This document shows, piece by piece, positions 1-64,000 of a DNA stretch of 64,000 bases. How positions within the stretch are numbered: the stretch's first letter is position 1; every line of letters starts with the position of its first letter. The DNA comes from an uncultured Bacteroidia bacterium (GTDB lineage Bacteria > Bacteroidota > Bacteroidia > Bacteroidales > UBA932), in assembly GCA_902789245.1 (NCBI GenBank), contig CADAND010000007.1, positions 62,001 to 126,000 of the forward strand. The letters are read 5' to 3'. The translations under genes and the position numbers were made by a program. The notes below the pieces were generated by a model. The model saw only the letters and a list, made by a program, of their open reading frames with translations, was not told the DNA's origin and did not search any database.

Positions 1-618
1 GCGGTAGGCCACGCCCATCTTGTCGCAGACGTCCTGCTTGATGTAGTCCGGCAGGCGCAGCTCGTCCGGGGCGATGAGCACGACCTTGATGTCTTTGTAG
101 CGCGAAAGCGCCTTGATCAGGGAGTGGACCGTGCGGCCGAAACGGAGGTCGCCGCAGAAGCCGATGGTGATGCCGTCGATGTGGCCGAGCTCACGCTTGA
201 TGGTCAGCAGGTCGGTGAGCGTCTGCGTCGGGTGGCTGTGGGAGCCGTCGCCGGCGTTGATGATCGGCACGCGGGATACCTCGGACGCCACCAGCGGAGC
301 ACCCTCGATGGGGTGGCGCATCGCGATGATGTCCGCGAAGCAGCCCACCACGCGTACGGTATCCTGCACCGTCTCGCCCTTGCTGACGGAGGAGTTCTGC
401 GGATTGGAAAAACCGAGGACGTTGCCGCCGAGCTCCATCATCGCGGCCGTGAAGGACAGGCGCGTGCGGGTGCTCGGTTCGTAGAAGAGCGTCGCGAGCT
501 TCTTGTGGGCCATGCTGCCCTGGTAGCGCTCGCGGTGGGCGATGATGTCTTCGGCCAGCGCGACGATCTGGTCGATTTCCTCTTTGGTGAGGTCGGTGGG
601 ATCGATAAGGTGTTTCAT
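1..618 (-). CDS. pyrB: Aspartate carbamoyltransferase catalytic subunit (partial, C-terminus outside window)
   Basis: The enzyme transfers the carbamoyl group from carbamoyl phosphate to L-aspartate, the first committed step of pyrimidine synthesis. The first 206 residues are visible. The carbamoyl-phosphate motif STRTR starts at residue 49, SVSKGET holds the essential loop Lys at residue 80, and HPTQ is at 129-132. These are diagnostic for the family, which is about 305 residues long. The start ATG overlaps the pyrE stop codon (ATGA), so the two are translationally coupled and pyrB is distal in the pyr operon. The reading frame is open to the window edge. Whether pyrI follows cannot be seen. 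Confidence 0.97.
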
Positions 619-1223
619 AAACTGTTGCGGAATTGCAGGATCTGTTCTTTCTGGGCAGGGGTGATGTAGTTCTCCTCGACGGCGACGTCCACGAGGGCGT
701 CGAGGTTGCTGAGCGAGTAGTTCTTGACGTTGGCGGCGGCCAGGCGGTCGATGCCCTTCTTCAGGCCGTAGGTGAAGATGCTGACGATGCCGAGCACCTC
801 GGCGCCAGCCTCGCGCAGGGCTTCCACCACGTCGATGGCGCTGCCGGCCGTGGAGATCAGGTCCTCGATTACGACGACCTTCGTGCCGGGATCGAGCCGG
901 CCTTCGATGCGGTTGGTGCGGCCATGGCTCTTGGCTTCGCCGCGGACATAGCCCATCGGCAGGTCGAGCAGGGTGGCGGTGATGGCGGCGTGGGCGATGC
1001 CCGCGGTGGACGTGCCCATCAGCGCTTCGGCCTCGGGGAAGTGCACCTGCACGAGCGAGGCGAGGCCCGCTTCGATGCGGGAACGGACGGCCGGGGAGGA
1101 CAGGGTGAGCCGGTTGTCGCAGTAGATCGGGCTCTGGATGCCGCTGGCCCAGGTGAACGGTTCCTCCGGGCGGAGGAAGACAGCCTTGACGGCGAGTAAT
1201 TGCTTAGCAATCAGTTTTTCCAT
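615..1223 (-). CDS. pyrE: Orotate phosphoribosyltransferase
   Basis: It joins orotate and PRPP to give OMP. The 202-residue protein has the PRPP-binding motif [12 protein letters not shown] at residues 116-127 and the flexible catalytic loop KSHGRTNR near residues 98-105, both typical of type I OPRTases. I chose the ATG at 1223 rather than an upstream in-frame start at 1268, because the family begins near this Met and the extra residues fall in a palindromic repeat in the spacer. The stop overlaps the pyrB start. A 77-nt gap separates it from pyrF, the only sizeable gap in the operon. Confidence 0.95.
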
Positions 1224-1253
1224 ATCTCTTTTATTTATATATCCTTGTGCTTG

Positions 1254-1280
1254 GAGATTCCAGGTCAAGCCCGGAATGAC
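1254..1280. repeat. Palindromic intergenic repeat, ATTCC(G)GG family member
   Basis: The spacer between pyrF and pyrE holds GAGATTCCAGGTCAAGC followed by CCGGAATGAC, an imperfect inverted repeat with arms GTCATTCCGG and CCAGGAATCTC when read on the minus strand. It matches the layout GTCATTC-GCCGG...CCGG-GAATCTC seen at 18344-18373. The repeat is inside the operon, so it may form a hairpin in the mRNA and affect stability. Confidence 0.6.
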
Positions 1281-1300
1281 TCAAAAAACCGGAATGAAGT

Positions 1301-2008
1301 TTATTCCTGCTGCAAAAACTCCAGCAGGCAGCGCCGGTAGGCGGCGACGGGATCCGGGGCGGCCGTCACGGGGCGGCCGACCACGATGTAGTCGGAGCCG
1401 ATCTCGCGGGCGCGGGCGGGCGTGGTGATGCGGACCTGGTCGTCAGCGGCCGCGTCGGCAAAGCGGATGCCCGGCGTGATGGTGAGGAATTCCGGGCCGC
1501 AGGCGTTCTTGACCATCGCCGCCTCCAGCGGCGAGCAGACGACGCCGTCCAGACCGGCTTCGCGCGCGTTCTGCGCGTATTTCACGATCGTGTCGTTGAT
1601 GCTCGCGCCGATGAGCAGCTCCTGCTGCATGCGCTCCTCGCTGGTGGAGGTGAGCTGCGTGACGGCGATCAGCAGCGGGCGGGTGCCGTCTTCGCGGGTC
1701 AGGCCCTCGACGGCGGCGCGCATCATCTCGATGGTGCCGGCCGCGTGCACGTTGCACATGTCGATGTCCAGCCCGGAGAGGACCTTCATCGATTTGCGGA
1801 CGGTGTTGGGGATGTCGTGGAGCTTGAGGTCCAGGAAGATGGGATGGCCCCGGCGCTTGATCTCGCGCACGATGTCCGGGCCTTCGGCATAGAACAGCTC
1901 CATGCCGATCTTGACGAAGGGTTTGCGGCTGCCCTCGAAGCGGTCGAGGAAGTCCAGGGTCTGTTGCCTGCTTGCGAAGTCGCAGGCGATGATGACGTCT
2001 TTTGCCAT
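1301..2008 (-). CDS. pyrF: Orotidine 5'-phosphate decarboxylase
   Basis: It decarboxylates OMP to UMP, the last step of the de novo pathway. The 235-residue protein carries the catalytic Asp-Lys-Asp array in [11 protein letters not shown] (D60, K62, D65) and the phosphate-binding VVGRPVT near the C-terminus. Length and motif place it with the short Bacillus-type PyrF proteins. From memory, many Bacteroides annotate the longer type 2 enzyme, so this may mark a lineage difference. The start lies one base after the pyrD stop. Confidence 0.95.
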
Positions 2009-2009
2009 G

Positions 2010-2927
2010 CTATACGGTTCCGATAATATCTTGTAAACTATTGATTCCGAGGCTGTCCATCAGTGCGGGCAGGGCTTCGGTGATCTCCGCGCAGACCATC
2101 GGGTTGCGGAGATTCTCCGCGCCCACCTGCACGGCCGTGGCGCCGGCCATCATCATCTCGATGACGTCCTCGGCGCGCCGCACCCCGCCGCAACCCATCA
2201 CGGGGATGCTGCAGGCATGGGCCACCTGGTACACCATCCGCAGGGCGAGCGGGAAGACCGCGGGTCCGGAGAAGCCTCCCATCTTGTTGGCGATCACCGG
2301 CTTTCGCCGGCGGATGTCGATGCGCATCCCGAGCAGGGTGTTGATCAGGGTGATGCCGTCCGCACCGGCATCCTCACAGGCCCTGGCGATGGACACGATG
2401 TCCGTGACGTTGGGGCTGAGCTTGATGAAGACGGGCTTGTGCCGGACGGCCTCGCGCACCGCCTTCGTGACGGAAGCGGCCGACTGCGGGTCGGTGCCGA
2501 AAGCCATGCCGCCGGCGTGCACGTTGGGACAGGACACGTTGACCTCGATGAGGTCGATGTCCGGGCACGCGTCGGCGCGGCCGCAGTTGTAGGCGTACTC
2601 CTCGACGGAGAAGCCGCTGATGTTGGCGATGATGGCGCCGCGGTAGATGCGGCGCAGGGCGGGGGCCTTCTCGGAGACGAGCACCTCGATGCCCGGATTC
2701 TGCAGGCCCACGGAGTTGATCATGCCGGCGGTGCACTCGGCGATGCGCGGCGTGGGGTTGCCGAAGCGCGCCTCGCGCGTGGTCCCTTTCAGGGAAATGC
2801 CGCCCAGCACGTTGAGGTCGAAGGTGTCGGCGAGCTCCAGCCCGAAGCCGAAGGTCCCGCTGGCGGGGACGACCGGATTGGCGAGCTGCAGGCCGCACAG
2901 GGAGACGGAAAGATCTTTCGTTACCAT
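2010..2927 (-). CDS. pyrD: Dihydroorotate dehydrogenase, class 1B catalytic subunit
   Basis: It oxidises dihydroorotate to orotate using FMN and passes electrons to PyrK and then NAD. The 305-residue protein has NSVGLQNPG (71-79) and [12 protein letters not shown], with Cys133 as the catalytic base. That cysteine, together with the adjacent pyrK, marks class 1B rather than the Ser-containing class 2 enzyme. I start it at the ATG at 2927, which overlaps the end of pyrK by 7 nt. An AGGAGG sequence lies at Shine-Dalgarno distance, but it also encodes KEEV of PyrK and may be coincidental in this phylum. Confidence 0.95.
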
Positions 2928-3784
2928 AGCACTTCCTCCTTGTCGAAGACGGGGCCGTCGGCGCAGACGCGCCGGGGGCCGGATGCGGTTTGGACGGTGC
3001 AGCCGTAGCAGAAGCCGGCGCCGCAGCCCATGCGCTCCTCCAGGCTCACTTCGCCGGGGGCGGACAGGGCGGCGCAGACCGCCTTCATCATGGGCAGCGG
3101 GCCGCAGGTGTAGAATCGGTCGAAGACGGGCCCAGCCGCTGCGATGGCGTCGGTGACGAAGCCCTTCGTGCCCACCGAGCCGTCCATCGTGGCGATGTGG
3201 ACCGGCACGCCGAGCGCCTTCAGCTCGTCGACCAGGCAGATCTCGTCGGCCTTGTTGAAGCCGAGCACGGCTGTGGCTTTCTTTCCCTGCGCAAGCAGTT
3301 CTTTGGCAAGCAGATAAAGCGGAGCGGCGCCCAGGCCGCCGCCGATCAGCAGTGCGTCGGAGCTGCATTTCTCCGGATGGAAGCCGTTGCCCAAACCAGT
3401 TAGGCAGTTCGCGCGCGAGCGTTGTGGAGCCGGGGTGTCCAAGTATTTTTCGGGCGCTTTTTTCGCGCCCGGAAAAACCTGGACCCCAGGCGCGTTGGCC
3501 ATAACCGGCCCTTCCGGGGCGCCGGCCAGGAGTTCCAGGGCGGAACCAGGAGCCATCCCGGAAAGGACCTTCGTCCCTTCGCCGACGACTTTATAATAGA
3601 GGACGAGCCCGTCGGGCAGGCAGTCGCTGACGGAGATCGGACGGCGCAGGTAGTACCCCGGGATGTCGATATCGACAAACTGCCCGCTGCACACCGCCAC
3701 CGGGCCGTCCGTGCGCAGCACCAGGCGGAACGTATCCCGCGCCACCGCGTCGTTGCTTTCGATATGAAAAATGCTTTTCTGCAT
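2921..3784 (-). CDS. pyrK: Dihydroorotate dehydrogenase electron-transfer subunit with an in-frame insertion
   Basis: This FAD/[2Fe-2S] subunit carries electrons from PyrD to NAD. Visible are the FAD motif RRPIS (48-52), the nucleotide motif GGGLGAAPL (148-156) and the cluster cysteines C254, C259, C262 and C274. The usual GPLGNGF stretch is split. After LLAG (86-88) come about 40 extra residues, then GLGNGF (130-135). The protein is 287 residues against about 255-260 typical. The insert is encoded by a GC-rich DNA palindrome (3430-3490), so it looks like a palindromic element captured in frame rather than a natural loop. It starts 3 nt after the pyrC stop. Confidence 0.93.
   Translation of the reverse strand: MQKSIFHIESNDAVARDTFRLVLRTDGPVAVCSGQFVDIDIPGYYLRRPISVSDCLPDGLVLYYKVVGEGTKVLSGMAPGSALELLAGAPEGPVMANAPGVQVFPGAKKAPEKYLDTPAPQRSRANCLTGLGNGFHPEKCSSDALLIGGGLGAAPLYLLAKELLAQGKKATAVLGFNKADEICLVDELKALGVPVHIATMDGSVGTKGFVTDAIAAAGPVFDRFYTCGPLPMMKAVCAALSAPGEVSLEERMGCGAGFCYGCTVQTASGPRRVCADGPVFDKEEVLW
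3430..3490. repeat. Palindromic element inside pyrK
   Basis: The inner arms are TTTTTCGGGCGC (3446-3457) and GCGCCCGGAAAAA (3465-3477), around a 7-base loop. The outer arms are CCGGGGTGTCCAAG (3430-3443) and CCTGGACCCCAGG (3478-3490). Read on the coding strand it is open and supplies PyrK residues about 99-119, which no PyrK motif explains. It could fold as a long hairpin in the pyr mRNA. Confidence 0.75.
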
Positions 3785-3787
3785 AGG

Positions 3788-5053
3788 CTATTCAGCTTCC
3801 CAGACGGGCTCTCCGTCTTTCAGTGTCAGGATGACGCGGCTGCGGACGGCCTTGCCCGCGAAGGGCGTGGCCTTGCCGAGGGACAGGAAGTCCGCCGGAT
3901 CCACCGTCCAGGCGGCGTCGGGGTCGATGACCGTGAGGTCGGCGCGCTCGCCGGGGCGCAGGCCGCCGGCCAGCCCGAAGGCGGCGCGGGGGCCGGAGGT
4001 CAGGGCCTCCACCACACGCTCCACGGAGACCTTGCCGGGAAGGACGAGATCGGTGTAGAGCACCGCCCAGGCTGTCTCCAGCCCGACGACGCCCATGGCG
4101 CTGCGGGCGAGCCCGCGGGCCTTCTCCTCGGCGCTGTGCGGCGCGTGGTCCGTAGCCACGGCGTCGATGGTGCCGTCGCGCAGGCCTTCGATGAGGGCCT
4201 CGCGGTCCTCGGCGCGGCGCAGCGGGGGATTCATCTTGAAACGTCCGTCCTCCTGGAGGTCGTCCTCGCAGAGGCTGAGGTAGTGCGGCCCCGTTTCGCA
4301 GGTGACGCGCACCCCGCGGGCCTTGGCCTCACGGATGAGCGCCACGCTCTCCGCGCAGGAGATGTGGCAGACGTGGTAGCGGCAGCCGGTTTCCTCCGCG
4401 AGCCGGAGGTCGCGCCCGATCTGGCCCCATTCGCTCTCCGAGCAGATGCCCTTGTGGCCGTGGGCGGCGGCATAGCGGCCGTCGTGGATGTAGCCGCCGT
4501 GCAGGAGTGTGTTGTCCTCGCAGTGCGCGGCGATGATCACGCCCTCGCGGGCGGCGGTCTGCATGGCGCAGCGCATCATGGCCTCGTCCTGCACACCGCT
4601 GCCGTCGTCGGAGAAGGCGCAGCAGCGTCCCTTGAGCGCGGCGATGTCCACGGGCTCCAGCCCCCGGCGGCCGCGCGTGATGGCGGCGTAGGGGAGGACC
4701 TCGATGCAGGCATCGCGGTCGATGATCTCCTGCTCCAGGGCCAGGGTCTCGGGGCTGTCGGGCACGGGGTTGAGGTTCGGCATCGCGCAGACGGTGGTGT
4801 AGCCGCCGTGCGCGGCGGCCAGCGACCCGGTGCGGATGGTTTCCTTGTAGCTCTGGCCGGGCTCGCGGAAATGGACGTGGACGTCGACGAAGCCGGCGGA
4901 AATCCACTTCCCGCTGCAGTCCACGACCTGAGCGTCGGAGGCCTCGACGATGTCGGGCCCGATGGCGGCGATGCGGCCGTCGCGGATGAGTACGTCGCCC
5001 CGGCGCTGGCCGGCGGCGTCGATCAGGGTTCCTCCTTTGAGCAGTCTGTCCAT
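3788..5053 (-). CDS. pyrC: Dihydroorotase
   Basis: It cyclises carbamoyl-aspartate to dihydroorotate. The 421-residue length fits the long amidohydrolase-type dihydroorotases. DVHVHFREPG supplies the metal ligands H59 and H61, and ATDHAPHS near residue 300 supplies the catalytic Asp. Its start codon abuts the stop of the MgtC-like gene with no spacer, and pyrK follows 3 nt downstream, so it is the second gene of the pyr operon. Confidence 0.95.
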   Translation of the reverse strand: MDRLLKGGTLIDAAGQRRGDVLIRDGRIAAIGPDIVEASDAQVVDCSGKWISAGFVDVHVHFREPGQSYKETIRTGSLAAAHGGYTTVCAMPNLNPVPDSPETLALEQEIIDRDACIEVLPYAAITRGRRGLEPVDIAALKGRCCAFSDDGSGVQDEAMMRCAMQTAAREGVIIAAHCEDNTLLHGGYIHDGRYAAAHGHKGICSESEWGQIGRDLRLAEETGCRYHVCHISCAESVALIREAKARGVRVTCETGPHYLSLCEDDLQEDGRFKMNPPLRRAEDREALIEGLRDGTIDAVATDHAPHSAEEKARGLARSAMGVVGLETAWAVLYTDLVLPGKVSVERVVEALTSGPRAAFGLAGGLRPGERADLTVIDPDAAWTVDPADFLSLGKATPFAGKAVRSRVILTLKDGEPVWEAE

Positions 5054-5683
5054 TTACTCCATGATTTCCACCCGGATGCCGGGCATCGCCGAAAGGCGTT
5101 CCAGCAGCGCGAGCGGGCTTTCTTTCTTGTTGGTACGCAGGTTGATCTCCGCCTTGACGAGCTCGCCCTCGCGCAGGATGGCGAACCACACCACCTGCTT
5201 GCCCAGTGACTCGATCGCCGCCTGCAGGACCTTGTCGTCCGCGGCGGAGAGGGTGGCCGTGATCTGGCGCTCGCCCATGCTGGGGATGAGGAAGTGCATG
5301 ACCTCGAGGCAGAGAATCATTAGGAAGGTGCAGAGAATGCTCATCTCATACATGCCGCCGCCCATGCCCAGGCCCACGGCGCCCGTCACCCAGAGACCGG
5401 CCGCGGTGGTCAGGCCGCTGATGTGGCGGTTCTTCATGATGATGCCGGCACAAAGGAAGCCGAGGCCGCCCACGACACCGGCGGCGACGCGTGAAGCGTC
5501 GAACCTGTTGGCGTCCGGGAAGCCGTAAATGGAAATGGTCATGAACAGGGCTGAGCCCAGCGCCACGAGCATGTGGGTCCGGAGGCCGGCCCCCTTGCCG
5601 CGCATTTCGCGCTCATAGCCGATGGCCGCTCCGAGCAGGGCGGCACCCAGCAGGCGGAGAGGCAGTTCCAGGGCGATTGACAT
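5054..5683 (-). CDS. MgtC/SapB-family membrane protein
   Basis: This 209-residue membrane protein has the MgtC/SapB N-terminal hallmarks: a helix ending in GYEREMRGKGAGLRTH, then VALGSALFM, RVAAGVVGGLGFLCAG and LTTAAGLWVTGAVGLG. Four or five transmembrane segments cover residues 1-135. The last 70 residues form a soluble ACT-like tail (VWFAILREGEL). Family members act in low-magnesium adaptation, and some modulate membrane ATP synthase or other transporters. The role here is unknown. I start at the ATG at 5683 because an upstream in-frame start at 5758 would precede the promoter. It is the first gene of the pyr operon. Confidence 0.88.
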   Translation of the reverse strand: MSIALELPLRLLGAALLGAAIGYEREMRGKGAGLRTHMLVALGSALFMTISIYGFPDANRFDASRVAAGVVGGLGFLCAGIIMKNRHISGLTTAAGLWVTGAVGLGMGGGMYEMSILCTFLMILCLEVMHFLIPSMGERQITATLSAADDKVLQAAIESLGKQVVWFAILREGELVKAEINLRTNKKESPLALLERLSAMPGIRVEIME

Positions 5684-5715
5684 ACGGTTTTGGGTTATGA
5701 GATGAATCCAAATGA

Positions 5716-5723
5716 CAAAGATA
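5716..5723 (-). promoter_or_regulatory. -7 box of the pyr operon promoter
   Basis: On the minus strand this reads TATCTTTG, an exact match to the Bacteroidota -7 consensus TAnnTTTG. Transcription should begin near 5709, leaving a leader of about 25 nt before the MgtC-like gene, too short for a riboswitch. A TTTTTG at about -33 is present, with slightly long spacing. Confidence 0.65.
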
Positions 5724-5757
5724 CGGAAAAATCCCGTCGCGCCCGCGCAAAAATGCA

Positions 5758-5767
5758 CGCACGTGCG
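5758..5767. promoter_or_regulatory. Palindrome in the divergent pyr/pur control region
   Basis: CGCACGTGCG is a perfect 10-bp palindrome between the divergent pyr and pur promoters, about 50 nt upstream of the predicted pyr start and 80 nt upstream of the pur start. The AT-rich direct repeat TGTAAAATGTAAAATG follows at about 5784. Position and symmetry suggest a regulator site. No protein is assigned. Confidence 0.4.
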
Positions 5768-5812
5768 AGAAAGTTATTAACAATGTAAAATGTAAAATGT
5801 CGATAACTTTCC

Positions 5813-5843
5813 TTGCAAGGAGTTTCAGTTTGTTGTAAATTTG
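5813..5843 (+). promoter_or_regulatory. Promoter of the pur operon
   Basis: TTG at 5813-5815 (-33 element) is followed after 20 nt by TAAATTTG (5836-5843), an exact -7 match. The start should lie near 5849, giving a leader of about 13 nt before purE. There is therefore no room for a purine riboswitch, and control must be at the promoter. Confidence 0.75.
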
Positions 5844-5861
5844 CAGCTTGTTAGTTCGAGT

Positions 5862-6329
5862 ATGAAAGTCAGCATTATCATGGGATCCAAGAGCGACTGG
5901 GAGGTGATGTCAGCCGCTTGCGAGACCCTCGAACAGTTCGGGGTCCCCTACGAGAAAAAAGTCATCAGCGCACACCGCACACCTCAGTTCTTCAGTGAGT
6001 ACATGGCCACCGCCCGCGACCGCGGCGTGGGCATCGTGATTGCCGGCGCCGGCGGCGCCGCCCACCTGCCCGGCATGGCGGCCGCCCTGACTTCGCTCCC
6101 CGTGATCGGCATCCCGATCAAGAGCAAGGCGCTGAACGGGCTGGATTCCCTGCTGTCCATTGTACAGATGCCTTCCGGCATTCCCGTCGCGACGATGGCG
6201 ATCGACGGAGCCAAGAATGCCGCCCTCTACGCCATCGCCATGCTCGCCCTCCAGGACGCCGGCCTTGCGGCCAAGCTGGAGGACTTCCGGAAGAAACAGG
6301 CAGAAAAGGTCCTTCAAACCGAGATATAA
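5862..6329 (+). CDS. purE: N5-carboxyaminoimidazole ribonucleotide mutase
   Basis: It converts N5-CAIR to CAIR in purine synthesis. The 155-residue protein has GSKSDW (8-13), [18 protein letters not shown] and [12 protein letters not shown], the class I PurE signature that implies a partner PurK. No purK is in this window. I use the ATG at 5862. An earlier in-frame CTG/TTG region would begin at the transcription start. It is the first gene of the pur operon, and purL starts 3 nt after its stop. Confidence 0.95.
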
Positions 6330-6332
6330 ATT

Positions 6333-9300
6333 ATGAATGCACACCGCATCTTCGTAGAAAAGTGTTCGGAGTTCCAGGTTGAGGCGCAGAGCCTCAAGAA
6401 CGAGTTCAACGAAAACCTTTCTCTCTCGCTGCGTACCCTGCGGCTCCTGAATGTCTATGATTTGTTCGGCTTCTCCGACGAGCTGTTGGAGAAATGCCGC
6501 TACACGGTCTTTGGCGAGGTGGTCACGGACACCGTGACGGACGACTGCCCGCTCGAAGGCAAGAAATACCTGGCCGTCGAGTACATCCCCGGCCAGTTCG
6601 ACCAGCGGGCCTCCTCGGCCCTGGACTGCGTCCACCTGATCGACCCGTCGGCCGACGTGCAGATCCGCTCCTCGCGCCTGCTCATCTTTGACGACGACCT
6701 CTCCGACGAGACGCTCGCCGCCATCCGCCACTACTACATCAACGCGGTGGAGTCCCGGCCCAAGGATCTCGGCCGCCTGCAGCCGGAAGGCAAGGCGGAG
6801 GTGAAGCCGCTCGCCTCGCTTGCGGGCTTCACGAAGATGCAGCCCGCGGAGTACGCCGCCTTCTGCAAGCAGTGGGGCCTGGCGATGAACACGGACGACC
6901 TCGCCGAGGTGGTGCGCTATTTCACGAAGGAAGGCCGCGACCCGTCCGAGACGGAGCTGCGCATCCTCGACACCTACTGGAGTGACCACTGCCGCCACAC
7001 GACCTTCACCACCGAGCTGACGGACGTCCGCGTGGACGATTCCTTCGCCAAGGAGGAGATCGAGGCGGAGTACCGCGAATTCCTGTCCGTCCGCAAGGAG
7101 CTGGGCCGCGAGCAGAAGAGCCTCTGCCTGATGGAGCTCGCCACGATCGGCGCGCGCGTGCTGCGCAAGCGCGGTCTGCTGGAGGACCTGGAGCAGAGCG
7201 AAGAGAACAACGCCTGCAGCATCTTCGTGGACGTGGAAGTGGACGGGCAGCCGGAGAAGTGGCTGCTGCAGTTCAAGAATGAGACGCACAACCATCCGAC
7301 CGAAATCGAGCCGTTCGGCGGTGCGGCCACCTGTCTGGGCGGCGCCATCCGCGACCCGCTCTCCGGCCGGGCCTACGTATACCAGGCGATGCGCGTGACG
7401 GGTGCCGGCGACATCAACGCCGCCGTAAAGGACACCCTGGCGGGCAAGCTCCCGCAGCGCATGATCAGCCGCAAGGCGGCCCACGGCTATTCCAGCTACG
7501 GCAACCAGATCGGCCTCGCCACCACGCACGTGCGTGAAATCTATCACCCCGGCTACACGGCCAAGCGCCTCGAAGTGGGCGCCGTGGTGGGCGCCGTCAA
7601 GGCGGAGAACGTCCGCCGCGAGAGCCCCGCGCCGGGCGACGTGATCCTCCTGCTGGGCGGCCGCACGGGCCGCGACGGCATCGGCGGCGCCACCGGCTCC
7701 TCCAAGGAGCACACGGGCGCCTCGCTCGAGACCTGCGGCAGCGAGGTCCAGAAGGGCAACGCCCCGGAGGAGCGCAAGCTCCAGCGGCTTTTCCGCCGCC
7801 CGGACGTGACGCGCCTCATCAAGAAATCGAACGACTTCGGCGCGGGCGGCGTGAGCGTCGCCATCGGCGAACTGGCCCCCGGCCTGGACATCTACCTGGA
7901 CCGCGTGCCGACCAAATACAGCGGCCTGAACGCCACCGAGCTCGCCATCAGCGAGTCCCAGGAGCGCATGGCCGTGGTGGTGGAAGCGAAGGACCGCGCG
8001 GCCTTCGAGGCCCTGTGCGGCGAGGAGAACGTCGAGGTGACGCACGTCGCCGACGTGACCGACCGCGGCCGCATGCGCATGAGCTACCATGGCGAGACGG
8101 TCGCCGACCTCTCCCGCGAGTTCATCGACAGTGCCGGCGCGAAGCACTATTCCCAGGCGGTCATCGGCGCCGTCGAGGACATCGATCCGTTCCGCCGCGA
8201 GCCGGCGGGCGAGACCCTGAAGGAAAAGATGGTCGCGACCCTGTCCGACCCCAACGTGGCCTCCCAGAAGGGCCTCGTGGAGATGTTCGACTCCACGATC
8301 GGCCGTTCCACGGTGCTCATGCCTTACGGCGGCGCCCTGCAGGCCACGGAGACGCAGGTGTCCGTGCAGAAGCTCCCCGCCGACGGCTACACCGACACGG
8401 CCAGCATGATGGCCTTCGGCTACGACCCGTTCCTGTCGAGCTGGAGCCCGTACCACGGCGCCGCGTACGCGGTGGTGGACGCCTGCGCGAAGGTCGTCGC
8501 CGCGGGCGGTGAATGGTCGGGCATGCGCTTCTCCTACCAGGAGTACTTCGAGCGCATGACAGCCGACCCGCACAGCTGGGGCAAGCCGCTCTCCGCACTG
8601 CTCGGCGCCCTGAAGATGCAGCTCGCCTTCGGCCTGCCGTCCATCGGCGGCAAGGACTCGATGAGCGGCACCTTCGAGCACATCAGCGTGCCGCCCACCC
8701 TGATCGCCTTCGGCGTGACGACGGTGGACGCCCGCCGCGTCATCTCCCCGGAACTCAAGTGGGAGGGCAACAAGCTCTACCTCATCAAACATACCCCGCT
8801 GGCCAACCGCATGCCCGACACGGAGCAGCTGAAGGCCAACTGGGACTTCGTCCACGAGCAGATCGCCACGGGCAACGTGGTGTCCGCCTGGGCCCTGGGC
8901 CGCGGCGGCGTGGCGGAAGGCCTCGCCAAGATGGCCTTCGGAAACCTCTTCGGCGTGGACGTCAAGCTGGACGAGCGCCAGCTCTTTGACCTTGGCTACG
9001 GCTCCATCCTCGTGGAAGCGGAGGAGGCGCTGGACTTCCCGCAGGCCATCCTGCTCGGCGAGGTCACGCCCGGCGAGGACGGCCTGCTGCGCATCGGCGG
9101 CGAGCGCATCTCGATCGACCGCCTGATGGAGGCGAACGCCGGCAAGTACGCGAAAGTCTATCCGGCCAGGGTTCCCGCCGCCCATACCAAAATGCTGAAC
9201 TATATCCCGGTCTTCCCGGGCACGAACTGCGACTACGACACCGCCAAGGCGTTCCGCCGGGCGGGGGCCGACGTCAGCTTCGGCGTGTTCCGCAACCTCA

Positions 9301-9998
9301 CGGGCGCGGACGTGCTCAGCTCCATCGACGAGATGGCGCGCGCGATCGACGGCTGCCAGATCCTCATGCTCGCGGGCGGCTTCTCCGCCGGCGACGAACC
9401 GGACGGCAGCGGCAAATTCATCGCCAACGTGCTGAACAACGCCCGCGTGGCCCGGTCCATCGAGGGCCTGCTGGAGCGCGGCGGTCTCATCCTGGGCATC
9501 TGCAACGGCTTCCAGGCGCTCGTCAAGAGCGGCCTGCTGCCGTACGGCCACCTCGGGATGGTCACGCACGAGAGCCCGACCCTGTTCCGCAACGACATCA
9601 ACCGCCACATCTCCCAGATGGCCACGACGCGCGTCGCCACGACCCGCTCGCCCTGGCTCGCCGGTATGAACGTCGGCGACCTGCACACCATCGCCGTCAG
9701 CCACGGCGAGGGCAAGTTCATGGTCTCCGAGGCGCTGGCGAAGGAGCTCTTCGCCAAGGGTCAGGTGGCCTTCCAGTACGTGGATCCCTTCTCCGAGGAG
9801 GTCACGATGGAGGCGCCGTACAACCCGAACGGCTCCTACTACGCCATCGAGGGCATCATCAGTCCGAACGGCCAGATCCTCGGCAAGATGGGCCACACGG
9901 AGCGTTGGGAGCCCAACGTGTTCAAGAACATCGAGGAGGAACTGTACCAGCCGCTCTTCGACAACGCCGTGAGATATTTCAAGAAAAACCAATTATAG
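6333..9998 (+). CDS. purL: Phosphoribosylformylglycinamidine synthase, single-chain
   Basis: It converts FGAR plus glutamine and ATP to FGAM. The 1221-residue length is that of the large fused enzyme, with an N-terminal PurS-like part, two AIRS-like ATP-binding halves and a C-terminal glutaminase. Visible marks are DTYWSDHCRHTTF near residue 210, FKNETHNHPTEIEPFGGAATCLGG near 315-340, and GGFSAGDEPDGSGKF followed by GICNGFQ with nucleophile Cys1057. In contrast to PurF downstream, its glutaminase site is intact. purC begins 1 nt after the stop. Confidence 0.97.
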   Translation: MNAHRIFVEKCSEFQVEAQSLKNEFNENLSLSLRTLRLLNVYDLFGFSDELLEKCRYTVFGEVVTDTVTDDCPLEGKKYLAVEYIPGQFDQRASSALDCVHLIDPSADVQIRSSRLLIFDDDLSDETLAAIRHYYINAVESRPKDLGRLQPEGKAEVKPLASLAGFTKMQPAEYAAFCKQWGLAMNTDDLAEVVRYFTKEGRDPSETELRILDTYWSDHCRHTTFTTELTDVRVDDSFAKEEIEAEYREFLSVRKELGREQKSLCLMELATIGARVLRKRGLLEDLEQSEENNACSIFVDVEVDGQPEKWLLQFKNETHNHPTEIEPFGGAATCLGGAIRDPLSGRAYVYQAMRVTGAGDINAAVKDTLAGKLPQRMISRKAAHGYSSYGNQIGLATTHVREIYHPGYTAKRLEVGAVVGAVKAENVRRESPAPGDVILLLGGRTGRDGIGGATGSSKEHTGASLETCGSEVQKGNAPEERKLQRLFRRPDVTRLIKKSNDFGAGGVSVAIGELAPGLDIYLDRVPTKYSGLNATELAISESQERMAVVVEAKDRAAFEALCGEENVEVTHVADVTDRGRMRMSYHGETVADLSREFIDSAGAKHYSQAVIGAVEDIDPFRREPAGETLKEKMVATLSDPNVASQKGLVEMFDSTIGRSTVLMPYGGALQATETQVSVQKLPADGYTDTASMMAFGYDPFLSSWSPYHGAAYAVVDACAKVVAAGGEWSGMRFSYQEYFERMTADPHSWGKPLSALLGALKMQLAFGLPSIGGKDSMSGTFEHISVPPTLIAFGVTTVDARRVISPELKWEGNKLYLIKHTPLANRMPDTEQLKANWDFVHEQIATGNVVSAWALGRGGVAEGLAKMAFGNLFGVDVKLDERQLFDLGYGSILVEAEEALDFPQAILLGEVTPGEDGLLRIGGERISIDRLMEANAGKYAKVYPARVPAAHTKMLNYIPVFPGTNCDYDTAKAFRRAGADVSFGVFRNLTGADVLSSIDEMARAIDGCQILMLAGGFSAGDEPDGSGKFIANVLNNARVARSIEGLLERGGLILGICNGFQALVKSGLLPYGHLGMVTHESPTLFRNDINRHISQMATTRVATTRSPWLAGMNVGDLHTIAVSHGEGKFMVSEALAKELFAKGQVAFQYVDPFSEEVTMEAPYNPNGSYYAIEGIISPNGQILGKMGHTERWEPNVFKNIEEELYQPLFDNAVRYFKKNQL

Positions 9999-9999
9999 C

Positions 10000-10719
10000 A
10001 TGAAGAAAGGAGCACTGATCTTCGAGGGAAACGAGAAGCAGGTCTTCTCGACCGACCATCCCGACGAAGTCATTTTCCGTTACAAGGATGTGACGGTCGC
10101 CTACAACAACGTGAAGCGGGCCCGCTTCATCGGCAAGGGCGCCCTGAACAACCAGATTTCGTCCATCCTGCTGGACTACCTGAACAAGAATGGCGTGGAG
10201 ACCCATTTCATCCGTCAGGTGGGCGAGCAGGAGCAGCTCTGCCGCAAGATCGAGATCATCCCCCTGCAGGTGGTGGTGCACAACCGCATCGCCGGCTCGC
10301 TGGCCTACCGTCTCGGCGTGCCGGAGGGTTTCCGCCACGAGAACACCATCGTGGATCTCCGCTACAACAACGACGAGCTCGACGATCCCCTCATCAACCG
10401 CGACCATGCCGTCGCGCTCGGCCTGGCTTCCTACCGCGAGCTGGACGAGATGTACAACACGGCCCGCAAGGTGAACGACCTGCTCCGGCCTGTCTTCCAC
10501 AAGGCCGGCATCGAGCTGGTGGACATGAAGATCGAATTCGGCCGGGCTTCCGACTCGGGCGCCATCATCATCTCGGACGAGATCAGTCCCGACACCTGCC
10601 GCCTCTGGGACGAGGCCACGGGCGAGCGGATGGACAAGGACCGCTTCCGCTTGGACCTGAGCCGCGTGGTGGAGAGCTATACCAATGTGTTGAACCGTTT
10701 GAAAAAAGTGACTGAATAA
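10000..10719 (+). CDS. purC: SAICAR synthetase
   Basis: It ligates aspartate to CAIR with ATP. The 239-residue length is standard. The N-terminal KGALIFEGNEKQVFST resembles the Gly-rich ATP site. VVVHNRIAGSLAYRLGVPEG, IKIEFG-like MKIEFGR and SDEISPDTCRLWD are the conserved blocks of the family. It lies between purL and purF with 1-nt spacers on each side. Confidence 0.95.
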   Translation: MKKGALIFEGNEKQVFSTDHPDEVIFRYKDVTVAYNNVKRARFIGKGALNNQISSILLDYLNKNGVETHFIRQVGEQEQLCRKIEIIPLQVVVHNRIAGSLAYRLGVPEGFRHENTIVDLRYNNDELDDPLINRDHAVALGLASYRELDEMYNTARKVNDLLRPVFHKAGIELVDMKIEFGRASDSGAIIISDEISPDTCRLWDEATGERMDKDRFRLDLSRVVESYTNVLNRLKKVTE

Positions 10720-10720
10720 T

Positions 10721-12082
10721 ATGGGCGTTCTTGCTGTATATGGCGTGCCGAGCGCATCGACCTATATCTATTACGGACTGCACAACCTCCAGCACCGTGG
10801 CCAGGAAGGCGGCGGCATCATCACCTTTGATTCGAAAGGGGAGAGCCACCGCTACCGCGGACAGGGCCTGCTGAGCGAGATCTTCACCAACGGCGAGCTG
10901 ACCCACCTGCCCGGCAAGATCGGCATCGGCAGCGTCAAGTATGCCAACGCCTCCAAGGGCGGCCTGGACAACGTGGAGCCGCTGTTCTTCCACCACCATT
11001 CCGGCGACTTCGCCATCGCGGGGGAGGGCAACCTCATCAACGCCCGCCAGATCACGATGTATCTGGAGCGTCACGGATCCATCTTCCAGACCGGTACCGA
11101 CAGCGAACTGCTGGCGAACCTCATCAAAAAGGACCGGACCAAGGAGAACCGCATCATGACCATCGTCAAGGCCCTGAACATGATCGAGGGCGGCTTCACC
11201 TTCGTGATCATGACCAAGAACCGCATCTACGCCGCGCGCGACAAGTACGGCATCAAGCCCCTCTGCATCGGCAAACTGGGCGACGGCTACGTGGTCAGCA
11301 GCGAGTCCTGCGCCTTCGAGATCATGGGCGCGCAGTTCATCCGCGACGTCCAACCGGGCGAGATCGTCTCCATGGACAACCACGGCCTGCGCAGCACGAC
11401 CTATTCGCACTTCAACCGCCACCGCATGTGCGCGATGGAATACATCTACTTCGCCCGTCCGGACAGCGATATCGATGGCTGCAACGTCCATGCGTACCGC
11501 AAGGAAGCCGGCCGTCGTCTCTACCGCGAGAATCCGGTCGAGGCCGACATCGTGGTGGGCGTGCCCGAGTCCAGCCTCAGCGCGGCCATGGGCTTCGCCG
11601 AGGAGAGCGGCATCCCCTACGAGATGGGGCTGGTGAAGCACAAATACGTGGGACGCACCTTCATCCAGCCGGTCCAGTCGCTCCGCGAACTGGGCGTGAA
11701 GATGAAGCTCTCGCCGGTGCGCAGCATCGTGGCCGGCAAGCGCGTGGTGCTGGTGGACGACTCGATCGTCCGCGGCACGACCTCGCTCAAGATCGTCAAG
11801 ATGCTCCGCGAGGCCGGTGCCACGGAGGTGCACGTCCGCATTGCCAGCCCGATGATGAAATACACCTGCCACTACGGCGTGGATACCTCCACCGAGGAGG
11901 AGCTTCTCTGCTCTCACCGCACGCTGGAGGAGGCCCGCCAGGTGCTCGGCGCCGACTCCCTGGGCTACCTCAGCCCGGAGTCCACGCGCGACTCCTGCTT
12001 CGGCTGCGCCGACCCTTGCCAGGCGTGCTTCACGGGCGAGTACCCGACGCTCCTGTATGAAGAAATGATCGAAAACGACTAA
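10721..12082 (+). CDS. purF: Amidophosphoribosyltransferase with a degenerate glutaminase site
   Basis: PurF makes 5-phosphoribosylamine from PRPP and glutamine. The phosphoribosyltransferase half is intact (VVLVDDSIVRGTTS near 340-355), as are cysteines of the Bacillus-type Fe-S cluster (CFGCADPC near 427-434). The N-terminal glutamine amidotransferase fold is present (LQHRGQEGGGI, GTDSELL), but its chemistry is gone. The protein begins Met-Gly-Val where the family has Met-Cys-Gly. GHxRYxT is GSVKYANA (H71S, R73K), and the oxyanion-hole HNGN is GEGN (101-104). Upstream in-frame codons (Leu, Asn, Asn after a stop) do not restore a cysteine. It probably uses free ammonia or an ammonia-donating partner. 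Confidence 0.92.
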   Translation: MGVLAVYGVPSASTYIYYGLHNLQHRGQEGGGIITFDSKGESHRYRGQGLLSEIFTNGELTHLPGKIGIGSVKYANASKGGLDNVEPLFFHHHSGDFAIAGEGNLINARQITMYLERHGSIFQTGTDSELLANLIKKDRTKENRIMTIVKALNMIEGGFTFVIMTKNRIYAARDKYGIKPLCIGKLGDGYVVSSESCAFEIMGAQFIRDVQPGEIVSMDNHGLRSTTYSHFNRHRMCAMEYIYFARPDSDIDGCNVHAYRKEAGRRLYRENPVEADIVVGVPESSLSAAMGFAEESGIPYEMGLVKHKYVGRTFIQPVQSLRELGVKMKLSPVRSIVAGKRVVLVDDSIVRGTTSLKIVKMLREAGATEVHVRIASPMMKYTCHYGVDTSTEEELLCSHRTLEEARQVLGADSLGYLSPESTRDSCFGCADPCQACFTGEYPTLLYEEMIEND

Positions 12083-12091
12083 ACAAAAGAT

Positions 12092-13123
12092 ATGGCACAA
12101 TCTTACGAAAAAGCAGGCGTGAACCTGGAAGCGGGCTACGAGGTGGTCCGCCGCATCAAGCAGCACGTCGCCTCCACGGCCCGTCCGGGCTCGATGGGCG
12201 GCATCGGATCGTTCGGCGGCATGTTCGACCTCGCCTCGCTCGGCTACAAGGAGCCGGTCCTGGTGAGCGGCACCGACGGCGTGGGCACCAAGCTCAAGAT
12301 CGCCTTCGCGATGGACAAGCACGACACCATCGGCATCGACGCCGTGGCGATGTGCGTCAACGACGTGCTCGCGCAGGGCGCCGAGCCTCTCTTCTTCCTC
12401 GACTACGTGGCCCTGGGCCACAACATTCCCGCGAAGGTGGAGGCCATCGTGGCCGGCGTCGCCGAAGGCTGCCGGCAAGCGGGCTGCGCCCTGGTGGGCG
12501 GCGAGACGGCCGAGATGCCGGGCATGTACGAGGGTGACGAGTACGACATCGCGGGCTTCACGACCGGCGTCGTCGAGAAGAGCAAGCTCATCGACGGCAC
12601 GAAGGTGAAGGTGGACGACGTCCTGGTGGGCATCGCCTCCAGCGGCGTGCACTCCAACGGCTTCAGCCTCGTGCGCAAGATCGTCGCCGACGGCAAGCAC
12701 GCCTATTCCGAGGTCGTGCCCGAGTTCGGCGGCCGCACCCTCGGCGAGGTCCTGCTGACCCCGACGCGCATCTACGTCAAGCAGGTGCTCGACGTCATCC
12801 GCCAGTGCGACGTGCACGGCGTGGCGCACATCACGGGCGGCGGCTTCGACGAGAACATCCCCCGCATCCTGCGGGCGAACCAGGGCCTCGAGATCATCGA
12901 GGGCACCTGGGAGATCCTTCCGGTCTTCCAGGTCCTGGAGAAATGGGGCGGCGTCGCGCACCGCGAAATGTTCAACATCTTCAACATGGGCATCGGCATG
13001 GTGCTGGCCGTTGACGCCTCCGAGGCGGACAAGGCCATCAGCATCCTTGAGGCCCACGGCGAGAAGGCTTCCGTCATCGGCCGCGTCACGAACCAGCCGG
13101 GTGTCAATATCGTGATGGCCTGA
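12092..13123 (+). CDS. purM: Phosphoribosylaminoimidazole (AIR) synthetase
   Basis: It cyclises FGAM to AIR with ATP. The 343-residue protein shows [14 protein letters not shown] (49-62), [27 protein letters not shown] and [12 protein letters not shown], the conserved ATP and dimer motifs of PurM. It lies 9 nt after purF and 5 nt before purN. Nothing unusual is visible. Confidence 0.96.
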
Positions 13124-13128
13124 GTGTT

Positions 13129-13695
13129 ATGAAGAAGTTAGCGGTATTCGCCAGCGGCTCCGGGACCAACTTCGAGGCCATCGCCCAGGCTTGCGCCGAC
13201 GGGCGGCTGGACGCTGAAGTGGCCCTGATGGTCTGCGACAAGCCGGGGGCCGCCGTGGTGGCGCGCGCCGAGCGTTTCGGCGTCCCGAGCTTCGTGGCCA
13301 GCCCGAAGGAGTTCGCCTCCAAGGCGGACTTCGAGCGGGAGGTGATCCGGCGCCTGGACGCCGCAGGCATCGACCTCATCTGCCTGGCGGGCTACATGCG
13401 CATCATCTCCGACGTGCTGCTGGACGCCTACGGCGGCCGCATCATCAACATCCACCCCTCGCTGCTGCCGGCCTTCAAGGGTGCGCATGCCGTGGAGCAG
13501 GCGGTTGAATACGGCGTCAAGGTGTACGGAATCTCCATCCATTGGGTGAACGGCGACCTGGACGGCGGCAAGATCATCGCCCAGCGGGCCTTCGAATACG
13601 ACGGCTCCGATCCCGAGGAGGTGCACCGCATCGGTCAGAAGATTGAGCATCAGTTATACGTGGAAACCATACAGAAATTATTGAAACAGATATGA
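13129..13695 (+). CDS. purN: Phosphoribosylglycinamide formyltransferase, folate-dependent
   Basis: It formylates GAR using 10-formyl-THF. The 188-residue protein has the substrate loop SGSGTNFEA (9-17), the catalytic NIHPSLLPAFKG (Asn and His) and the Asp in GDLDGGKIIAQ. The cofactor it needs is made by the FolD half of the fusion protein encoded two genes downstream. Its stop overlaps the purH start by 4 nt. Confidence 0.95.
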   Translation: MKKLAVFASGSGTNFEAIAQACADGRLDAEVALMVCDKPGAAVVARAERFGVPSFVASPKEFASKADFEREVIRRLDAAGIDLICLAGYMRIISDVLLDAYGGRIINIHPSLLPAFKGAHAVEQAVEYGVKVYGISIHWVNGDLDGGKIIAQRAFEYDGSDPEEVHRIGQKIEHQLYVETIQKLLKQI

Positions 13696-15224
13696 GAGCG
13701 TTAGTCAGTGTAAGCGACAAGACCGGGCTCGTGCCTTTCGTGCAGGGGCTCCAGGCATTGGGTTGGACCATCATCGCCACGGGCGGCACGCAGAAGCTGC
13801 TGGAGAGCAGCGGCGTGAAGACCGTCGGCATCAGCGAAGTCACGGGCTTCCCCGAGATCCTCGACGGCCGGGTGAAGACCCTGCATCCGAAAGTGCACGG
13901 CGGCATCCTCGCGCGCCGCGACCTGCCGGCCCATATGCAGACGCTTGCCGAGCAGGGGATCGAGACCATCGACCTCGTGTGCGTAAACCTTTATCCTTTC
14001 CGCCAGACCATCGCCAAGGAAGGCGTGTCGATGGAGGATGCCATCGAGAATATCGATATCGGCGGCCCGTCGATGGTGCGCAGTGCCGCCAAGAACTGGC
14101 GCGACGTGACCATCGTCTGCGACCCCGCGGACTATGACCGCGTGCTGGACGAGCTCCGTGCCAACGGCAAGACCTCCGACCAGACGCGCCTGCAGCTCTC
14201 CGCCAAGGCTTATACCCACACGGCCGAGTACGACATGTGCATCTCTTCCTGGATGCGCAGGCAGGCTGGCCTGAACGAGAAACTCTTCCTCGAATACGAC
14301 CTCAAGCAGGGGCTCCGCTACGGCGAGAATCCCCACCAGGCCGCGAAGTTCTATGCGGCCCTGGAGCCCGCGCCCTATTCCCTCGCTTTCGCGAAGCAGA
14401 TCCAGGGCAAGGAGCTTTCCTACAACAATATCCAGGATGCCAACGCGGCCCTGAACGTGCTGCGCGACTTCTCCGACAAGCCCTTCTGCGTGGCGCTCAA
14501 GCACATGAACCCTTGCGGCGCGGCGGTCGGCGAGACCATCGAGCAGGCCTGGCAGGCCGCCTATGAGGCGGACAAGGTCAGCATCTACGGCGGCATCGTG
14601 GGCGTGAACCGCGAGCTCACCGCCGAGGTGGCCGCGGGCATGAAGCCCATTTTCCTGGAGATCGTGATCGCCCCGTCCTTCACCCCGGAGGCGCTGGAGA
14701 TCCTCTCCTCGAAGAAGAACCTCCGCGTACTGGAGGTGCCGATGGCCCCCGAGGCCCAGGCTCCGATGCAGTACGTCGGCGTGAACGGCGGCATGCTCGC
14801 GCAGCAGCTCGACACCGCCGTGGAGCAGGTGAAGCCGGAGATGTGCGTGACGAAGGTCCGGCCGACGGCGGCCCAGATGGCCGACCTCGACTTCGGCTGG
14901 CGCATCGTCAAGCACATCAAGTCCAACGCCATCGCCGTGGTGCGCGACAACCACACCATCGGCGTTGGTGCCGGCCAGACGAACCGCGTCGGCTCCGCCG
15001 AGATCGCGCTGGAGCAGGCCAAGGCGGCCGGATTCACCGAGGGGCTCATCCTCGCGTCCGACGGCTTCCTGCCCTTCGACGACACCGTGGCCCTGGCCGC
15101 GAAGTATGGCGTGACCGCCATCGTGCAGCCGGGCGGCAGCATCCGCGACGAGGATGCGATCAAGAAGGCGGACGAGCTCGGCATCACGATGCTCTTCACC
15201 GGAATCAGACATTTCAAGCATTAG
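13692..15224 (+). CDS. purH: Bifunctional AICAR transformylase / IMP cyclohydrolase
   Basis: It performs the last two steps to IMP. The N-terminal cyclohydrolase (MGS-like) domain has VSVSDKTGL, ATGGT and DGRVKTLHPKVHGG. The transformylase domain has LRYGENPHQAAKFY near residue 210, KHMNPCGAAVG and the C-terminal RVGSAEIALEQAKAAGF. The 510-residue length is typical. It overlaps purN by ATGA, and purD::folD begins 4 nt downstream. Confidence 0.97.
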   Translation: MRALVSVSDKTGLVPFVQGLQALGWTIIATGGTQKLLESSGVKTVGISEVTGFPEILDGRVKTLHPKVHGGILARRDLPAHMQTLAEQGIETIDLVCVNLYPFRQTIAKEGVSMEDAIENIDIGGPSMVRSAAKNWRDVTIVCDPADYDRVLDELRANGKTSDQTRLQLSAKAYTHTAEYDMCISSWMRRQAGLNEKLFLEYDLKQGLRYGENPHQAAKFYAALEPAPYSLAFAKQIQGKELSYNNIQDANAALNVLRDFSDKPFCVALKHMNPCGAAVGETIEQAWQAAYEADKVSIYGGIVGVNRELTAEVAAGMKPIFLEIVIAPSFTPEALEILSSKKNLRVLEVPMAPEAQAPMQYVGVNGGMLAQQLDTAVEQVKPEMCVTKVRPTAAQMADLDFGWRIVKHIKSNAIAVVRDNHTIGVGAGQTNRVGSAEIALEQAKAAGFTEGLILASDGFLPFDDTVALAAKYGVTAIVQPGGSIRDEDAIKKADELGITMLFTGIRHFKH

Positions 15225-15228
15225 TCCT

Positions 15229-17340
15229 ATGGCAAAAGATAAGAAAGTGCTCGTGGTCGGTGGCGGCGGACGCTGCCACGCCATCGTGGATGCGCTCAGC
15301 CGTTCCCCGCAGGTGGCGAAGATTTTCTGCGCCCCCGGCAACGCCGGCATCGCCGCGCAGGCGGAGTGCGTGCCCGTGAAGGACACGGATGTGGCCGGCC
15401 TGCTGAAGTTCGCGCAGGAGCAGGGGATCGACCTCACGGTCGTGGGCCCCGAGGCCGCGCTGTCCGTCGGCGTCGTGGATGCCTTCCGCGCCGCCGGGCT
15501 GAAGATTTTCGGCCACACGCAGGCCGCCACGCGCATTGAGAGCAGCAAGGAGTTCGCCAAGATCCTGATGGACAAGTACGCCATCCCGACGGCGGGCTAC
15601 CGCAGTTTCGACGACTTCGACGAGGCGCTCGCTTACGTGAACGCGCGGCCGTTCCCGGCCGTGCTGAAGTACGACGGCCTGGCCGCCGGCAAGGGCGTCG
15701 TGATCGCCGCCGACGCGGTGGAGGCGGAGGCCGCGCTGCGCAGCATGCTGCTCGACGAGGCCTTCGGCAAGGGCCGCGTGGTGGTGGAGGATTTCCTGAC
15801 AGGTCCCGAATTCTCCTTCATGGCTTTCGTGGACGGGGAGCGGGTCTATCCGATGCCGCTTTCGCAGGATCACAAGCGCGCCTTCGACGGCGACAAGGGG
15901 CCGAACACCGGCGGCATGGGTGCCTACACGGGCCTGCCCTTCATCACGAAGGAGGACGAATCCTTCGCCCTCGAGCAGATCCTGAAGGCCACCGCCAAGG
16001 CGATGGTCTCCGAGGGCTGCCCGCTGTCGGGCGTGCTCTACGGCGGCCTGATGAAGACCCCGGACGGCATCAAGGTGATCGAGTTCAACGCCCGCTTCGG
16101 CGACCCCGAGACCGAGGTCGTGCTGCCGTTGCTGGAGAGTGATATTTATGACGTGTTCGAGGCCGTGGCCACGGGCCGCCCCGTGGCGGAGCCGAAGTGG
16201 CGCAAGGCCGTGACGCTGGGTGTCGTGCTGGCCTCCAAGGGCTATCCCGGCTCCTACGAGAAGGGCGCCGAGATCCTCGGCGCGGACCAGGTCGACGGGC
16301 GCGTGTACCACATGGGCACCAAGCGCGACGGCGACCGCCTCCTGACGGCCGGCGGCCGCGTGATGATGGTCGTGGCCGAGGGCAAGGACACCCGTGCCGC
16401 CTGGGAGAAGGTGTACGCCGAGGTCGCCAAGATCCGCTGCGACAATCTTTTCTTCCGCCGCGACATCGCCCACTGGGCGCTGGACGGCAAGGTGCTGGAC
16501 GGCAAGGCGCTTTCGAATTCCATCAAGGACAGCCTGCGTGAGCAGGTGAGCAAGCTGGAGGTGAAGTACGGCCGCAAGCCGTCGCTGGCCGTCATCATCG
16601 TGGGCAATAATCCCGCGAGCCAGGTTTACGTGCGCAACAAGGTCAAGTCCGCCATCTATGTGGGGATGAATTCCCGCCTCATCACGATGGCCGAGGACGC
16701 CACCGAGGAGGCCCTCCTCAAGATGATCGACGACCTGAACCGCGATCCTGAGGTGGACGGCATCCTGGTGCAGCTTCCGCTGCCCAAACAGATCAACGAG
16801 GAGCGCGTCATCGACGCGATCGCCAAGGAGAAGGATGTGGACGGATTCCATCCCGGCAACGTCTCCGACCTCTGGCTCGGCCGTCCCTGCACCGTTCCCT
16901 GCACGCCGAAGGGCATCCTCCGGCTGATCGACGAGAGCGGCATCGACCTCGCCGGCAAGATCGCCGTGGTCGTGGGCCGCAGCAACATCGTCGGCAAGCC
17001 GGTGGCGAAGCTCCTGCTGGACCGCAACGCCACCGTGATCATCGCGCATTCCCGCACCAAGGACCTCAAGGCCATGACCCTGCAGGCGGATGTGCTGGTG
17101 GTGGCCGTCGGCCGGCCGAACATGGTCACGGGCGACATGGTGAAGCCCGGGGCCGTGGTGATCGATGTCGGCATCAACCGCGACGCGGACGGCAAACTCT
17201 GCGGAGACGTGGACTATGTCGGCGCCCGCCTGCGCGCTTCCGCGATCACGCCCGTGCCGGGCGGCGTGGGGCCGATGACCATCGCGATGCTGATGGAGAA
17301 CACGGTTGAGAGTTTCCTCGCGCGGGTGGAACCGCGTTAG
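15229..17340 (+). CDS. purD-folD: PurD-FolD fusion: GAR synthetase / methylene-THF dehydrogenase-cyclohydrolase
   Basis: One 703-residue frame carries two enzymes. Residues 1 to about 418 are PurD, an ATP-grasp ligase: VVGGGGRCHAIVDAL, GPEAALSVGVVDAF, VLKYDGLAAGKGVV, GGMGAYTG, EFNARFGDPETE, ending FFRRDIAHWAL. Residues about 420-703 are FolD: IIVGNNPASQVYVRNKVKSA with the catalytic Tyr and Lys, ILVQLPLPKQI, VVGRSNIVGKPVAKLLL and PVPGGVGPMTIAML. The junction has almost no linker and no internal stop, and neither half lacks a core motif. FolD makes the 10-formyl-THF used by PurN and PurH. The ATG at 15229 is chosen because the PurD family begins there. Confidence 0.93.
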   Translation: MAKDKKVLVVGGGGRCHAIVDALSRSPQVAKIFCAPGNAGIAAQAECVPVKDTDVAGLLKFAQEQGIDLTVVGPEAALSVGVVDAFRAAGLKIFGHTQAATRIESSKEFAKILMDKYAIPTAGYRSFDDFDEALAYVNARPFPAVLKYDGLAAGKGVVIAADAVEAEAALRSMLLDEAFGKGRVVVEDFLTGPEFSFMAFVDGERVYPMPLSQDHKRAFDGDKGPNTGGMGAYTGLPFITKEDESFALEQILKATAKAMVSEGCPLSGVLYGGLMKTPDGIKVIEFNARFGDPETEVVLPLLESDIYDVFEAVATGRPVAEPKWRKAVTLGVVLASKGYPGSYEKGAEILGADQVDGRVYHMGTKRDGDRLLTAGGRVMMVVAEGKDTRAAWEKVYAEVAKIRCDNLFFRRDIAHWALDGKVLDGKALSNSIKDSLREQVSKLEVKYGRKPSLAVIIVGNNPASQVYVRNKVKSAIYVGMNSRLITMAEDATEEALLKMIDDLNRDPEVDGILVQLPLPKQINEERVIDAIAKEKDVDGFHPGNVSDLWLGRPCTVPCTPKGILRLIDESGIDLAGKIAVVVGRSNIVGKPVAKLLLDRNATVIIAHSRTKDLKAMTLQADVLVVAVGRPNMVTGDMVKPGAVVIDVGINRDADGKLCGDVDYVGARLRASAITPVPGGVGPMTIAMLMENTVESFLARVEPR

Positions 17341-17341
17341 C

Positions 17342-18319
17342 ATGGGGGAGTACCGCTATACTTTTCTGAAGTTCCTCAGGGACTGGGCGCTCATCATCGG
17401 CATGATTGTGGGCGCCTCCCTGTATCTGGTCTATCATGCCATTCCGGCGCTGCATCCGGCCGGGCCGGTGCTGGAGAGCATCGTCAAGGAAGTGCAGCCG
17501 ATGCTACTCTTCGCGATGCTCTTCCTAAGTTTCTGCAAGATCGAGCCGCACCAGATGCGCCCGCACCGCTGGATGGGCTGGCTGCTGCTGGTGCAGTCGC
17601 TCACGTTCGTGGGGCTGGCGCTGGTGCTGATCATCTGGCCGGCCCTGCCCGCCCGGGCCGGGATCGAGGCGGCGATGCTGTGCCTGATCTGCCCGACGGC
17701 GACGGCCTGCGCCGTGGTCACGGGCAAGCTGGGCGGCAACATGGCGGGGGTGGTGACGTACACCGTGCTGATCAACCTGGTGGTGGCGGTGCTGGTGCCG
17801 CTGATGGTGCCGCTGGTCCATCCGATGGCCGGGCTGACCTTCGGCGAAGCCTTCATGCGTATCCTCGCGAAGGTGTTCCCGCTGCTGATCCTGCCCTGCC
17901 TGTCGGCCTGGCTCGTGCGCTACCTGCTGCCGAAGTTCCACGCCTGGCTGATGGGCTTCCCGAACCTGTCTTTCTATATCTGGGCGGTCTCGCTCACGCT
18001 CGCCATCCTGATGAGCACCCGCGCCATCGTGCAGAACGACTCCGGCGCCGCGGCCCTCTGGCAGATCGGCGTCGCGTCGCTGCTCGCCTGCGCCTTCCAG
18101 TTCTGGCTGGGCCGCGCCATCGGGCGCCGTTACAAGTGCCCCATCTCCGCCGGCCAGGCCCTCGGCCAGAAGAACACCGTCTTCGGCATCTGGATGGGCT
18201 ACACCTTCCTCGACCCCGTCACCTCCGTCGCCGGCGGCTTCTACTCCATCTGGCACAACTGCTATAACACCTGGCAGATGTACCGCAAGCGTAAATCCGA
18301 CGAGGCTAAACGGCAATAA
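17342..18319 (+). CDS. Bile acid:sodium symporter (BASS)-like transporter
   Basis: This 325-residue polytopic protein has about nine hydrophobic segments. PTATACAVVTGKLGGN near residue 120 and GQALGQKNTVFGIWMGYTFLDP near 280 are like the discontinuous sites of BASS/SBF proteins. Family members move bile acids, pantoate, pyruvate or other organic anions. The substrate here cannot be told. It starts 1 nt after purD::folD and is the last gene before a hairpin-rich spacer, so it is probably cotranscribed with the purine operon. Confidence 0.75.
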   Translation: MGEYRYTFLKFLRDWALIIGMIVGASLYLVYHAIPALHPAGPVLESIVKEVQPMLLFAMLFLSFCKIEPHQMRPHRWMGWLLLVQSLTFVGLALVLIIWPALPARAGIEAAMLCLICPTATACAVVTGKLGGNMAGVVTYTVLINLVVAVLVPLMVPLVHPMAGLTFGEAFMRILAKVFPLLILPCLSAWLVRYLLPKFHAWLMGFPNLSFYIWAVSLTLAILMSTRAIVQNDSGAAALWQIGVASLLACAFQFWLGRAIGRRYKCPISAGQALGQKNTVFGIWMGYTFLDPVTSVAGGFYSIWHNCYNTWQMYRKRKSDEAKRQ

Positions 18320-18322
18320 GCC

Positions 18323-18502
18323 GTCATTCGCCGGCTCCTTTCCGTCATTCGCCGGCCCCGACCGGCGAATCTCGTTTCTCAGGGGCACCAGACCCCTGAT
18401 TTGCCCCTGGCGACAAGAAAAAAGGGTTGCCAGGGGCAAAATGGAGTGTTTTTGCCCCTGGGAAGTGGCTGCCGGGCACAAAATGGGGCGCTGGTGTGCC
18501 CG
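18323..18502. repeat. Hairpin-rich spacer between convergent genes
   Basis: The 209-nt spacer is almost filled by repeats. GTCATTCGCCGG occurs at 18323-18334 and 18344-18355, and its partner GACCGGCGAATCTC is at 18360-18373. TCAGGGG/CCCCTGA form a hairpin at 18379-18399. TTTGCCCCTGGC (18400-18411) pairs perfectly with GCCAGGGGCAAA (18429-18440). A further TTTGCCCCTGG copy begins near 18451. CGGGCACA/TGTGCCCG pair at 18473-18502. It may act as a bidirectional terminator and as a landing site of a REP-like family. Confidence 0.75.
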
Positions 18503-18528
18503 AGAAGTGAAATAAAGGGATCCCGGGA

Positions 18529-18762
18529 TTAGTTCACGCGGGCCTCGATGTAGCGGATGATGTCATCGATGGTGGAGAAGCCCTTCAGGTCGCTGTTGGG
18601 GATGGAGATGCCGAAGTGCTCTTCGATCCTGGCAATGATCTCGATGAACACGAAGGAGTCTATGCCGGAGGCCGCTTTGAAGGCCTCCTCGGTGTTGACT
18701 TCCTCTACCGGAAATTCTACATAGTCCTGGAGAATGTTCAGGAATTCTTTCTTTACATCCAT
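18529..18762 (-). CDS. Stand-alone acyl/peptidyl carrier protein
   Basis: This 77-residue acidic protein has the carrier-protein four-helix pattern. GIDSF contains Ser36, the expected 4'-phosphopantetheine site, followed by the helix FVFIEIIARIEEHFGI. It is the last gene of a four-gene set with an AMP-forming ligase 5 nt upstream and a condensation-domain protein before that. It is therefore more likely the carrier of a specialised pathway than the fatty-acid AcpP, whose usual neighbour fabF is absent. Confidence 0.88.
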   Translation of the reverse strand: MDVKKEFLNILQDYVEFPVEEVNTEEAFKAASGIDSFVFIEIIARIEEHFGISIPNSDLKGFSTIDDIIRYIEARVN

Positions 18763-18767
18763 AATAG

Positions 18768-20513
18768 TTAAGACAGCTTGATGCCCTCACCGGAGCAGAC
18801 GGTCGGCAGGCCGGCCCGCTTGATCTTGCGGGTGGAGGTCTTCTCGTAGCCGGTGGCGGGGAGTTCTATGTATTCAATTCGTTTGTAATCAGCCAGGGTT
18901 TCGTTGATCTGACGCATGGTGGCGGCGATCTTCTCGCGGTCGGCGCGGATGGCCTCGTTGGAGATGTAGAGGCCGGCCACGAGCACCTCGCGGCTGGCGT
19001 TGCCGACGCGCTGCTCCGCCCGGTACACCACGATGTCGTCGGCGAAGTCCATGCCGGTTTCGATCACGTTCTCGACCTCCTCCGGGCAGATGTTCTTGCC
19101 GCTGGGCAGCACGATGGTGTTCTTCTTGCGGCCCATCAGGAAGATGCGGCCCTGCTCGTCAATGCGGGCGCTGTCGCCGGTGTTGAAGTACCCTTCTGCG
19201 TCGAAGACGGCGGCCGTGGCCTCCGGATCCTTGTAGTATTCGCGGAAAACGCTCTTGCCGCGCACGCACAGGTCGCCGATGCCGTCCTCGTCCGGGTTGG
19301 CGATCTTCACCTCGAGACCCGGGCAGGCCTTGCCCACGCTGAGGTGCTCGGAGAGCGTGTCGGAATTGATCGAGATGAGCGGACCGCACTCCGTGATGCC
19401 GTAGCCGTTTTCGATACGCCAGCCCAGGTCGTTCATCCCCTTGATGACGACGGGGTTGAGCATCGAGCCGCCGCTGACGATCATGTCGAGTTTGCCGCCG
19501 AAAGGCTCATAGATGTCCTTGAACATGCTGTGCGTCTTGTCGATGCCGAATTTGCGCAGCAGGTTGGAGATCTTGATGCCCTTCTTGAGCTTCTCTTCCT
19601 TGCCGGCCTTGCGGGCATTGACCCAGATGTTCTTGTAGAACGCGTTGAGGATCATCGGGACGATGGTCGTGATGGTGGGCTGGAAGATCTTGATGTTCGT
19701 CATCATGTTGCGGATGTTGCCGTTGACGTAAGTCAGACGGCCGCTGCCTATACGCGTCATGATGTGCGTGTTGATTTCCGTGGCATGGTGCATCGGAAGG
19801 ACGCTCATGGAGGTGTTCTCGTCGTCCGTGGCCCGGATGGTGTCCATGCAGTTGACCATGTTGGCGGCCAAGTTGGCGTTCGTCAGGACGACACCCTTGT
19901 TGGCGCCGGTGGTGCCGCTGGTGAAGAGGATCTTGGCGGGGGCGTCGAGGTCCAGCTCGCAGTTGCGGTAGGGACCGCCCTCGCCGATTTCGCGGCCGCG
20001 CGCGACCAGTTCTTCATAGTAAGGGACGCCGTCGACTTTCTTGTCGATGGTGATCAGGGCCTTGAGCCGCGGGCACTGGGGCTGCACTTCGCGCAGCAGG
20101 GGAAGCTGCTCCGCGCCGCACAGGGCGGCGTCGGCGTCGCACTTGGCAAGCAGCATGGCGAGCAGCGGGGCGGGGGCGTTGACGTCGATGGGCGTCACGA
20201 CGCCGACACCGCTGGAGATGCAGATGTCCGCGATGACGTAGCGGACGCAGTTCTCGGAGACGATGGCGATGTGCTTGCCGCCGAGTCCGGCGTCCAGCAG
20301 GCCGTCGCCGAGGCACATCACTTCCTCGTAGATGTCCTCGGAGGTATGGTAGACGATTTCTTTCTTGTCGTTCAGTTCCGCGAGGATGGGCTGCTTGGGA
20401 AGCTGGTCCTTGATGCGTCCCAGCATTTCGCGGATGCTTTTGTAGTCGCCTTCACGCAGCAGGCGGTTGGCCTGGTGCTGGCGTTCGGTCAGGTAAAGAC
20501 TGTCCTTTTTCAT
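18768..20513 (-). CDS. AMP-forming acyl/aminoacyl ligase
   Basis: This 581-residue ANL-superfamily enzyme activates a carboxylic acid as its adenylate. It has the P-loop FTSGTTGANKG (198-208), the aromatic motif NGYGITECGP near 375, the hinge TGDSARID near 450, and a C-terminal lysine region (YEKTSTRKIKR) where the catalytic Lys is expected. It resembles long-chain fatty acyl ligases. Its neighbours suggest it loads the adjacent carrier protein rather than free CoA; that is inference. It begins 3 nt after the condensation gene. Confidence 0.88.
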   Translation of the reverse strand: MKKDSLYLTERQHQANRLLREGDYKSIREMLGRIKDQLPKQPILAELNDKKEIVYHTSEDIYEEVMCLGDGLLDAGLGGKHIAIVSENCVRYVIADICISSGVGVVTPIDVNAPAPLLAMLLAKCDADAALCGAEQLPLLREVQPQCPRLKALITIDKKVDGVPYYEELVARGREIGEGGPYRNCELDLDAPAKILFTSGTTGANKGVVLTNANLAANMVNCMDTIRATDDENTSMSVLPMHHATEINTHIMTRIGSGRLTYVNGNIRNMMTNIKIFQPTITTIVPMILNAFYKNIWVNARKAGKEEKLKKGIKISNLLRKFGIDKTHSMFKDIYEPFGGKLDMIVSGGSMLNPVVIKGMNDLGWRIENGYGITECGPLISINSDTLSEHLSVGKACPGLEVKIANPDEDGIGDLCVRGKSVFREYYKDPEATAAVFDAEGYFNTGDSARIDEQGRIFLMGRKKNTIVLPSGKNICPEEVENVIETGMDFADDIVVYRAEQRVGNASREVLVAGLYISNEAIRADREKIAATMRQINETLADYKRIEYIELPATGYEKTSTRKIKRAGLPTVCSGEGIKLS

Positions 20514-20516
20514 GAA

Positions 20517-21875
20517 TTAAAACAGTTCGTTAAGCGGAGCGTCAGGATGGGCAAGCACCTTCTCCATGACGCGGTTGTACACGTTTTGAAAATCGACCAG
20601 CTGTGCGGGCGTGACCAGCAGCTTCTGGACGTCGTAGTTGATGAAGACCTCGTTGCGCTTGACGTCGTGCATGATGGCGATGTAGGTCACCAGCGCGCCC
20701 TTGCCGTTGCTGTGGAGCTGGAAGGTGACGCCGTCCGGCGCCGTGAACGGGATGTAGGAGAAGCCCGCGCAGTTCAGGAAACGGAGCATGGAGAACTTCC
20801 ATGCGTCGTGCTGCATCTTTTCCATGTCGAGGTAGGACAGGCGCGTGTGGCGGAAGAATTCATTGTGCTCCCCGGCCATCACGTTGGCGAGGTCCTGGAA
20901 ACTCTTGCCGTAGTCAATGTCCGTGACGGCGGCCACGGCCGAGCACTTGGTGCCGGCGGTCTTGCGGTCGGCGACCGTGCCGCGGCAGTTGAGGATCAGC
21001 ACGTTGGCCATGCGGCGCTCCCGGTCGTTGATCAGCGAGAGGGCCAGCGAGAAGCTCATCAGGAAGAAGGCGGTCATGGAGATGCCGTTGTCCGTGCACC
21101 ACTTCTCCGCAGCCTGGGTGATCGAATTCGGGACGGCGAACTGGAAGGGGTCGGTGTCGCAGCGGACGAAGAGGTAGGGCAGTCCGAATTCGCCCTTGTG
21201 CTTGTACTTGAGCCAGCGGTCGGAGCGGTTGCCGTGCGTGCCGCAGTAGACAGGGTGCTCAGGATGACGGTTGAAGTAGTAGTCGCGGTAGAAGTCCCTG
21301 TCGCGCTCCAGGGCCGTCGCATCGTTGCGGTATTCGTTGTCCTTGCGGATGATTTCCTCGAAGCTGCCGGGTGCCGGGGGAAGTTCCTTCCCGTCCCGCA
21401 GGGCGGCATACACGGCCAGCAGGTCCGCGACCAGGACGCCGATGCCGTAGGTGTCGGCCACGTAGTGGCTGATCTTGCAGATCACCATCTTCTTGCCGTC
21501 CGGATTCACGGCATATACGACGCGCAGCACGTCGCCTTTGGCCACGTCGGTGGGCTTGCGGCGGAAGCGGCGGAAGAAGGCCTCGTAGGCGTCGTTCGAG
21601 TCGAGGCGCAGGGACGGAATCTTGCCGACTTTGCGCTCTTTCTCGAAATACTGCATTGTCTCCTTGCCCTGCTGGACGAAACGGAGCCGGAGGCAGTCGT
21701 GGCGCTCAAAGAGTTTGTTGAGCGCCTGCGTCATCAGCGCTTCGTCGAATCCTTCGTCGAAGGTGACGGAAAACAGGATGTTCAGGACGCGTTTGAAAAG
21801 GGCGTATTTGTTCTGGAGACGGATGACATCCTGCGAACAGGAAAAGTGATAAAGCGGTTGACCGTTTATTTCCAT
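20517..21875 (-). CDS. Stand-alone condensation-domain (NRPS C-domain-like) acyltransferase
   Basis: This 452-residue protein has the size and layout of an NRPS condensation domain / CoA-dependent acyltransferase fold. The active-site HHxxxDG appears as ISHYVADTYG, keeping the catalytic second His (H137) and the Asp (D141) but with Ser for the first His and Thr for the motif Gly. LFERHDCLRLRF near 55-66 is the typical early C-domain motif (xxRHxxLR). It would join a carrier-bound acyl or aminoacyl group to an amine or hydroxyl. It overlaps the upstream gene by 10 nt. It could be an esterase-like or wax-ester-type relative instead. Confidence 0.75.
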   Translation of the reverse strand: MEINGQPLYHFSCSQDVIRLQNKYALFKRVLNILFSVTFDEGFDEALMTQALNKLFERHDCLRLRFVQQGKETMQYFEKERKVGKIPSLRLDSNDAYEAFFRRFRRKPTDVAKGDVLRVVYAVNPDGKKMVICKISHYVADTYGIGVLVADLLAVYAALRDGKELPPAPGSFEEIIRKDNEYRNDATALERDRDFYRDYYFNRHPEHPVYCGTHGNRSDRWLKYKHKGEFGLPYLFVRCDTDPFQFAVPNSITQAAEKWCTDNGISMTAFFLMSFSLALSLINDRERRMANVLILNCRGTVADRKTAGTKCSAVAAVTDIDYGKSFQDLANVMAGEHNEFFRHTRLSYLDMEKMQHDAWKFSMLRFLNCAGFSYIPFTAPDGVTFQLHSNGKGALVTYIAIMHDVKRNEVFINYDVQKLLVTPAQLVDFQNVYNRVMEKVLAHPDAPLNELF

Positions 21876-22717
21876 TGTTGTTTGAGTTTAAGAAGATTCT
21901 TGTATTCGTCGCGCTCCGCCTTGGCGGGCTCGCTGAAGGACTTGTAGCGGCGCTCCGCATAGTCCAGGATCAGGCGCGCTTCCTCGCGGTCGGACAACTC
22001 GCCGATGCTCTTCTCCGTCCAGGGGAGGGCCTGCTTCATGGCGTCGGTGTAGGCGTAGCGGTCGATGTTGCTGGCGCCCGACAGTTTGGCGAGCTTGGCG
22101 CTGTGCTCTGCGGCCAGGGACGCCCGCTTGCTTGCGCTCATGTTGCGTTCATACAGGCGCGATGCGAGATAGATGTAGGTGATGAGCCGGGGCTCGTCCT
22201 TCGGGGCGTTCAGCGCCGCGGCGCGGGCGTAGTTGATACCGCTCTCCTTGGATTTGAGCGGATGGTAATAATAAATCTCCGAGAGCGCCTGCCAGGCTTC
22301 GGACATGTGCGGATCCAGTTGGTTCAGGATGCGGGTCAGGTCTTCGGTCATCTTCGGCACGGCGGCGGCCTGCTCCATCATGGGGTGGGTCTGGCACTCC
22401 CGGCCCACGTTGGCGCAATGCCACATGAGGCACAGCGCATCCCGGGGGTTCGCCCGGCAGCCCTGCTCAGCGTACTCGATGCCTTTGGTAAAACGCTCGC
22501 GGCGCGCCATCTTGTCGGTCTGGGCGTCGCCTATCATATAGCTGACTCGCGCGAGGCGCCAGAGCACGGACGCCTTCTCCTGTGCGTTCTCGGCCTTCGG
22601 GAGCATCTCCAGCAGGGTCTGCTCGCAGGCAGGGTAGTCATTGCCGCGCTGGAAAGCCTTGTCCACGGACTGGAACTGCAGCGCCAGCAGGGGAATCAAA
22701 AGTAGAGTCTTAATCAT
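21866..22717 (-). CDS. Exported TPR-like helical protein of unknown function
   Basis: The protein is 283 residues from the ATG at 22717. A hydrophobic signal peptide (IKTLLLIPLLALQF) is followed by repeated helix pairs with TPR-like spacing (RLARVSYMIGDAQ, EAWQALSEIYYYHPL, YIYLASRLYERN). The window also permits an earlier TTG start at 22726, but the promoter leaves almost no room for it. It opens the operon with the condensation, ligase and carrier genes. A soluble periplasmic helper or scaffold role is possible. No family is recognised. Confidence 0.7.
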   Translation of the reverse strand: MIKTLLLIPLLALQFQSVDKAFQRGNDYPACEQTLLEMLPKAENAQEKASVLWRLARVSYMIGDAQTDKMARRERFTKGIEYAEQGCRANPRDALCLMWHCANVGRECQTHPMMEQAAAVPKMTEDLTRILNQLDPHMSEAWQALSEIYYYHPLKSKESGINYARAAALNAPKDEPRLITYIYLASRLYERNMSASKRASLAAEHSAKLAKLSGASNIDRYAYTDAMKQALPWTEKSIGELSDREEARLILDYAERRYKSFSEPAKAERDEYKNLLKLKQQWK

Positions 22718-22723
22718 AATGGA

Positions 22724-22731
22724 CAAATTTA
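22724..22731 (-). promoter_or_regulatory. -7 box of the condensation/ligase/carrier operon
   Basis: On the minus strand this reads TAAATTTG, an exact TAnnTTTG match, ending 7 nt before the ATG at 22717. Transcription from it would give an essentially leaderless message. No good -33 element is seen. Confidence 0.5.
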
Positions 22732-22792
22732 CGAAATCCTGAAATACGTGACTAATTTCGTGTCGAATACTTGCATAAATTGATAAAAGCGC

Positions 22793-22854
22793 TATATTTG
22801 TGACGAAGTAATCCGTTCTGTGACGGATTGCGGTTATGTTCAGTTTTCGTCACA
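22793..22854 (+). promoter_or_regulatory. Promoter and inverted repeats upstream of the LytTR gene
   Basis: TATATTTG (22793-22800) matches the -7 consensus. TGTGACGAA (22799-22807) overlaps it and is the inverted partner of TTCGTCACA (22846-22854), just before the start codon. Between them AATCCGT/ACGGATT (22810-22829) forms a short hairpin. The outer repeat is a candidate operator and the inner one a leader structure. The region also separates this gene from the divergent condensation operon. Confidence 0.55.
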
Positions 22855-22860
22855 CAAGCC

Positions 22861-23652
22861 ATGAACGCCCTTTCAGACCTCTTCCGCCGCTATACGACCG
22901 AGCTGTGGTATATCCTCCTGGCCCCTTTCTTTTTCTTCGTTTTCATGCTGGTCTGGACGCCGTTCCACTGTGAGGAGACCCTGGACATGGGCCGCTCGCT
23001 GTTCATCTTCAACGTGACGATGCTGTCGTGCATTGCGCTCGTCACGATTCTCCTTTACCGGACCCTTCGCTACCTGCTCCGCGGATATCTTAACCGCAAC
23101 TGGTGGCAGCTCGCGGCCTGGAATGTGCTGGAACTGACGGTGATCACCTATTTCTTTGCGCTCTACCTTTTCCTGATGGATCCGAGTGCGCCCTATTTTA
23201 CCTGGCTGGCACGTTGCGTCCCTTTTTCCTTCCTGGTCCTGGTCTTCCCCTATGCCGGCATCGGGGTCGTCTGCGGCCTGATCACGGCGAGTCGGACGCC
23301 TGCCGCCGAAAAGGAGCTGGTCCGCTTCTCCAATGCCGGGCGGCAGGTTCGCCTCGTGCTGCTCAAGGACGCCATCCTGTACGTCAAGGCGCAGGAAAAT
23401 TATGTCCGTATCTATTATCTCGAAAACGGCCACCCCAAGGACTACATGCTCCGCTCGACGATGCTGGCGATCGCGCCGCTGATGGAGCATTACGGCTTCA
23501 TCCGTTCCCATCGCTCGTACTACGTCAATCCTTCGCATGTCGTCGCCCTGCGGCGCGACCGCGACGACGTCTTCAGCGCCGAGCTCGACGTGCCCGACAC
23601 CATCCTTCCCATCTCAAAGCGCGTCTATCAGGAGCTTGCCCAACGCCTGTAG
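22861..23652 (+). CDS. Membrane-anchored LytTR-family transcriptional regulator
   Basis: This 263-residue protein has four transmembrane segments (about 17-35, 48-70, 85-106, 119-142) and a C-terminal LytTR DNA-binding domain (about 160-262) with the typical LLKDAILYVKAQENYVRIYY and GFIRSHRSYYVNPSHVV. Such proteins bind DNA directly from the membrane. The ATG at 22861 is preferred to a start at 22828, which would run through the leader repeats. It diverges from the condensation/ligase/carrier operon, which makes that operon and itself the likely targets. Confidence 0.85.
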   Translation: MNALSDLFRRYTTELWYILLAPFFFFVFMLVWTPFHCEETLDMGRSLFIFNVTMLSCIALVTILLYRTLRYLLRGYLNRNWWQLAAWNVLELTVITYFFALYLFLMDPSAPYFTWLARCVPFSFLVLVFPYAGIGVVCGLITASRTPAAEKELVRFSNAGRQVRLVLLKDAILYVKAQENYVRIYYLENGHPKDYMLRSTMLAIAPLMEHYGFIRSHRSYYVNPSHVVALRRDRDDVFSAELDVPDTILPISKRVYQELAQRL

Positions 23653-23673
23653 GATAAAGTGTTGAAAACTTTT

Positions 23674-26783
<3,110 letters not shown>

Positions 26784-26804
26784 TCCTGCATTCAAAATAG
26801 TACT

Positions 26805-28178
26805 ATGGCTCAAATTCAAAAAGAACAGGCCATTTACGATGCCCGCAAGCTCGGCAAGGGCAAAATGACCGTCCTCGGCCTCCAGCATCTCTTCGCGATG
26901 TTCGGGGCCACCGTTCTCGTTCCGGTGATCACCGGACTCTCCGTTTCCTCGACCCTGCTTTTCGCAGGTCTCGGTACGCTGCTTTTCCACTTGCTGACCA
27001 AGATGAAGGTGCCGGCCTTCCTCGGCTCCTCCTTCGCCTTCCTCGGCGGTTACGCCGCCGTGGCGCAGATGGGCGCCGACAAGGGCCTCGACCTGGCGAC
27101 TTCGCTGCCTTACGCTTGCATCGGCGTGTTCTGTGCGGGCCTGCTGTACTTCGTGCTGGCCGGCTTCTTCGCCGCCTTCGGCGCCAAGAAGGTCCTCCGC
27201 TACTTCCCGCCCATCGTGACGGGTCCGATCATCATCGCCATCGGCCTGACGCTCTCCGGCTCCGCCATCCAGAACTGCGCGCAGAACTGGTGGATCGCCA
27301 TCCTGGCCGTCGCTATTGTCGTGAACTGCAACATCTGGGGTAAGAAGATGGTCCAGATCGTGCCGATTCTGCTCGGCGTGGTCGGCTCCTACGCCGTGGC
27401 CGCCTGCTTCGGACAGGTGGACTTCAGCGGCGTGAAGGACGCCGCCTGGGTGGGCCTGCCGTTCCAGTGGAAGGACACGGCCTTCGCCGTGTTCCGGAAC
27501 CCGGACTGGGGCCTGGTCATCGCCGCCATCATCGCCATCCTGCCGATCTCGCTCGCCACGATGGTCGAGCACATCGGCGACATGTGCGCCATCTCCTCCA
27601 CGACGGAGATCAATTACCTGGAGGATCCGGGCCTGCACCGCACCCTCATGGGTGACGGTCTCGCCACGGCGCTCGCCTCCCTGTTCGGCGCCCCGGCCAA
27701 CACGACCTACGGCGAGAACACCGGCGTGCTCAACATCACCAAGGTCTTCGACCCGCGCGTGATCCGCATCGCGGCCATCTTCGCCATCATCCTGTCCTTC
27801 TGCCCGAAATTCGCCGCGCTCATCGGCGCGATGCCCGCCGCGACCATCGGCGGCGTGTCGCTGGTGCTCTACGGTATGATCTCGGCGGTCGGTGTGCGCA
27901 ACATCGTGGAGAACCAGGTGGACTTCACCTCCTCCCGTAACCTCATCATCGCCGCCCTCATCCTCGTGCTGGCCATCGGTATCAAGTACGGCGCGAACGA
28001 CGCCATCGACCTCGGCTTCACCAAGCTGAGCGGCCTGGCGGTCGCGGCCCTCGTGGGCATCTTCCTGAACGCGCTCCTGCCGGGCAACGACTATGAGTTC
28101 GGCAAGGGTCAGGGCGACACCGCCATGAGCTTCACGCCCCGTAAGTCGGTGGATGAAGTAGCTTCAGAAGAAGAATAA
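26805..28178 (+). CDS. Uracil/xanthine permease (NCS2 family), UraA-like
   Basis: This 457-residue transporter has about 14 hydrophobic segments and the NCS2 signature GDGLATALASLFGAPANTTYGENTG near residue 280-305, plus GLQHLFAMFGATVLVP at the N-terminus. The motif form resembles uracil permeases (UraA). Its position 21 nt after guaA would also suit a purine base. It is the last gene before a strong terminator, so guaB, guaA and the permease are probably one transcript. Confidence 0.88.
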   Translation: MAQIQKEQAIYDARKLGKGKMTVLGLQHLFAMFGATVLVPVITGLSVSSTLLFAGLGTLLFHLLTKMKVPAFLGSSFAFLGGYAAVAQMGADKGLDLATSLPYACIGVFCAGLLYFVLAGFFAAFGAKKVLRYFPPIVTGPIIIAIGLTLSGSAIQNCAQNWWIAILAVAIVVNCNIWGKKMVQIVPILLGVVGSYAVAACFGQVDFSGVKDAAWVGLPFQWKDTAFAVFRNPDWGLVIAAIIAILPISLATMVEHIGDMCAISSTTEINYLEDPGLHRTLMGDGLATALASLFGAPANTTYGENTGVLNITKVFDPRVIRIAAIFAIILSFCPKFAALIGAMPAATIGGVSLVLYGMISAVGVRNIVENQVDFTSSRNLIIAALILVLAIGIKYGANDAIDLGFTKLSGLAVAALVGIFLNALLPGNDYEFGKGQGDTAMSFTPRKSVDEVASEEE

Positions 28179-28204
28179 AGATTCTGGGCGAGGCCCGGAA
28201 ACAG

Positions 28205-28235
28205 AAAAGCCCGAGGCAGCAGCCCCGGGCTTTTT
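28205..28235 (+). terminator. Rho-independent terminator after the permease gene
   Basis: AAAGCCCG and CGGGCTTT form the stem around a 12-base loop, followed by TTTTT. It closes the guaB-guaA-permease transcript. Confidence 0.85.
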
Positions 28236-28242
28236 CGTTATC

Positions 28243-28260
28243 ATTCGCCGACCGGCGAAT
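28243..28260. repeat. Short ATTCGCCG palindrome
   Basis: ATTCGCCG-AC-CGGCGAAT is a perfect 8-bp inverted repeat with a 2-base centre. It lies between the terminator and the htpG stop codon, 2 nt from that codon. It shares its arms with the repeats at 18344-18373 and 32824-32930. Confidence 0.75.
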
Positions 28261-28262
28261 CG

Positions 28263-30122
28263 CTATTTCAGCAGCTTCTCGCTGCGGGCGATGAAGTCCG
28301 CGAGGGCCTTGCCCTTCAGCATCCCGTTGCCCAGCAGGGCCAGGTCCACGACCTGGTGCAGCAGCTCGCTCTCCTTCTTCTCCTCCCAGATCTTCGCGAT
28401 CAGCGGGTTCTGCATGTTGACGATGATGTTGTAGGCCTCGGGCATGGTGCCGTAGAAGTTCATTCCGCCGCCCAGGGCGCTCATTTCGCGATAGCGGCGC
28501 ATGAACTCGCTCTGGGTGATGAGCACCGGCGCGGCGTTCTCGCCGAGGTTCTGCGCGTCGACCATGTAGTCGTTGCCCTCCGGCAGGACGCCCTTGAAGA
28601 GCTCGTCGAGCGTCTTCTTGTCCTCCTCGCTCATCTCCGGCTTGACCTTCTCCTCCTTGGGGATGAGGTTGTCGACGGAGTCGCTGTCCACGCGTGCGAA
28701 GCGGGTGTGCTCGACCTTGGCTTCCAGCAGGTTGACGAAATGGCTGTCCAGCTCGCAGTCCATGAGCAGGACGTCGTAGCCCTGATTCTTCGCGGCCTCG
28801 ATCCAGCTGTACTGCTCGGCGGGCTTGGTGGCGTAGAGGTAAACCACGGTCTTGTCCTTGTCGGTCTGGTTCGGCTCGATGGCCTTGCGGTAGTCCTCCA
28901 GGCTGAAGTACTTGCCTTCAGTGTTCTTGAGGAGGGTGAACTTGAGGGCGCGCTCGCAGAACTTCTCGTCGGAGAGCATGCCGTACTCGATGAAGAGCTT
29001 GATGTTGTCCCACTTCTGCTCGAACTGCTCGCGCTGCTCCTTGAAGATCTCCTCCAGGCGGTCGGCCACCTTCTTGGTGATGTAGGTGCTGATCTTCTTG
29101 ACGTTGGCGTCGCTCTGCAGATAGCTGCGGGAGACGTTCAGCGGGATGTCCGGGGAGTCGATCACGCCGTGCAGCAGGGTCAGGAACTCCGGCACGATGT
29201 TGTCCACGTGGTCCGTGACGAACATCTGGTTGCAGTAGAGCTGGATCTTGTTCTTGTCGATGGCCATGCGCTCCTTGATCTTCGGGAAGTAGAGCACGCC
29301 GGTCAGCGTGAAGGGGTAATCCACGTTGAGGTGGATCCAGAACATCGGCTCTTCCTCCATCGGATAGAGCTCCTTGTAGAATTTGAGGTAGTCCTCGTCC
29401 TTGAGCTCGGACGGGGCCTTGGTCCAGATCGGGTCGATGTTGTTGATGACGTTGTCCTCGTCGGTCTCGACGCTCTTGCCGTCCTTCCACTCGGTCTTCT
29501 TTCCGAAGACCACCGGGACGGGCATGAACTTGCAGTATTTGCCCAGCAGCTGGGAGATGCGCCCCTTGGCGGCGAACTCCTCTGAGTCGTCGTCCAGGTA
29601 GAGGGTGATCTCGGTGCCGCGGTCTTCCTTCTTGCCGGCGCCCATGGAGTATTCCGGGGAGCCGTCGCAGGACCAGGTCACGGCCTTGGCGCCTTCCTGC
29701 CAGCTGAGGGTGTCGATGGTGACCTTCTTGCTCACCATGAAGGCAGAGTAGAAGCCCAGGCCGAAGTGTCCGATGATGGAGCCGAGCTGGTCTTTATATT
29801 TTTCGAGGAATTCGCCGGCGGAGGAGAAGGCGATCTGGTTGATGTAGCGGTCGACTTCCTCCTCGGTCATGCCGATGCCCCGGTCGATGATCTTGAGGGT
29901 TTTCTTCTTCTCGTCGAGCTCCACGCTGACTTTCAGCTCGCCCAGCTCGCCCTTGAAGTCGCCGCTGGAGGCGAGGGCTTTCATTTTCTGGGAAGCGTCC
30001 ACCGCGTTGGCGACGAGCTCACGGAGGAAGATTTCGTGGTCGGAATAGAGGAACTGCTTGATCACCGGGAAGATGTTCTCGGTGGTCACGCCGATTTTGC
30101 CTTTGAGGGTCTTGGTTGCCAT
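28263..30122 (-). CDS. htpG: Chaperone HtpG (Hsp90 family)
   Basis: This 619-residue ATP-dependent chaperone has the GHKL ATPase motifs ELVANAVDAS, IIDRGIGMT, and GHFGLGFYSAFMV, followed by the middle domain (SEFLTLL-type DIPLNVSRSYLQ near 290) and a C-terminal dimerisation part. The ATG at 30122 gives the family N-terminus (KIGVTTENIFPVI), and an upstream ATG at 30143 lies in the terminator. It is a single gene with a terminator hairpin just upstream, and its own promoter is not obvious. Confidence 0.95.
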   Translation of the reverse strand: MATKTLKGKIGVTTENIFPVIKQFLYSDHEIFLRELVANAVDASQKMKALASSGDFKGELGELKVSVELDEKKKTLKIIDRGIGMTEEEVDRYINQIAFSSAGEFLEKYKDQLGSIIGHFGLGFYSAFMVSKKVTIDTLSWQEGAKAVTWSCDGSPEYSMGAGKKEDRGTEITLYLDDDSEEFAAKGRISQLLGKYCKFMPVPVVFGKKTEWKDGKSVETDEDNVINNIDPIWTKAPSELKDEDYLKFYKELYPMEEEPMFWIHLNVDYPFTLTGVLYFPKIKERMAIDKNKIQLYCNQMFVTDHVDNIVPEFLTLLHGVIDSPDIPLNVSRSYLQSDANVKKISTYITKKVADRLEEIFKEQREQFEQKWDNIKLFIEYGMLSDEKFCERALKFTLLKNTEGKYFSLEDYRKAIEPNQTDKDKTVVYLYATKPAEQYSWIEAAKNQGYDVLLMDCELDSHFVNLLEAKVEHTRFARVDSDSVDNLIPKEEKVKPEMSEEDKKTLDELFKGVLPEGNDYMVDAQNLGENAAPVLITQSEFMRRYREMSALGGGMNFYGTMPEAYNIIVNMQNPLIAKIWEEKKESELLHQVVDLALLGNGMLKGKALADFIARSEKLLK

Positions 30123-30140
30123 ATCTGTAATGTTTAAAAT

Positions 30141-30172
30141 CAAAAAGGGTCGGCCGCACGGGCCAACCCTTC
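30141..30172 (-). terminator. Terminator of the acyl-CoA synthetase gene, next to htpG
   Basis: On the minus strand AGGGTTGGCC and GGCCGACCCT pair around CGTGC, followed by a T-rich run. It ends about 18 nt before the htpG ATG, so it separates the two genes or serves as an htpG leader attenuator. A second palindrome, GTGACAATTTGTCAC, lies at 30193-30207, overlapping the synthetase stop codon. Confidence 0.7.
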
Positions 30173-30206
30173 CTGATTCAAATGCTGTTCCAGTGACAAT
30201 TTGTCA

Positions 30207-31853
30207 CTATTTGTAGAGGAAGCGCTTGATGCTCATCTTCGGGGTCTTCTCGAAGGGCACGAGCACGGTCTCGACCTGGGCGATGCGGCTGTAGTTCGGC
30301 AGCTGGCGGTTCGCGCCGGCGAGAATCTTCTCCGGCAGGTCGGAGACGGCTTCTTCGTCCAGGCCGGCGGCCTTGATGGCGTCCTTGTCCAGGTAGACGA
30401 GCGCGACGATCTTGCCTGCACGGTCCACGACCACGGACTCGGCGACGAACGGCTGGTTGTTCACGAAGGCCTCGACCTCCTCGGGATAGACGTTCTGGCC
30501 GTTGGCGGTCAGGATCATGCTCTTGGAGCGGCCCTTGATGAAGATGTTGCCGTCCTTGTCCATGATGCCGAGGTCGCCGGTGCGCAGGTAGCCGTCCTCG
30601 GTGAAGGCGTTGGCGGAAGCCTCGGGGTTTTTGAAGTAGCCGATGGTGATGTTCTCGCCCTTGGCCTGGATCTCACCGGCGATGTGCTGGGGATCTTCGG
30701 AGTCAATGCGCACGGTGGCGCAGTCGACGGCCTTGCCGCAGGAGCCCGGGACGTACTTGGTCCAATGCTCGTAGGCGAGCAGCGGGCAGGCCTCGGTCAT
30801 GCCGTAACCCACGAGGTAGGGGAACTTGATCTTCTTGAATATCTTCTCGACCTCGGGGTTGAGGGCGGCGCCGCCCATGATGAACTCCTCGACGTTGCCG
30901 CCGAAGGCCTGCACGAGACCGTCCCGGATCTTCTTGTAAATGATCTGGTTGAGGCCGGGGACCTTGAGGAGGAACTTCACGGCGGGCTTGTCGATGGTCG
31001 GCTTGATCTTGGACTTGTAGATCTTTTCCATCACGAGCGGCACGGTGATGAGCAGATAAGGCTTCACGTCGGCGAACGCCTTGAGCAGCGTGGCCGGGGT
31101 CGGGGCCTTGCCAAGCCAGTAGATGGCGGTGCCGTTGCAGAGCGGGTAGATGAACTCGATCACGAGGCCGTACATGTGGGCCATCGGGAGCATCGACACC
31201 ATCTTGTCGCCGGCAGGCACGTGGCGCTGGCTGAAGTCCACGTTGGCGCAGAAATTCCGGTAGGTCAGCATGACGCCCTTCGGGTCGCCGGTGGAACCGG
31301 AAGTATAGTTGATCGTGGACAGGTTGTCCCAGTTGTCGGTGGGGAAGACGACGTCATCCGGGCCGTAGCCGTTGGGCCACTTGGCGGCGAAGAGCGCGTC
31401 CATCTCGTCGTAGGTGGCGGCGACCTGGTCGTCCGCGGCGTAGAGCAGCTTCCAGTTGTCGACATTGACGATAAACCTGATAGCCGGCATCTTGGCGGGG
31501 TCGAGCTGCTTGAACTTGTCCTCGTTGGTAAAGAGGGCGATGCTCTCGGAGTGATTCACCAGGAAGGTGGCGCCGTCGGGCGTGAAGTCGGCCAGCAGCG
31601 GCACAATCACGGTCTCGTAGGTATTGACGGCGAGGTAGGACATGCCCCAGGTGGCGCCGTTGCGGGCCCACAGGGCGATCTTCTCGCCCTTCTTGATGCC
31701 CAGCTTCTCGAAGACCAGGTGGAACTTCTCGATCTGCGTGGCCATCTGGCCGTAGGTGAAGGACTCGCCGCCGATGGTGTTGAGGGCGGCCTTGTCCCAA
31801 TACTTCTGCGTCGCTTGCTGCAGGCGCTCCAGGTAGTGCGGATATTTCTCCAT
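30207..31853 (-). CDS. Long-chain acyl-CoA synthetase (AMP-forming)
   Basis: This 548-residue ANL enzyme has the P-loop NYTSGSTGDPKGVML near 183-197, GYGMTEACPLLAYE near 365, the hinge TGDLGIMDKDGNIFIKGR and a C-terminal Lys in KTPKMSIKRFLY. It activates fatty acids to acyl-CoA. It differs from the carrier-linked ligase at 18768 in standing alone with its own promoter and terminator. I start at the ATG at 31853, as the longer frame to 31916 crosses the promoter. Confidence 0.9.
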   Translation of the reverse strand: MEKYPHYLERLQQATQKYWDKAALNTIGGESFTYGQMATQIEKFHLVFEKLGIKKGEKIALWARNGATWGMSYLAVNTYETVIVPLLADFTPDGATFLVNHSESIALFTNEDKFKQLDPAKMPAIRFIVNVDNWKLLYAADDQVAATYDEMDALFAAKWPNGYGPDDVVFPTDNWDNLSTINYTSGSTGDPKGVMLTYRNFCANVDFSQRHVPAGDKMVSMLPMAHMYGLVIEFIYPLCNGTAIYWLGKAPTPATLLKAFADVKPYLLITVPLVMEKIYKSKIKPTIDKPAVKFLLKVPGLNQIIYKKIRDGLVQAFGGNVEEFIMGGAALNPEVEKIFKKIKFPYLVGYGMTEACPLLAYEHWTKYVPGSCGKAVDCATVRIDSEDPQHIAGEIQAKGENITIGYFKNPEASANAFTEDGYLRTGDLGIMDKDGNIFIKGRSKSMILTANGQNVYPEEVEAFVNNQPFVAESVVVDRAGKIVALVYLDKDAIKAAGLDEEAVSDLPEKILAGANRQLPNYSRIAQVETVLVPFEKTPKMSIKRFLYK

Positions 31854-31885
31854 GTTTGAAATGTGTGTTGTTTCAGTTAGTTGTA

Positions 31886-31916
31886 CAAATTTAATCCTTG
31901 CCGTGTAAAAAAACAA
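31886..31916 (-). promoter_or_regulatory. Promoter of the acyl-CoA synthetase gene
   Basis: On the minus strand TTG (31916-31914) and TAAATTTG (31893-31886) are 20 nt apart, an exact Bacteroidota pattern. It leaves a leader of about 26 nt. Confidence 0.75.
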
Positions 31917-31984
31917 TCTCTCGCGTGTGCATGTGGCGAATTATTCCGATATTTGGGGCGAAAACAATTAATGTGTGGTGAATT

Positions 31985-32821
31985 ATGACGCAGAAGAAAC
32001 CGATCGTCGCGCTGATCTACGATTATGACGGCACGCTCTCGCCCGGCAACATGCAGGAATTCGGCTTCATCCAGGCCGTCGGCAAGACGGCAGAGGAGTT
32101 CTGGCGGATGAGCGACAGCATCGCCATCGGGCAGGACGCTTCCAACGTGCTGGCCTATATGAAATTGATGTTCGACGAAGCGAAGCGGAACGGGATCAAG
32201 CTTCGCCGCGAGGATTTCCAGCGCTTCGGGCAGAATATCCAGCTCTTCGACGGCGTGCGCGACTGGTTCCGGCTTGTCAACCGCTATGGCGAGGAGCACG
32301 GCGTCAAGATCGAGCACTACATCAATTCCTCCGGTCTCAAGGAGATCATCGAGGGGAGCCCGATCGCCCACGAATTCAAGCATGTCTTCGCCGGCACCTT
32401 CCTCTACAACGAGAACGGCGAGGCGGAGTGGCCGGGCATTTCCGTGGACTACACCACCAAGACCCAGTTCCTCTTCAAGATCAGCAAGGGCATCTTCAGC
32501 TCGCGCGACAACAAGCAGGTCAACGAGTCGATCGCCGACGACAAGAAGCGCATCCCGTTCGCACACATGATCTATTTCGGTGACGGCGACACCGACGTCC
32601 CCTGCATGAAGATCGTGGGCATGTTCGGCGGCCACTCCATCGCAGTCTATGACCCGCAGAATGAAAGAAAGAAGGCTACGGCCGCGAAACTCAAGCGCCA
32701 GGGGCGCGTGGCGTTCGCCGTGCCGGCCGTCTATACGCCCGATGCGCCCGCGTACCGCGTGGTCACGGCCATCATTGACAAAATTAAAGCCGACTGGGTT
32801 CTCAGCCGGCTGTCCAAATAG
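31985..32821 (+). CDS. HAD-superfamily hydrolase
   Basis: This 278-residue protein has the HAD motif I DYDGTLSPG (residues 13-21, nucleophile Asp13), a motif II NSSG near 118 and motif IV FGDGDTDVPCM near 200. A long helical cap lies between. It is likely a phosphatase with an unknown substrate; the sequence GDGDTDVPCMKIV is seen in serine-phosphatase-like members. It is divergent from the acyl-CoA synthetase. Only a weak ATATTTG promoter box is seen about 30 nt upstream. Confidence 0.8.
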   Translation: MTQKKPIVALIYDYDGTLSPGNMQEFGFIQAVGKTAEEFWRMSDSIAIGQDASNVLAYMKLMFDEAKRNGIKLRREDFQRFGQNIQLFDGVRDWFRLVNRYGEEHGVKIEHYINSSGLKEIIEGSPIAHEFKHVFAGTFLYNENGEAEWPGISVDYTTKTQFLFKISKGIFSSRDNKQVNESIADDKKRIPFAHMIYFGDGDTDVPCMKIVGMFGGHSIAVYDPQNERKKATAAKLKRQGRVAFAVPAVYTPDAPAYRVVTAIIDKIKADWVLSRLSK

Positions 32822-32823
32822 TA

Positions 32824-32930
32824 ATTCGCCGGTCGTGCGTTGGCGTTGCGGAGGGCGGAGCAGAAATTGGTTTTTCGAGCAACCGCACGAAAAATAATTT
32901 CTGTCCGCCCGCGAGGGAAGACCGGCGAAT
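32824..32930. repeat. Large nested palindrome between convergent genes
   Basis: Perfect outer arms ATTCGCCGGTC (32824-32834) and GACCGGCGAAT (32920-32930) enclose a second long inverted repeat. The inner arms, of about 24 nt, are 32853-32877 and 32888-32910; they share GGGCGGA, AGAAATT and TTTTTCG. The loop is AGCAACCGCA. It fills the space between the HAD gene and the lipoprotein gene and can serve as a bidirectional terminator. Confidence 0.8.
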
Positions 32931-32935
32931 GAGGA

Positions 32936-34099
32936 TCAGTGCAGGCAGGCGATGTGCGCCTCCGGGGCCTCCATGATGTTCCAGGAGAGCACGGCGCCTG
33001 AGAAGCCGTGGCGCATCACGGCATCCAGCGACTCGGTCACGTAGGCCGGGTCCGTCTCCGCCACACCCGCGCGGTAATTGATCTCGATGCCCGGATACTT
33101 GGCGCAGGGGAAGGGCTCCATCGCCGCAAGCTGGCTGTCCAGAAAGGCGCTGTCCATCGCGAATTCCGGGTAGCCGGTCGCATTCGGGAGCGCCTGCCGC
33201 AGCAGTTCATACTCGAATCCCATGCCCGCCGGGGCGGTCGTCTTGCGGTAGAGCATCGGCTTGATGAAGTCCGCGTGCTGTGCGAGGATCGCGTAATCCT
33301 GCCCCACGAAGGGCGCCATGAACGGCGCGAAAAGGTCCATGCCGATCTCCAGGGAGCGGCTCCGCAGGCTGTCGGCCACCGCCGCCACGCCGCCGCTGAC
33401 GATATGCCCCTTGGCGCGGAAGAAGTCCGCCGCCAGAGGATCCTTGAATGCAAAACCATTTTCCGGGTCGTAGCCGACCACCGACAGGAAAGCGTCGCCC
33501 TGGGCCTCCCAGGCGGCCTTGACGGCCTCCAGGTCCACGCCCTCGGCGGCATAGCGCGCCGCGCAGACCGGGCAGCCGCAGTTCAGCACGCCGCTCACGC
33601 CGCCCACGAAGGACTGCGTGCGGATGCGGTCGAGGAACACGCCGTCGAAGCCGCAGCCGGCGAAACAGCGGTCGTAGAGCGCGACCACGTTCGCGATGTT
33701 GTGCGGGTCGGCGGGGCAGTTGAAGCTGAAGCCCTCGCCTGCGGTGAGGTCGTAATTCGCCGGTGCCCGGCCCCACAGGTCGACCGCCGCCGAATTCTCG
33801 CAGACCTCCTCGGTCTCGGCGAAAACGGGCAGCCAGAGCAGCATGCGGATGCCCTTGGCGTGCAGGTGCTCGCCGACCTGGCGGTAGATGTCCCGGTCCA
33901 GGCTCCAGCCGATGATGACCTTCCCCACGGGGATGAGGGCGCTGACGGAATCGATGCGGGCGTTGATCTGGGCGGCCGTGTAGGCCGGGGCGTTCCAGGG
34001 GCCGAGCGAGACCTGGACGACGTAGTCCGGGGCGGCCGGTTTGCTTTGGCAGGCTGCCAGGGCAAGCAGGCCCGCGAGGAGGATGGCGATCTTTCTCAT
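32936..34099 (-). CDS. Lipoprotein with a putative glycoside-hydrolase-like TIM barrel
   Basis: This 387-residue protein has a lipobox (LALAAC, Cys17). The body looks like a glycosidase-type TIM barrel: a start VQVSLGPWNAP, then KVIIGWSLD, GIRMLLWLPVF, GFDGVFLDRIR near 150 and GFSGAVLSWN near the end. CGCPVCAARY (about 174-183) has a CxCxxC pattern seen in several carbohydrate-active TIM-barrel families. The catalytic acids are not certain. A related Cys pattern occurs in the DUF4838 protein of the exopolysaccharide operon. It faces the next gene divergently. Confidence 0.6.
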   Translation of the reverse strand: MRKIAILLAGLLALAACQSKPAAPDYVVQVSLGPWNAPAYTAAQINARIDSVSALIPVGKVIIGWSLDRDIYRQVGEHLHAKGIRMLLWLPVFAETEEVCENSAAVDLWGRAPANYDLTAGEGFSFNCPADPHNIANVVALYDRCFAGCGFDGVFLDRIRTQSFVGGVSGVLNCGCPVCAARYAAEGVDLEAVKAAWEAQGDAFLSVVGYDPENGFAFKDPLAADFFRAKGHIVSGGVAAVADSLRSRSLEIGMDLFAPFMAPFVGQDYAILAQHADFIKPMLYRKTTAPAGMGFEYELLRQALPNATGYPEFAMDSAFLDSQLAAMEPFPCAKYPGIEINYRAGVAETDPAYVTESLDAVMRHGFSGAVLSWNIMEAPEAHIACLH

Positions 34100-34134
34100 T
34101 TCGTGTGATTCTCCGTAAATATACGAATAATTGC

Positions 34135-34142
34135 TATCTTTG
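34135..34142 (+). promoter_or_regulatory. -7 box for the DUF3298-like lipoprotein gene
   Basis: TATCTTTG is an exact match. It lies 4 nt before the ATG at 34146, which would fall upstream of the transcription start, so the second ATG (34167) is the real start. Confidence 0.7.
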
Positions 34143-34166
34143 TGAATGGCAAAAAGCGTCTTTCAG

Positions 34167-34934
34167 ATGAACAAAATGTACTACTTCCTCGCGGCTGCGG
34201 CTGCACTCCTGCTGGCGGCTTCCTGCACGCAGGGCCTGAAAACCCGGACCTTCTCATACGAAGATTCCGCCCTCGCGGACCAGTTCGACTCGGAATGCAA
34301 CGTCTCCTGCGAGTTCGAATACGTGACGGGCGGCGTGGGCCGGGAGCTTCAGGACAAGATCAACGCCACGATCGTCTCCACCCACATCCTCTACGACGAG
34401 GCGGACGGCCTGAGCGACGTCCCCGTGGCCTGCGAGCGCTGGGTGGCGGCCACGCTGGAGAGTTATGCCGACGATATCGAGAGCTTCTCGGACAATTTCG
34501 ACGGGGAAGATGCCTGGATGTTCAACTTCGAATACCGCTGCACAGGCCATTTCGGCGACGCCTGCAAGGCCCGCCGCCTGCAGACCTACAACGCCTCGTA
34601 CAGCGAATACACGGGCGGCGCACATGGGATCAGCAGCGTCATGTACGATGTCTATGACATGACCACCGGGGAAATCATTTCCGAGACGGATCTCTTCCGG
34701 CCCGGATTCGAGCGGGGAGTCTCGGCATTGCTTTCGGATGCGCTGAAAGTTTATCTGGCCGAGAACGATGCGGATCCGGAGATGCTCTTCAGCAGCCCGG
34801 AGCCGAACGGCAATTTCAGCGTGTCGGATACGCACGTGACCTGGGTCTACAATCCCTATGAAATCGCGCCCTACGTGATGGGGACCATTGAACTGTCCGT
34901 CAGTTGGAACGACCTGAAGCCTTATCTGAAATAG
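34167..34934 (+). CDS. DUF3298/DUF4163-like lipoprotein
   Basis: This 255-residue protein has a lipobox (LLAASC, Cys20). The YTGGAHG motif near 150, followed by YDMTTGEIIS, is the hallmark of the RsiV/PdaC-type DUF4163-DUF3298 fold. These domains bind cell-wall glycans or lysozyme in some proteins. Whether this one does is not known. The promoter decides the start. Its last 35 nt overlap the end of the convergent AraC-type gene. Confidence 0.75.
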   Translation: MNKMYYFLAAAAALLLAASCTQGLKTRTFSYEDSALADQFDSECNVSCEFEYVTGGVGRELQDKINATIVSTHILYDEADGLSDVPVACERWVAATLESYADDIESFSDNFDGEDAWMFNFEYRCTGHFGDACKARRLQTYNASYSEYTGGAHGISSVMYDVYDMTTGEIISETDLFRPGFERGVSALLSDALKVYLAENDADPEMLFSSPEPNGNFSVSDTHVTWVYNPYEIAPYVMGTIELSVSWNDLKPYLK

Positions 34935-36054
34935 CCTTAGGGAACGACGGAATCTCTTTCTCCATGCGTGACTTTACGCTGTAGTAGGCCTGGCGGGAAC
35001 AGAAGCCGGAGGCCTCGGCGGCTTCCTGTACGGTGGCGTTGGGGTGCTCCTGCAGGTAGGACGTCACGTGGTTCAGACGGAAACTGTTGATGAAATCGAA
35101 GAACCCGCCGTATTCCGACTTGATGATGTCGGCGATGTAGGAGCGGCTGTAGCCGCAGCGGTCGGCCACTTCCTGGATGGTGAGGTGCGGCTCCAGATAG
35201 GCCTGGTGCTTCTCGACGACGTCATGGATGGAACTCATGATCTCCAGCATCTTCTCCCTGGAAATGTTGCGCTTGCGCACCGTTCCCGTCGCGGCGGCCG
35301 CTTCCTTTTCCTCCTTCTCTTCCTCCTCTTCATCCATCGGACGGTTGCGGTGCGGGCGCAGGGAGGAGATGATGACGATCACCGAGGAGGCGGAGAACAG
35401 CAGCATGATCAGGGCCATGACCATCCGGTTGTCCAGCAGGACGGCCGTCCAGCTGAGCAGCAGATTCACGAAAACGATCAGGGTCCAGCGCCGGGCCACC
35501 GTCACGGGGAAATCATTCGGGTTGGAGTATTCGTCTTCGTCAATTTTCTTTGCCCGGATGCGGATGATGGCCACGATGGTGCAGCAAACGATCGTGCTGA
35601 GAATGCCCGGAATAAACAGCATGCTGACGGCCAGTTCGTGACAGATCCAGTCCTCGAGCTGCTCGCCGGGCCAGATGGCCATGGTCAGGGCGGCATCAAG
35701 GCACAGGAGAATCGGCGTGCCGACAATGACCACGAGCCACCTCCACCGCCACCAGTTCATGAAGGTTCCGAAATAGGAATACAGCATCATGGTGAAAGTA
35801 AACAGGGAGCCGGGCAGAAAAAACATGCGCGTCATGTACCAGGCGTCCGAACTTTCCGGATGGAGCACAAAAGGAAGCAGAACCAGCGAAAGCAGGTAGG
35901 CCGCGGTGACAATGGGGCGGCCGGGATAATAGTAGTCCGGCCTGCGATCGTACGGATGGCACATATGGAACCAACGCACAAAGGCCAGCACCAGGCTGGT
36001 GGTGAGGAAAACGGTCGCAGCTAAACCGCAAAAGTAGAATTCGTTATGTTCCAT
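34900..36054 (-). CDS. Membrane-anchored AraC-family transcriptional regulator
   Basis: This 384-residue protein has about six or seven transmembrane helices (residues 10-240), an acidic linker (MDEEEEEKEEKE), then a C-terminal AraC-type double helix-turn-helix (about 285-370: HLTIQEVADRCGYSRSYIADIIK and NATVQEAAEASGFCSRQAYYS). It is built like other Bacteroidota membrane AraC regulators. It diverges from the exopolysaccharide operon, with a tandem repeat between them, and probably controls that operon. A near-consensus TACCTTTA lies just upstream of the start. Confidence 0.85.
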   Translation of the reverse strand: MEHNEFYFCGLAATVFLTTSLVLAFVRWFHMCHPYDRRPDYYYPGRPIVTAAYLLSLVLLPFVLHPESSDAWYMTRMFFLPGSLFTFTMMLYSYFGTFMNWWRWRWLVVIVGTPILLCLDAALTMAIWPGEQLEDWICHELAVSMLFIPGILSTIVCCTIVAIIRIRAKKIDEDEYSNPNDFPVTVARRWTLIVFVNLLLSWTAVLLDNRMVMALIMLLFSASSVIVIISSLRPHRNRPMDEEEEEKEEKEAAAATGTVRKRNISREKMLEIMSSIHDVVEKHQAYLEPHLTIQEVADRCGYSRSYIADIIKSEYGGFFDFINSFRLNHVTSYLQEHPNATVQEAAEASGFCSRQAYYSVKSRMEKEIPSFPKAISDKASGRSN

Positions 36055-36096
36055 ACGGGATCTAAAGGTACGAATAATTTTCTCAGATGCGAAAAA

Positions 36097-36135
36097 AGTG
36101 TACTCTGACGTGTCAAAGTGGACTCATACGTGACA
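36097..36135. promoter_or_regulatory. Tandem 20-bp repeat, candidate operator
   Basis: AGTGTACTCTGACGTGTCA (36097-36115) and AGTGGACTCATACGTGACA (36117-36135) agree at 15 of 19 positions with a period of 20 bp, two helical turns. They lie about 43 nt upstream of the AraC-type start codon and about 64 nt upstream of the -7 box of the plus-strand operon. AraC-type proteins often bind such direct repeats. Confidence 0.65.
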
Positions 36136-36198
36136 TTGCATTGAGCTAACAGTAAAGATATTGAGCGATTTTTAAAAGTTTTTTAAAATGTCATTTCA

Positions 36199-36206
36199 TA
36201 ACTTTG
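36199..36206 (+). promoter_or_regulatory. -7 box of the exopolysaccharide operon
   Basis: TAACTTTG matches the consensus. No clear -33 is seen, as expected for an activated promoter. The start near 36212 leaves a leader of about 78 nt, which includes a small hairpin GCGGC-TTTT-GCCGC (36243-36256). Confidence 0.65.
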
Positions 36207-36290
36207 CACCCGCGAAATTTTAGAACAAGTAGTGTATTGCCCGCGGCTTTTGCCGCCCATCCAAGGAACTAACTATCAATCACATTAGTA

Positions 36291-37565
36291 GTGGATACCA
36301 TAGCATACATCCGGTATTACCTGTATTACGTTGCGTCTTTCCTGCGCTACATCGTTTCGTTCGTCGCCACCAAACTCGAGAAGTATCCGACGGAGGTGAA
36401 GGTCGCGGCCGTGATTTCCGTCTTGTGCGGTTTCACGATTGTCGTGATTTTCATCAGAATGCTCTTTATGTCCGGCAGCCGGAAGAACCTGAGACTGCTG
36501 CGCGAGCACACGGAAGAGACGTACGTCGACGCCATGAAGTTCCTGCTCTCGGACGAAGCGCCCGAGCAGATGTCCAGGGAGGAGATCTGCCAGCTTTTCG
36601 GGCTCGATCCGGCCGTGAATCCCGAGCCCCTGAAGAAGGCGAAGGAGAAGCAGGTGTTCGCGGAGGTCTTCTACGAGCTGTTTATCAATGATAAGTCGGA
36701 AAGCGTCCGGATGGGCAATATCCACACCATGCTCGAGATATTCGGCATCCCCGAGCATCTGGAAAAGGAAGTGAGCCTGAGCGCCAAGCGCAACAAGGTG
36801 AACGCCCTGAATATGATTCGTGCCTATGGCCTGTCCATCAGTCCGTGGATTATCAATAAACTCCTGAATTCCAAGAACCTGCGCCTGCAGCGTCTGGCCA
36901 TGTACACGGTCATCGTGTCGAGCTCCGACAGCTCGATGGATTATTTCGAGACCGAGTTCTTCGACAAGAATTCCTGCATCAAGGACGAGATCGAGCTGGC
37001 CTATTCGCTCAACCGTCGCCGCAAGGCGGGCCTGAAGCTGCCGAACCTGGCGCGCTGGGCGCATATGCATAAGCGCGAATTCACGCAGTGCCTGTTCGTC
37101 CGCCTGATGCGGCGGTTCAACCAGGTGGAGTACTGCGACCAACTGAAGGACCTCTTCCGGGAGAGCCGCAAGAAGAAACTGATCGAGGAGATTTCCCGCA
37201 CCTGGGGTTATCTGCATTACGTGGACGGCGAGCAGATGATGATCGACTCGCTGCTGACGCAGCCGGACGACACGAAAGTCGCCATCCTGCACGCCCTGAC
37301 CCGTTTCGGGACGGGACATGGCCTGGATGCCTTGCTGGACGGTTTCCACCATTCCCACAACCCGCATGTGCGCTATGAGGCGCTTCGCTGCTTATATAAT
37401 TATGGTACGGAGGGACGGAAGGCGTTCGACAAGCTGGAACTCGAAGCCTCGGAAGAGGACAGCAAGTACTTCAGCTTCTTCCACAACCCCATCACGCTCG
37501 CCAAGGTCCGGCTCGACCGGGAGCAGGCCTACCATCCTTCTATGGAAACGGTGTTAAACGGCTAA
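36291..37565 (+). CDS. HEAT-repeat-like membrane protein, exopolysaccharide operon
   Basis: The 424-residue protein starts at GTG; no in-frame ATG is near. A membrane segment at about 38-60 (VAAVISVLCGFTIVVIFI) follows an amphipathic N-terminus (YIRYYLYYVASFLRYIVSFV). The rest is alpha-helical with HEAT-like repeats (NLRLQRLAMYTVI, DTKVAILHALTRFG, NPHVRYEALRCLYNYG). A scaffold role in a synthase/export complex is the best guess. It is the first gene, 17 nt before the glycosyltransferase. Confidence 0.7.
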   Translation: MDTIAYIRYYLYYVASFLRYIVSFVATKLEKYPTEVKVAAVISVLCGFTIVVIFIRMLFMSGSRKNLRLLREHTEETYVDAMKFLLSDEAPEQMSREEICQLFGLDPAVNPEPLKKAKEKQVFAEVFYELFINDKSESVRMGNIHTMLEIFGIPEHLEKEVSLSAKRNKVNALNMIRAYGLSISPWIINKLLNSKNLRLQRLAMYTVIVSSSDSSMDYFETEFFDKNSCIKDEIELAYSLNRRRKAGLKLPNLARWAHMHKREFTQCLFVRLMRRFNQVEYCDQLKDLFRESRKKKLIEEISRTWGYLHYVDGEQMMIDSLLTQPDDTKVAILHALTRFGTGHGLDALLDGFHHSHNPHVRYEALRCLYNYGTEGRKAFDKLELEASEEDSKYFSFFHNPITLAKVRLDREQAYHPSMETVLNG

Positions 37566-37582
37566 AAAAGGAGATTCGATAT

Positions 37583-39016
37583 ATGTGGTTGACAATCTAT
37601 TACATCTTCTGCTACCTGATCTTCACCTACACGCTCGCACTGATCGTGACCTATGTCATCATGGTGTTCCTGAGCAGGCGGACCCGGCAGAAGTTGGAAA
37701 TCAATATGCCGGATGACAATACGATCAAGTTTCTCCTTCGCGGATCGCCGCTGACTCCTGCCGTGTCCGTGATCGCGCCGGCGTACAACGAGGAAGTCGT
37801 GATCATCGACTGCGTCAACTCGTTGCTGCAGCTGGACTATCCGGATTATGAGGTGGTCATCGTGAACGATGAAAGTACCGACCGTACGATGGAGATCCTC
37901 ATCGAGGAATACAAACTGATCGAGGTGCCCTATGATATTGCCATGCGGGTGCAGTCCAAGCCGATCAAGCGCGTGCTGAAATCGACGGACGAGCGCTACA
38001 GCCGGCTGGTGGTCGTGGACAAGGTGCACGGTGGTACCAAGGCCGACGGTTCCAACGCGGGCATCAATGTCTGCAGCAACAAGTACTTCGTCTGCACCGA
38101 CGTGGACTGTGTCATCGAGCCTATGGCCCTGTACCGGATGATGTGGCACGTGGTGAACAGCCCGGCGCCGATGATCGGCGTGGGCGCCACCATGTTGATG
38201 AGTAACGGCTGTACCGTGCAGGACGGCCGTATGATCAAGGCGGAAGTGTCCAACAGGCCGCTTCCCATGTTCCAGCAGCTGGAGTACATGCGTTCCTTCC
38301 TGATCAGCAAGCTGGGCTGGTCGGCCATCAACGCCCTGCCGAACATCTCCGGCGGTTTCGGCCTTTTCGATACCGACATCGCCGTGAAGTCCGGCGGTTA
38401 TGACCCTGCCAGCTTCGCGGAGGACGTGGATATGCTGCTCCGGATGGTGACCTATATGAAGAACCACGACCTCGATTTCCGGCTCGCCATGGTGCCGGAG
38501 GCCTGCTGCTGGACGGAAGGTCCGGGTACCGTGAAGCAGCTGTTCCGTCAGCGCACCCGTTGGGCCCGTGGTCTGTTCGAGATCGTCTCCAACCACCGCA
38601 AGCTTTTCTTCAATCCCCATTACGGGCCGATCGGCGCACTCACGATGCCGTACATCTTCATCTTCGAGTTCCTGGCCCCGATCCTCGAAATGCTGGGTTT
38701 CCTCTTCATGCTCTGGCTGACCCCGACCGGCGGCGTCAACTGGCGTTCGGCCTTCGTGGTCTTCTGCATGATCTACCTGTTCTGCCTCTTTATCTCCACC
38801 GCCGTCATTTACAACGACTACAAGATCAAGGCGGTGAACTGGAGCAGCAAACGGATGAATTACCTCAAATTGATGGTGGCGTCGATCCTGGAGCCGTTCG
38901 TCTATCATCCGTTCCAGACTGTCTGTTCGAATATCGGTTATCTTCGTTTCATCCGTAACACCCGGGCCGTGTGGACCCCGATTCAGCGTCAGGGCTTCAA
39001 AAAGAAGGATCAATGA
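37583..39016 (+). CDS. Processive GT2 glycosyltransferase (polysaccharide synthase)
   Basis: This 477-residue inner-membrane enzyme has an N-terminal helix, a GT2 domain, and three or four C-terminal helices. The motifs are APAYNEE (65-71), NDESTDRT (95-102), DVD (173-175), EDVD (280-283) and QRTRW (323-327), the D,D,D,QxxRW set of processive synthases such as cellulose, hyaluronan and PNAG (PgaC) synthases. The sugar cannot be told from sequence. It overlaps the next gene by ATGA. Confidence 0.9.
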   Translation: MWLTIYYIFCYLIFTYTLALIVTYVIMVFLSRRTRQKLEINMPDDNTIKFLLRGSPLTPAVSVIAPAYNEEVVIIDCVNSLLQLDYPDYEVVIVNDESTDRTMEILIEEYKLIEVPYDIAMRVQSKPIKRVLKSTDERYSRLVVVDKVHGGTKADGSNAGINVCSNKYFVCTDVDCVIEPMALYRMMWHVVNSPAPMIGVGATMLMSNGCTVQDGRMIKAEVSNRPLPMFQQLEYMRSFLISKLGWSAINALPNISGGFGLFDTDIAVKSGGYDPASFAEDVDMLLRMVTYMKNHDLDFRLAMVPEACCWTEGPGTVKQLFRQRTRWARGLFEIVSNHRKLFFNPHYGPIGALTMPYIFIFEFLAPILEMLGFLFMLWLTPTGGVNWRSAFVVFCMIYLFCLFISTAVIYNDYKIKAVNWSSKRMNYLKLMVASILEPFVYHPFQTVCSNIGYLRFIRNTRAVWTPIQRQGFKKKDQ

Positions 39017-41802
39017 GAATCGCGAGAATCCTGTCCGTTGTCTGTCTTTCCCTTTTCCTGGCAGGAGCCGGCGAGCTTCGCGCCCAGGGACTGAAACCCT
39101 CCGTCACCGGTTATGTCCGCCGCGCAGAGTCCTACGCGAATTCGAACGCGTGGAACTCCGCCAAGCGTGAGATCGACGAGGGTCTCGAAATCCTTCCCGA
39201 CGATTCGGACCTGCGCTACCTCAATGGCCATTACTACTACGTCATCGGCGACATGAACGAGGCGCGCTACAACCTGGTCCGATCCGTCCAGGGCAATGAC
39301 GACCAGGTCAAGGCCAAGCGCCTCCTGGTCGATGTGGAAGACAACCTGGGACACTATTCGAGCGCCATCTGCTACATCAACGAACTGCTGGAAATCCAGC
39401 CCTACGACCGCGATCTGTGGCGCCGCAAGATCGCTTTCTATCGCAAACTCGGCAACGACGTCGAGGCCGATGCGGCGCTCGAGCGCCTGCTGCACATCTT
39501 CCCGAACGACACGCTGGTCGTGGCCGACGTGCGCCGCCGCGACATCGAGACCCGCGACAACATCCTGCGGAACAGCTCGCTCACCGAGGCGTCCAACAAC
39601 CTGGAGCGCTGGATCGACACGGATCCCAAAGTCCGGGACTACTATTTCGAACTCATCTCGACCTACATGAAGATGGGTGAGTACGACCGGGCCCTGGCTG
39701 CCGCCAACCGCGGCCTCGAGGTCTTCCCGAACGACCAGGAACTCGTCAACAAGGCCGCCAGCCTGATGATGGACCTGGGCCGTTACTCCCAGGCATATAC
39801 TTTTGTCCGCGGCCAGCGGGGCAGCGATGCGACCTACAGGAACGTCCTGCGGGAAATTGCGCGCGACGCGCGCCTTCGCGACCCCTACGAGGCCAACGGC
39901 CGCCTGTACCTCGTCACCCGGGACCGCGACGCCCTGGATTACCTGATCAATACCGCCATCACGCGGGGCTATACGGAAGACGCCCGCAACTACCTCGAAG
40001 AGGCGATGAAGCTGGACGGCCGCACGCCGGGACTGCTGATGAAACTCTACACGGTGGAGAAGCAGGCCGGAAACAGCCGGGCGGAGATCCGCTTGCTGAA
40101 CGAACTGTACGAGACGGCCCCGGAGGACGACGAGCTGATCGAGTCCTATACGGAAATGATGCTCCGCCTCTGCGACCAGGATTTCGCCGGACAGCAGTGG
40201 CAAGACGCCAGGGACCATCTGGACCGCGTGCTGGAGCTCCTGCCCGTGACGTCCGAGTCCTGGCCTTCCACCGTGTCCCGCCAGATCATCGCCCTCGGCC
40301 ACCTGAACCGCATGGAGGAGGCGCGCGAGCTGCTCGAGCGGTCGACGCGCCGCAGCCCGGAGAACCGGCTGCGCTTCGCCTCGGCCTACGAGGAGCAGGC
40401 GTCCGCCCGCCTGAAGGGGCTGATTGAAGAAGAGAACTACGAGGCGGCGTACCGCGAAGCCGAAGCGATGCTGAACGTCATCCCCGACAGCGAACCCGCC
40501 CTGCGCACCCTGATCAGCGTGAGCCAGACGCTCAAGCGGACCGAGGCGTTCCACCGGTATGCGGAAGCCGGCTACGCCGAGCGTCCCGGCGACCCGTACT
40601 ACATCATCAAGCAGGCGATCGCCCTGCAGGAGCAGGGGCGCCACGAGGAGGCCCTGGCCCTGCTGCGTCCCTCGACGGCGCCGGGGGAGTACGTGAATCC
40701 CCAGATCGCGGACGCCTTCTCCGCCATCAGCGAGGACTGGGCCGGCGTGCTGCTGAAGGATCATCAACCCGAGAAAGCCCGCGAGGTGATCGAGCTGGCA
40801 CTCCAGTATGACCCGGAAAACCGCGACCTGCTCTACACCAAGGGCCTGGTGGCGGAGAAGCAGAAGGACTACGAGCTGGCCTATGACCTCCAGCACCGCT
40901 TCTACAATCCGAGCAACGCCGAGCAGGACGAATTCATGCAGCACATGACTTTCCTCCGCTTCCGGAGCTTCAAGAACCGCATCGAGGCTTCTTACAACCA
41001 CGCCTTCTTCGACTCCCGCAGCGACGAGCTGTCCACCATCGGCCACCTCTATTCCATTGCGTCCGTCAGCTACACGCGCGTGCTGGAGCACGATTCCTTC
41101 ACCGGCCAGATCAACTACAAGGGCATCGACGGCTACCACACCAAGACCGACAGCGAGCCCGGCGGCGCCGGCCTGGAGCTGTCCGCACTGTGGGAGCACG
41201 AGTTCGGCGCCGGGTGGAGCGCTTCCACCAGCCTTTCCTGGGCCAACCGTTACTTCAACAAGTTCGGCGTCACCCTGACGGGCAACTACGCCTGGGATTT
41301 CGGCCTGACGACGGGCCTGCGCCTGGGTTATCGCCGCACGCCCCCGACCTATCTCTTCCTGGGCGGCGACAACGCCGGAACGGCTGTCCAGGGCGAATTC
41401 AACCTGTTCATGATCACCCCGTCCGCCGAGATGGCCTGGGAGCGCGTCAGTGCGCGCCTCAGCACCGATCTCGTCATCCTGCAGGGGAGTCTCTATTATA
41501 ATATCGGACTGCGTGGGACGTTCTTCTTCAAGGAAGACGACACCACCAGCATCTCGCTCCTTACCGGATTTGGTTCCTTCCCGGAACTGAGCTTCTTCGA
41601 GCAGACGGCCATCCGTAACTTCTCGCATACCAATTCGATGGTGGGCTTCGACGCTCGTATCCTTCTCTCCCGCCAGTTCGCCCTGGGCCTTACAGGCAGC
41701 TGGAATACGTGTTTTAACCCCGTCAGAACGCCTGACGGCACAATTCTTGATTCTTATCGGAACATTTATGCCCTGGCGGCCCGGGTGCAAATAGCGTTCT
41801 GA
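39013..41802 (+). CDS. TPR and outer-membrane beta-barrel protein, PgaA/YaiO-like exporter
   Basis: This 929-residue protein has a signal peptide ending in AGAGELRAQ, about 600 residues of TPR repeats (typical YLNGHYYYVIGDMNEARY and YDRALAAANRGLEVFPNDQE), and a C-terminal beta-barrel from about 655 with many alternating strands, ending in a terminal Phe (ALAARVQIAF). This layout is that of PgaA and BcsC, which guide polysaccharides across the outer membrane. The barrel resembles the YaiO family. It overlaps the glycosyltransferase by 4 nt. Confidence 0.85.
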   Translation: MRIARILSVVCLSLFLAGAGELRAQGLKPSVTGYVRRAESYANSNAWNSAKREIDEGLEILPDDSDLRYLNGHYYYVIGDMNEARYNLVRSVQGNDDQVKAKRLLVDVEDNLGHYSSAICYINELLEIQPYDRDLWRRKIAFYRKLGNDVEADAALERLLHIFPNDTLVVADVRRRDIETRDNILRNSSLTEASNNLERWIDTDPKVRDYYFELISTYMKMGEYDRALAAANRGLEVFPNDQELVNKAASLMMDLGRYSQAYTFVRGQRGSDATYRNVLREIARDARLRDPYEANGRLYLVTRDRDALDYLINTAITRGYTEDARNYLEEAMKLDGRTPGLLMKLYTVEKQAGNSRAEIRLLNELYETAPEDDELIESYTEMMLRLCDQDFAGQQWQDARDHLDRVLELLPVTSESWPSTVSRQIIALGHLNRMEEARELLERSTRRSPENRLRFASAYEEQASARLKGLIEEENYEAAYREAEAMLNVIPDSEPALRTLISVSQTLKRTEAFHRYAEAGYAERPGDPYYIIKQAIALQEQGRHEEALALLRPSTAPGEYVNPQIADAFSAISEDWAGVLLKDHQPEKAREVIELALQYDPENRDLLYTKGLVAEKQKDYELAYDLQHRFYNPSNAEQDEFMQHMTFLRFRSFKNRIEASYNHAFFDSRSDELSTIGHLYSIASVSYTRVLEHDSFTGQINYKGIDGYHTKTDSEPGGAGLELSALWEHEFGAGWSASTSLSWANRYFNKFGVTLTGNYAWDFGLTTGLRLGYRRTPPTYLFLGGDNAGTAVQGEFNLFMITPSAEMAWERVSARLSTDLVILQGSLYYNIGLRGTFFFKEDDTTSISLLTGFGSFPELSFFEQTAIRNFSHTNSMVGFDARILLSRQFALGLTGSWNTCFNPVRTPDGTILDSYRNIYALAARVQIAF

Positions 41803-41803
41803 T

Positions 41804-43531
41804 ATGAATCGCCTCAAAGATGCGCTGATTTTGTTAAACATACTGATCTGGTCGATGTTGATGGGAGGTTGTACGCAGGTACAGCCTTACACCGGATCGT
41901 CCCCCTTTGAGTATCGGGAGATTCATCTTCCCGCGCTGCCGGAGGAGGAAGCTCCCAAGTTCCTGAACAGCATCGACCTGGACTGGGGCATCTGGGGCCA
42001 CAATCTTTCCGTCGTCCTGCCGGACAAGCCGATTCCGAGCGTCTTCGCGAAGGACGGCATTACGGTCAACAAGAGCCAGTTCTGCTTCTCCTCGGACGCG
42101 CTTTTCAAATACATCAGGGACTACATCCGCGACAATTACGGCTACGAGCCGACGGTGCGTTTCGCCATCCTGCCCAACGACAACTCCTACGTCTGCACCT
42201 GCAGCAGTTGTGTGGCGTGCGGGAACACGGAGCACGACTGCTCCGGCGCAGTCCATCATCTGCTGGAGCGTCTGTGCGAAGAGTTCCCGAACCATCTTTT
42301 CTTTACCTCCCACTACCGGACGACCAGCAAAGTGCCCGCGACGCCGCTTCCGGAGAATGCCGGCGTGCTGGTCAGCGCCATCGATTTTCCCCTCAGCCCG
42401 GTGCACAAGAAGGCGGAGGACGAGTTCGTGTCCCTGCTCTCGCAGTGGTCCGGACTGACCAGCCATCTCTATGTCTGGGATTATATCAACAATTTCGACG
42501 ACTACTTCACGCCCTATCCGGTCTTTGACGCGATCCGCCACCGGCTCCAGCTGTATGTCCGGAACGGGGTCAACGGGGTGTTCCTGAACGGCAGCGGATA
42601 TGAGTACAGCACGCTGTACAAGCTGAAAACCCACGTGCTGGCGGCCCTGCTGGAGGATCCGAACACGCAGTGGCGCCCGCTGCTCAGGAATCTCTGCCGG
42701 GAGAAGTATCCCGTCACGGGCGAGGCGATCGGCAACTTTGTCACCCTGCAGGAGGACCTGGCCACGGAGAAGGGGCTCTCGCTGCCTCTCTACGAGGGTG
42801 TCACGGTGGCGATGAAGACCTACCTGCCTGCCCGGGAATTCGTGCAGTTCCACGACGAGCTGCTCCGGCTGCTGCCGGACACCAGGGGGCAGGAGTTCGA
42901 GGATGTCCAGAAAATGAGCCGGGCCATGATGCTGACGCGGCTGGAGCTCAAGCGCATCGCGGGCGACACCTTCGACTGCGAACCCATGCTGAAAGGGCTG
43001 GAGGAATGCAGCCGGCACGGGGTCATTGCCTACAGCGAGAGCGGCGGCAGCACCGCGAGCTACCTCAGCGAGTACCGCTTCATGCTCGAGCATGCCCGGG
43101 AAATGGACGGCAAAAACAAGCTGAAGGGTGTCCGCCTGGAGCCGCTGACGGCGCTCGACGAAGACTATACCGATATTTCCCTGCTGACCGACGGCGTGCT
43201 GGGCCTCCCGTCCAACTACCATTGCGGCCAGCTGATCTCGTCTGCGAAACCGACGCTGCGCATTTCCATCCCGCATCGGGACGGGATGCGGCGCCTGCGG
43301 GTCTATATGACCCGGAACATCATTTATCATATCGCGTTCCCGGAAAGCGTTTCGCTCACCGCGGGCGACCGCAAACTGGGGACGGTCGTCCCCACGCCGG
43401 TCCCCGGCAACCTGCAGCGGGCCGTGGCTGAATTCGACGTCTCGTCGGTCAGCAAGGGCACGCTCGTGCTCAGCGTGATCCGCGACCTGGAGGAGCGGAC
43501 GATGGCCCTGGACGAAATAGAAGCTTACTAG
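41804..43531 (+). CDS. DUF4838-family lipoprotein (GH-like)
   Basis: This 575-residue lipoprotein (lipobox LMGGC, Cys23) belongs, by pattern, to DUF4838, a domain in putative alpha-glucuronidase-like hydrolases. A CTCSSCVACG cysteine cluster lies near 132-141. NYGYEPTVRFAILPND, HLYVWDYINNFDDY and YVRNGVNGVFLNG are typical stretches. It occupies the place of PgaB, the hydrolase/deacetylase partner of PNAG export, and may trim or modify the polymer. That is inference. A beta-sandwich-like tail follows from about 450. Confidence 0.75.
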   Translation: MNRLKDALILLNILIWSMLMGGCTQVQPYTGSSPFEYREIHLPALPEEEAPKFLNSIDLDWGIWGHNLSVVLPDKPIPSVFAKDGITVNKSQFCFSSDALFKYIRDYIRDNYGYEPTVRFAILPNDNSYVCTCSSCVACGNTEHDCSGAVHHLLERLCEEFPNHLFFTSHYRTTSKVPATPLPENAGVLVSAIDFPLSPVHKKAEDEFVSLLSQWSGLTSHLYVWDYINNFDDYFTPYPVFDAIRHRLQLYVRNGVNGVFLNGSGYEYSTLYKLKTHVLAALLEDPNTQWRPLLRNLCREKYPVTGEAIGNFVTLQEDLATEKGLSLPLYEGVTVAMKTYLPAREFVQFHDELLRLLPDTRGQEFEDVQKMSRAMMLTRLELKRIAGDTFDCEPMLKGLEECSRHGVIAYSESGGSTASYLSEYRFMLEHAREMDGKNKLKGVRLEPLTALDEDYTDISLLTDGVLGLPSNYHCGQLISSAKPTLRISIPHRDGMRRLRVYMTRNIIYHIAFPESVSLTAGDRKLGTVVPTPVPGNLQRAVAEFDVSSVSKGTLVLSVIRDLEERTMALDEIEAY

Positions 43532-43533
43532 TT

Positions 43534-44046
43534 ATGCCCTGGATGAAACCTCATATCATCAGATTATTTGCAATACTGGCCGTGACGGTCGCGGTATTCG
43601 CCTCCTGCAGCAAACGGCTGAAGCCGGCGTCCGTGCTGATCTCCAATCCGGTCCTGCACCTCAATCCCGTGCCGCAGGGCGAATCGCTGAAGGTCCTGTT
43701 CGAGATCGAGAACACGTCGGACAACCCGCTGTTCATCCAGGAGATCCAGACGACCTGCGGCTGCGTCGTGCCCAAGAACGAGCTGCCCATCGTGATCCTC
43801 CCGCACAGGATGGGCACGGTCCACCTGGCCTACAACACGATCAAGAACACGGGCTACGTGGACCATTTCGTCTATTGCTACGGCAATTTCGACGGCGAGG
43901 ACCACATCGAGCTGGAGTTCGACACGAACGTCGTGCCCCGGGCGGACTACATCCGGGATTACGAGCAGCTCATGACCGAGTTCCCCGAGCATTTCAAGAA
44001 GGTCCCGAGCATGTTTGACGAAGAAAGATACAAGAAATCGAAATAA
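43534..44046 (+). CDS. DUF1573 lipoprotein
   Basis: The 170-residue protein has a lipobox (VFASC, Cys25) and a single Ig-like DUF1573 domain: FEIENTSDNPLFIQEIQTTCGCVVP and HRMGTVHLAYNTIKNTGYVDH. The TCGC pair is the family hallmark. The function is unknown. It starts 2 nt after the DUF4838 gene and is the fifth gene of the operon. Confidence 0.85.
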   Translation: MPWMKPHIIRLFAILAVTVAVFASCSKRLKPASVLISNPVLHLNPVPQGESLKVLFEIENTSDNPLFIQEIQTTCGCVVPKNELPIVILPHRMGTVHLAYNTIKNTGYVDHFVYCYGNFDGEDHIELEFDTNVVPRADYIRDYEQLMTEFPEHFKKVPSMFDEERYKKSK

Positions 44047-44078
44047 TTGCTGTCAAGTATTAATTCCTGTTAGTAGTG

Positions 44079-45251
44079 ATGAAAAAACTAGTTCTGTTTT
44101 CCCTGCTCAGCGTCGCCCTTCTGGCTTGTACGCATGAGTACATGGGGCAGCTGGACGTCGTGAGGACGAACCTGCCCGACACCCGGGTCTATGTCCAGGG
44201 CCACCTGGTCGGCGAGCCGGCTACCAAGAGCGGCCTCACCTGGCCGTATGTCTCTCCCGACGGGTGGGAGACCGCCCGTTTCTCCATCCGTGCCGACCGT
44301 ACGGTTCCCGACTACATGGACCACTCCTCCGCGCTGTACTACGGCCGCAAGCCGGGCGTGGACGGCAACAACCGTGGCAAAGTGTACACGAACTTCCCGT
44401 ATGGCCACTACAACGACCGGGACCTTGACTACGAGAAGGTGGATAAAAAGACCGGCAACAACATCGGCCTGTTCCGCTATGTCTTCGATCCGAAAGGTGT
44501 CCAGACCCAGCTGGCCATCAAGGAAGCGCCGACCGTGCGCGCCATCCTGGAAGACGAGAAAGTGGACCTCGAAAAGCTGATCGCCCAGGGAAAGAGCGTC
44601 AGCTCGAACCAGGCCAAGCTCGATGACGTCAATGCGCTGCTCGCCAACTCGGATGATTATCTCCAGTCCCACATCCTGTGGTATGTCGTGAAGGAAGTCG
44701 GTATGAAGAATGGCTGGCATGTGAACGGCACCCTCGTCCCTGATCCGGTGCCCGTGCCGGGTCCGGACACGGTGGCCGACAACGTCGAGGTGGACATCCA
44801 CCAGCAGGTGCACGCCGACTGGGCCGAAATCAAGACCTCCGTGCACGTCCGTACGGACGCCGAGTCCGTCGTGCTCAACATCCCGCTTGCCTTTGAGGAC
44901 ATCCTCGAGGGAGACGGCGTTAACGTCCGCATCTACAAGGATTATTTCACGGGGACCGAGTATGAGGGCCTCACCATCACCGTGACGCACGACCAGAAGG
45001 GCGTCACCATCGCGATCGAGGGCATCAACGCCGCCAAGATCGACCAGTACAAGGCGGACTTCGGCGACGGCCTCACCGTCGAGGTCCAGAGCTTCTGCAA
45101 GAACGACGACGCGGCCCGCATCTGGGACGCCGTCAAGCGCAGCGCCGTCGTGACCACCGGCAAGCCCTGCACCGTGGTCGGCAAGATCTCCAGCGGCTAC
45201 TTCGACGACTCTTACGACGTCAAGGTCATCGATCCGCCCGCAGCACAGTAA
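44079..45251 (+). CDS. Lipoprotein of unknown function
   Basis: This 390-residue protein has a lipobox (VALLAC, Cys17). It has two parts joined by a proline-rich linker DPVPVPGPDTV near 227-237: an N-terminal part rich in Asp/Tyr (YTNFPYGHYNDRDLDYEKVD) and a beta-rich C-terminal part ending YDVKVIDPP. No domain is recognised. I chose the ATG at 44079 over a GTG one codon earlier. It follows DUF1573 by 32 nt and ends before a strong terminator, so it is the last gene of the operon. Confidence 0.65.
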   Translation: MKKLVLFSLLSVALLACTHEYMGQLDVVRTNLPDTRVYVQGHLVGEPATKSGLTWPYVSPDGWETARFSIRADRTVPDYMDHSSALYYGRKPGVDGNNRGKVYTNFPYGHYNDRDLDYEKVDKKTGNNIGLFRYVFDPKGVQTQLAIKEAPTVRAILEDEKVDLEKLIAQGKSVSSNQAKLDDVNALLANSDDYLQSHILWYVVKEVGMKNGWHVNGTLVPDPVPVPGPDTVADNVEVDIHQQVHADWAEIKTSVHVRTDAESVVLNIPLAFEDILEGDGVNVRIYKDYFTGTEYEGLTITVTHDQKGVTIAIEGINAAKIDQYKADFGDGLTVEVQSFCKNDDAARIWDAVKRSAVVTTGKPCTVVGKISSGYFDDSYDVKVIDPPAAQ

Positions 45252-45270
45252 TCCGGACTGGATAAAATAC

Positions 45271-45314
45271 AATTACGGCTCAATTTCCATCAAATTGAGC
45301 CGTAATTTTTTTTT
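45271..45314. terminator. Strong bidirectional terminator
   Basis: A perfect 16-bp stem AATTACGGCTCAATTT / AAATTGAGCCGTAATT around CCATC is followed by nine T's. A further TTTGAGCCGTAAA copy at 45315-45327 can pair with the first arm. It lies between the plus-strand exopolysaccharide operon and the converging fimbrial operon. Confidence 0.9.
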
Positions 45315-45338
45315 GTTTGAGCCGTAAACCCGGGGGGG

Positions 45339-47162
45339 TTAATCAACGCCCACTACCGTCCATTTGGTCGGGATTCCGTTCGTGCCATTGGGCCAGTCAA
45401 CTCCATTTTTCTTTGTAAAGGTTCCGTTGCCGCCAACGCTATTAACCCATAAATTCGTACTGCTATTTGCGTTGATGCCCGTCGTGGCCAGACAAGTGAT
45501 GTTTTTCAATGCATTACAACCATTGAACATCTCACTGTAACAGGACAGTACCAGTTCCGGGGCAGGAAGATCCGGCACCTGGGTAATCGCTTTACAGCCT
45601 TGGAACATCTGCTGGTAGCAACGCTCGGCAAGGGTGGTAACAGGAAGGAGATCTTTCGGTACTGCTGTTAGTTTGGCGCATTCACGGAAAAGTTCCCGGT
45701 AGCAGTTCGGCACGAGCACGGAAGCCGGCAGCTTTGTTTCAGAGAACACGGATAGATTCTCAAGATTGGAGCAACCGCGGAACATATTGTAGTAGCAGGA
45801 AACAGCCAGCGTCGTGGCCGGGAGCGCCGGGGCCGCAGTCAGCCCGGTGCATCTGAAAAACATACGTGTGTAACAGCCCCTCGTGAGCGTCGTGGCGGGG
45901 AGTATCAGCGGATCATTAGGATCAATGTCGATGGTTGAGGTGTCGCTATTTTTCGCGAAAGCCCCGGCAAAGGTAAGATCAGAAGGAAGGACGCCGGTTG
46001 TAAGCCCGTCTTTAATCAGGCTCATAATATTCCCGGCGATGTAAACCTTCTTGTCGGCTGTCATAAGCGGGTTACCCTGGATGGTGAAATACTTGCTGCC
46101 TTCAGCAAAATCGTCAGCGACATTCTGATAGGATGTCCGGGTAGCTCTGACACATAACTCCTCGTCTTTGTTCAACGTGATATTCTTTCCAGTGCCACCC
46201 GAAACATTGTATTTTTCCCAGGTTCCGTCAGCGCCGTTTTCTTTACTGATTTCGGTGCCTCCGTCTTTGTAGTTGAAACGGAAAGTGATGATCGTGGTAC
46301 CGTCCTGCGTAGCCCTGATTCGGAAACCGCGGTAGGGAACGACAGCGTCGCGGGTAATATTGTAATATTTGTTGGCCGTCAGGCTGGCGTCCGTGATGTC
46401 CGTGAATTCCTTGTGATCTTCCGCGCCCGTTCCCCATTTTACGCTGAGGCTGGCCCCGCTCAGCGAAGTGCCGCCGGGGAGGGCGGTCACAAACGACAGT
46501 CGGGTATAGGCGCCCAAATCCGCGGCCTGTACGCTGGCGGAGCGTATGGGGGTCCCGCTGTTGTAAAGGCTGACCTGGACATTGTCTCCGACATGTACCT
46601 TTCCCTTGTCGCACCGGATGGCGAACACCAGGAAAGACGAGCGTTGCGAAAGGATGAAGGAGGCGTCACCATACTTGCCGTTGACCGTAAATACGCTGTA
46701 TTTGGAGACGGCGTCCGCAAAGGTGGCGGCAAGCTGGTCGTCGGGATAGTTCGGCCCCTGGAGTTTCCCATTGGCGTCAAATGCATAGAACCCGCAGTTG
46801 ACCGCTGTCTCGCTCACGAGCGTTGCGGACAGGTCTTCGCCTTCCGCGGGGAAATAACCCTCGTCACAGACAAGATCGCCTTCAAACAAGGCCGTGCTCT
46901 CACCGGCTCCGGACTGGAGGGTGAGGCTGCCGTGCATCTTCGAGCCCTCCAGATAAAGAATATCTCCGGCTTCAAAGATGTACTGGTTGAAGCCGTCCGT
47001 CGTAGCCCGCGTCGCGGTGTCTTCCGAGACCTTGGCCCGGTAGTGAATCGTGGTCCCTTCTCCCTGCGGAACCGGACCGGCCGGCTCAACCGGCTGCTTG
47101 GCGCAGGCCGCGAGGAGCAACAGGGTGATGCCAATAATATATTTTTCGATTCTGATCTTCAT
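45339..47162 (-). CDS. Fimbrillin-like lipoprotein with C-terminal BspA-type repeats
   Basis: This 607-residue protein has a lipobox (LLAAC, Cys20). The N-terminal 280 residues resemble fimbrillin-family proteins (TRATTDGFNQYIFEAGDI). From about 420 to 570 there are five repeats of the form CY..MF..C..L, each of about 25-28 residues, each with a Cys pair (CYYNMFRGC, CYRELFREC, CYQQMFQGC, CYSEMFNGC). The C-terminus PNGTNGIPTKWTV is frequent in surface adhesins. It is the last gene of the operon and is probably an adhesive tip or accessory subunit. Confidence 0.7.
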   Translation of the reverse strand: MKIRIEKYIIGITLLLLAACAKQPVEPAGPVPQGEGTTIHYRAKVSEDTATRATTDGFNQYIFEAGDILYLEGSKMHGSLTLQSGAGESTALFEGDLVCDEGYFPAEGEDLSATLVSETAVNCGFYAFDANGKLQGPNYPDDQLAATFADAVSKYSVFTVNGKYGDASFILSQRSSFLVFAIRCDKGKVHVGDNVQVSLYNSGTPIRSASVQAADLGAYTRLSFVTALPGGTSLSGASLSVKWGTGAEDHKEFTDITDASLTANKYYNITRDAVVPYRGFRIRATQDGTTIITFRFNYKDGGTEISKENGADGTWEKYNVSGGTGKNITLNKDEELCVRATRTSYQNVADDFAEGSKYFTIQGNPLMTADKKVYIAGNIMSLIKDGLTTGVLPSDLTFAGAFAKNSDTSTIDIDPNDPLILPATTLTRGCYTRMFFRCTGLTAAPALPATTLAVSCYYNMFRGCSNLENLSVFSETKLPASVLVPNCYRELFRECAKLTAVPKDLLPVTTLAERCYQQMFQGCKAITQVPDLPAPELVLSCYSEMFNGCNALKNITCLATTGINANSSTNLWVNSVGGNGTFTKKNGVDWPNGTNGIPTKWTVVGVD

Positions 47163-47173
47163 ACTGCGTCCTC

Positions 47174-50100
47174 CTATAAGTTGCCGCCGTTCTGCGGGTT
47201 ATCATCAAAGCCGCTGGTCGGATCGTCCCCGACACTGCCCAGGTCGACACGAACCACGCGTACATATTTGTAGATGGCACGGGACAGGTGGTTGCCTTCT
47301 TCCGCACCGACATATACGGACGCTCCCGCCGTCAGCGTGCTTACGACCGAGTCGTATCTGCTCGTGTCGTTTTTGTATTTATACCCTTTCCACTTCAAGG
47401 CCATCGAGTTGTATGTAATGCCGTTCTTGTCGAAACGCAGGAGCATCGGGCGCTCGCCAAGATACTCGTGTACTCGGCCGATCGTGGCGTTGTCGGAGTC
47501 GTTGGTGTTGGCCGGAACCGCATAGAATCGCAACTCGTCCTGATACCCGTCAGAATACTGGACGTGTGCGGGATAGTAAACGTGCAGCGTTCCAGGATCC
47601 CAGCCGATGCCGCTGCGGCCGATACTGAGAATGTTGTCCAGGCCTGGTTTCTGGTTGTTGGATCCCTCCGTATCGATATAGACGCAATAGGCCAGATCCA
47701 TATCGGCTTCGATGAAGTCGCCTGCCGGGAAGTTCAGGTTCAGAATCTTCTTCCGCCAGCCGGTATTGATCACATACTTCGGCTCCACGGTCGCGTATTG
47801 TGAAGGGACATGGCCGACCATGGTCGCGAGCCAGTCCTTTGCGTTCGTACCGGTTTGCCACCAGCTGTCTTTCCAATCGTGGAAATCACCGGTATTGTTG
47901 ACGGGGTCCTCTTTCGAGCCAAGCGGATTCGGGTGATAACCCATCGGCACGATAAACTGCATGGACTTCGGGGCTGCGGTGTAAGTGTCCCCGGAAGTGT
48001 TGTAGGACTTTGCCTCCAGCTTGAAGAAATAGGTGGCGGCATCATCCGTAGGCGGGTCGAAATATACGACCGTTCCGTATTCTCTCCGGCCTACCGCCGG
48101 GCTGAGATCTGTCGTATGATCGACGAGCGGGGCCCAGTCGCTCGACGGCGTCTTCCAGAGGAGCCGGAGTTCCTTGATTTTGGCTCCGTCGGAGCCGGCC
48201 GCATGGACCCGGATCGGGAAGCCCTGGGTCTTGTCGGAGCCGGGCAGCAGCTCAAAGTCGCAGTAGATATCGACGGCGGCAATCGTGAACGGCTCTTCAA
48301 ATACGTATTCGGTCTCGTCTTTGGTGTTCTTCAGCACCAGTCTCAGGGTCATTGCGGTCGGCCGGGCGCCGGGGCTCGGAATCAGCGACGCCGGATCCGG
48401 CGCGACAAAGTTCTGTGTCGTGATATACTGCATGCCGCTCGGCTGCCGGTTCAGCGGAATCTGCGTCTCGACCGGCTGCCCGTTCGTGTCGCGGTAGCAG
48501 ACGTAGAGGGCGCCCGACTTGAAGGAAGCCGCCGAGGAGGTGAAGTTGAAATTGATCTCCGTCGTCTCTCCCGGCATCAGCATGTTGTTCGACAGGAACA
48601 TGTTGCCGAGAATGGTGCCCGTCATATCGTTGTCCCGCACGCACCGGATTGCGGAAGCTTCTTGCCCCCTGTCCGGCAAGAATATGTCTTTTTTATCAGG
48701 ACCGTATGAAAAGCCTAGTAGGTGTTTGTTCGGTCGGTCTGAGTTGTCTCCATAATGACCGCGGGAGAAGAACGTTCGGGAAGGAATTCGGACTGCGCTT
48801 GTATTCCAGTATGACGCTGGAAGGACCAGGGTCATCATGGCCATCTCTTTCTGATTCGGGAGACGATAGCCCGCAGGGCAGAATTTGTTATGTCCCTCAT
48901 TGGTAATCGCTTCATTGATCTGGCCCAGATCTATTTTGGCCGTTTCGGCAGGAAATATATGATTGCTTCCGGCGTCAGCGTAATCCGGTGTCTGGGTCCG
49001 GCTGGCGCGGCTCTGCACGTGCAGCTCCAGATAGACGCGGTTGTTGGATGACTTCTCGTCGTGGAAAGGCAACTCGCTGTTCGAGAATTCACGCATCGAA
49101 CGCGAGTCAAGGCGCGCGAAGTGGATGGTGTAGCTGGAATAATCGTGGTCGCTGGAATGGGCGGGATCGACGGTCTCTTCCACGGTGAAAAAGCTGTCCG
49201 GGATCAGACCATAGGGCGCATCCGAGATGTCCAGCGTCGCGCCGCCGACGGAATAGGTGCCCAAATTGCGGACGCATCGAACCGATTCGCGCAAACGCTC
49301 ATACGACCTTGGCTGTGCCCAGTCCATGCCATTAACACTATATTCAAAGGTGGCGGAACCTTCTTCCGCGTTCAAAACCTTGGGTAAATTGGCGCTTTTC
49401 GGACAAGTGCTCGAAAGGATGTGAGCGCGCCAGTCGGCTTTGGGATTCGGCTGATACACACGAGCCGAAGAGGATAGCGATTCGTTTCCGATCCACAGAC
49501 CTTTGAGCTGGTTGATGGACGCCATGTACCAGCGTACTTCCTCGGCATCGATGAAGCCATCACCGTTGTTGTCGCGGTTGCGTGTCAGACAGGAATAGGC
49601 CATTACGCGATGTTCGTCATCTTTGAGCTCGGGAAGGCTGTTATCGACTTCATAGTTAAGGAAATCTGCCCACTCATCATGCTCCTCGTCCGGAGCAGGA
49701 TACAGCCCCCAGAGTGCAGCCGTATTAATGCGTCCATTGTCTTCACTCTTTACGAGATCGTTGATCTTGGAATTACTGGCTACGCCCCAGGGCCAACCGT
49801 TCCAGGATGCTGTTTGCCGGATCTCGTCCGTGTGTTCAAGCCCCCAGAGCGAAGTAATGTCCGGGGAATTGATGTTGTAGATGGTCTGGATGGAGCGCTG
49901 GATGATGGAGTGGCTTGCATTGACCAGGTTGCTCTGCTCGTCCTGGCTGAGCTGGACGTCGGAGAGGATATACATCTCGCGCGGCTCGGCATTGACGAAC
50001 TGCCTCCAGAGATCCGGATTGACGGCGCCGGAGAACGGGTCGCGCTCATAATAGTATTCGTCCACGAAAGCGGTCAGACGAATCGAGCCGGCATTGTCGA

Positions 50101-51949
50101 AGATGTTGGCAGCTCCGCTCTTCTTCAACCGGTGCTGATAATAGATGTAGTTCATCAGCTGATTGATATCCAGCAATTTGGGAACCGCTCCCTCTTTTCC
50201 CGGATACCAGCTGGCATCATATTTATCTCCTCCCGGATACGCTACGCGATCTTCGCTGTAGTATCCGCCTTCGAGCTTGTTGACGGCGTATTTCACCCAC
50301 AGGTAATCCATCGTCGTGGGGTCTGCCACAAAGCGGTGGACGGTACCGTCCCAGGTCGGCTTGGCGCCGTTCCTGTTGAACGGAGTCTTCACATACCAGG
50401 AATAGATGTGATAATCCTCATCCGCGATCAATTTCGTAGCCAGGAAGTCACTGTACTGGAACGTCATCGTCCGGTTCTCGTAGTGTGCGTCGCAGTTCAC
50501 CGTGCCTCCGCTGAACAGCAGGAGGGAGCCCTCCTGGCCGGGCTGGTTCTCGACATTGGTCCCCTGGGACTGGTAATATTTCACCTCGGCGAAGAGGTTG
50601 GCCGCATTGTTCAGGGTAATGTCGTAGGAATAGAAGTATCCGCGCTTCGTGCTGTAGTCGTTGGCGTTTCGGACAGTATTGTTCGCGTTGTTGGGATCCG
50701 GGTGGGCGAAATCGCCCAGGTGGACCGTGTAGGTCATGTCTCCCGTCACGCCGATAGGTCTCTGGTTGTCCCCGGATCCCCACTTCGAATCATCCGGTCC
50801 CAGGTTGTCCAAATCGTCGATGCCCTGGTCCTTGAGGGTCATCGATACGGTGAAGTTGACGTAGGGAGCCTTCTCCGGTGCGTGTTCCCAGCCGCCGGAA
50901 GCATTCCTCTTTTCACGAAGGTAGTAAGAGGCTGCATCTGAAGGGTTGAGAATGGAAGAGGACGAAAGGCAGCTCTCCAGCATGTAGAAGGTGAACGTGT
51001 GCCATTTGACCGTCTGGCCGCCGACCGTTTCCGTCTCTTCGGTGTCGAAATAAACCGGATCCATGTCGAAATAGTAATGGCCGTCACCGGGGGGATACAC
51101 GTATCCGGTCCGGCCGGTCTCGGAGTTGGTCGGGAAGAGATAACAGCTGGTCGGGACGTTGAAGACCGTCCACTTGACCGGGGTAAGGTCGCTGATATTG
51201 GTCTCGTTGGCCCGGATGCGGAACTTCACCTTGGCGTCGATGGGGGAGAGGGTGACCCGGTATTTGGTGCCGAAACCGTCAGTGCCCGGATCCCGGTCCC
51301 AGGTCATGTCGGGATTGCCGCTGCCGTCGGTGAGGGTCATGTTCAGATTATCTATCTCTCCCGCCATCAGGAAGAGGTCGTTGCGTTCGACGACATTCTG
51401 CTCCAGATGGACCGGAAGATCCCGCAGTTCGCTGAGATTGGTGACGGCGTTCAGCGCTGTCAGCGGATCCTGCCCGTTCAGGGAGACCAGGGAATTGTCT
51501 ACATTCGCCAGAAGCACCAAGGTGCAATTGGCGTGCGCGACCGTCGCTATCTTGACGGCGCCGAGGGTTTTATCGACCGGATTCGCTGCGCTGGCCATCG
51601 TCTTGTTCTGGACATACCACCCCTCGTTCTCATTCGTGTCCTGGCTGAGTTTCGCTTTATCCTGCCATCTGTGCTCATAATTGAAATACCGGCCGTAAGT
51701 CCGGGGCTTTCCCATCGCGTTGTTGTCGAATATCATGACATACAGGTCGTGGATACGTGACTCGTCCGCCGCCGTTGCCTCTGACTTGGTGCCCACATTC
51801 ACCTCGACGGGGGACGTGGCACCGAATCCGATGGTCAGGGTCACGGGCGAACCCTCCGGAACGTTATAGCTCACCGGCAGATTCTCCCGGACGCAGGCGG
51901 TTGCGAGCATCAAGAAGGACAAGAGGAATATGAGGACACGTTTATTCAT
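47174..51949 (-). CDS. Giant DUF4906-type fimbrial lipoprotein
   Basis: This 1591-residue lipoprotein (lipobox LATAC, Cys19) starts with a fimbrillin-like stretch (GAVKIATVAHANCTLVLLANVD; RNDLFLMAGEID). Further on it has a region with an EF-hand-like loop DNNGDGFIDAEE near 790 and a calcium-type acid pattern, then GYRLPNQKEMAMM and AIRCVRD, as in Bacteroidota DUF4906 and tip proteins. Such large proteins in Mfa-type clusters (Mfa5-like) sit at the fimbrial tip. I infer a tip or adhesin role. It starts 3 nt after the previous gene. Confidence 0.8.
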   Translation of the reverse strand: MNKRVLIFLLSFLMLATACVRENLPVSYNVPEGSPVTLTIGFGATSPVEVNVGTKSEATAADESRIHDLYVMIFDNNAMGKPRTYGRYFNYEHRWQDKAKLSQDTNENEGWYVQNKTMASAANPVDKTLGAVKIATVAHANCTLVLLANVDNSLVSLNGQDPLTALNAVTNLSELRDLPVHLEQNVVERNDLFLMAGEIDNLNMTLTDGSGNPDMTWDRDPGTDGFGTKYRVTLSPIDAKVKFRIRANETNISDLTPVKWTVFNVPTSCYLFPTNSETGRTGYVYPPGDGHYYFDMDPVYFDTEETETVGGQTVKWHTFTFYMLESCLSSSSILNPSDAASYYLREKRNASGGWEHAPEKAPYVNFTVSMTLKDQGIDDLDNLGPDDSKWGSGDNQRPIGVTGDMTYTVHLGDFAHPDPNNANNTVRNANDYSTKRGYFYSYDITLNNAANLFAEVKYYQSQGTNVENQPGQEGSLLLFSGGTVNCDAHYENRTMTFQYSDFLATKLIADEDYHIYSWYVKTPFNRNGAKPTWDGTVHRFVADPTTMDYLWVKYAVNKLEGGYYSEDRVAYPGGDKYDASWYPGKEGAVPKLLDINQLMNYIYYQHRLKKSGAANIFDNAGSIRLTAFVDEYYYERDPFSGAVNPDLWRQFVNAEPREMYILSDVQLSQDEQSNLVNASHSIIQRSIQTIYNINSPDITSLWGLEHTDEIRQTASWNGWPWGVASNSKINDLVKSEDNGRINTAALWGLYPAPDEEHDEWADFLNYEVDNSLPELKDDEHRVMAYSCLTRNRDNNGDGFIDAEEVRWYMASINQLKGLWIGNESLSSSARVYQPNPKADWRAHILSSTCPKSANLPKVLNAEEGSATFEYSVNGMDWAQPRSYERLRESVRCVRNLGTYSVGGATLDISDAPYGLIPDSFFTVEETVDPAHSSDHDYSSYTIHFARLDSRSMREFSNSELPFHDEKSSNNRVYLELHVQSRASRTQTPDYADAGSNHIFPAETAKIDLGQINEAITNEGHNKFCPAGYRLPNQKEMAMMTLVLPASYWNTSAVRIPSRTFFSRGHYGDNSDRPNKHLLGFSYGPDKKDIFLPDRGQEASAIRCVRDNDMTGTILGNMFLSNNMLMPGETTEINFNFTSSAASFKSGALYVCYRDTNGQPVETQIPLNRQPSGMQYITTQNFVAPDPASLIPSPGARPTAMTLRLVLKNTKDETEYVFEEPFTIAAVDIYCDFELLPGSDKTQGFPIRVHAAGSDGAKIKELRLLWKTPSSDWAPLVDHTTDLSPAVGRREYGTVVYFDPPTDDAATYFFKLEAKSYNTSGDTYTAAPKSMQFIVPMGYHPNPLGSKEDPVNNTGDFHDWKDSWWQTGTNAKDWLATMVGHVPSQYATVEPKYVINTGWRKKILNLNFPAGDFIEADMDLAYCVYIDTEGSNNQKPGLDNILSIGRSGIGWDPGTLHVYYPAHVQYSDGYQDELRFYAVPANTNDSDNATIGRVHEYLGERPMLLRFDKNGITYNSMALKWKGYKYKNDTSRYDSVVSTLTAGASVYVGAEEGNHLSRAIYKYVRVVRVDLGSVGDDPTSGFDDNPQNGGNL

Positions 51950-51952
51950 CGT

Positions 51953-53035
51953 TTAATCAAATGTGACAAGTTCGGTATTTCGTCCCCAGGCGCCTACCTC
52001 GAAACTGAAGGAAAGCATCTTTCCCTGACTGATGTTCACCGTGATGGTAAGCTGCTGGTTGCGCGCGATGGACGTGACGTCTTCGCCGCGCTTGTTGAGA
52101 ATGGACAGTTTTGCAAAATCAAAGTCCTGCGGGGTCGCAAGCGGGGTTCCGCCGACCTGCGTGATGGAGAAGGAGAGATCGCAGGTGAAATCTCCGGCAC
52201 TGAGATTTCCGGCCACGCCCGGATAGACCAGGGACGCGTATTCATAGACCTCGCCTTGAGCGATGTAGTCGGGAAGCGTCAGCGTTTCCGGGCTCGAAAC
52301 GGTCTTTGTCAGGTCTTCATACGTGACTCCGCCCGGGATGTCGCCAGAAGTATGCGGGAAAAGGTAGCCGCTGCTGGCGCTCATATTTCTCAACGTGAGG
52401 GAGAAAGGACTCAGGGTGAGCGTCTTGCCGTAATTGTTGATGAACCTGACAACCACTTTCCCGACAGGGCGCAGCAGGCTTAATTCCGCTGCACCGTTGC
52501 CGCTGCTGTTGACTTCCACCGTTCCGATGGCGGTCAGGGGCATACGGTCCTCCTTCAAGGCTGTCGGACGGGTGCTGAAAACAAGCGCATCCGCGGCGGC
52601 CTTCGTCGCGATGCTTGCGATATCGGGGTCTCCCCACAGGCCTTTCGTGTTGGCCAGGGCATAAATCGAATAGGTCCCGGCGGAGAGCATGTTACCGTTC
52701 AGGTCTGTGGCAATGCGGACCCGCAAGTCCTGCCCGGTGGGCGTCGGAGACGTAATAAGATCCGTGCCGGTGCCAGGATATTTGGCAACCAGGTCGTCCC
52801 CGCTGAACATCAGCAGGACCAGATCCGGGACGCCATTCTCAAAGTAGATTTCTTTCCCGTCCCTGACATTCGCCGATGTTTCCTCCGGGGTTGCGCCGCG
52901 CGTCTCCGGGAGGCCGGAGGACAGGGTGAGGGTGATGCCGCCGGCGGCCTGCTCCTGCCGGGAACAGGAGATGCCTGACAGCAGGATCAGGAGTGCCGGA
53001 ATAATATGTATGCACAAAGAAATCTTCTTGTTCAT
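51953..53035 (-). CDS. Fimbrillin-family lipoprotein
   Basis: This 360-residue lipoprotein (lipobox LSGISC, Cys24) has an N-terminal basic region, Arg in ETRGATPEE, and the layout of Mfa-type accessory fimbrillins: YSIYALANTKGLWGD, GKVVVRFINN and SFEVGAWGRNTE at the end. The strand WGRNTELVTFD could be the donor strand. It starts at ATG 53035; a longer frame to 53098 would run into the previous gene. Confidence 0.75.
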   Translation of the reverse strand: MNKKISLCIHIIPALLILLSGISCSRQEQAAGGITLTLSSGLPETRGATPEETSANVRDGKEIYFENGVPDLVLLMFSGDDLVAKYPGTGTDLITSPTPTGQDLRVRIATDLNGNMLSAGTYSIYALANTKGLWGDPDIASIATKAAADALVFSTRPTALKEDRMPLTAIGTVEVNSSGNGAAELSLLRPVGKVVVRFINNYGKTLTLSPFSLTLRNMSASSGYLFPHTSGDIPGGVTYEDLTKTVSSPETLTLPDYIAQGEVYEYASLVYPGVAGNLSAGDFTCDLSFSITQVGGTPLATPQDFDFAKLSILNKRGEDVTSIARNQQLTITVNISQGKMLSFSFEVGAWGRNTELVTFD

Positions 53036-53051
53036 AGCTCTGTCTTGCTCT

Positions 53052-54107
53052 TTACAACTGCGGGATGAGGATGCCGGGGGTTTCCGCCGCCACCGCATCC
53101 CAGTTTGTGGTAGTCACCCGAACCTGTACGCCGCCGTCCAGGCTGAAGACAATCTCATAAAGGTACTTCTTCCCCATCTCCCAGGTCGGGATGGCCGGGG
53201 CGTTGGTGTTCGTGAGAATATCTTTCAGCTGGATCCGGGCGTGGAGAAGGGGATCGGTTGCCGACACGGCATAATCCACGACAAGCGTGGGGTAGTTCGA
53301 GCCGATCTTCTCACTGTGGTTCTGGGGGATCATCATGTCCTGTCCGTTGAACGTATAGGTGTTGTTCGTAGTCTCTGTCTTTATCTCCCACCGCTCTCCG
53401 GGAGCGCCGATATCGGCACCGCCGACCGGGCTGGTGAAGCGGGTCCTCTCATCCCAGTTCAGGGCGGGGGCTCCCTGTGCGTCGAAGGACGCGGTGGCGA
53501 CGCCGGTGACCACCAGGTTCTCGAAGTGGTAGCCCTGGAGCCATACGGATTCGTTATTGGATCCGTTCTTTACCTTGACCTGCACGGCGCAGAGCATATG
53601 ACTGAACGTCAGGGGCACTTTGCTGAACCGGTCCCCGTCACTGCTATAGGTCCGGCGCTTGCTGGCAAGCATCAGGTCGTACTGCATGGCGGAAGCGTTA
53701 TAGGAAACGGACAAGATCAGCGGATCCGCATCGAAGTCGCAGGACGGTGCGATGGGGCCGTACACGGGATACATGGCCAGGAAGTCATAGTAATCCGTGG
53801 TGGCCGCCCAGTTCCAATACCTGGGCGTTCCGTATGTCCAGCCAGCGGTCCCCATGGAGACGTTGACGCCGTCGAACACCGGATGATTGTCCGTATTGCG
53901 CCGGCCGAAGACAAGAACATCGTCCCCGGATCCGAATTCTCCCTTCAGGTCGCCGAATTTTGTAGCAGGGCCTTGACTTATCAGCGCCGCGCCCATCGAG
54001 AAATGGATCGCATTGTCGCCGTCGTCCGGCAGCGCTTCGCGCCTGCACCCCGACAGGATCAGGATGCATCCGAGAATAAGTCCTCCTATAATTCGTTTTC
54101 TATCCAT
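53052..54107 (-). CDS. Fimbrillin-family lipoprotein
   Basis: This 351-residue lipoprotein (lipobox ILSGC, Cys21) carries the fimbrillin pattern AIHFSMGA, WNWAATTDYYDFLAMYPVYGP, VPLTFSHMLCAVQVKVKN and EMGKKYLYEIVFSL. It is a paralogue of the next two upstream gene products in form. It starts 17 nt after the previous stop. These fimbrillins are expected to be cleaved after export and assembled by strand exchange. Confidence 0.75.
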   Translation of the reverse strand: MDRKRIIGGLILGCILILSGCRREALPDDGDNAIHFSMGAALISQGPATKFGDLKGEFGSGDDVLVFGRRNTDNHPVFDGVNVSMGTAGWTYGTPRYWNWAATTDYYDFLAMYPVYGPIAPSCDFDADPLILSVSYNASAMQYDLMLASKRRTYSSDGDRFSKVPLTFSHMLCAVQVKVKNGSNNESVWLQGYHFENLVVTGVATASFDAQGAPALNWDERTRFTSPVGGADIGAPGERWEIKTETTNNTYTFNGQDMMIPQNHSEKIGSNYPTLVVDYAVSATDPLLHARIQLKDILTNTNAPAIPTWEMGKKYLYEIVFSLDGGVQVRVTTTNWDAVAAETPGILIPQL

Positions 54108-54124
54108 GTGCGCGTGTTCATTTG

Positions 54125-55135
54125 TTACAGGACCGTGTATGTTCCGGTCACCGCATCGGTCGGCCAGGGTTGAATCGAGAAATTGATAAACTCGATCGCT
54201 GCCGGGTCCAGGACGATGAAATAAGTGTACAGCATTCCTGCCTCCCACTTGGTGGAGGCGTCTTTCAGGAAGTATTTCACGTCAACGCTCTGGTCGATTC
54301 CGGCGTACTCCGGGCCCGCCGGAGCGAAGGAGAACTCGATTGAAGCATTGCTGCTTGCGAGGTCTTGCGGGACGAAGAAGAACCAGGGCGTCAGGGCTGC
54401 CGCTGTGTCGTCATTGATGGACGGAACCGGCCAGTAGTGGGGGGGCGCCGCCGGCAGCGCATAGGCTTCAGCTGCCGGGGTTGCGGGGGCCCATGCCATC
54501 CCGTTGCCATTATACGTTAGCGTGCCCGTCTTGGAGACGTTGTTCAGCGTGAAACGCTTGATGTTGTAGTTGGCCGTGGTCGCGCTGCTGCTGCGGGTCG
54601 GATCCACGCAGTAGAAGCGGACGGCCGAGCAGGCGTGGCCGAAGTTCAGCTTGGCTGATTTGGGGTCGCTGCTCGCGAGGGAGGTCGCGGCCACCATCAG
54701 GTCGTAGCCGCCCGAGTAGTTGACCGTCACGCTGGCGGCGCTGGCGCTGCCGAGGTCCGAGTCATGGCCGTTCGTGAAAGCGGAACGGAACTGATAGGCG
54801 GCGGTCATGTTCCAGTAATAGGGGCTCCCCGCGTAATTCCAGCTCGCCGAGCTTCCGTTGCCGTCGCAGGTAAGCACCAGGTAGGGGTCGAACAGGACGG
54901 CCGAATTCATGGTGCCCCACACGCGGACCGTATTCCCGTTCTTCTGCAGGAAATCGCCGGGGACGTCGTCCACGGCAGGAAGGTCGTATTTGGTCAGCGA
55001 GGAGGAGATTTCGGCAGTGTTGACCTGGAAACGGATGACGCTTCCTTCAGCAGACAACTGCTCCCGACCGCAGCCCGCGAGGGCAAGCGTCAGCAGCAGG
55101 GCCAGCAGGGCCGGATATGCAGCGTTCAGTTTCAT
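54125..55135 (-). CDS. Fimbrillin-family lipoprotein
   Basis: This 336-residue lipoprotein (lipobox ALAGC, Cys22) has VIRFQVNTAEI, SPYYWNMTAAYQFRSAF, AKLNFGHACSAVRFYCVD and MLYTYFIVLD, the same order as the preceding fimbrillin. Its start overlaps the stop of the upstream gene by 4 nt. It starts at ATG 55135, and an extension to 55231 would be read from the neighbouring gene's frame. Confidence 0.75.
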   Translation of the reverse strand: MKLNAAYPALLALLLTLALAGCGREQLSAEGSVIRFQVNTAEISSSLTKYDLPAVDDVPGDFLQKNGNTVRVWGTMNSAVLFDPYLVLTCDGNGSSASWNYAGSPYYWNMTAAYQFRSAFTNGHDSDLGSASAASVTVNYSGGYDLMVAATSLASSDPKSAKLNFGHACSAVRFYCVDPTRSSSATTANYNIKRFTLNNVSKTGTLTYNGNGMAWAPATPAAEAYALPAAPPHYWPVPSINDDTAAALTPWFFFVPQDLASSNASIEFSFAPAGPEYAGIDQSVDVKYFLKDASTKWEAGMLYTYFIVLDPAAIEFINFSIQPWPTDAVTGTYTVL

Positions 55136-56277
55136 CTTCCTATAATCGTATACGAGTCGACCGGGGTCCATGGCAAGTAGGCAACCGACAGGCTCAGACT
55201 GTTGTTGTTGATGTAGAAATACAGCACCCAACTGCTGTTGCGTGTGAATTTTTCGTTGGGGTTCATGCTGAAATCCAGCGTTTTGGGGGCGAAGGTGCCC
55301 AGCGTGTAGTTGATTTTCCCCGTCAGCGCCTTGTCGCTCTCCCGCAGGTAGCAGGGAGCATAGCCGGTCAGGGTGTTGTTGACCAGGGCTTCATAGATCC
55401 TGGCCTGGTATTCCTGCGGCGTTTCGTTCAAGGAATCGAAGACATAGGAGCTCGGGTTGGTGTTGCCGACAATGTCGTCCTTGGAGGGCAGACCGGGGAA
55501 AGTAAGCGTCCGGGGGACGTACTCGTTTCCGATTTTATACTTGTTCGCGCTATCATTGAACAGATATTCCTGCTCCGGGATCTGTCCGCTGTTCAGTTCC
55601 AGCGAGTTAATGGAAAAAGGAACAGGCTTTTCTCCCGTGGACAACATGATCTGGGAGAAGACGAACTGGACCTTGGAGACGGCGCGGACCAACTGCAACG
55701 TCTCATTGCCCAGGGAAAGATTGCTGCCGGACCGGGACAGGGTAAGTGCCTTTCCAACAGCGGTGTAGGGCAGACCCTGGTAATCGATGACGCCCGTATT
55801 CGTCGGCGTGCCGTTGACGGCGACGCCAAACTGATTGTCGGTCAGGACGATGGCGTCCAAGTCGGTCGAAGGCGTATCCCTGCCGATCGCAGCGATTTGG
55901 AACGAGCCGTTGTTGGCGAGCACGTACACATCGACCTTCTTGATCTTCGACGCAACTTCCTTGTCCAGAAGGACCGTGAACTTTTGGACGCTGCCGCTGA
56001 CCACATTCAGCTGTTTCGGCTCCAGATAGCCGAGCAGCAGGCCGGCAGGCAGGCTCGCGTCGGTGGACTCGTTGAGGAAGACCCAGATCTTGAGATCGTT
56101 GATGCGGGTTTCCCTGCTGAACAGCGTGGACCAGTCCGTATAGGAGGCTTTGGTGGCCGCATCCTCCGGCAGCCGGACATAGATGTTCAGTGCCGCCTTC
56201 TGCTCATCCAGACGGGAACAGGCGCCCGCGAGCATCAGCGCGGACAACACAATCCATATGAATTTCAGCTTTCTCAT
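55132..56277 (-). CDS. FimA/Mfa1-type fimbrillin lipoprotein
   Basis: This 381-residue lipoprotein (lipobox LAGAC, Cys20) has the N-terminal fimbrillin layout: LNIYVRLPEDAATKASYTDW, RINDLKIWVF, KVDVYVLANNGSF and LQLVRAVSKVQFVFSQI. Among the fimbrillins here it is closest to P. gingivalis FimA/Mfa1 in form and could be the main shaft subunit. It overlaps the neighbours by 4 nt on both sides. Confidence 0.75.
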   Translation of the reverse strand: MRKLKFIWIVLSALMLAGACSRLDEQKAALNIYVRLPEDAATKASYTDWSTLFSRETRINDLKIWVFLNESTDASLPAGLLLGYLEPKQLNVVSGSVQKFTVLLDKEVASKIKKVDVYVLANNGSFQIAAIGRDTPSTDLDAIVLTDNQFGVAVNGTPTNTGVIDYQGLPYTAVGKALTLSRSGSNLSLGNETLQLVRAVSKVQFVFSQIMLSTGEKPVPFSINSLELNSGQIPEQEYLFNDSANKYKIGNEYVPRTLTFPGLPSKDDIVGNTNPSSYVFDSLNETPQEYQARIYEALVNNTLTGYAPCYLRESDKALTGKINYTLGTFAPKTLDFSMNPNEKFTRNSSWVLYFYINNNSLSLSVAYLPWTPVDSYTIIGR

Positions 56278-58181
56278 TGGAGTTCGCGACTGTTGGGCGT
56301 TAGGGCATCCCAGGTTAATTTGGCGCTGACACCCAACTGGAGGTCGGGCGTGGCGAGTTCGGGCAGGACGGAGTAGGCTCCGGCCAGGGCCTCGAACTGG
56401 ACCGTCAGCGTGGTAATATGGTCTTTGGCGAAGACGCTGGCCTGCTTGGCCTTCTGCTCGGCGGGGAGATCGGAGTAGGCCATCTTGCCGATCAGGTAGA
56501 ATTTGCTGCCGGGCAGGATGGTGCAACCCCGTACGCCGGTAAAAGTATAACTGCTTCCGTTGCGGAATTCAAGTGCGAAATAGATATCCTCTCCGTTCCG
56601 GGTCTGGAAGGTCAGGGAATGGATCGGTTCGCTGGTCAGGTCATTGGTAATCCATGCTCTGGGGGCTCCTGATTCATCATTTACATCCGCGTCATAGATG
56701 AAGCGCATGCTCTCGCCGACGGCGGTGAAGTCGAAGGTCTGCGTGCGCTGGCCGCCGATGACGATACCGGTCAGCGGGAAAACGTACCTGCCCCAGTCCT
56801 CAACAGGTATTTCCTTCTTCGGCGAGGAATTGTCCTTCAGTTTCGTCGCGTTATCCTTGGTGCCGTTCAATTTCAGACGGAGCATGCCCACGGCATACTG
56901 GAGCGGGTCGCGTACCAGGGCGGCCTTGGACTCAAGCGTGACGCCGCGGGTGTATATTGCCGTTCCGCCACTCGTCGCATCGACGATGTCAGACCACGCG
57001 GAGCTGTTCTTGAACTGGTCCTCCTGGCCGCCGACGGAACTACCCAGCAGGGGACCGTTGACGTAATACCAGAGGGCGGGAGGATAGCAGTAATCCTGGA
57101 GGGCGGCCAGGTTGACACCTTCCGATCTGTCGGGGGAGGCGAACCCGCTGCTGCCGGTCGTTCCGACCAGAATTTCACCCCACTGGAACACTACCGTGCC
57201 CTCGGGCAGGCCAAAATAGGTGTTGACGGCCTGGGTCATCGAAATGATTGCACCCTCCGTGCTGTTCAGTTTGGAGAGCAGGGGACTGGTGCCGGTGGTG
57301 TAGCTGTCCATCGTCGCGCAGATGGCGGACGCCACGTTCTTGGCGGCATCCTTTGCGCCGGCCGGCATGGCGGAGCAGGTGCGGTACAGGTTCGTCAGGC
57401 GTACCGGGAGGTCGGCGCTCGTAAAGACCTCACCTTCTCCGGAGAAGGCGCGGAACGCCGCCGAGAGGGTTGCATCGTTTCCGTAGGTGGACGGCTCCTT
57501 GAACATGGCTGTCCCTGACGTTGCGCCGGCAATCGCGTTGAGCATGTTCAGATGGGCGGTTTTCCACGTATTGAACTGATTGTTGTGGTCGCCGGACAGC
57601 ATGGGTTCCAGGTCGAAAGCGAGCGCACTCGCCTTTTTGCCGCCCGAGCGGGTGGTCACCGCTTCATTGGGAACGATCGCGCCGTTGCGTTGCTTGAACG
57701 CGACGGTACCCGGATTGAGGGTCGCCGAGCTCTCTTCCTTCGCTATTCCGTACACCAACACGGCATTGGTGAGGTTGTTGACGAAAGATCCGCCGGAGTA
57801 GTAACCCTTGGCGGGGCCGGCCCCGGTGAAGTCATATTGGCTGAGCCTGCTCGACAGCTGGATGTTCTCGTCGAAGGCAGGGTCATCGGGCCAGACGATT
57901 TCCCGCACGTTGTTGCTGGTGGTCTCCTTGGCGATGCTGAACGGAATCACGTAGAAGTTCTGGATGCCGCGGAAAGTCTGCGGATGGTCGATCTGCACGA
58001 CTCTGTCCAGCATCTTGGTCCCGACCCCTTCGGAAACGTCGTTGACCGACAGGAAGACGGGGATGGAAATCTTCTCGTCCACGGCCAGCGAACCCTTCCC
58101 GCAGCCCGTGAGGGCGGGCGGCAGGAGGCAGGCCAACAGGGCCAGCGGGACGATCATATGAAGTTTTTTTCTCATATTCAT
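56274..58181 (-). CDS. Large fimbrial lipoprotein, paralogue A
   Basis: This 635-residue lipoprotein (lipobox ALTGC, Cys27) is a paralogue of the product of the gene two upstream. Shared features are an early ISIPVFLSVND-type strand, FRGIQNFYVIPFS, an NAVLVYGIAK pattern, a long helical region with Ala/Lys-rich stretches, and SLTFQTRNGEDIYFALEFRN toward the end, with a final LGVSAKLTWD. The start overlaps the anchor-gene stop (TAATG). No characterised family is recognised with confidence. It could be a minor stalk or structural subunit. Confidence 0.6.
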   Translation of the reverse strand: MNMRKKLHMIVPLALLACLLPPALTGCGKGSLAVDEKISIPVFLSVNDVSEGVGTKMLDRVVQIDHPQTFRGIQNFYVIPFSIAKETTSNNVREIVWPDDPAFDENIQLSSRLSQYDFTGAGPAKGYYSGGSFVNNLTNAVLVYGIAKEESSATLNPGTVAFKQRNGAIVPNEAVTTRSGGKKASALAFDLEPMLSGDHNNQFNTWKTAHLNMLNAIAGATSGTAMFKEPSTYGNDATLSAAFRAFSGEGEVFTSADLPVRLTNLYRTCSAMPAGAKDAAKNVASAICATMDSYTTGTSPLLSKLNSTEGAIISMTQAVNTYFGLPEGTVVFQWGEILVGTTGSSGFASPDRSEGVNLAALQDYCYPPALWYYVNGPLLGSSVGGQEDQFKNSSAWSDIVDATSGGTAIYTRGVTLESKAALVRDPLQYAVGMLRLKLNGTKDNATKLKDNSSPKKEIPVEDWGRYVFPLTGIVIGGQRTQTFDFTAVGESMRFIYDADVNDESGAPRAWITNDLTSEPIHSLTFQTRNGEDIYFALEFRNGSSYTFTGVRGCTILPGSKFYLIGKMAYSDLPAEQKAKQASVFAKDHITTLTVQFEALAGAYSVLPELATPDLQLGVSAKLTWDALTPNSRELQ

Positions 58182-59233
58182 TATAGCGGGACGTCTATGT
58201 CGAGTCCCGGTTTCCAATCCAGTTTGACGGTGACGCTGACGTCCACCTCGTTGGATCCGACTTCTCCGTCTTCCTTGACGAAGGCGTTGCGGATCTTGAG
58301 CTGTCCGGCCTTGACGGAGGGACGCATCTCCAGGGTAGAGCGCGTGACGGAGCCGTCGTCGAGCGTGGCATAGACATACCAGCGCCAGGTCTTGCGCTCC
58401 GTGTTGTCGTCGTCGTCGTCATACTCCGTAGCCTTGGTGTCATCCGTGTCTTCGTAACCCACCGCGTCGTGCGAAGGGAAATGGACGGAAGCGAAGCAAT
58501 GCTTGTAGCCGGTCGAGAACTCTTCGGTCGAGAAGACCGCCTTGTCGTCGTATACATAGACGCTGTCGGCCACGTTGAAGGCGGTGGACATCCCGTTCAC
58601 CTCCACGCGGAGGCCCGTGACATGGGTGGCCTTACCGGTGTCGAGAATCAGCGCGGTGGCGGAATTCGCCATCCCAAGCTTGATCCGGAAGCGCTGGTTG
58701 GGCTTCTCTCCGACGTCGAGGCGTTTGTGGACCGTGAACAGGCCGGACTTCTGCGGGGCGTAAACCCCATTCTCCTGATTGTGCTCGAGATGGAGGGTGG
58801 GATAGTTCCCTTCGCCGGTGATCGCCACGTTTTCGCTCACCTTGACATTCGCCAGCGCGATGTGCTGGTAGGACCGGACCGGCATGGAGATGGCGTAGGT
58901 GTTCGAGGCGCTGTTCATCGTCTCGCTCATGGTTCGCAGGCAGTCCATGGGCTCGTCGACGTCATAGAAGAAGAGGTCGACGTCTCGGGCATAGTTGGTG
59001 AAGATGCCGTCGATGTAGCCTTTCAGCATGGCCCGGATGTCCTCATCCGCGTGCAAGTCCAGTTCGTCCTCCAGCTCCTGGATGATCTCCGGATCGAGTT
59101 CGAGCTGGTAGGTGAGACGGACCTGGTTGTTGCACTTGGAGATGTCCTCGTCGATCAGGCGGCAGCCCGTCAGGGCCGTAGCCACGAGAAGACTCGCCGC
59201 TGCAAGAACCGATATGAAAGGACGGATACGCAT
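58181..59233 (-). CDS. FimB/Mfa2-like anchor lipoprotein
   Basis: This 350-residue lipoprotein (lipobox ALTGC, Cys24) has the Mfa2/FimB signature ISKCNNQVRLTYQLEL after the lipobox, followed by DVDLFFYDVDEPMDCLRT, and QHIALANVKV. Mfa2/FimB proteins anchor the shaft and set its length. An acidic run (DDDDDNTER) is unusual. It ends VTVKLDWKPGLDIDV, similar to the C-termini of the two large paralogues, so these three may share a C-terminal donor or docking strand. Confidence 0.75.
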   Translation of the reverse strand: MRIRPFISVLAAASLLVATALTGCRLIDEDISKCNNQVRLTYQLELDPEIIQELEDELDLHADEDIRAMLKGYIDGIFTNYARDVDLFFYDVDEPMDCLRTMSETMNSASNTYAISMPVRSYQHIALANVKVSENVAITGEGNYPTLHLEHNQENGVYAPQKSGLFTVHKRLDVGEKPNQRFRIKLGMANSATALILDTGKATHVTGLRVEVNGMSTAFNVADSVYVYDDKAVFSTEEFSTGYKHCFASVHFPSHDAVGYEDTDDTKATEYDDDDDNTERKTWRWYVYATLDDGSVTRSTLEMRPSVKAGQLKIRNAFVKEDGEVGSNEVDVSVTVKLDWKPGLDIDVPL

Positions 59234-59235
59234 TC

Positions 59236-61599
59236 TTATTCAGTTACTCCTCCAAGCAGGACCGTGAAGTCCAGTCCCTTCTGCCACTCCATGTCGACCG
59301 ACAGGCCGAGGGAGATCTGGCTGGAACGCAGGTCCGGGATGGTCATATAGGCGTGCTGGAGAGATTTCTCTCCGATCTGGAACTTCGCATTCGTCACGTA
59401 GTCCTGCATGAAGACACGCTTGACTTTGATGGTCTGTCCGTCGTCGTAGAACGGCGGATAGTGGAAGAATTTCTCGTCCGGGAATTCGATTTTCTGGCTC
59501 GCAACGTCATCGGCCTTCAGGTCCAGTTTGCCGACCAGGTAGAAGGTGCCGCCGTTGCGGATGAGGTTCAGCTCTCCCCAGAAGTCCTTGCCGGTATTGT
59601 TGACCAGCTCGAGGGCGACGTAGACGGAGACCTGGTCATCCTGCGTGCCGGGGCCGCCGACGACGGTCATCTGCGTGTCCTCAAAGTGCGGACGGTAGCT
59701 GTCCCAGACCAGGGTATAGATCGGATTGCTGACACTCGTCGAAACGTAGGTCTCGGAGGTCACCTTGTCGTAGATCATCTTGTTGAAGGGATTGGATACC
59801 ATTCCTTCGGGGAGGTTGTCGGTCTTGTGGGTGAAGTCCCAGCCGACCACGTCCGCGACGCCGCCGATGAACACGCCGGTCACCTTGAAGGAGTTGGAAC
59901 CAACCTGAATCTCATTGTTGTCTTCGCCGTCGAAGATGCCGTGCTTGTTGTCAAGCAGCGGATTGGCGGTCACCTGGACGGTGGACCTCATCAGGGCCGT
60001 GCCGTAGTTGACCTGTCTCATCAGGGCCACGCTGCGCGTGGTCGAGGAGATGGTGCCGTTCGGCGTCCAGTCGATGGACCACTTGTCCGGATTGGCCCAG
60101 TCCGTAACCGTATGCGGGATGTCCGGAAGTTTGTCGGTGGCCAGGTCCGAGGTGTAAATGCTGGTGTTGGCCCAGTAAATCAGCTCCGCCGGGAAGCGGT
60201 AGTTCTTGATCGGCATGGGATCGGCTTTCATACCGTAGGCCGGAATGGCATCCAGATAATCGAAGACCATGTTGCCGGCATTGGAACGCGCGCAGGTCAT
60301 GATGGCGGCGCCACGCGGCAGGTTGAGATTGACCGGGAATCCGCCGGGGGTCGAAGTGTCCGTCGTGAAGAATTCGCCGTTGCTGCTGGCGGTCAGCGCA
60401 CTCGCATATTTACCGATCAGATTGCTGTAACCCTTGATATAAGTTTGTGCCAGGGGCAGGAGATCACCCATTTTGCGATAAGTCGGGAGGGAGTTCTCTT
60501 CCCACTCGAAGAAGATCTTGATGCGTGCCTTGACTTCTTCCGCCATCAGGCGGGAGACTTCTTCTTTCCAGCCGGTCGGCGTGGCCTGGACCGTCCGCTC
60601 GATTTGCTCGGCGAGATCCTGGAGCGTCCGGAGCAGGGAAGAGGCGTCACCGGCACGGAGCTCCGTCTTTTCGCCCGTGGCATCGGTACGGATGGTCGTC
60701 AGCTCGACGAATGCGCGGCCCATCACCTGCCCCAGCGGAGACAGATCGCTGGCGGAGGGATCGATCAGATACTGAAGATACAGGTCGCCGATCCCCTGCC
60801 AGGTCACCCTATCTTCCGTATAGTACTGGTATCCGGGATGGACGGGGTACGGCTTGACGAAGGGATCGCCGTTCTCATCCCGCGTTGCAAATTTCCTGGA
60901 GGTTTCGTTGATCGGCCACCAGAAGGCATAGCGGCTGTCGCGCTCTACGTCATTGTCGCCGTAGGTGTGCTTGCTCAGTTCTGCATTGGTGATCGTGGTC
61001 AGGATCTGGGCCATCAGGTTGCTGAAGCCCGTGAAGCCGTCCTCGGCCACCTGGTCCTTCAGGCGGTTCTGCAACTGGAAGCTGAGCGAGGAGATGCTCG
61101 TGCCCAGGGCGGAGCCGGTGGCGACGGTGGCACCCTGTTCGTCGTCCGACCCGGTCTTGCTGGCCATGCCGTAGAGCATGACGGCGTTGACCGACAGCGG
61201 AACGGCCAGCTCGACCGTGCGGCTGTTGTTGTCCTTGGTGATGTCCGTCTCGTTGAGCAGGGAGCCCAGGTCGTAGTCGCGCGTCGCCTTGGAGGACTCG
61301 TCGTCCGGTTTGTACATGAAGTAGTCCCCATGTGCGCAGGTGTACTTCAGGGAATAGGTCAGCATGTGGACTTTGTCCATGCCCCGGAAACCGTTGCCGT
61401 CCATCTGGGCGGTGGAAGCCGGCATCTTCGTGCTCGGGCTGTTGGTCGATACGCTCAGGACGAGCTTGGTCTTCACGGTGTTCGAATCGGGATCGAAGTC
61501 CGGACTCGGGGTGACCGGCGTTTTGTTGCAGGCGACCATCCCGACCAGGGCCAGGGCGAACATGCAATAGGAAATGATGGCGTTGGATCTATTCATCAT
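59236..61599 (-). CDS. Large fimbrial lipoprotein, paralogue B
   Basis: This 787-residue lipoprotein (lipobox VGMVAC, Cys24) is the longer member of the pair. FRGMDKVHMLTYSLK, AVPLSVNAVMLYGMASK, then a helical segment of about residues 330-400 (RLMAEEVKARIKIFFEWEE), and a C-terminal QISLGLSVDMEWQKGLDFTV. It starts 14 nt after the DUF3575-type gene. No known family is recognised. The two Mets at the start (61599, 61596) are equally likely. Confidence 0.6.
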   Translation of the reverse strand: MMNRSNAIISYCMFALALVGMVACNKTPVTPSPDFDPDSNTVKTKLVLSVSTNSPSTKMPASTAQMDGNGFRGMDKVHMLTYSLKYTCAHGDYFMYKPDDESSKATRDYDLGSLLNETDITKDNNSRTVELAVPLSVNAVMLYGMASKTGSDDEQGATVATGSALGTSISSLSFQLQNRLKDQVAEDGFTGFSNLMAQILTTITNAELSKHTYGDNDVERDSRYAFWWPINETSRKFATRDENGDPFVKPYPVHPGYQYYTEDRVTWQGIGDLYLQYLIDPSASDLSPLGQVMGRAFVELTTIRTDATGEKTELRAGDASSLLRTLQDLAEQIERTVQATPTGWKEEVSRLMAEEVKARIKIFFEWEENSLPTYRKMGDLLPLAQTYIKGYSNLIGKYASALTASSNGEFFTTDTSTPGGFPVNLNLPRGAAIMTCARSNAGNMVFDYLDAIPAYGMKADPMPIKNYRFPAELIYWANTSIYTSDLATDKLPDIPHTVTDWANPDKWSIDWTPNGTISSTTRSVALMRQVNYGTALMRSTVQVTANPLLDNKHGIFDGEDNNEIQVGSNSFKVTGVFIGGVADVVGWDFTHKTDNLPEGMVSNPFNKMIYDKVTSETYVSTSVSNPIYTLVWDSYRPHFEDTQMTVVGGPGTQDDQVSVYVALELVNNTGKDFWGELNLIRNGGTFYLVGKLDLKADDVASQKIEFPDEKFFHYPPFYDDGQTIKVKRVFMQDYVTNAKFQIGEKSLQHAYMTIPDLRSSQISLGLSVDMEWQKGLDFTVLLGGVTE

Positions 61600-61613
61600 A
61601 ATTCCGTTATACT

Positions 61614-63056
61614 TTAATTATTATTATCCTCGTAATAGACCTTGACGCACACGGCGCTCCGCTGGTCGGCGAAGAGGGTCTTGAGCAGTTTCTGGTAAAC
61701 GGTGCCTCCCGAAATCTGCTGGAGGCGCCATTCGCGCACTTCGAGGTCGTCCGAGCTGTGGGCGACCTGCATGACGCGGTCGTATTCTTCCTGGGTCAGC
61801 TGGCTCTCGCCGGCGGCCTGGTACTGCGCGAGCTCGTCCAGGAGTTCGCTCCAGGCTTCACCGCCGTTGACCACCTCGATGAGCTCGCTCGCGAGGCCGG
61901 TCTTCCAGACGATGTGGGACTTGACGGCACGGGCGCGATGGATGGCCACGTTGCTGTTGCTCCAGCTGGGGCCGTCGATGGAGGCGAAGCCGACCACCTG
62001 GACCTTGGCCGGACGGATGGATTCGTCAGCCATGGCGTCCCGGATGACCTGCACGATGGTGTCGAGACCTTTGGAGTTGTCGCGCTCCACTCCGCGCACG
62101 TTCACGCTGAGCAGGAGGTCGGACTTGGCAAACGGGAACCAGACGGACACGCTGCCCTCCTCGCGGCTGAGCACGCGGTCGGGTGTGTAGGCCTGGTATT
62201 CGGAGATGGGCCGCAGGAGCGGATGACGCTCGATGCGCGGCTTCTCGGGCTCGGGGGCCGGCTGCGGTGCGGGCGTGGCGATGGGCTCCGGTTGCGGAGC
62301 GGGCTCCGCCTTCGGCTCCTGTACCGGAATCACGTGCGCAGCGGTGTCCCGGATGGACGGGACGTCTCCGATGGGCAGGATCTCCGCGGGAGCGATGTCG
62401 CTGATGGTGTGCTGGAGTTCGCGGCGCACACGGTTGCGCTTCTCGATGTTCCAGACCAGGTTGAGACCGAGTTTGGGGATGAAGGTGAGGCCGTTCGATT
62501 CGCCGATCTCAGCGCCGCAGCGGGCACACTCATATTCCGTGGACTGACGGTAGCCGGCGCCGCCGCCCGCCGCGATTTCCAGGCGGAAATGCTTTCCGAG
62601 CCCCCAGCCGTAGCCGACGAAGAGAGTGCCGCCGTAGAAGTCGCCTTGGAAGCGGTGCACCTGCAGGTCGGCGAAGGGCCCGATCTTCGTGTCGAAGGCG
62701 CCGATGTTGAAGTGGGAATAGACGAAGTTGGCGCCGAAGAAGAGGCCCGGGCGGGCTGCCTGCTTGGTGTAGTAGCGCAGCTCCGGCGCCAGGGTGAGGT
62801 AGCGCCAGCGGGCAGGGTTCGAGGTGTCGTTGTCCCATGCGAGGAAGCGCGGCCAGGGCTTGAAGGCCCCGTTGAGTCCGAGGGTGAAGTGGTCGGAAAC
62901 GGTGAATTCCAGCCCGAGGTTGGGCGTGCCGGTGGCATCCCAGAGGATATTGTTACGAATGGCGAAGATGCCCTGCGCGGAGGCAGAGGTACCCCACGCC
63001 GCCAGGATCAGCAGCGTCAGGGTGAGTCTTGCCATTGTATTTCCTCTTGCTTTCAT
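61614..63056 (-). CDS. DUF3575 and OmpA-like outer-membrane protein
   Basis: The 480-residue protein has a signal peptide (LTLLILAAWGTSASAQ) then a DUF3575 beta-barrel-like domain of about 200 residues (NNILWDATGTPNLGLEF, GFLFFGANFVYSHFN-like, GLGKHFRLEIAAGGGAGY). A proline-rich linker (PAPQPEPIATPAPQPAPEPE) near 240-260 is followed by an OmpA-like C-terminal region (FPFAKSDLLLSVN, VQVVGFASIDGPS, ARAVKSHI). DUF3575 genes often lead Mfa-type clusters. It may tether the fimbriae to the cell wall. ATG at 63035 is an alternative start. Confidence 0.75.
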   Translation of the reverse strand: MKARGNTMARLTLTLLILAAWGTSASAQGIFAIRNNILWDATGTPNLGLEFTVSDHFTLGLNGAFKPWPRFLAWDNDTSNPARWRYLTLAPELRYYTKQAARPGLFFGANFVYSHFNIGAFDTKIGPFADLQVHRFQGDFYGGTLFVGYGWGLGKHFRLEIAAGGGAGYRQSTEYECARCGAEIGESNGLTFIPKLGLNLVWNIEKRNRVRRELQHTISDIAPAEILPIGDVPSIRDTAAHVIPVQEPKAEPAPQPEPIATPAPQPAPEPEKPRIERHPLLRPISEYQAYTPDRVLSREEGSVSVWFPFAKSDLLLSVNVRGVERDNSKGLDTIVQVIRDAMADESIRPAKVQVVGFASIDGPSWSNSNVAIHRARAVKSHIVWKTGLASELIEVVNGGEAWSELLDELAQYQAAGESQLTQEEYDRVMQVAHSSDDLEVREWRLQQISGGTVYQKLLKTLFADQRSAVCVKVYYEDNNN

Positions 63057-63073
63057 GTGCATTCCGTTAATGT

Positions 63074-64000
63074 TTAGTTAAAATCTTCCCAGCCCCGGAC
63101 ATCCATCAAATCAGGATTCGCGGTCTTGGTGTCGCGCGGGAAGGGGAAGTATTCGTTGCGTCCGATCGTAAAGGCGCTGAATTTCGCGGAGGAATAGCTC
63201 GTGACGAGCTTGTGCTCCTTCCCGAAGTATTTCGGGTAGGCGGGCTCGTCGCCGATCATCAGGAAGTAGGCGTCGCTGACCGTGGGGACGTGCTCGTGGA
63301 TGGCGGAGGTGTTGAAGATCTTGTTCAGGTCCACGAACCCCCTGGAGCTCCAGCGGACCAGGTCGTGGAAGCGGCAGCCCTCGAACCACAGCTCGTACTG
63401 TTTCTCCTCGATGACGTTCTCGATGGTGAGCTTGTCGCTGATGCGGCCGGACCCGGAACGCCGCTGGACGGCCTGCAGGGCCGCGAGACCCTTTGCCGCG
63501 TCGGTGGAGCCGATACAAGCTTCGGCGTAGAGCAGCAGCACCTCGGCATAGCGGGCCAGGGTGAAGTTCGTCTGGTTGGAATTGCTGCCCAGGATTTCAA
63601 CATTGTCGGCGGGATACTCCTTGCCGCCGGTCAGGATCTTCGGAGGATTGTGGAAGACCATGTGCTTCCACGCGAAGTAGGGGCCACTGCTGAAGAGGCC
63701 GGACTGGGAAGAGATGCCGCGCATCGGGTCCGCCTTCTTTTGCGCTTCCGTGCCGTCGTTGACCATGGAGCCGCTCCAGTCCAGATCGTAGAGCCACTCC
63801 TCCTCGGTGAGGAAGCAGGCCTTGCGGCGCGGGGAGTTGCCGTCGTGCTTGAGGAACTTCTTGGCGAAGTCTTCCTGGATGGCACCGCCGCCCCAGCCGC
63901 CACCGCTGCTGGTGATCTTCTCGACGACCGTCGGGACGGAAGCCAGGTTGGCGGTCTTCCAGCAGAGGGTGTTGGCCACCATCCAACGGCTGCGCCACAG
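63074..64000 (-). CDS. SusD/RagB-family nutrient-binding lipoprotein (partial, N-terminus outside window)
   Basis: 309 residues of the C-terminal part are visible and open to the window edge. NFTLARYAEVLLLYAEA, VIEEKQYELWFEGCRFHDLVRW and RNEYFPFPRD are the SusD C-terminal hallmarks. SusD proteins cap a SusC transporter at the outer membrane and bind glycans or peptides. A susC gene should lie just outside the window. Its stop is 17 nt before the DUF3575-type gene, on the same strand and without an obvious promoter between. Confidence 0.92.
   Translation of the reverse strand: MWRSRWMVANTLCWKTANLASVPTVVEKITSSGGGWGGGAIQEDFAKKFLKHDGNSPRRKACFLTEEEWLYDLDWSGSMVNDGTEAQKKADPMRGISSQSGLFSSGPYFAWKHMVFHNPPKILTGGKEYPADNVEILGSNSNQTNFTLARYAEVLLLYAEACIGSTDAAKGLAALQAVQRRSGSGRISDKLTIENVIEEKQYELWFEGCRFHDLVRWSSRGFVDLNKIFNTSAIHEHVPTVSDAYFLMIGDEPAYPKYFGKEHKLVTSYSSAKFSAFTIGRNEYFPFPRDTKTANPDLMDVRGWEDFN

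Follow-up and report, generated by a model that had tools for sequence, protein, structure and literature searches.

Results

A purine-operon PurF without a glutaminase site

We analysed a 64,000-nucleotide stretch of DNA (the window) from the genome of an uncultured Bacteroidia bacterium (G000, completeness 95.44) and found that its purine operon encodes a PurF-family protein, PurFd, which has lost the glutaminase site and kept the phosphoribosyltransferase site. PurFd is probably a PRPP transferase that makes 5-phosphoribosylamine (PRA) from free ammonia instead of glutamine while keeping its Ntn domain, with a Cys-bearing PurF (Cys-PurF) as an accessory enzyme. The operon runs purE-purL-purC-purF-purM-purN-purH-purD/folD, with the following features:

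5862..6329, + strand: purE (TIGR01162)
6333..9998, + strand: purL, glutaminase Cys motif GICNGFQ kept (TIGR01857)
10000..10719, + strand: purC (TIGR00081, 189.8 bits against a cut-off of 189.9)
10721..12082, + strand: purFd, PurF-family protein of 453 aa, glutaminase site lost and phosphoribosyltransferase site kept
10721..10723, + strand: start ATG, aligned to the catalytic Cys1 column
10928..10948, + strand: GSVKYAN, residues 70-76, the former glutamine loop GHVRYxT, with His71, Arg73 and Thr76 changed and Tyr74 kept
11021..11032, + strand: GEGN, residues 101-104, the former oxyanion motif HNGN, with an acid at 102
11429..12028, + strand: Cys237, Cys383, Cys433 and Cys436, at the columns where B. 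subtilis PurF has its Fe-S ligands
11654..11665, + strand: RTFI, residues 312-315, Ile315 corresponding to the E. coli channel-wall Ile335 by the shared TFI motif
11747..11785, + strand: PRPP-binding loop VLVDDSIVRGTTS, residues 343-355
12092..13123, + strand: purM (TIGR00878)
13129..13695, + strand: purN (TIGR00639)
13692..15224, + strand: purH (NF002049/TIGR00355)
15229..17340, + strand: purD-folD fusion (TIGR00877 at residues 7-418, FolD models from residue 421)

A preliminary description of this DNA had claimed that the PurF lacks a working glutaminase site, and the alignment with a PurF structure that it proposed bore this out. Residues 2-449 aligned to B. subtilis PurF (1ao0), which placed the start Met on the Cys1 column; GHVRYAT was replaced by GSVKYAN and HNGN by GEGN. 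Among the features by which PurF is recognized, the catalytic N-terminal Cys was absent, Lys73 and Asn76 stood in place of the glutamine-binding Arg73 and Thr76, and Glu occupied the oxyanion Asn position of HNGN. The PRPP-binding loop DDSIVRGTT was present, in agreement with the claim of an intact transferase motif. No Cys can be recruited upstream, as had also been proposed, because just three codons (L-N-N) separate the preceding stop from the purFd ATG. The reading frame scored 454.8 bits against TIGR01134 (purF, NCBIfam; cut-off 350), and its AlphaFold model showed a PurF fold with middling confidence (pLDDT 75.1). Judged by sequence, PurFd is a PurF, yet it lacks the features by which a glutamine amidophosphoribosyltransferase is defined.

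The operon setting was conserved: of 77 PurFd loci, 74 had an adjacent purM and 76 a neighboring purC or purL, which we count in favor of ammonia-dependent PRA synthesis. Three of the four neighbor misses were contig ends or truncated loci; at the fourth (L054), which is rearranged, purC-purF precedes purE-purL, either through a real rearrangement or an assembly fault. At least two pur genes were present at all 50 PurFd loci in the wider neighborhood survey. In the window, purD and folD form one 704-aa reading frame; many relatives have a separate folD match beside purD.

PurFds form one clade with a fixed altered site

Scanning named genome contigs for the altered stretch yielded 53 loci, nearly all from Bacteroidales/Bacteroidia MAGs. 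The sources include Candidatus Cacconaster, Egerieousia and Equicola, and many are ruminant stomachs by their record titles. The site was altered in 49 of these loci, and four (L092-L095) had the Cys. One step on this set took 48 loci (leaving out L050, L051, L066, L090 and L095). We then compared 76 PurFds with a readable N-terminus, comprising the first loci and 26 sequences added later, some of them near kin. Column 1 was Met in all 76, and oxyanion column 102 was always acidic (Glu in 40, Asp in 36). Asn occupied column 76 in 75 sequences and Thr in none, while Arg73 was lost in 71 and present in five. The channel-wall pair Tyr74/Ile315 was invariant (76/76), which we also count in favor of ammonia use. 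The N-terminal Cys was present in 34 of 34 canonical-type PurFs. Since Met at the Cys1 column and Asp/Glu102 recur in all 76 PurFds, we excluded a sequencing error, including the lost TGC codon that had been named as a possible refutation; a wrong start was rejected on the same agreement among relatives and on the lack of an upstream Cys codon.

A comparison of 27 Cys-PurFs with 50 PurFds over 449 columns picked out ten that were fixed (≥90%) in the former and lost (≤5%) in the latter; eight of these ten, among them columns 1, 71 and 102, lie in the N-terminal domain. The transferase loop, RTFI, Lys306, Lys329 and the Fe-S-type Cys residues were unchanged, while Cys1, His71 and Asn102 were lost throughout. 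The newly fixed pocket residues Asn76 and Asp/Glu102 would also suit an enzyme with a new amine donor, or one whose product is something other than PRA. We consider this very unlikely, as PurFd sits among purine genes and the genomes with PurFd alone, described below, show no other PurF to make PRA.

In a tree built from the transferase domain only, a branch with 100/99 support set all 46 included PurFds apart; six PurFs were left out, five that lack the cutting motif (L068, L086, L087, L092, L093) and one truncated (L090). The transferase domain by itself thus groups the PurFds into a single clade. In other members of the family (L117-L119, L122-L124), the purine-operon PurF carries the Cys. 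In two Rikenellaceae (Alistipes) loci, L092 and L093, the purine-operon PurF keeps Cys1 and has Leu for Arg73, Ala for Thr76 and NNGS/NNGC for HNGN, a partly eroded glutamine site and possibly an intermediate state. A scan of viral contigs found no relative, and the matches in plasmid records were all below 60% identity.

Median dN/dS in PurFd was 0.19 for the N-domain and 0.07 for the transferase domain (473 non-independent pairs), indicating that both domains are under purifying selection, a point in favor of the ammonia interpretation. Constraint is weaker in the N-domain than in the transferase domain, which we count against this interpretation. For the Cys-PurF N-domain, three close sister pairs and one outgroup pair gave 0.10-0.17; the whole Cys-PurF control (14 pairs) was inflated by saturated distances and set aside. 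Across 15 genomes, transferase-domain identity between genomes averaged 92.5% for PurFd versus 68.7% for second copies, and the PurFd value was the higher one in 104 of 105 genome pairs. PurFd is therefore the slow-changing copy, which also speaks for ammonia use. The lost glutaminase residues and the relaxed N-domain could instead suggest that PurFd is decaying and that Cys-PurF carries purine synthesis, but purifying selection on both domains and the slower change of PurFd speak against decay, and it is Cys-PurF, not PurFd, that comes and goes among genomes. We regard decay as hardly credible.

A second, Cys-bearing PurF lies with nitrogen genes

The preliminary description had not seen another PurF in this genome. 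One exists: G000 encodes a second, complete PurF of 578 aa on another contig (G000:C10), and the idea of a single PurF was rejected. This protein has the Cys (MEVLKHE|CGV), GHLRYST and an intact PRPP loop, with GNFN in place of HNGN. It is a diverged long form whose TIGR01134 score of 145.9 bits falls short of the cut-off (350). Its gene belongs to a one-strand cluster of type III glutamine synthetase (glnN), gltB, gltD, a stretch of roughly 2 kb, amtB (assigned from its N-terminal part), further DNA, a gene for a 238-aa protein, asnB, purF and glmS. With purF and glmS set aside, the cluster is similar to ammonium-regulated genes of Prevotella ruminicola, namely glnN-gltBD and glnK-amtB-asnB (PMC5552732); that source is inconsistent on whether glnN, gltBD, amtB and asnB respond to limiting (section 7) or non-limiting ammonium (section 13). 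The 238-aa protein (L005:18452-19171, − strand), which had no match in Pfam or NCBIfam, lies between amtB and asnB, where homologs recur in relatives, and may match PRU_1977 of P. ruminicola in position, as far as the gene order given in PMC5552732 goes.

Second copies in PurFd genomes were either of the long form or of canonical type, with CGV/CGI, GHVRY and HNGN. One genome, G205, has three PurFs (L157, L168, L169): PurFd in the pur operon, a long Cys-PurF within the nitrogen cluster and, next to pyrG, a Cys-PurF of canonical type. We fetched 34 second Cys-PurFs from PurFd genomes (without, for example, those of G060, G179, G201, G190 and G115) and searched their surroundings for glutamine/nitrogen genes, defined as matches to glnN, gltB, gltD, amtB, asnB, glmS, pyrG, carA, carB or the 238-aa protein. 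Such a gene lay within 2.5 kb of 29 of the 34 second copies (one of the 29, L116, by a weak GltD match of 34% identity) versus none of 77 PurFd loci. Farther out, at about 4-9 kb, a carA/carB, glnN or gltD-like gene, mostly carA/carB, was found at 20 of 50 PurFd loci, which we count against the ammonia interpretation. On a tree of 41 PurFd genomes, Cys-PurF changed state 14 times, at least ten of them on supported branches. Cys-PurFs thus come and go among relatives, while PurFd is constant.

Some near-complete genomes contain PurFd alone

Among 184 family genomes at least 93% complete, all genomes surveyed being drafts or MAGs, 42 have PurFd. These were chosen by a match not starting at profile position 1, and the sequence confirmed 41 of them; the remaining one, G190, is a fragment without the N-terminus. 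PurFd was the only PurF found (E ≤ 1e-6) in 17 of these 42 near-complete genomes, which we count in favor of ammonia use. Among the other 25, G138 has two PurFds and no Cys-PurF, and G175 has a partial second match.

Because the Cys-PurF lies in a nitrogen cluster, has changed state 14 times and is missing beside PurFd in these 17 genomes, its discovery leaves the ammonia interpretation standing, even though a second Cys-bearing PurF had been named beforehand as a possible refutation. The Cys-PurF of G000 could carry the purine flux there, and we count this against ammonia dependence.

The same genomes bear on whether PurFd is catalytically idle and regulates or scaffolds Cys-PurF. A paralog with a dead domain that coexists with Cys-PurF in 24 of 42 genomes would fit such a role. 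We nevertheless consider it highly improbable, since PurFd has an intact transferase site, which is also its most conserved part, and 17 near-complete genomes with a pur operon have PurFd and no Cys-PurF.

GOGAT (PF04898) was found in none of the 17 PurFd-only genomes versus 18 of the other 25. Grouped by Cys-PurF, 17 of 24 genomes with it had GOGAT versus one of 18 without (Fisher p = 2.3e-5, the genomes being non-independent); over ten independent pairs, about 5.5 agreed, none disagreed and 4.5 showed no difference (p = 0.03-0.06). The association is therefore strong as a count and borderline over independent pairs. The exceptions were seven of 24 genomes with Cys-PurF and no GOGAT, and G138, which has GOGAT and no Cys-PurF.

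GlmS exceeded the cut-off in three of the 17 PurFd-only genomes and was present as two pieces in one more. It was not found at E ≤ 1e-40 in the other 13 (G171, G149, G210, G181, G139, G212, G165, G185, G140, G164, G135, G113, G027), all of which have NagB over the cut-off; these genomes may make glucosamine-6-phosphate from ammonia by NagB or import glucosamine. Ammonia-type AsnA was present in 12 of the 17, and in 33 of all 42 PurFd genomes. AsnA uses ammonia, as does NagB run in reverse, and PurFd-only genomes therefore lean on enzymes able to use ammonia, a point in favor of the ammonia interpretation. The CNG glutaminase motif of PurL was kept in 52 of 52 reading frames checked (three from Cys-PurF loci); the cells therefore still use glutamine in the purine pathway, which we count against the ammonia interpretation. 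That G000 has abandoned glutamine amidotransfer altogether was rejected, given its PurL Cys motif, GlmS, AsnB and GltB.

A kept glutaminase elsewhere could also supply PurFd. PurL, or a Cys-PurF in a mixed oligomer, might hand over ammonia so that PRA synthesis stays glutamine-dependent in trans. PurFd has kept its channel wall and N-domain, PurL with its intact glutaminase motif is encoded two genes upstream, and G000 has a Cys-PurF. In 17 genomes, however, there is no Cys-PurF partner; in 13 of them the PurF model has no further class II match (E ≤ 1e-6), and beside PurFd there is no candidate partner gene other than pur genes. We consider supply in trans unlikely.

Discussion

Textbook purine synthesis begins with glutamine. 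The best reading of our comparisons is that PurFd would be a housekeeping, ammonia-dependent PRPP aminotransferase and Cys-PurF an accessory, glutamine-dependent isozyme. The preliminary suggestion of a probably ammonia-dependent enzyme thus stands as the best-supported reading, the site being lost and the transferase kept, and the Cys-PurF of the same genome counts against it without overturning it. A glutamine analog in E. coli PurF is bound by Arg73, through a salt bridge, and by Thr76, and Tyr74 together with Ile335 makes up a wall of the NH3 channel (PMC7953260). Replacing the Cys of PurF is reported to abolish the use of glutamine and to leave that of ammonia (cited in PMC3261824). With Arg73/Thr76 lost, Tyr74/Ile315 kept and Cys replacement sparing ammonia use, the most economical interpretation is that free ammonia reaches the transferase through the retained channel.

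We propose that ammonia and PRPP would yield PRA at the transferase site of PurFd, while the N-terminal domain, a presumably dead Ntn domain, would still form the ammonia channel with the transferase domain; its retention fits a structural or channel role. The old glutamine pocket is a candidate ammonium entry point, and the invariant acid that replaces the oxyanion Asn suggests the entry site. Cys-PurF, beside glutamine synthetase, GOGAT, AmtB and enzymes that use glutamine, probably serves a glutamine-based nitrogen supply. The lost site and its conservation, the clade, the gene linkage and the contents of the genomes are observations; from them we infer the activity of PurFd, its donor, the port and the timing of each isozyme.

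More tentatively, and at somewhat below an even chance, this large Bacteroidales clade of rumen and gut may have turned the committed purine step into a dedicated ammonia reaction by remodeling the Ntn site into an ammonium port. Two enzyme sets would then share the amination of PRPP, aspartate and fructose-6-phosphate: one using ammonia (PurFd, AsnA, NagB), and one using glutamine (Cys-PurF, AsnB, GlmS) that is carried along with GS-GOGAT. Several members would depend wholly on free ammonia for PRA.

In the open-access library searched, no Bacteroidota PurF lacking the Cys had been described; the nearest printed idea found is PurF' of Crenarchaeota (PMC3261824). What is new here is a bacterial PurFd clade as the purine-operon PurF, near-complete genomes with no other PurF detected, and a Cys isozyme linked to nitrogen/glutamine genes. 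As some near-complete genomes of the clade lack any other detectable PurF, ammonia-driven purine synthesis becomes directly testable. It would be tied to the rumen, for which PMC5552732 gives ammonium levels of 4 to 70 mM. Automatic annotation as amidophosphoribosyltransferase would put the wrong nitrogen donor into metabolic models of PurFd bacteria, and PurFds may be natural enzymes in which evolution has uncoupled glutaminase from transferase.

Comparison with known systems

PurFd resembles B. subtilis PurF (TIGR01134; 1ao0/1gph) in fold, length, PRPP loop, Fe-S-type Cys residues and purine-operon setting, with about 51% identity, and differs in lacking Cys1, the Arg73/Thr76 glutamine pair and the oxyanion Asn, whose position holds an acid. 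Like the AsnA/AsnB and NagB/GlmS pairs, PurFd and Cys-PurF would offer a choice of two enzymes for a single amination, one taking ammonia and the other glutamine; G000 has AsnA, AsnB, NagB and GlmS. The enzymes within each of those pairs come from unrelated protein families, whereas PurFd and Cys-PurF are both PurF-family members.

Further PurF-like proteins in this bacterial family, of about 480 aa, are here called type B (L021-L040, L125-L130, L133, L136); like PurFd, they lack the N-terminal Cys and keep the DDSIVRGT loop. They start M-G-G or M-S-G, have no glutamine-loop motif and are far more diverged than PurFd, scoring 160-207 bits against TIGR01134 with a pattern of their own (ISDT, no HNGN). 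None of eight fetched type B loci lay among pur genes, and in several genomes (e.g., G011, G018) type B was the only PurF match and GlmS was not seen. Type B looks like a Cys loss separate from that of PurFd.

Crenarchaeal PurF' is a PurF paralog without the N-terminal Cys, encoded near purine genes, which its authors propose to be an ammonia-dependent aminotransferase; by their account, each Crenarchaeon also has a Cys-PurF close by (PMC3261824). By that description both PurF' and PurFd are PurF-like proteins without the Cys; common descent appears unlikely, because PurFd is close to Bacteroidota PurFs. PurF' is a second copy near Cys-PurF and purine genes, whereas the Cys-PurF of G000 lies on another contig. 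Unlike PurF' as described there, PurFd replaces Cys-PurF inside the purine operon, with the second copy elsewhere among nitrogen genes, and in 17 genomes it is PurFd that is the only PurF found.
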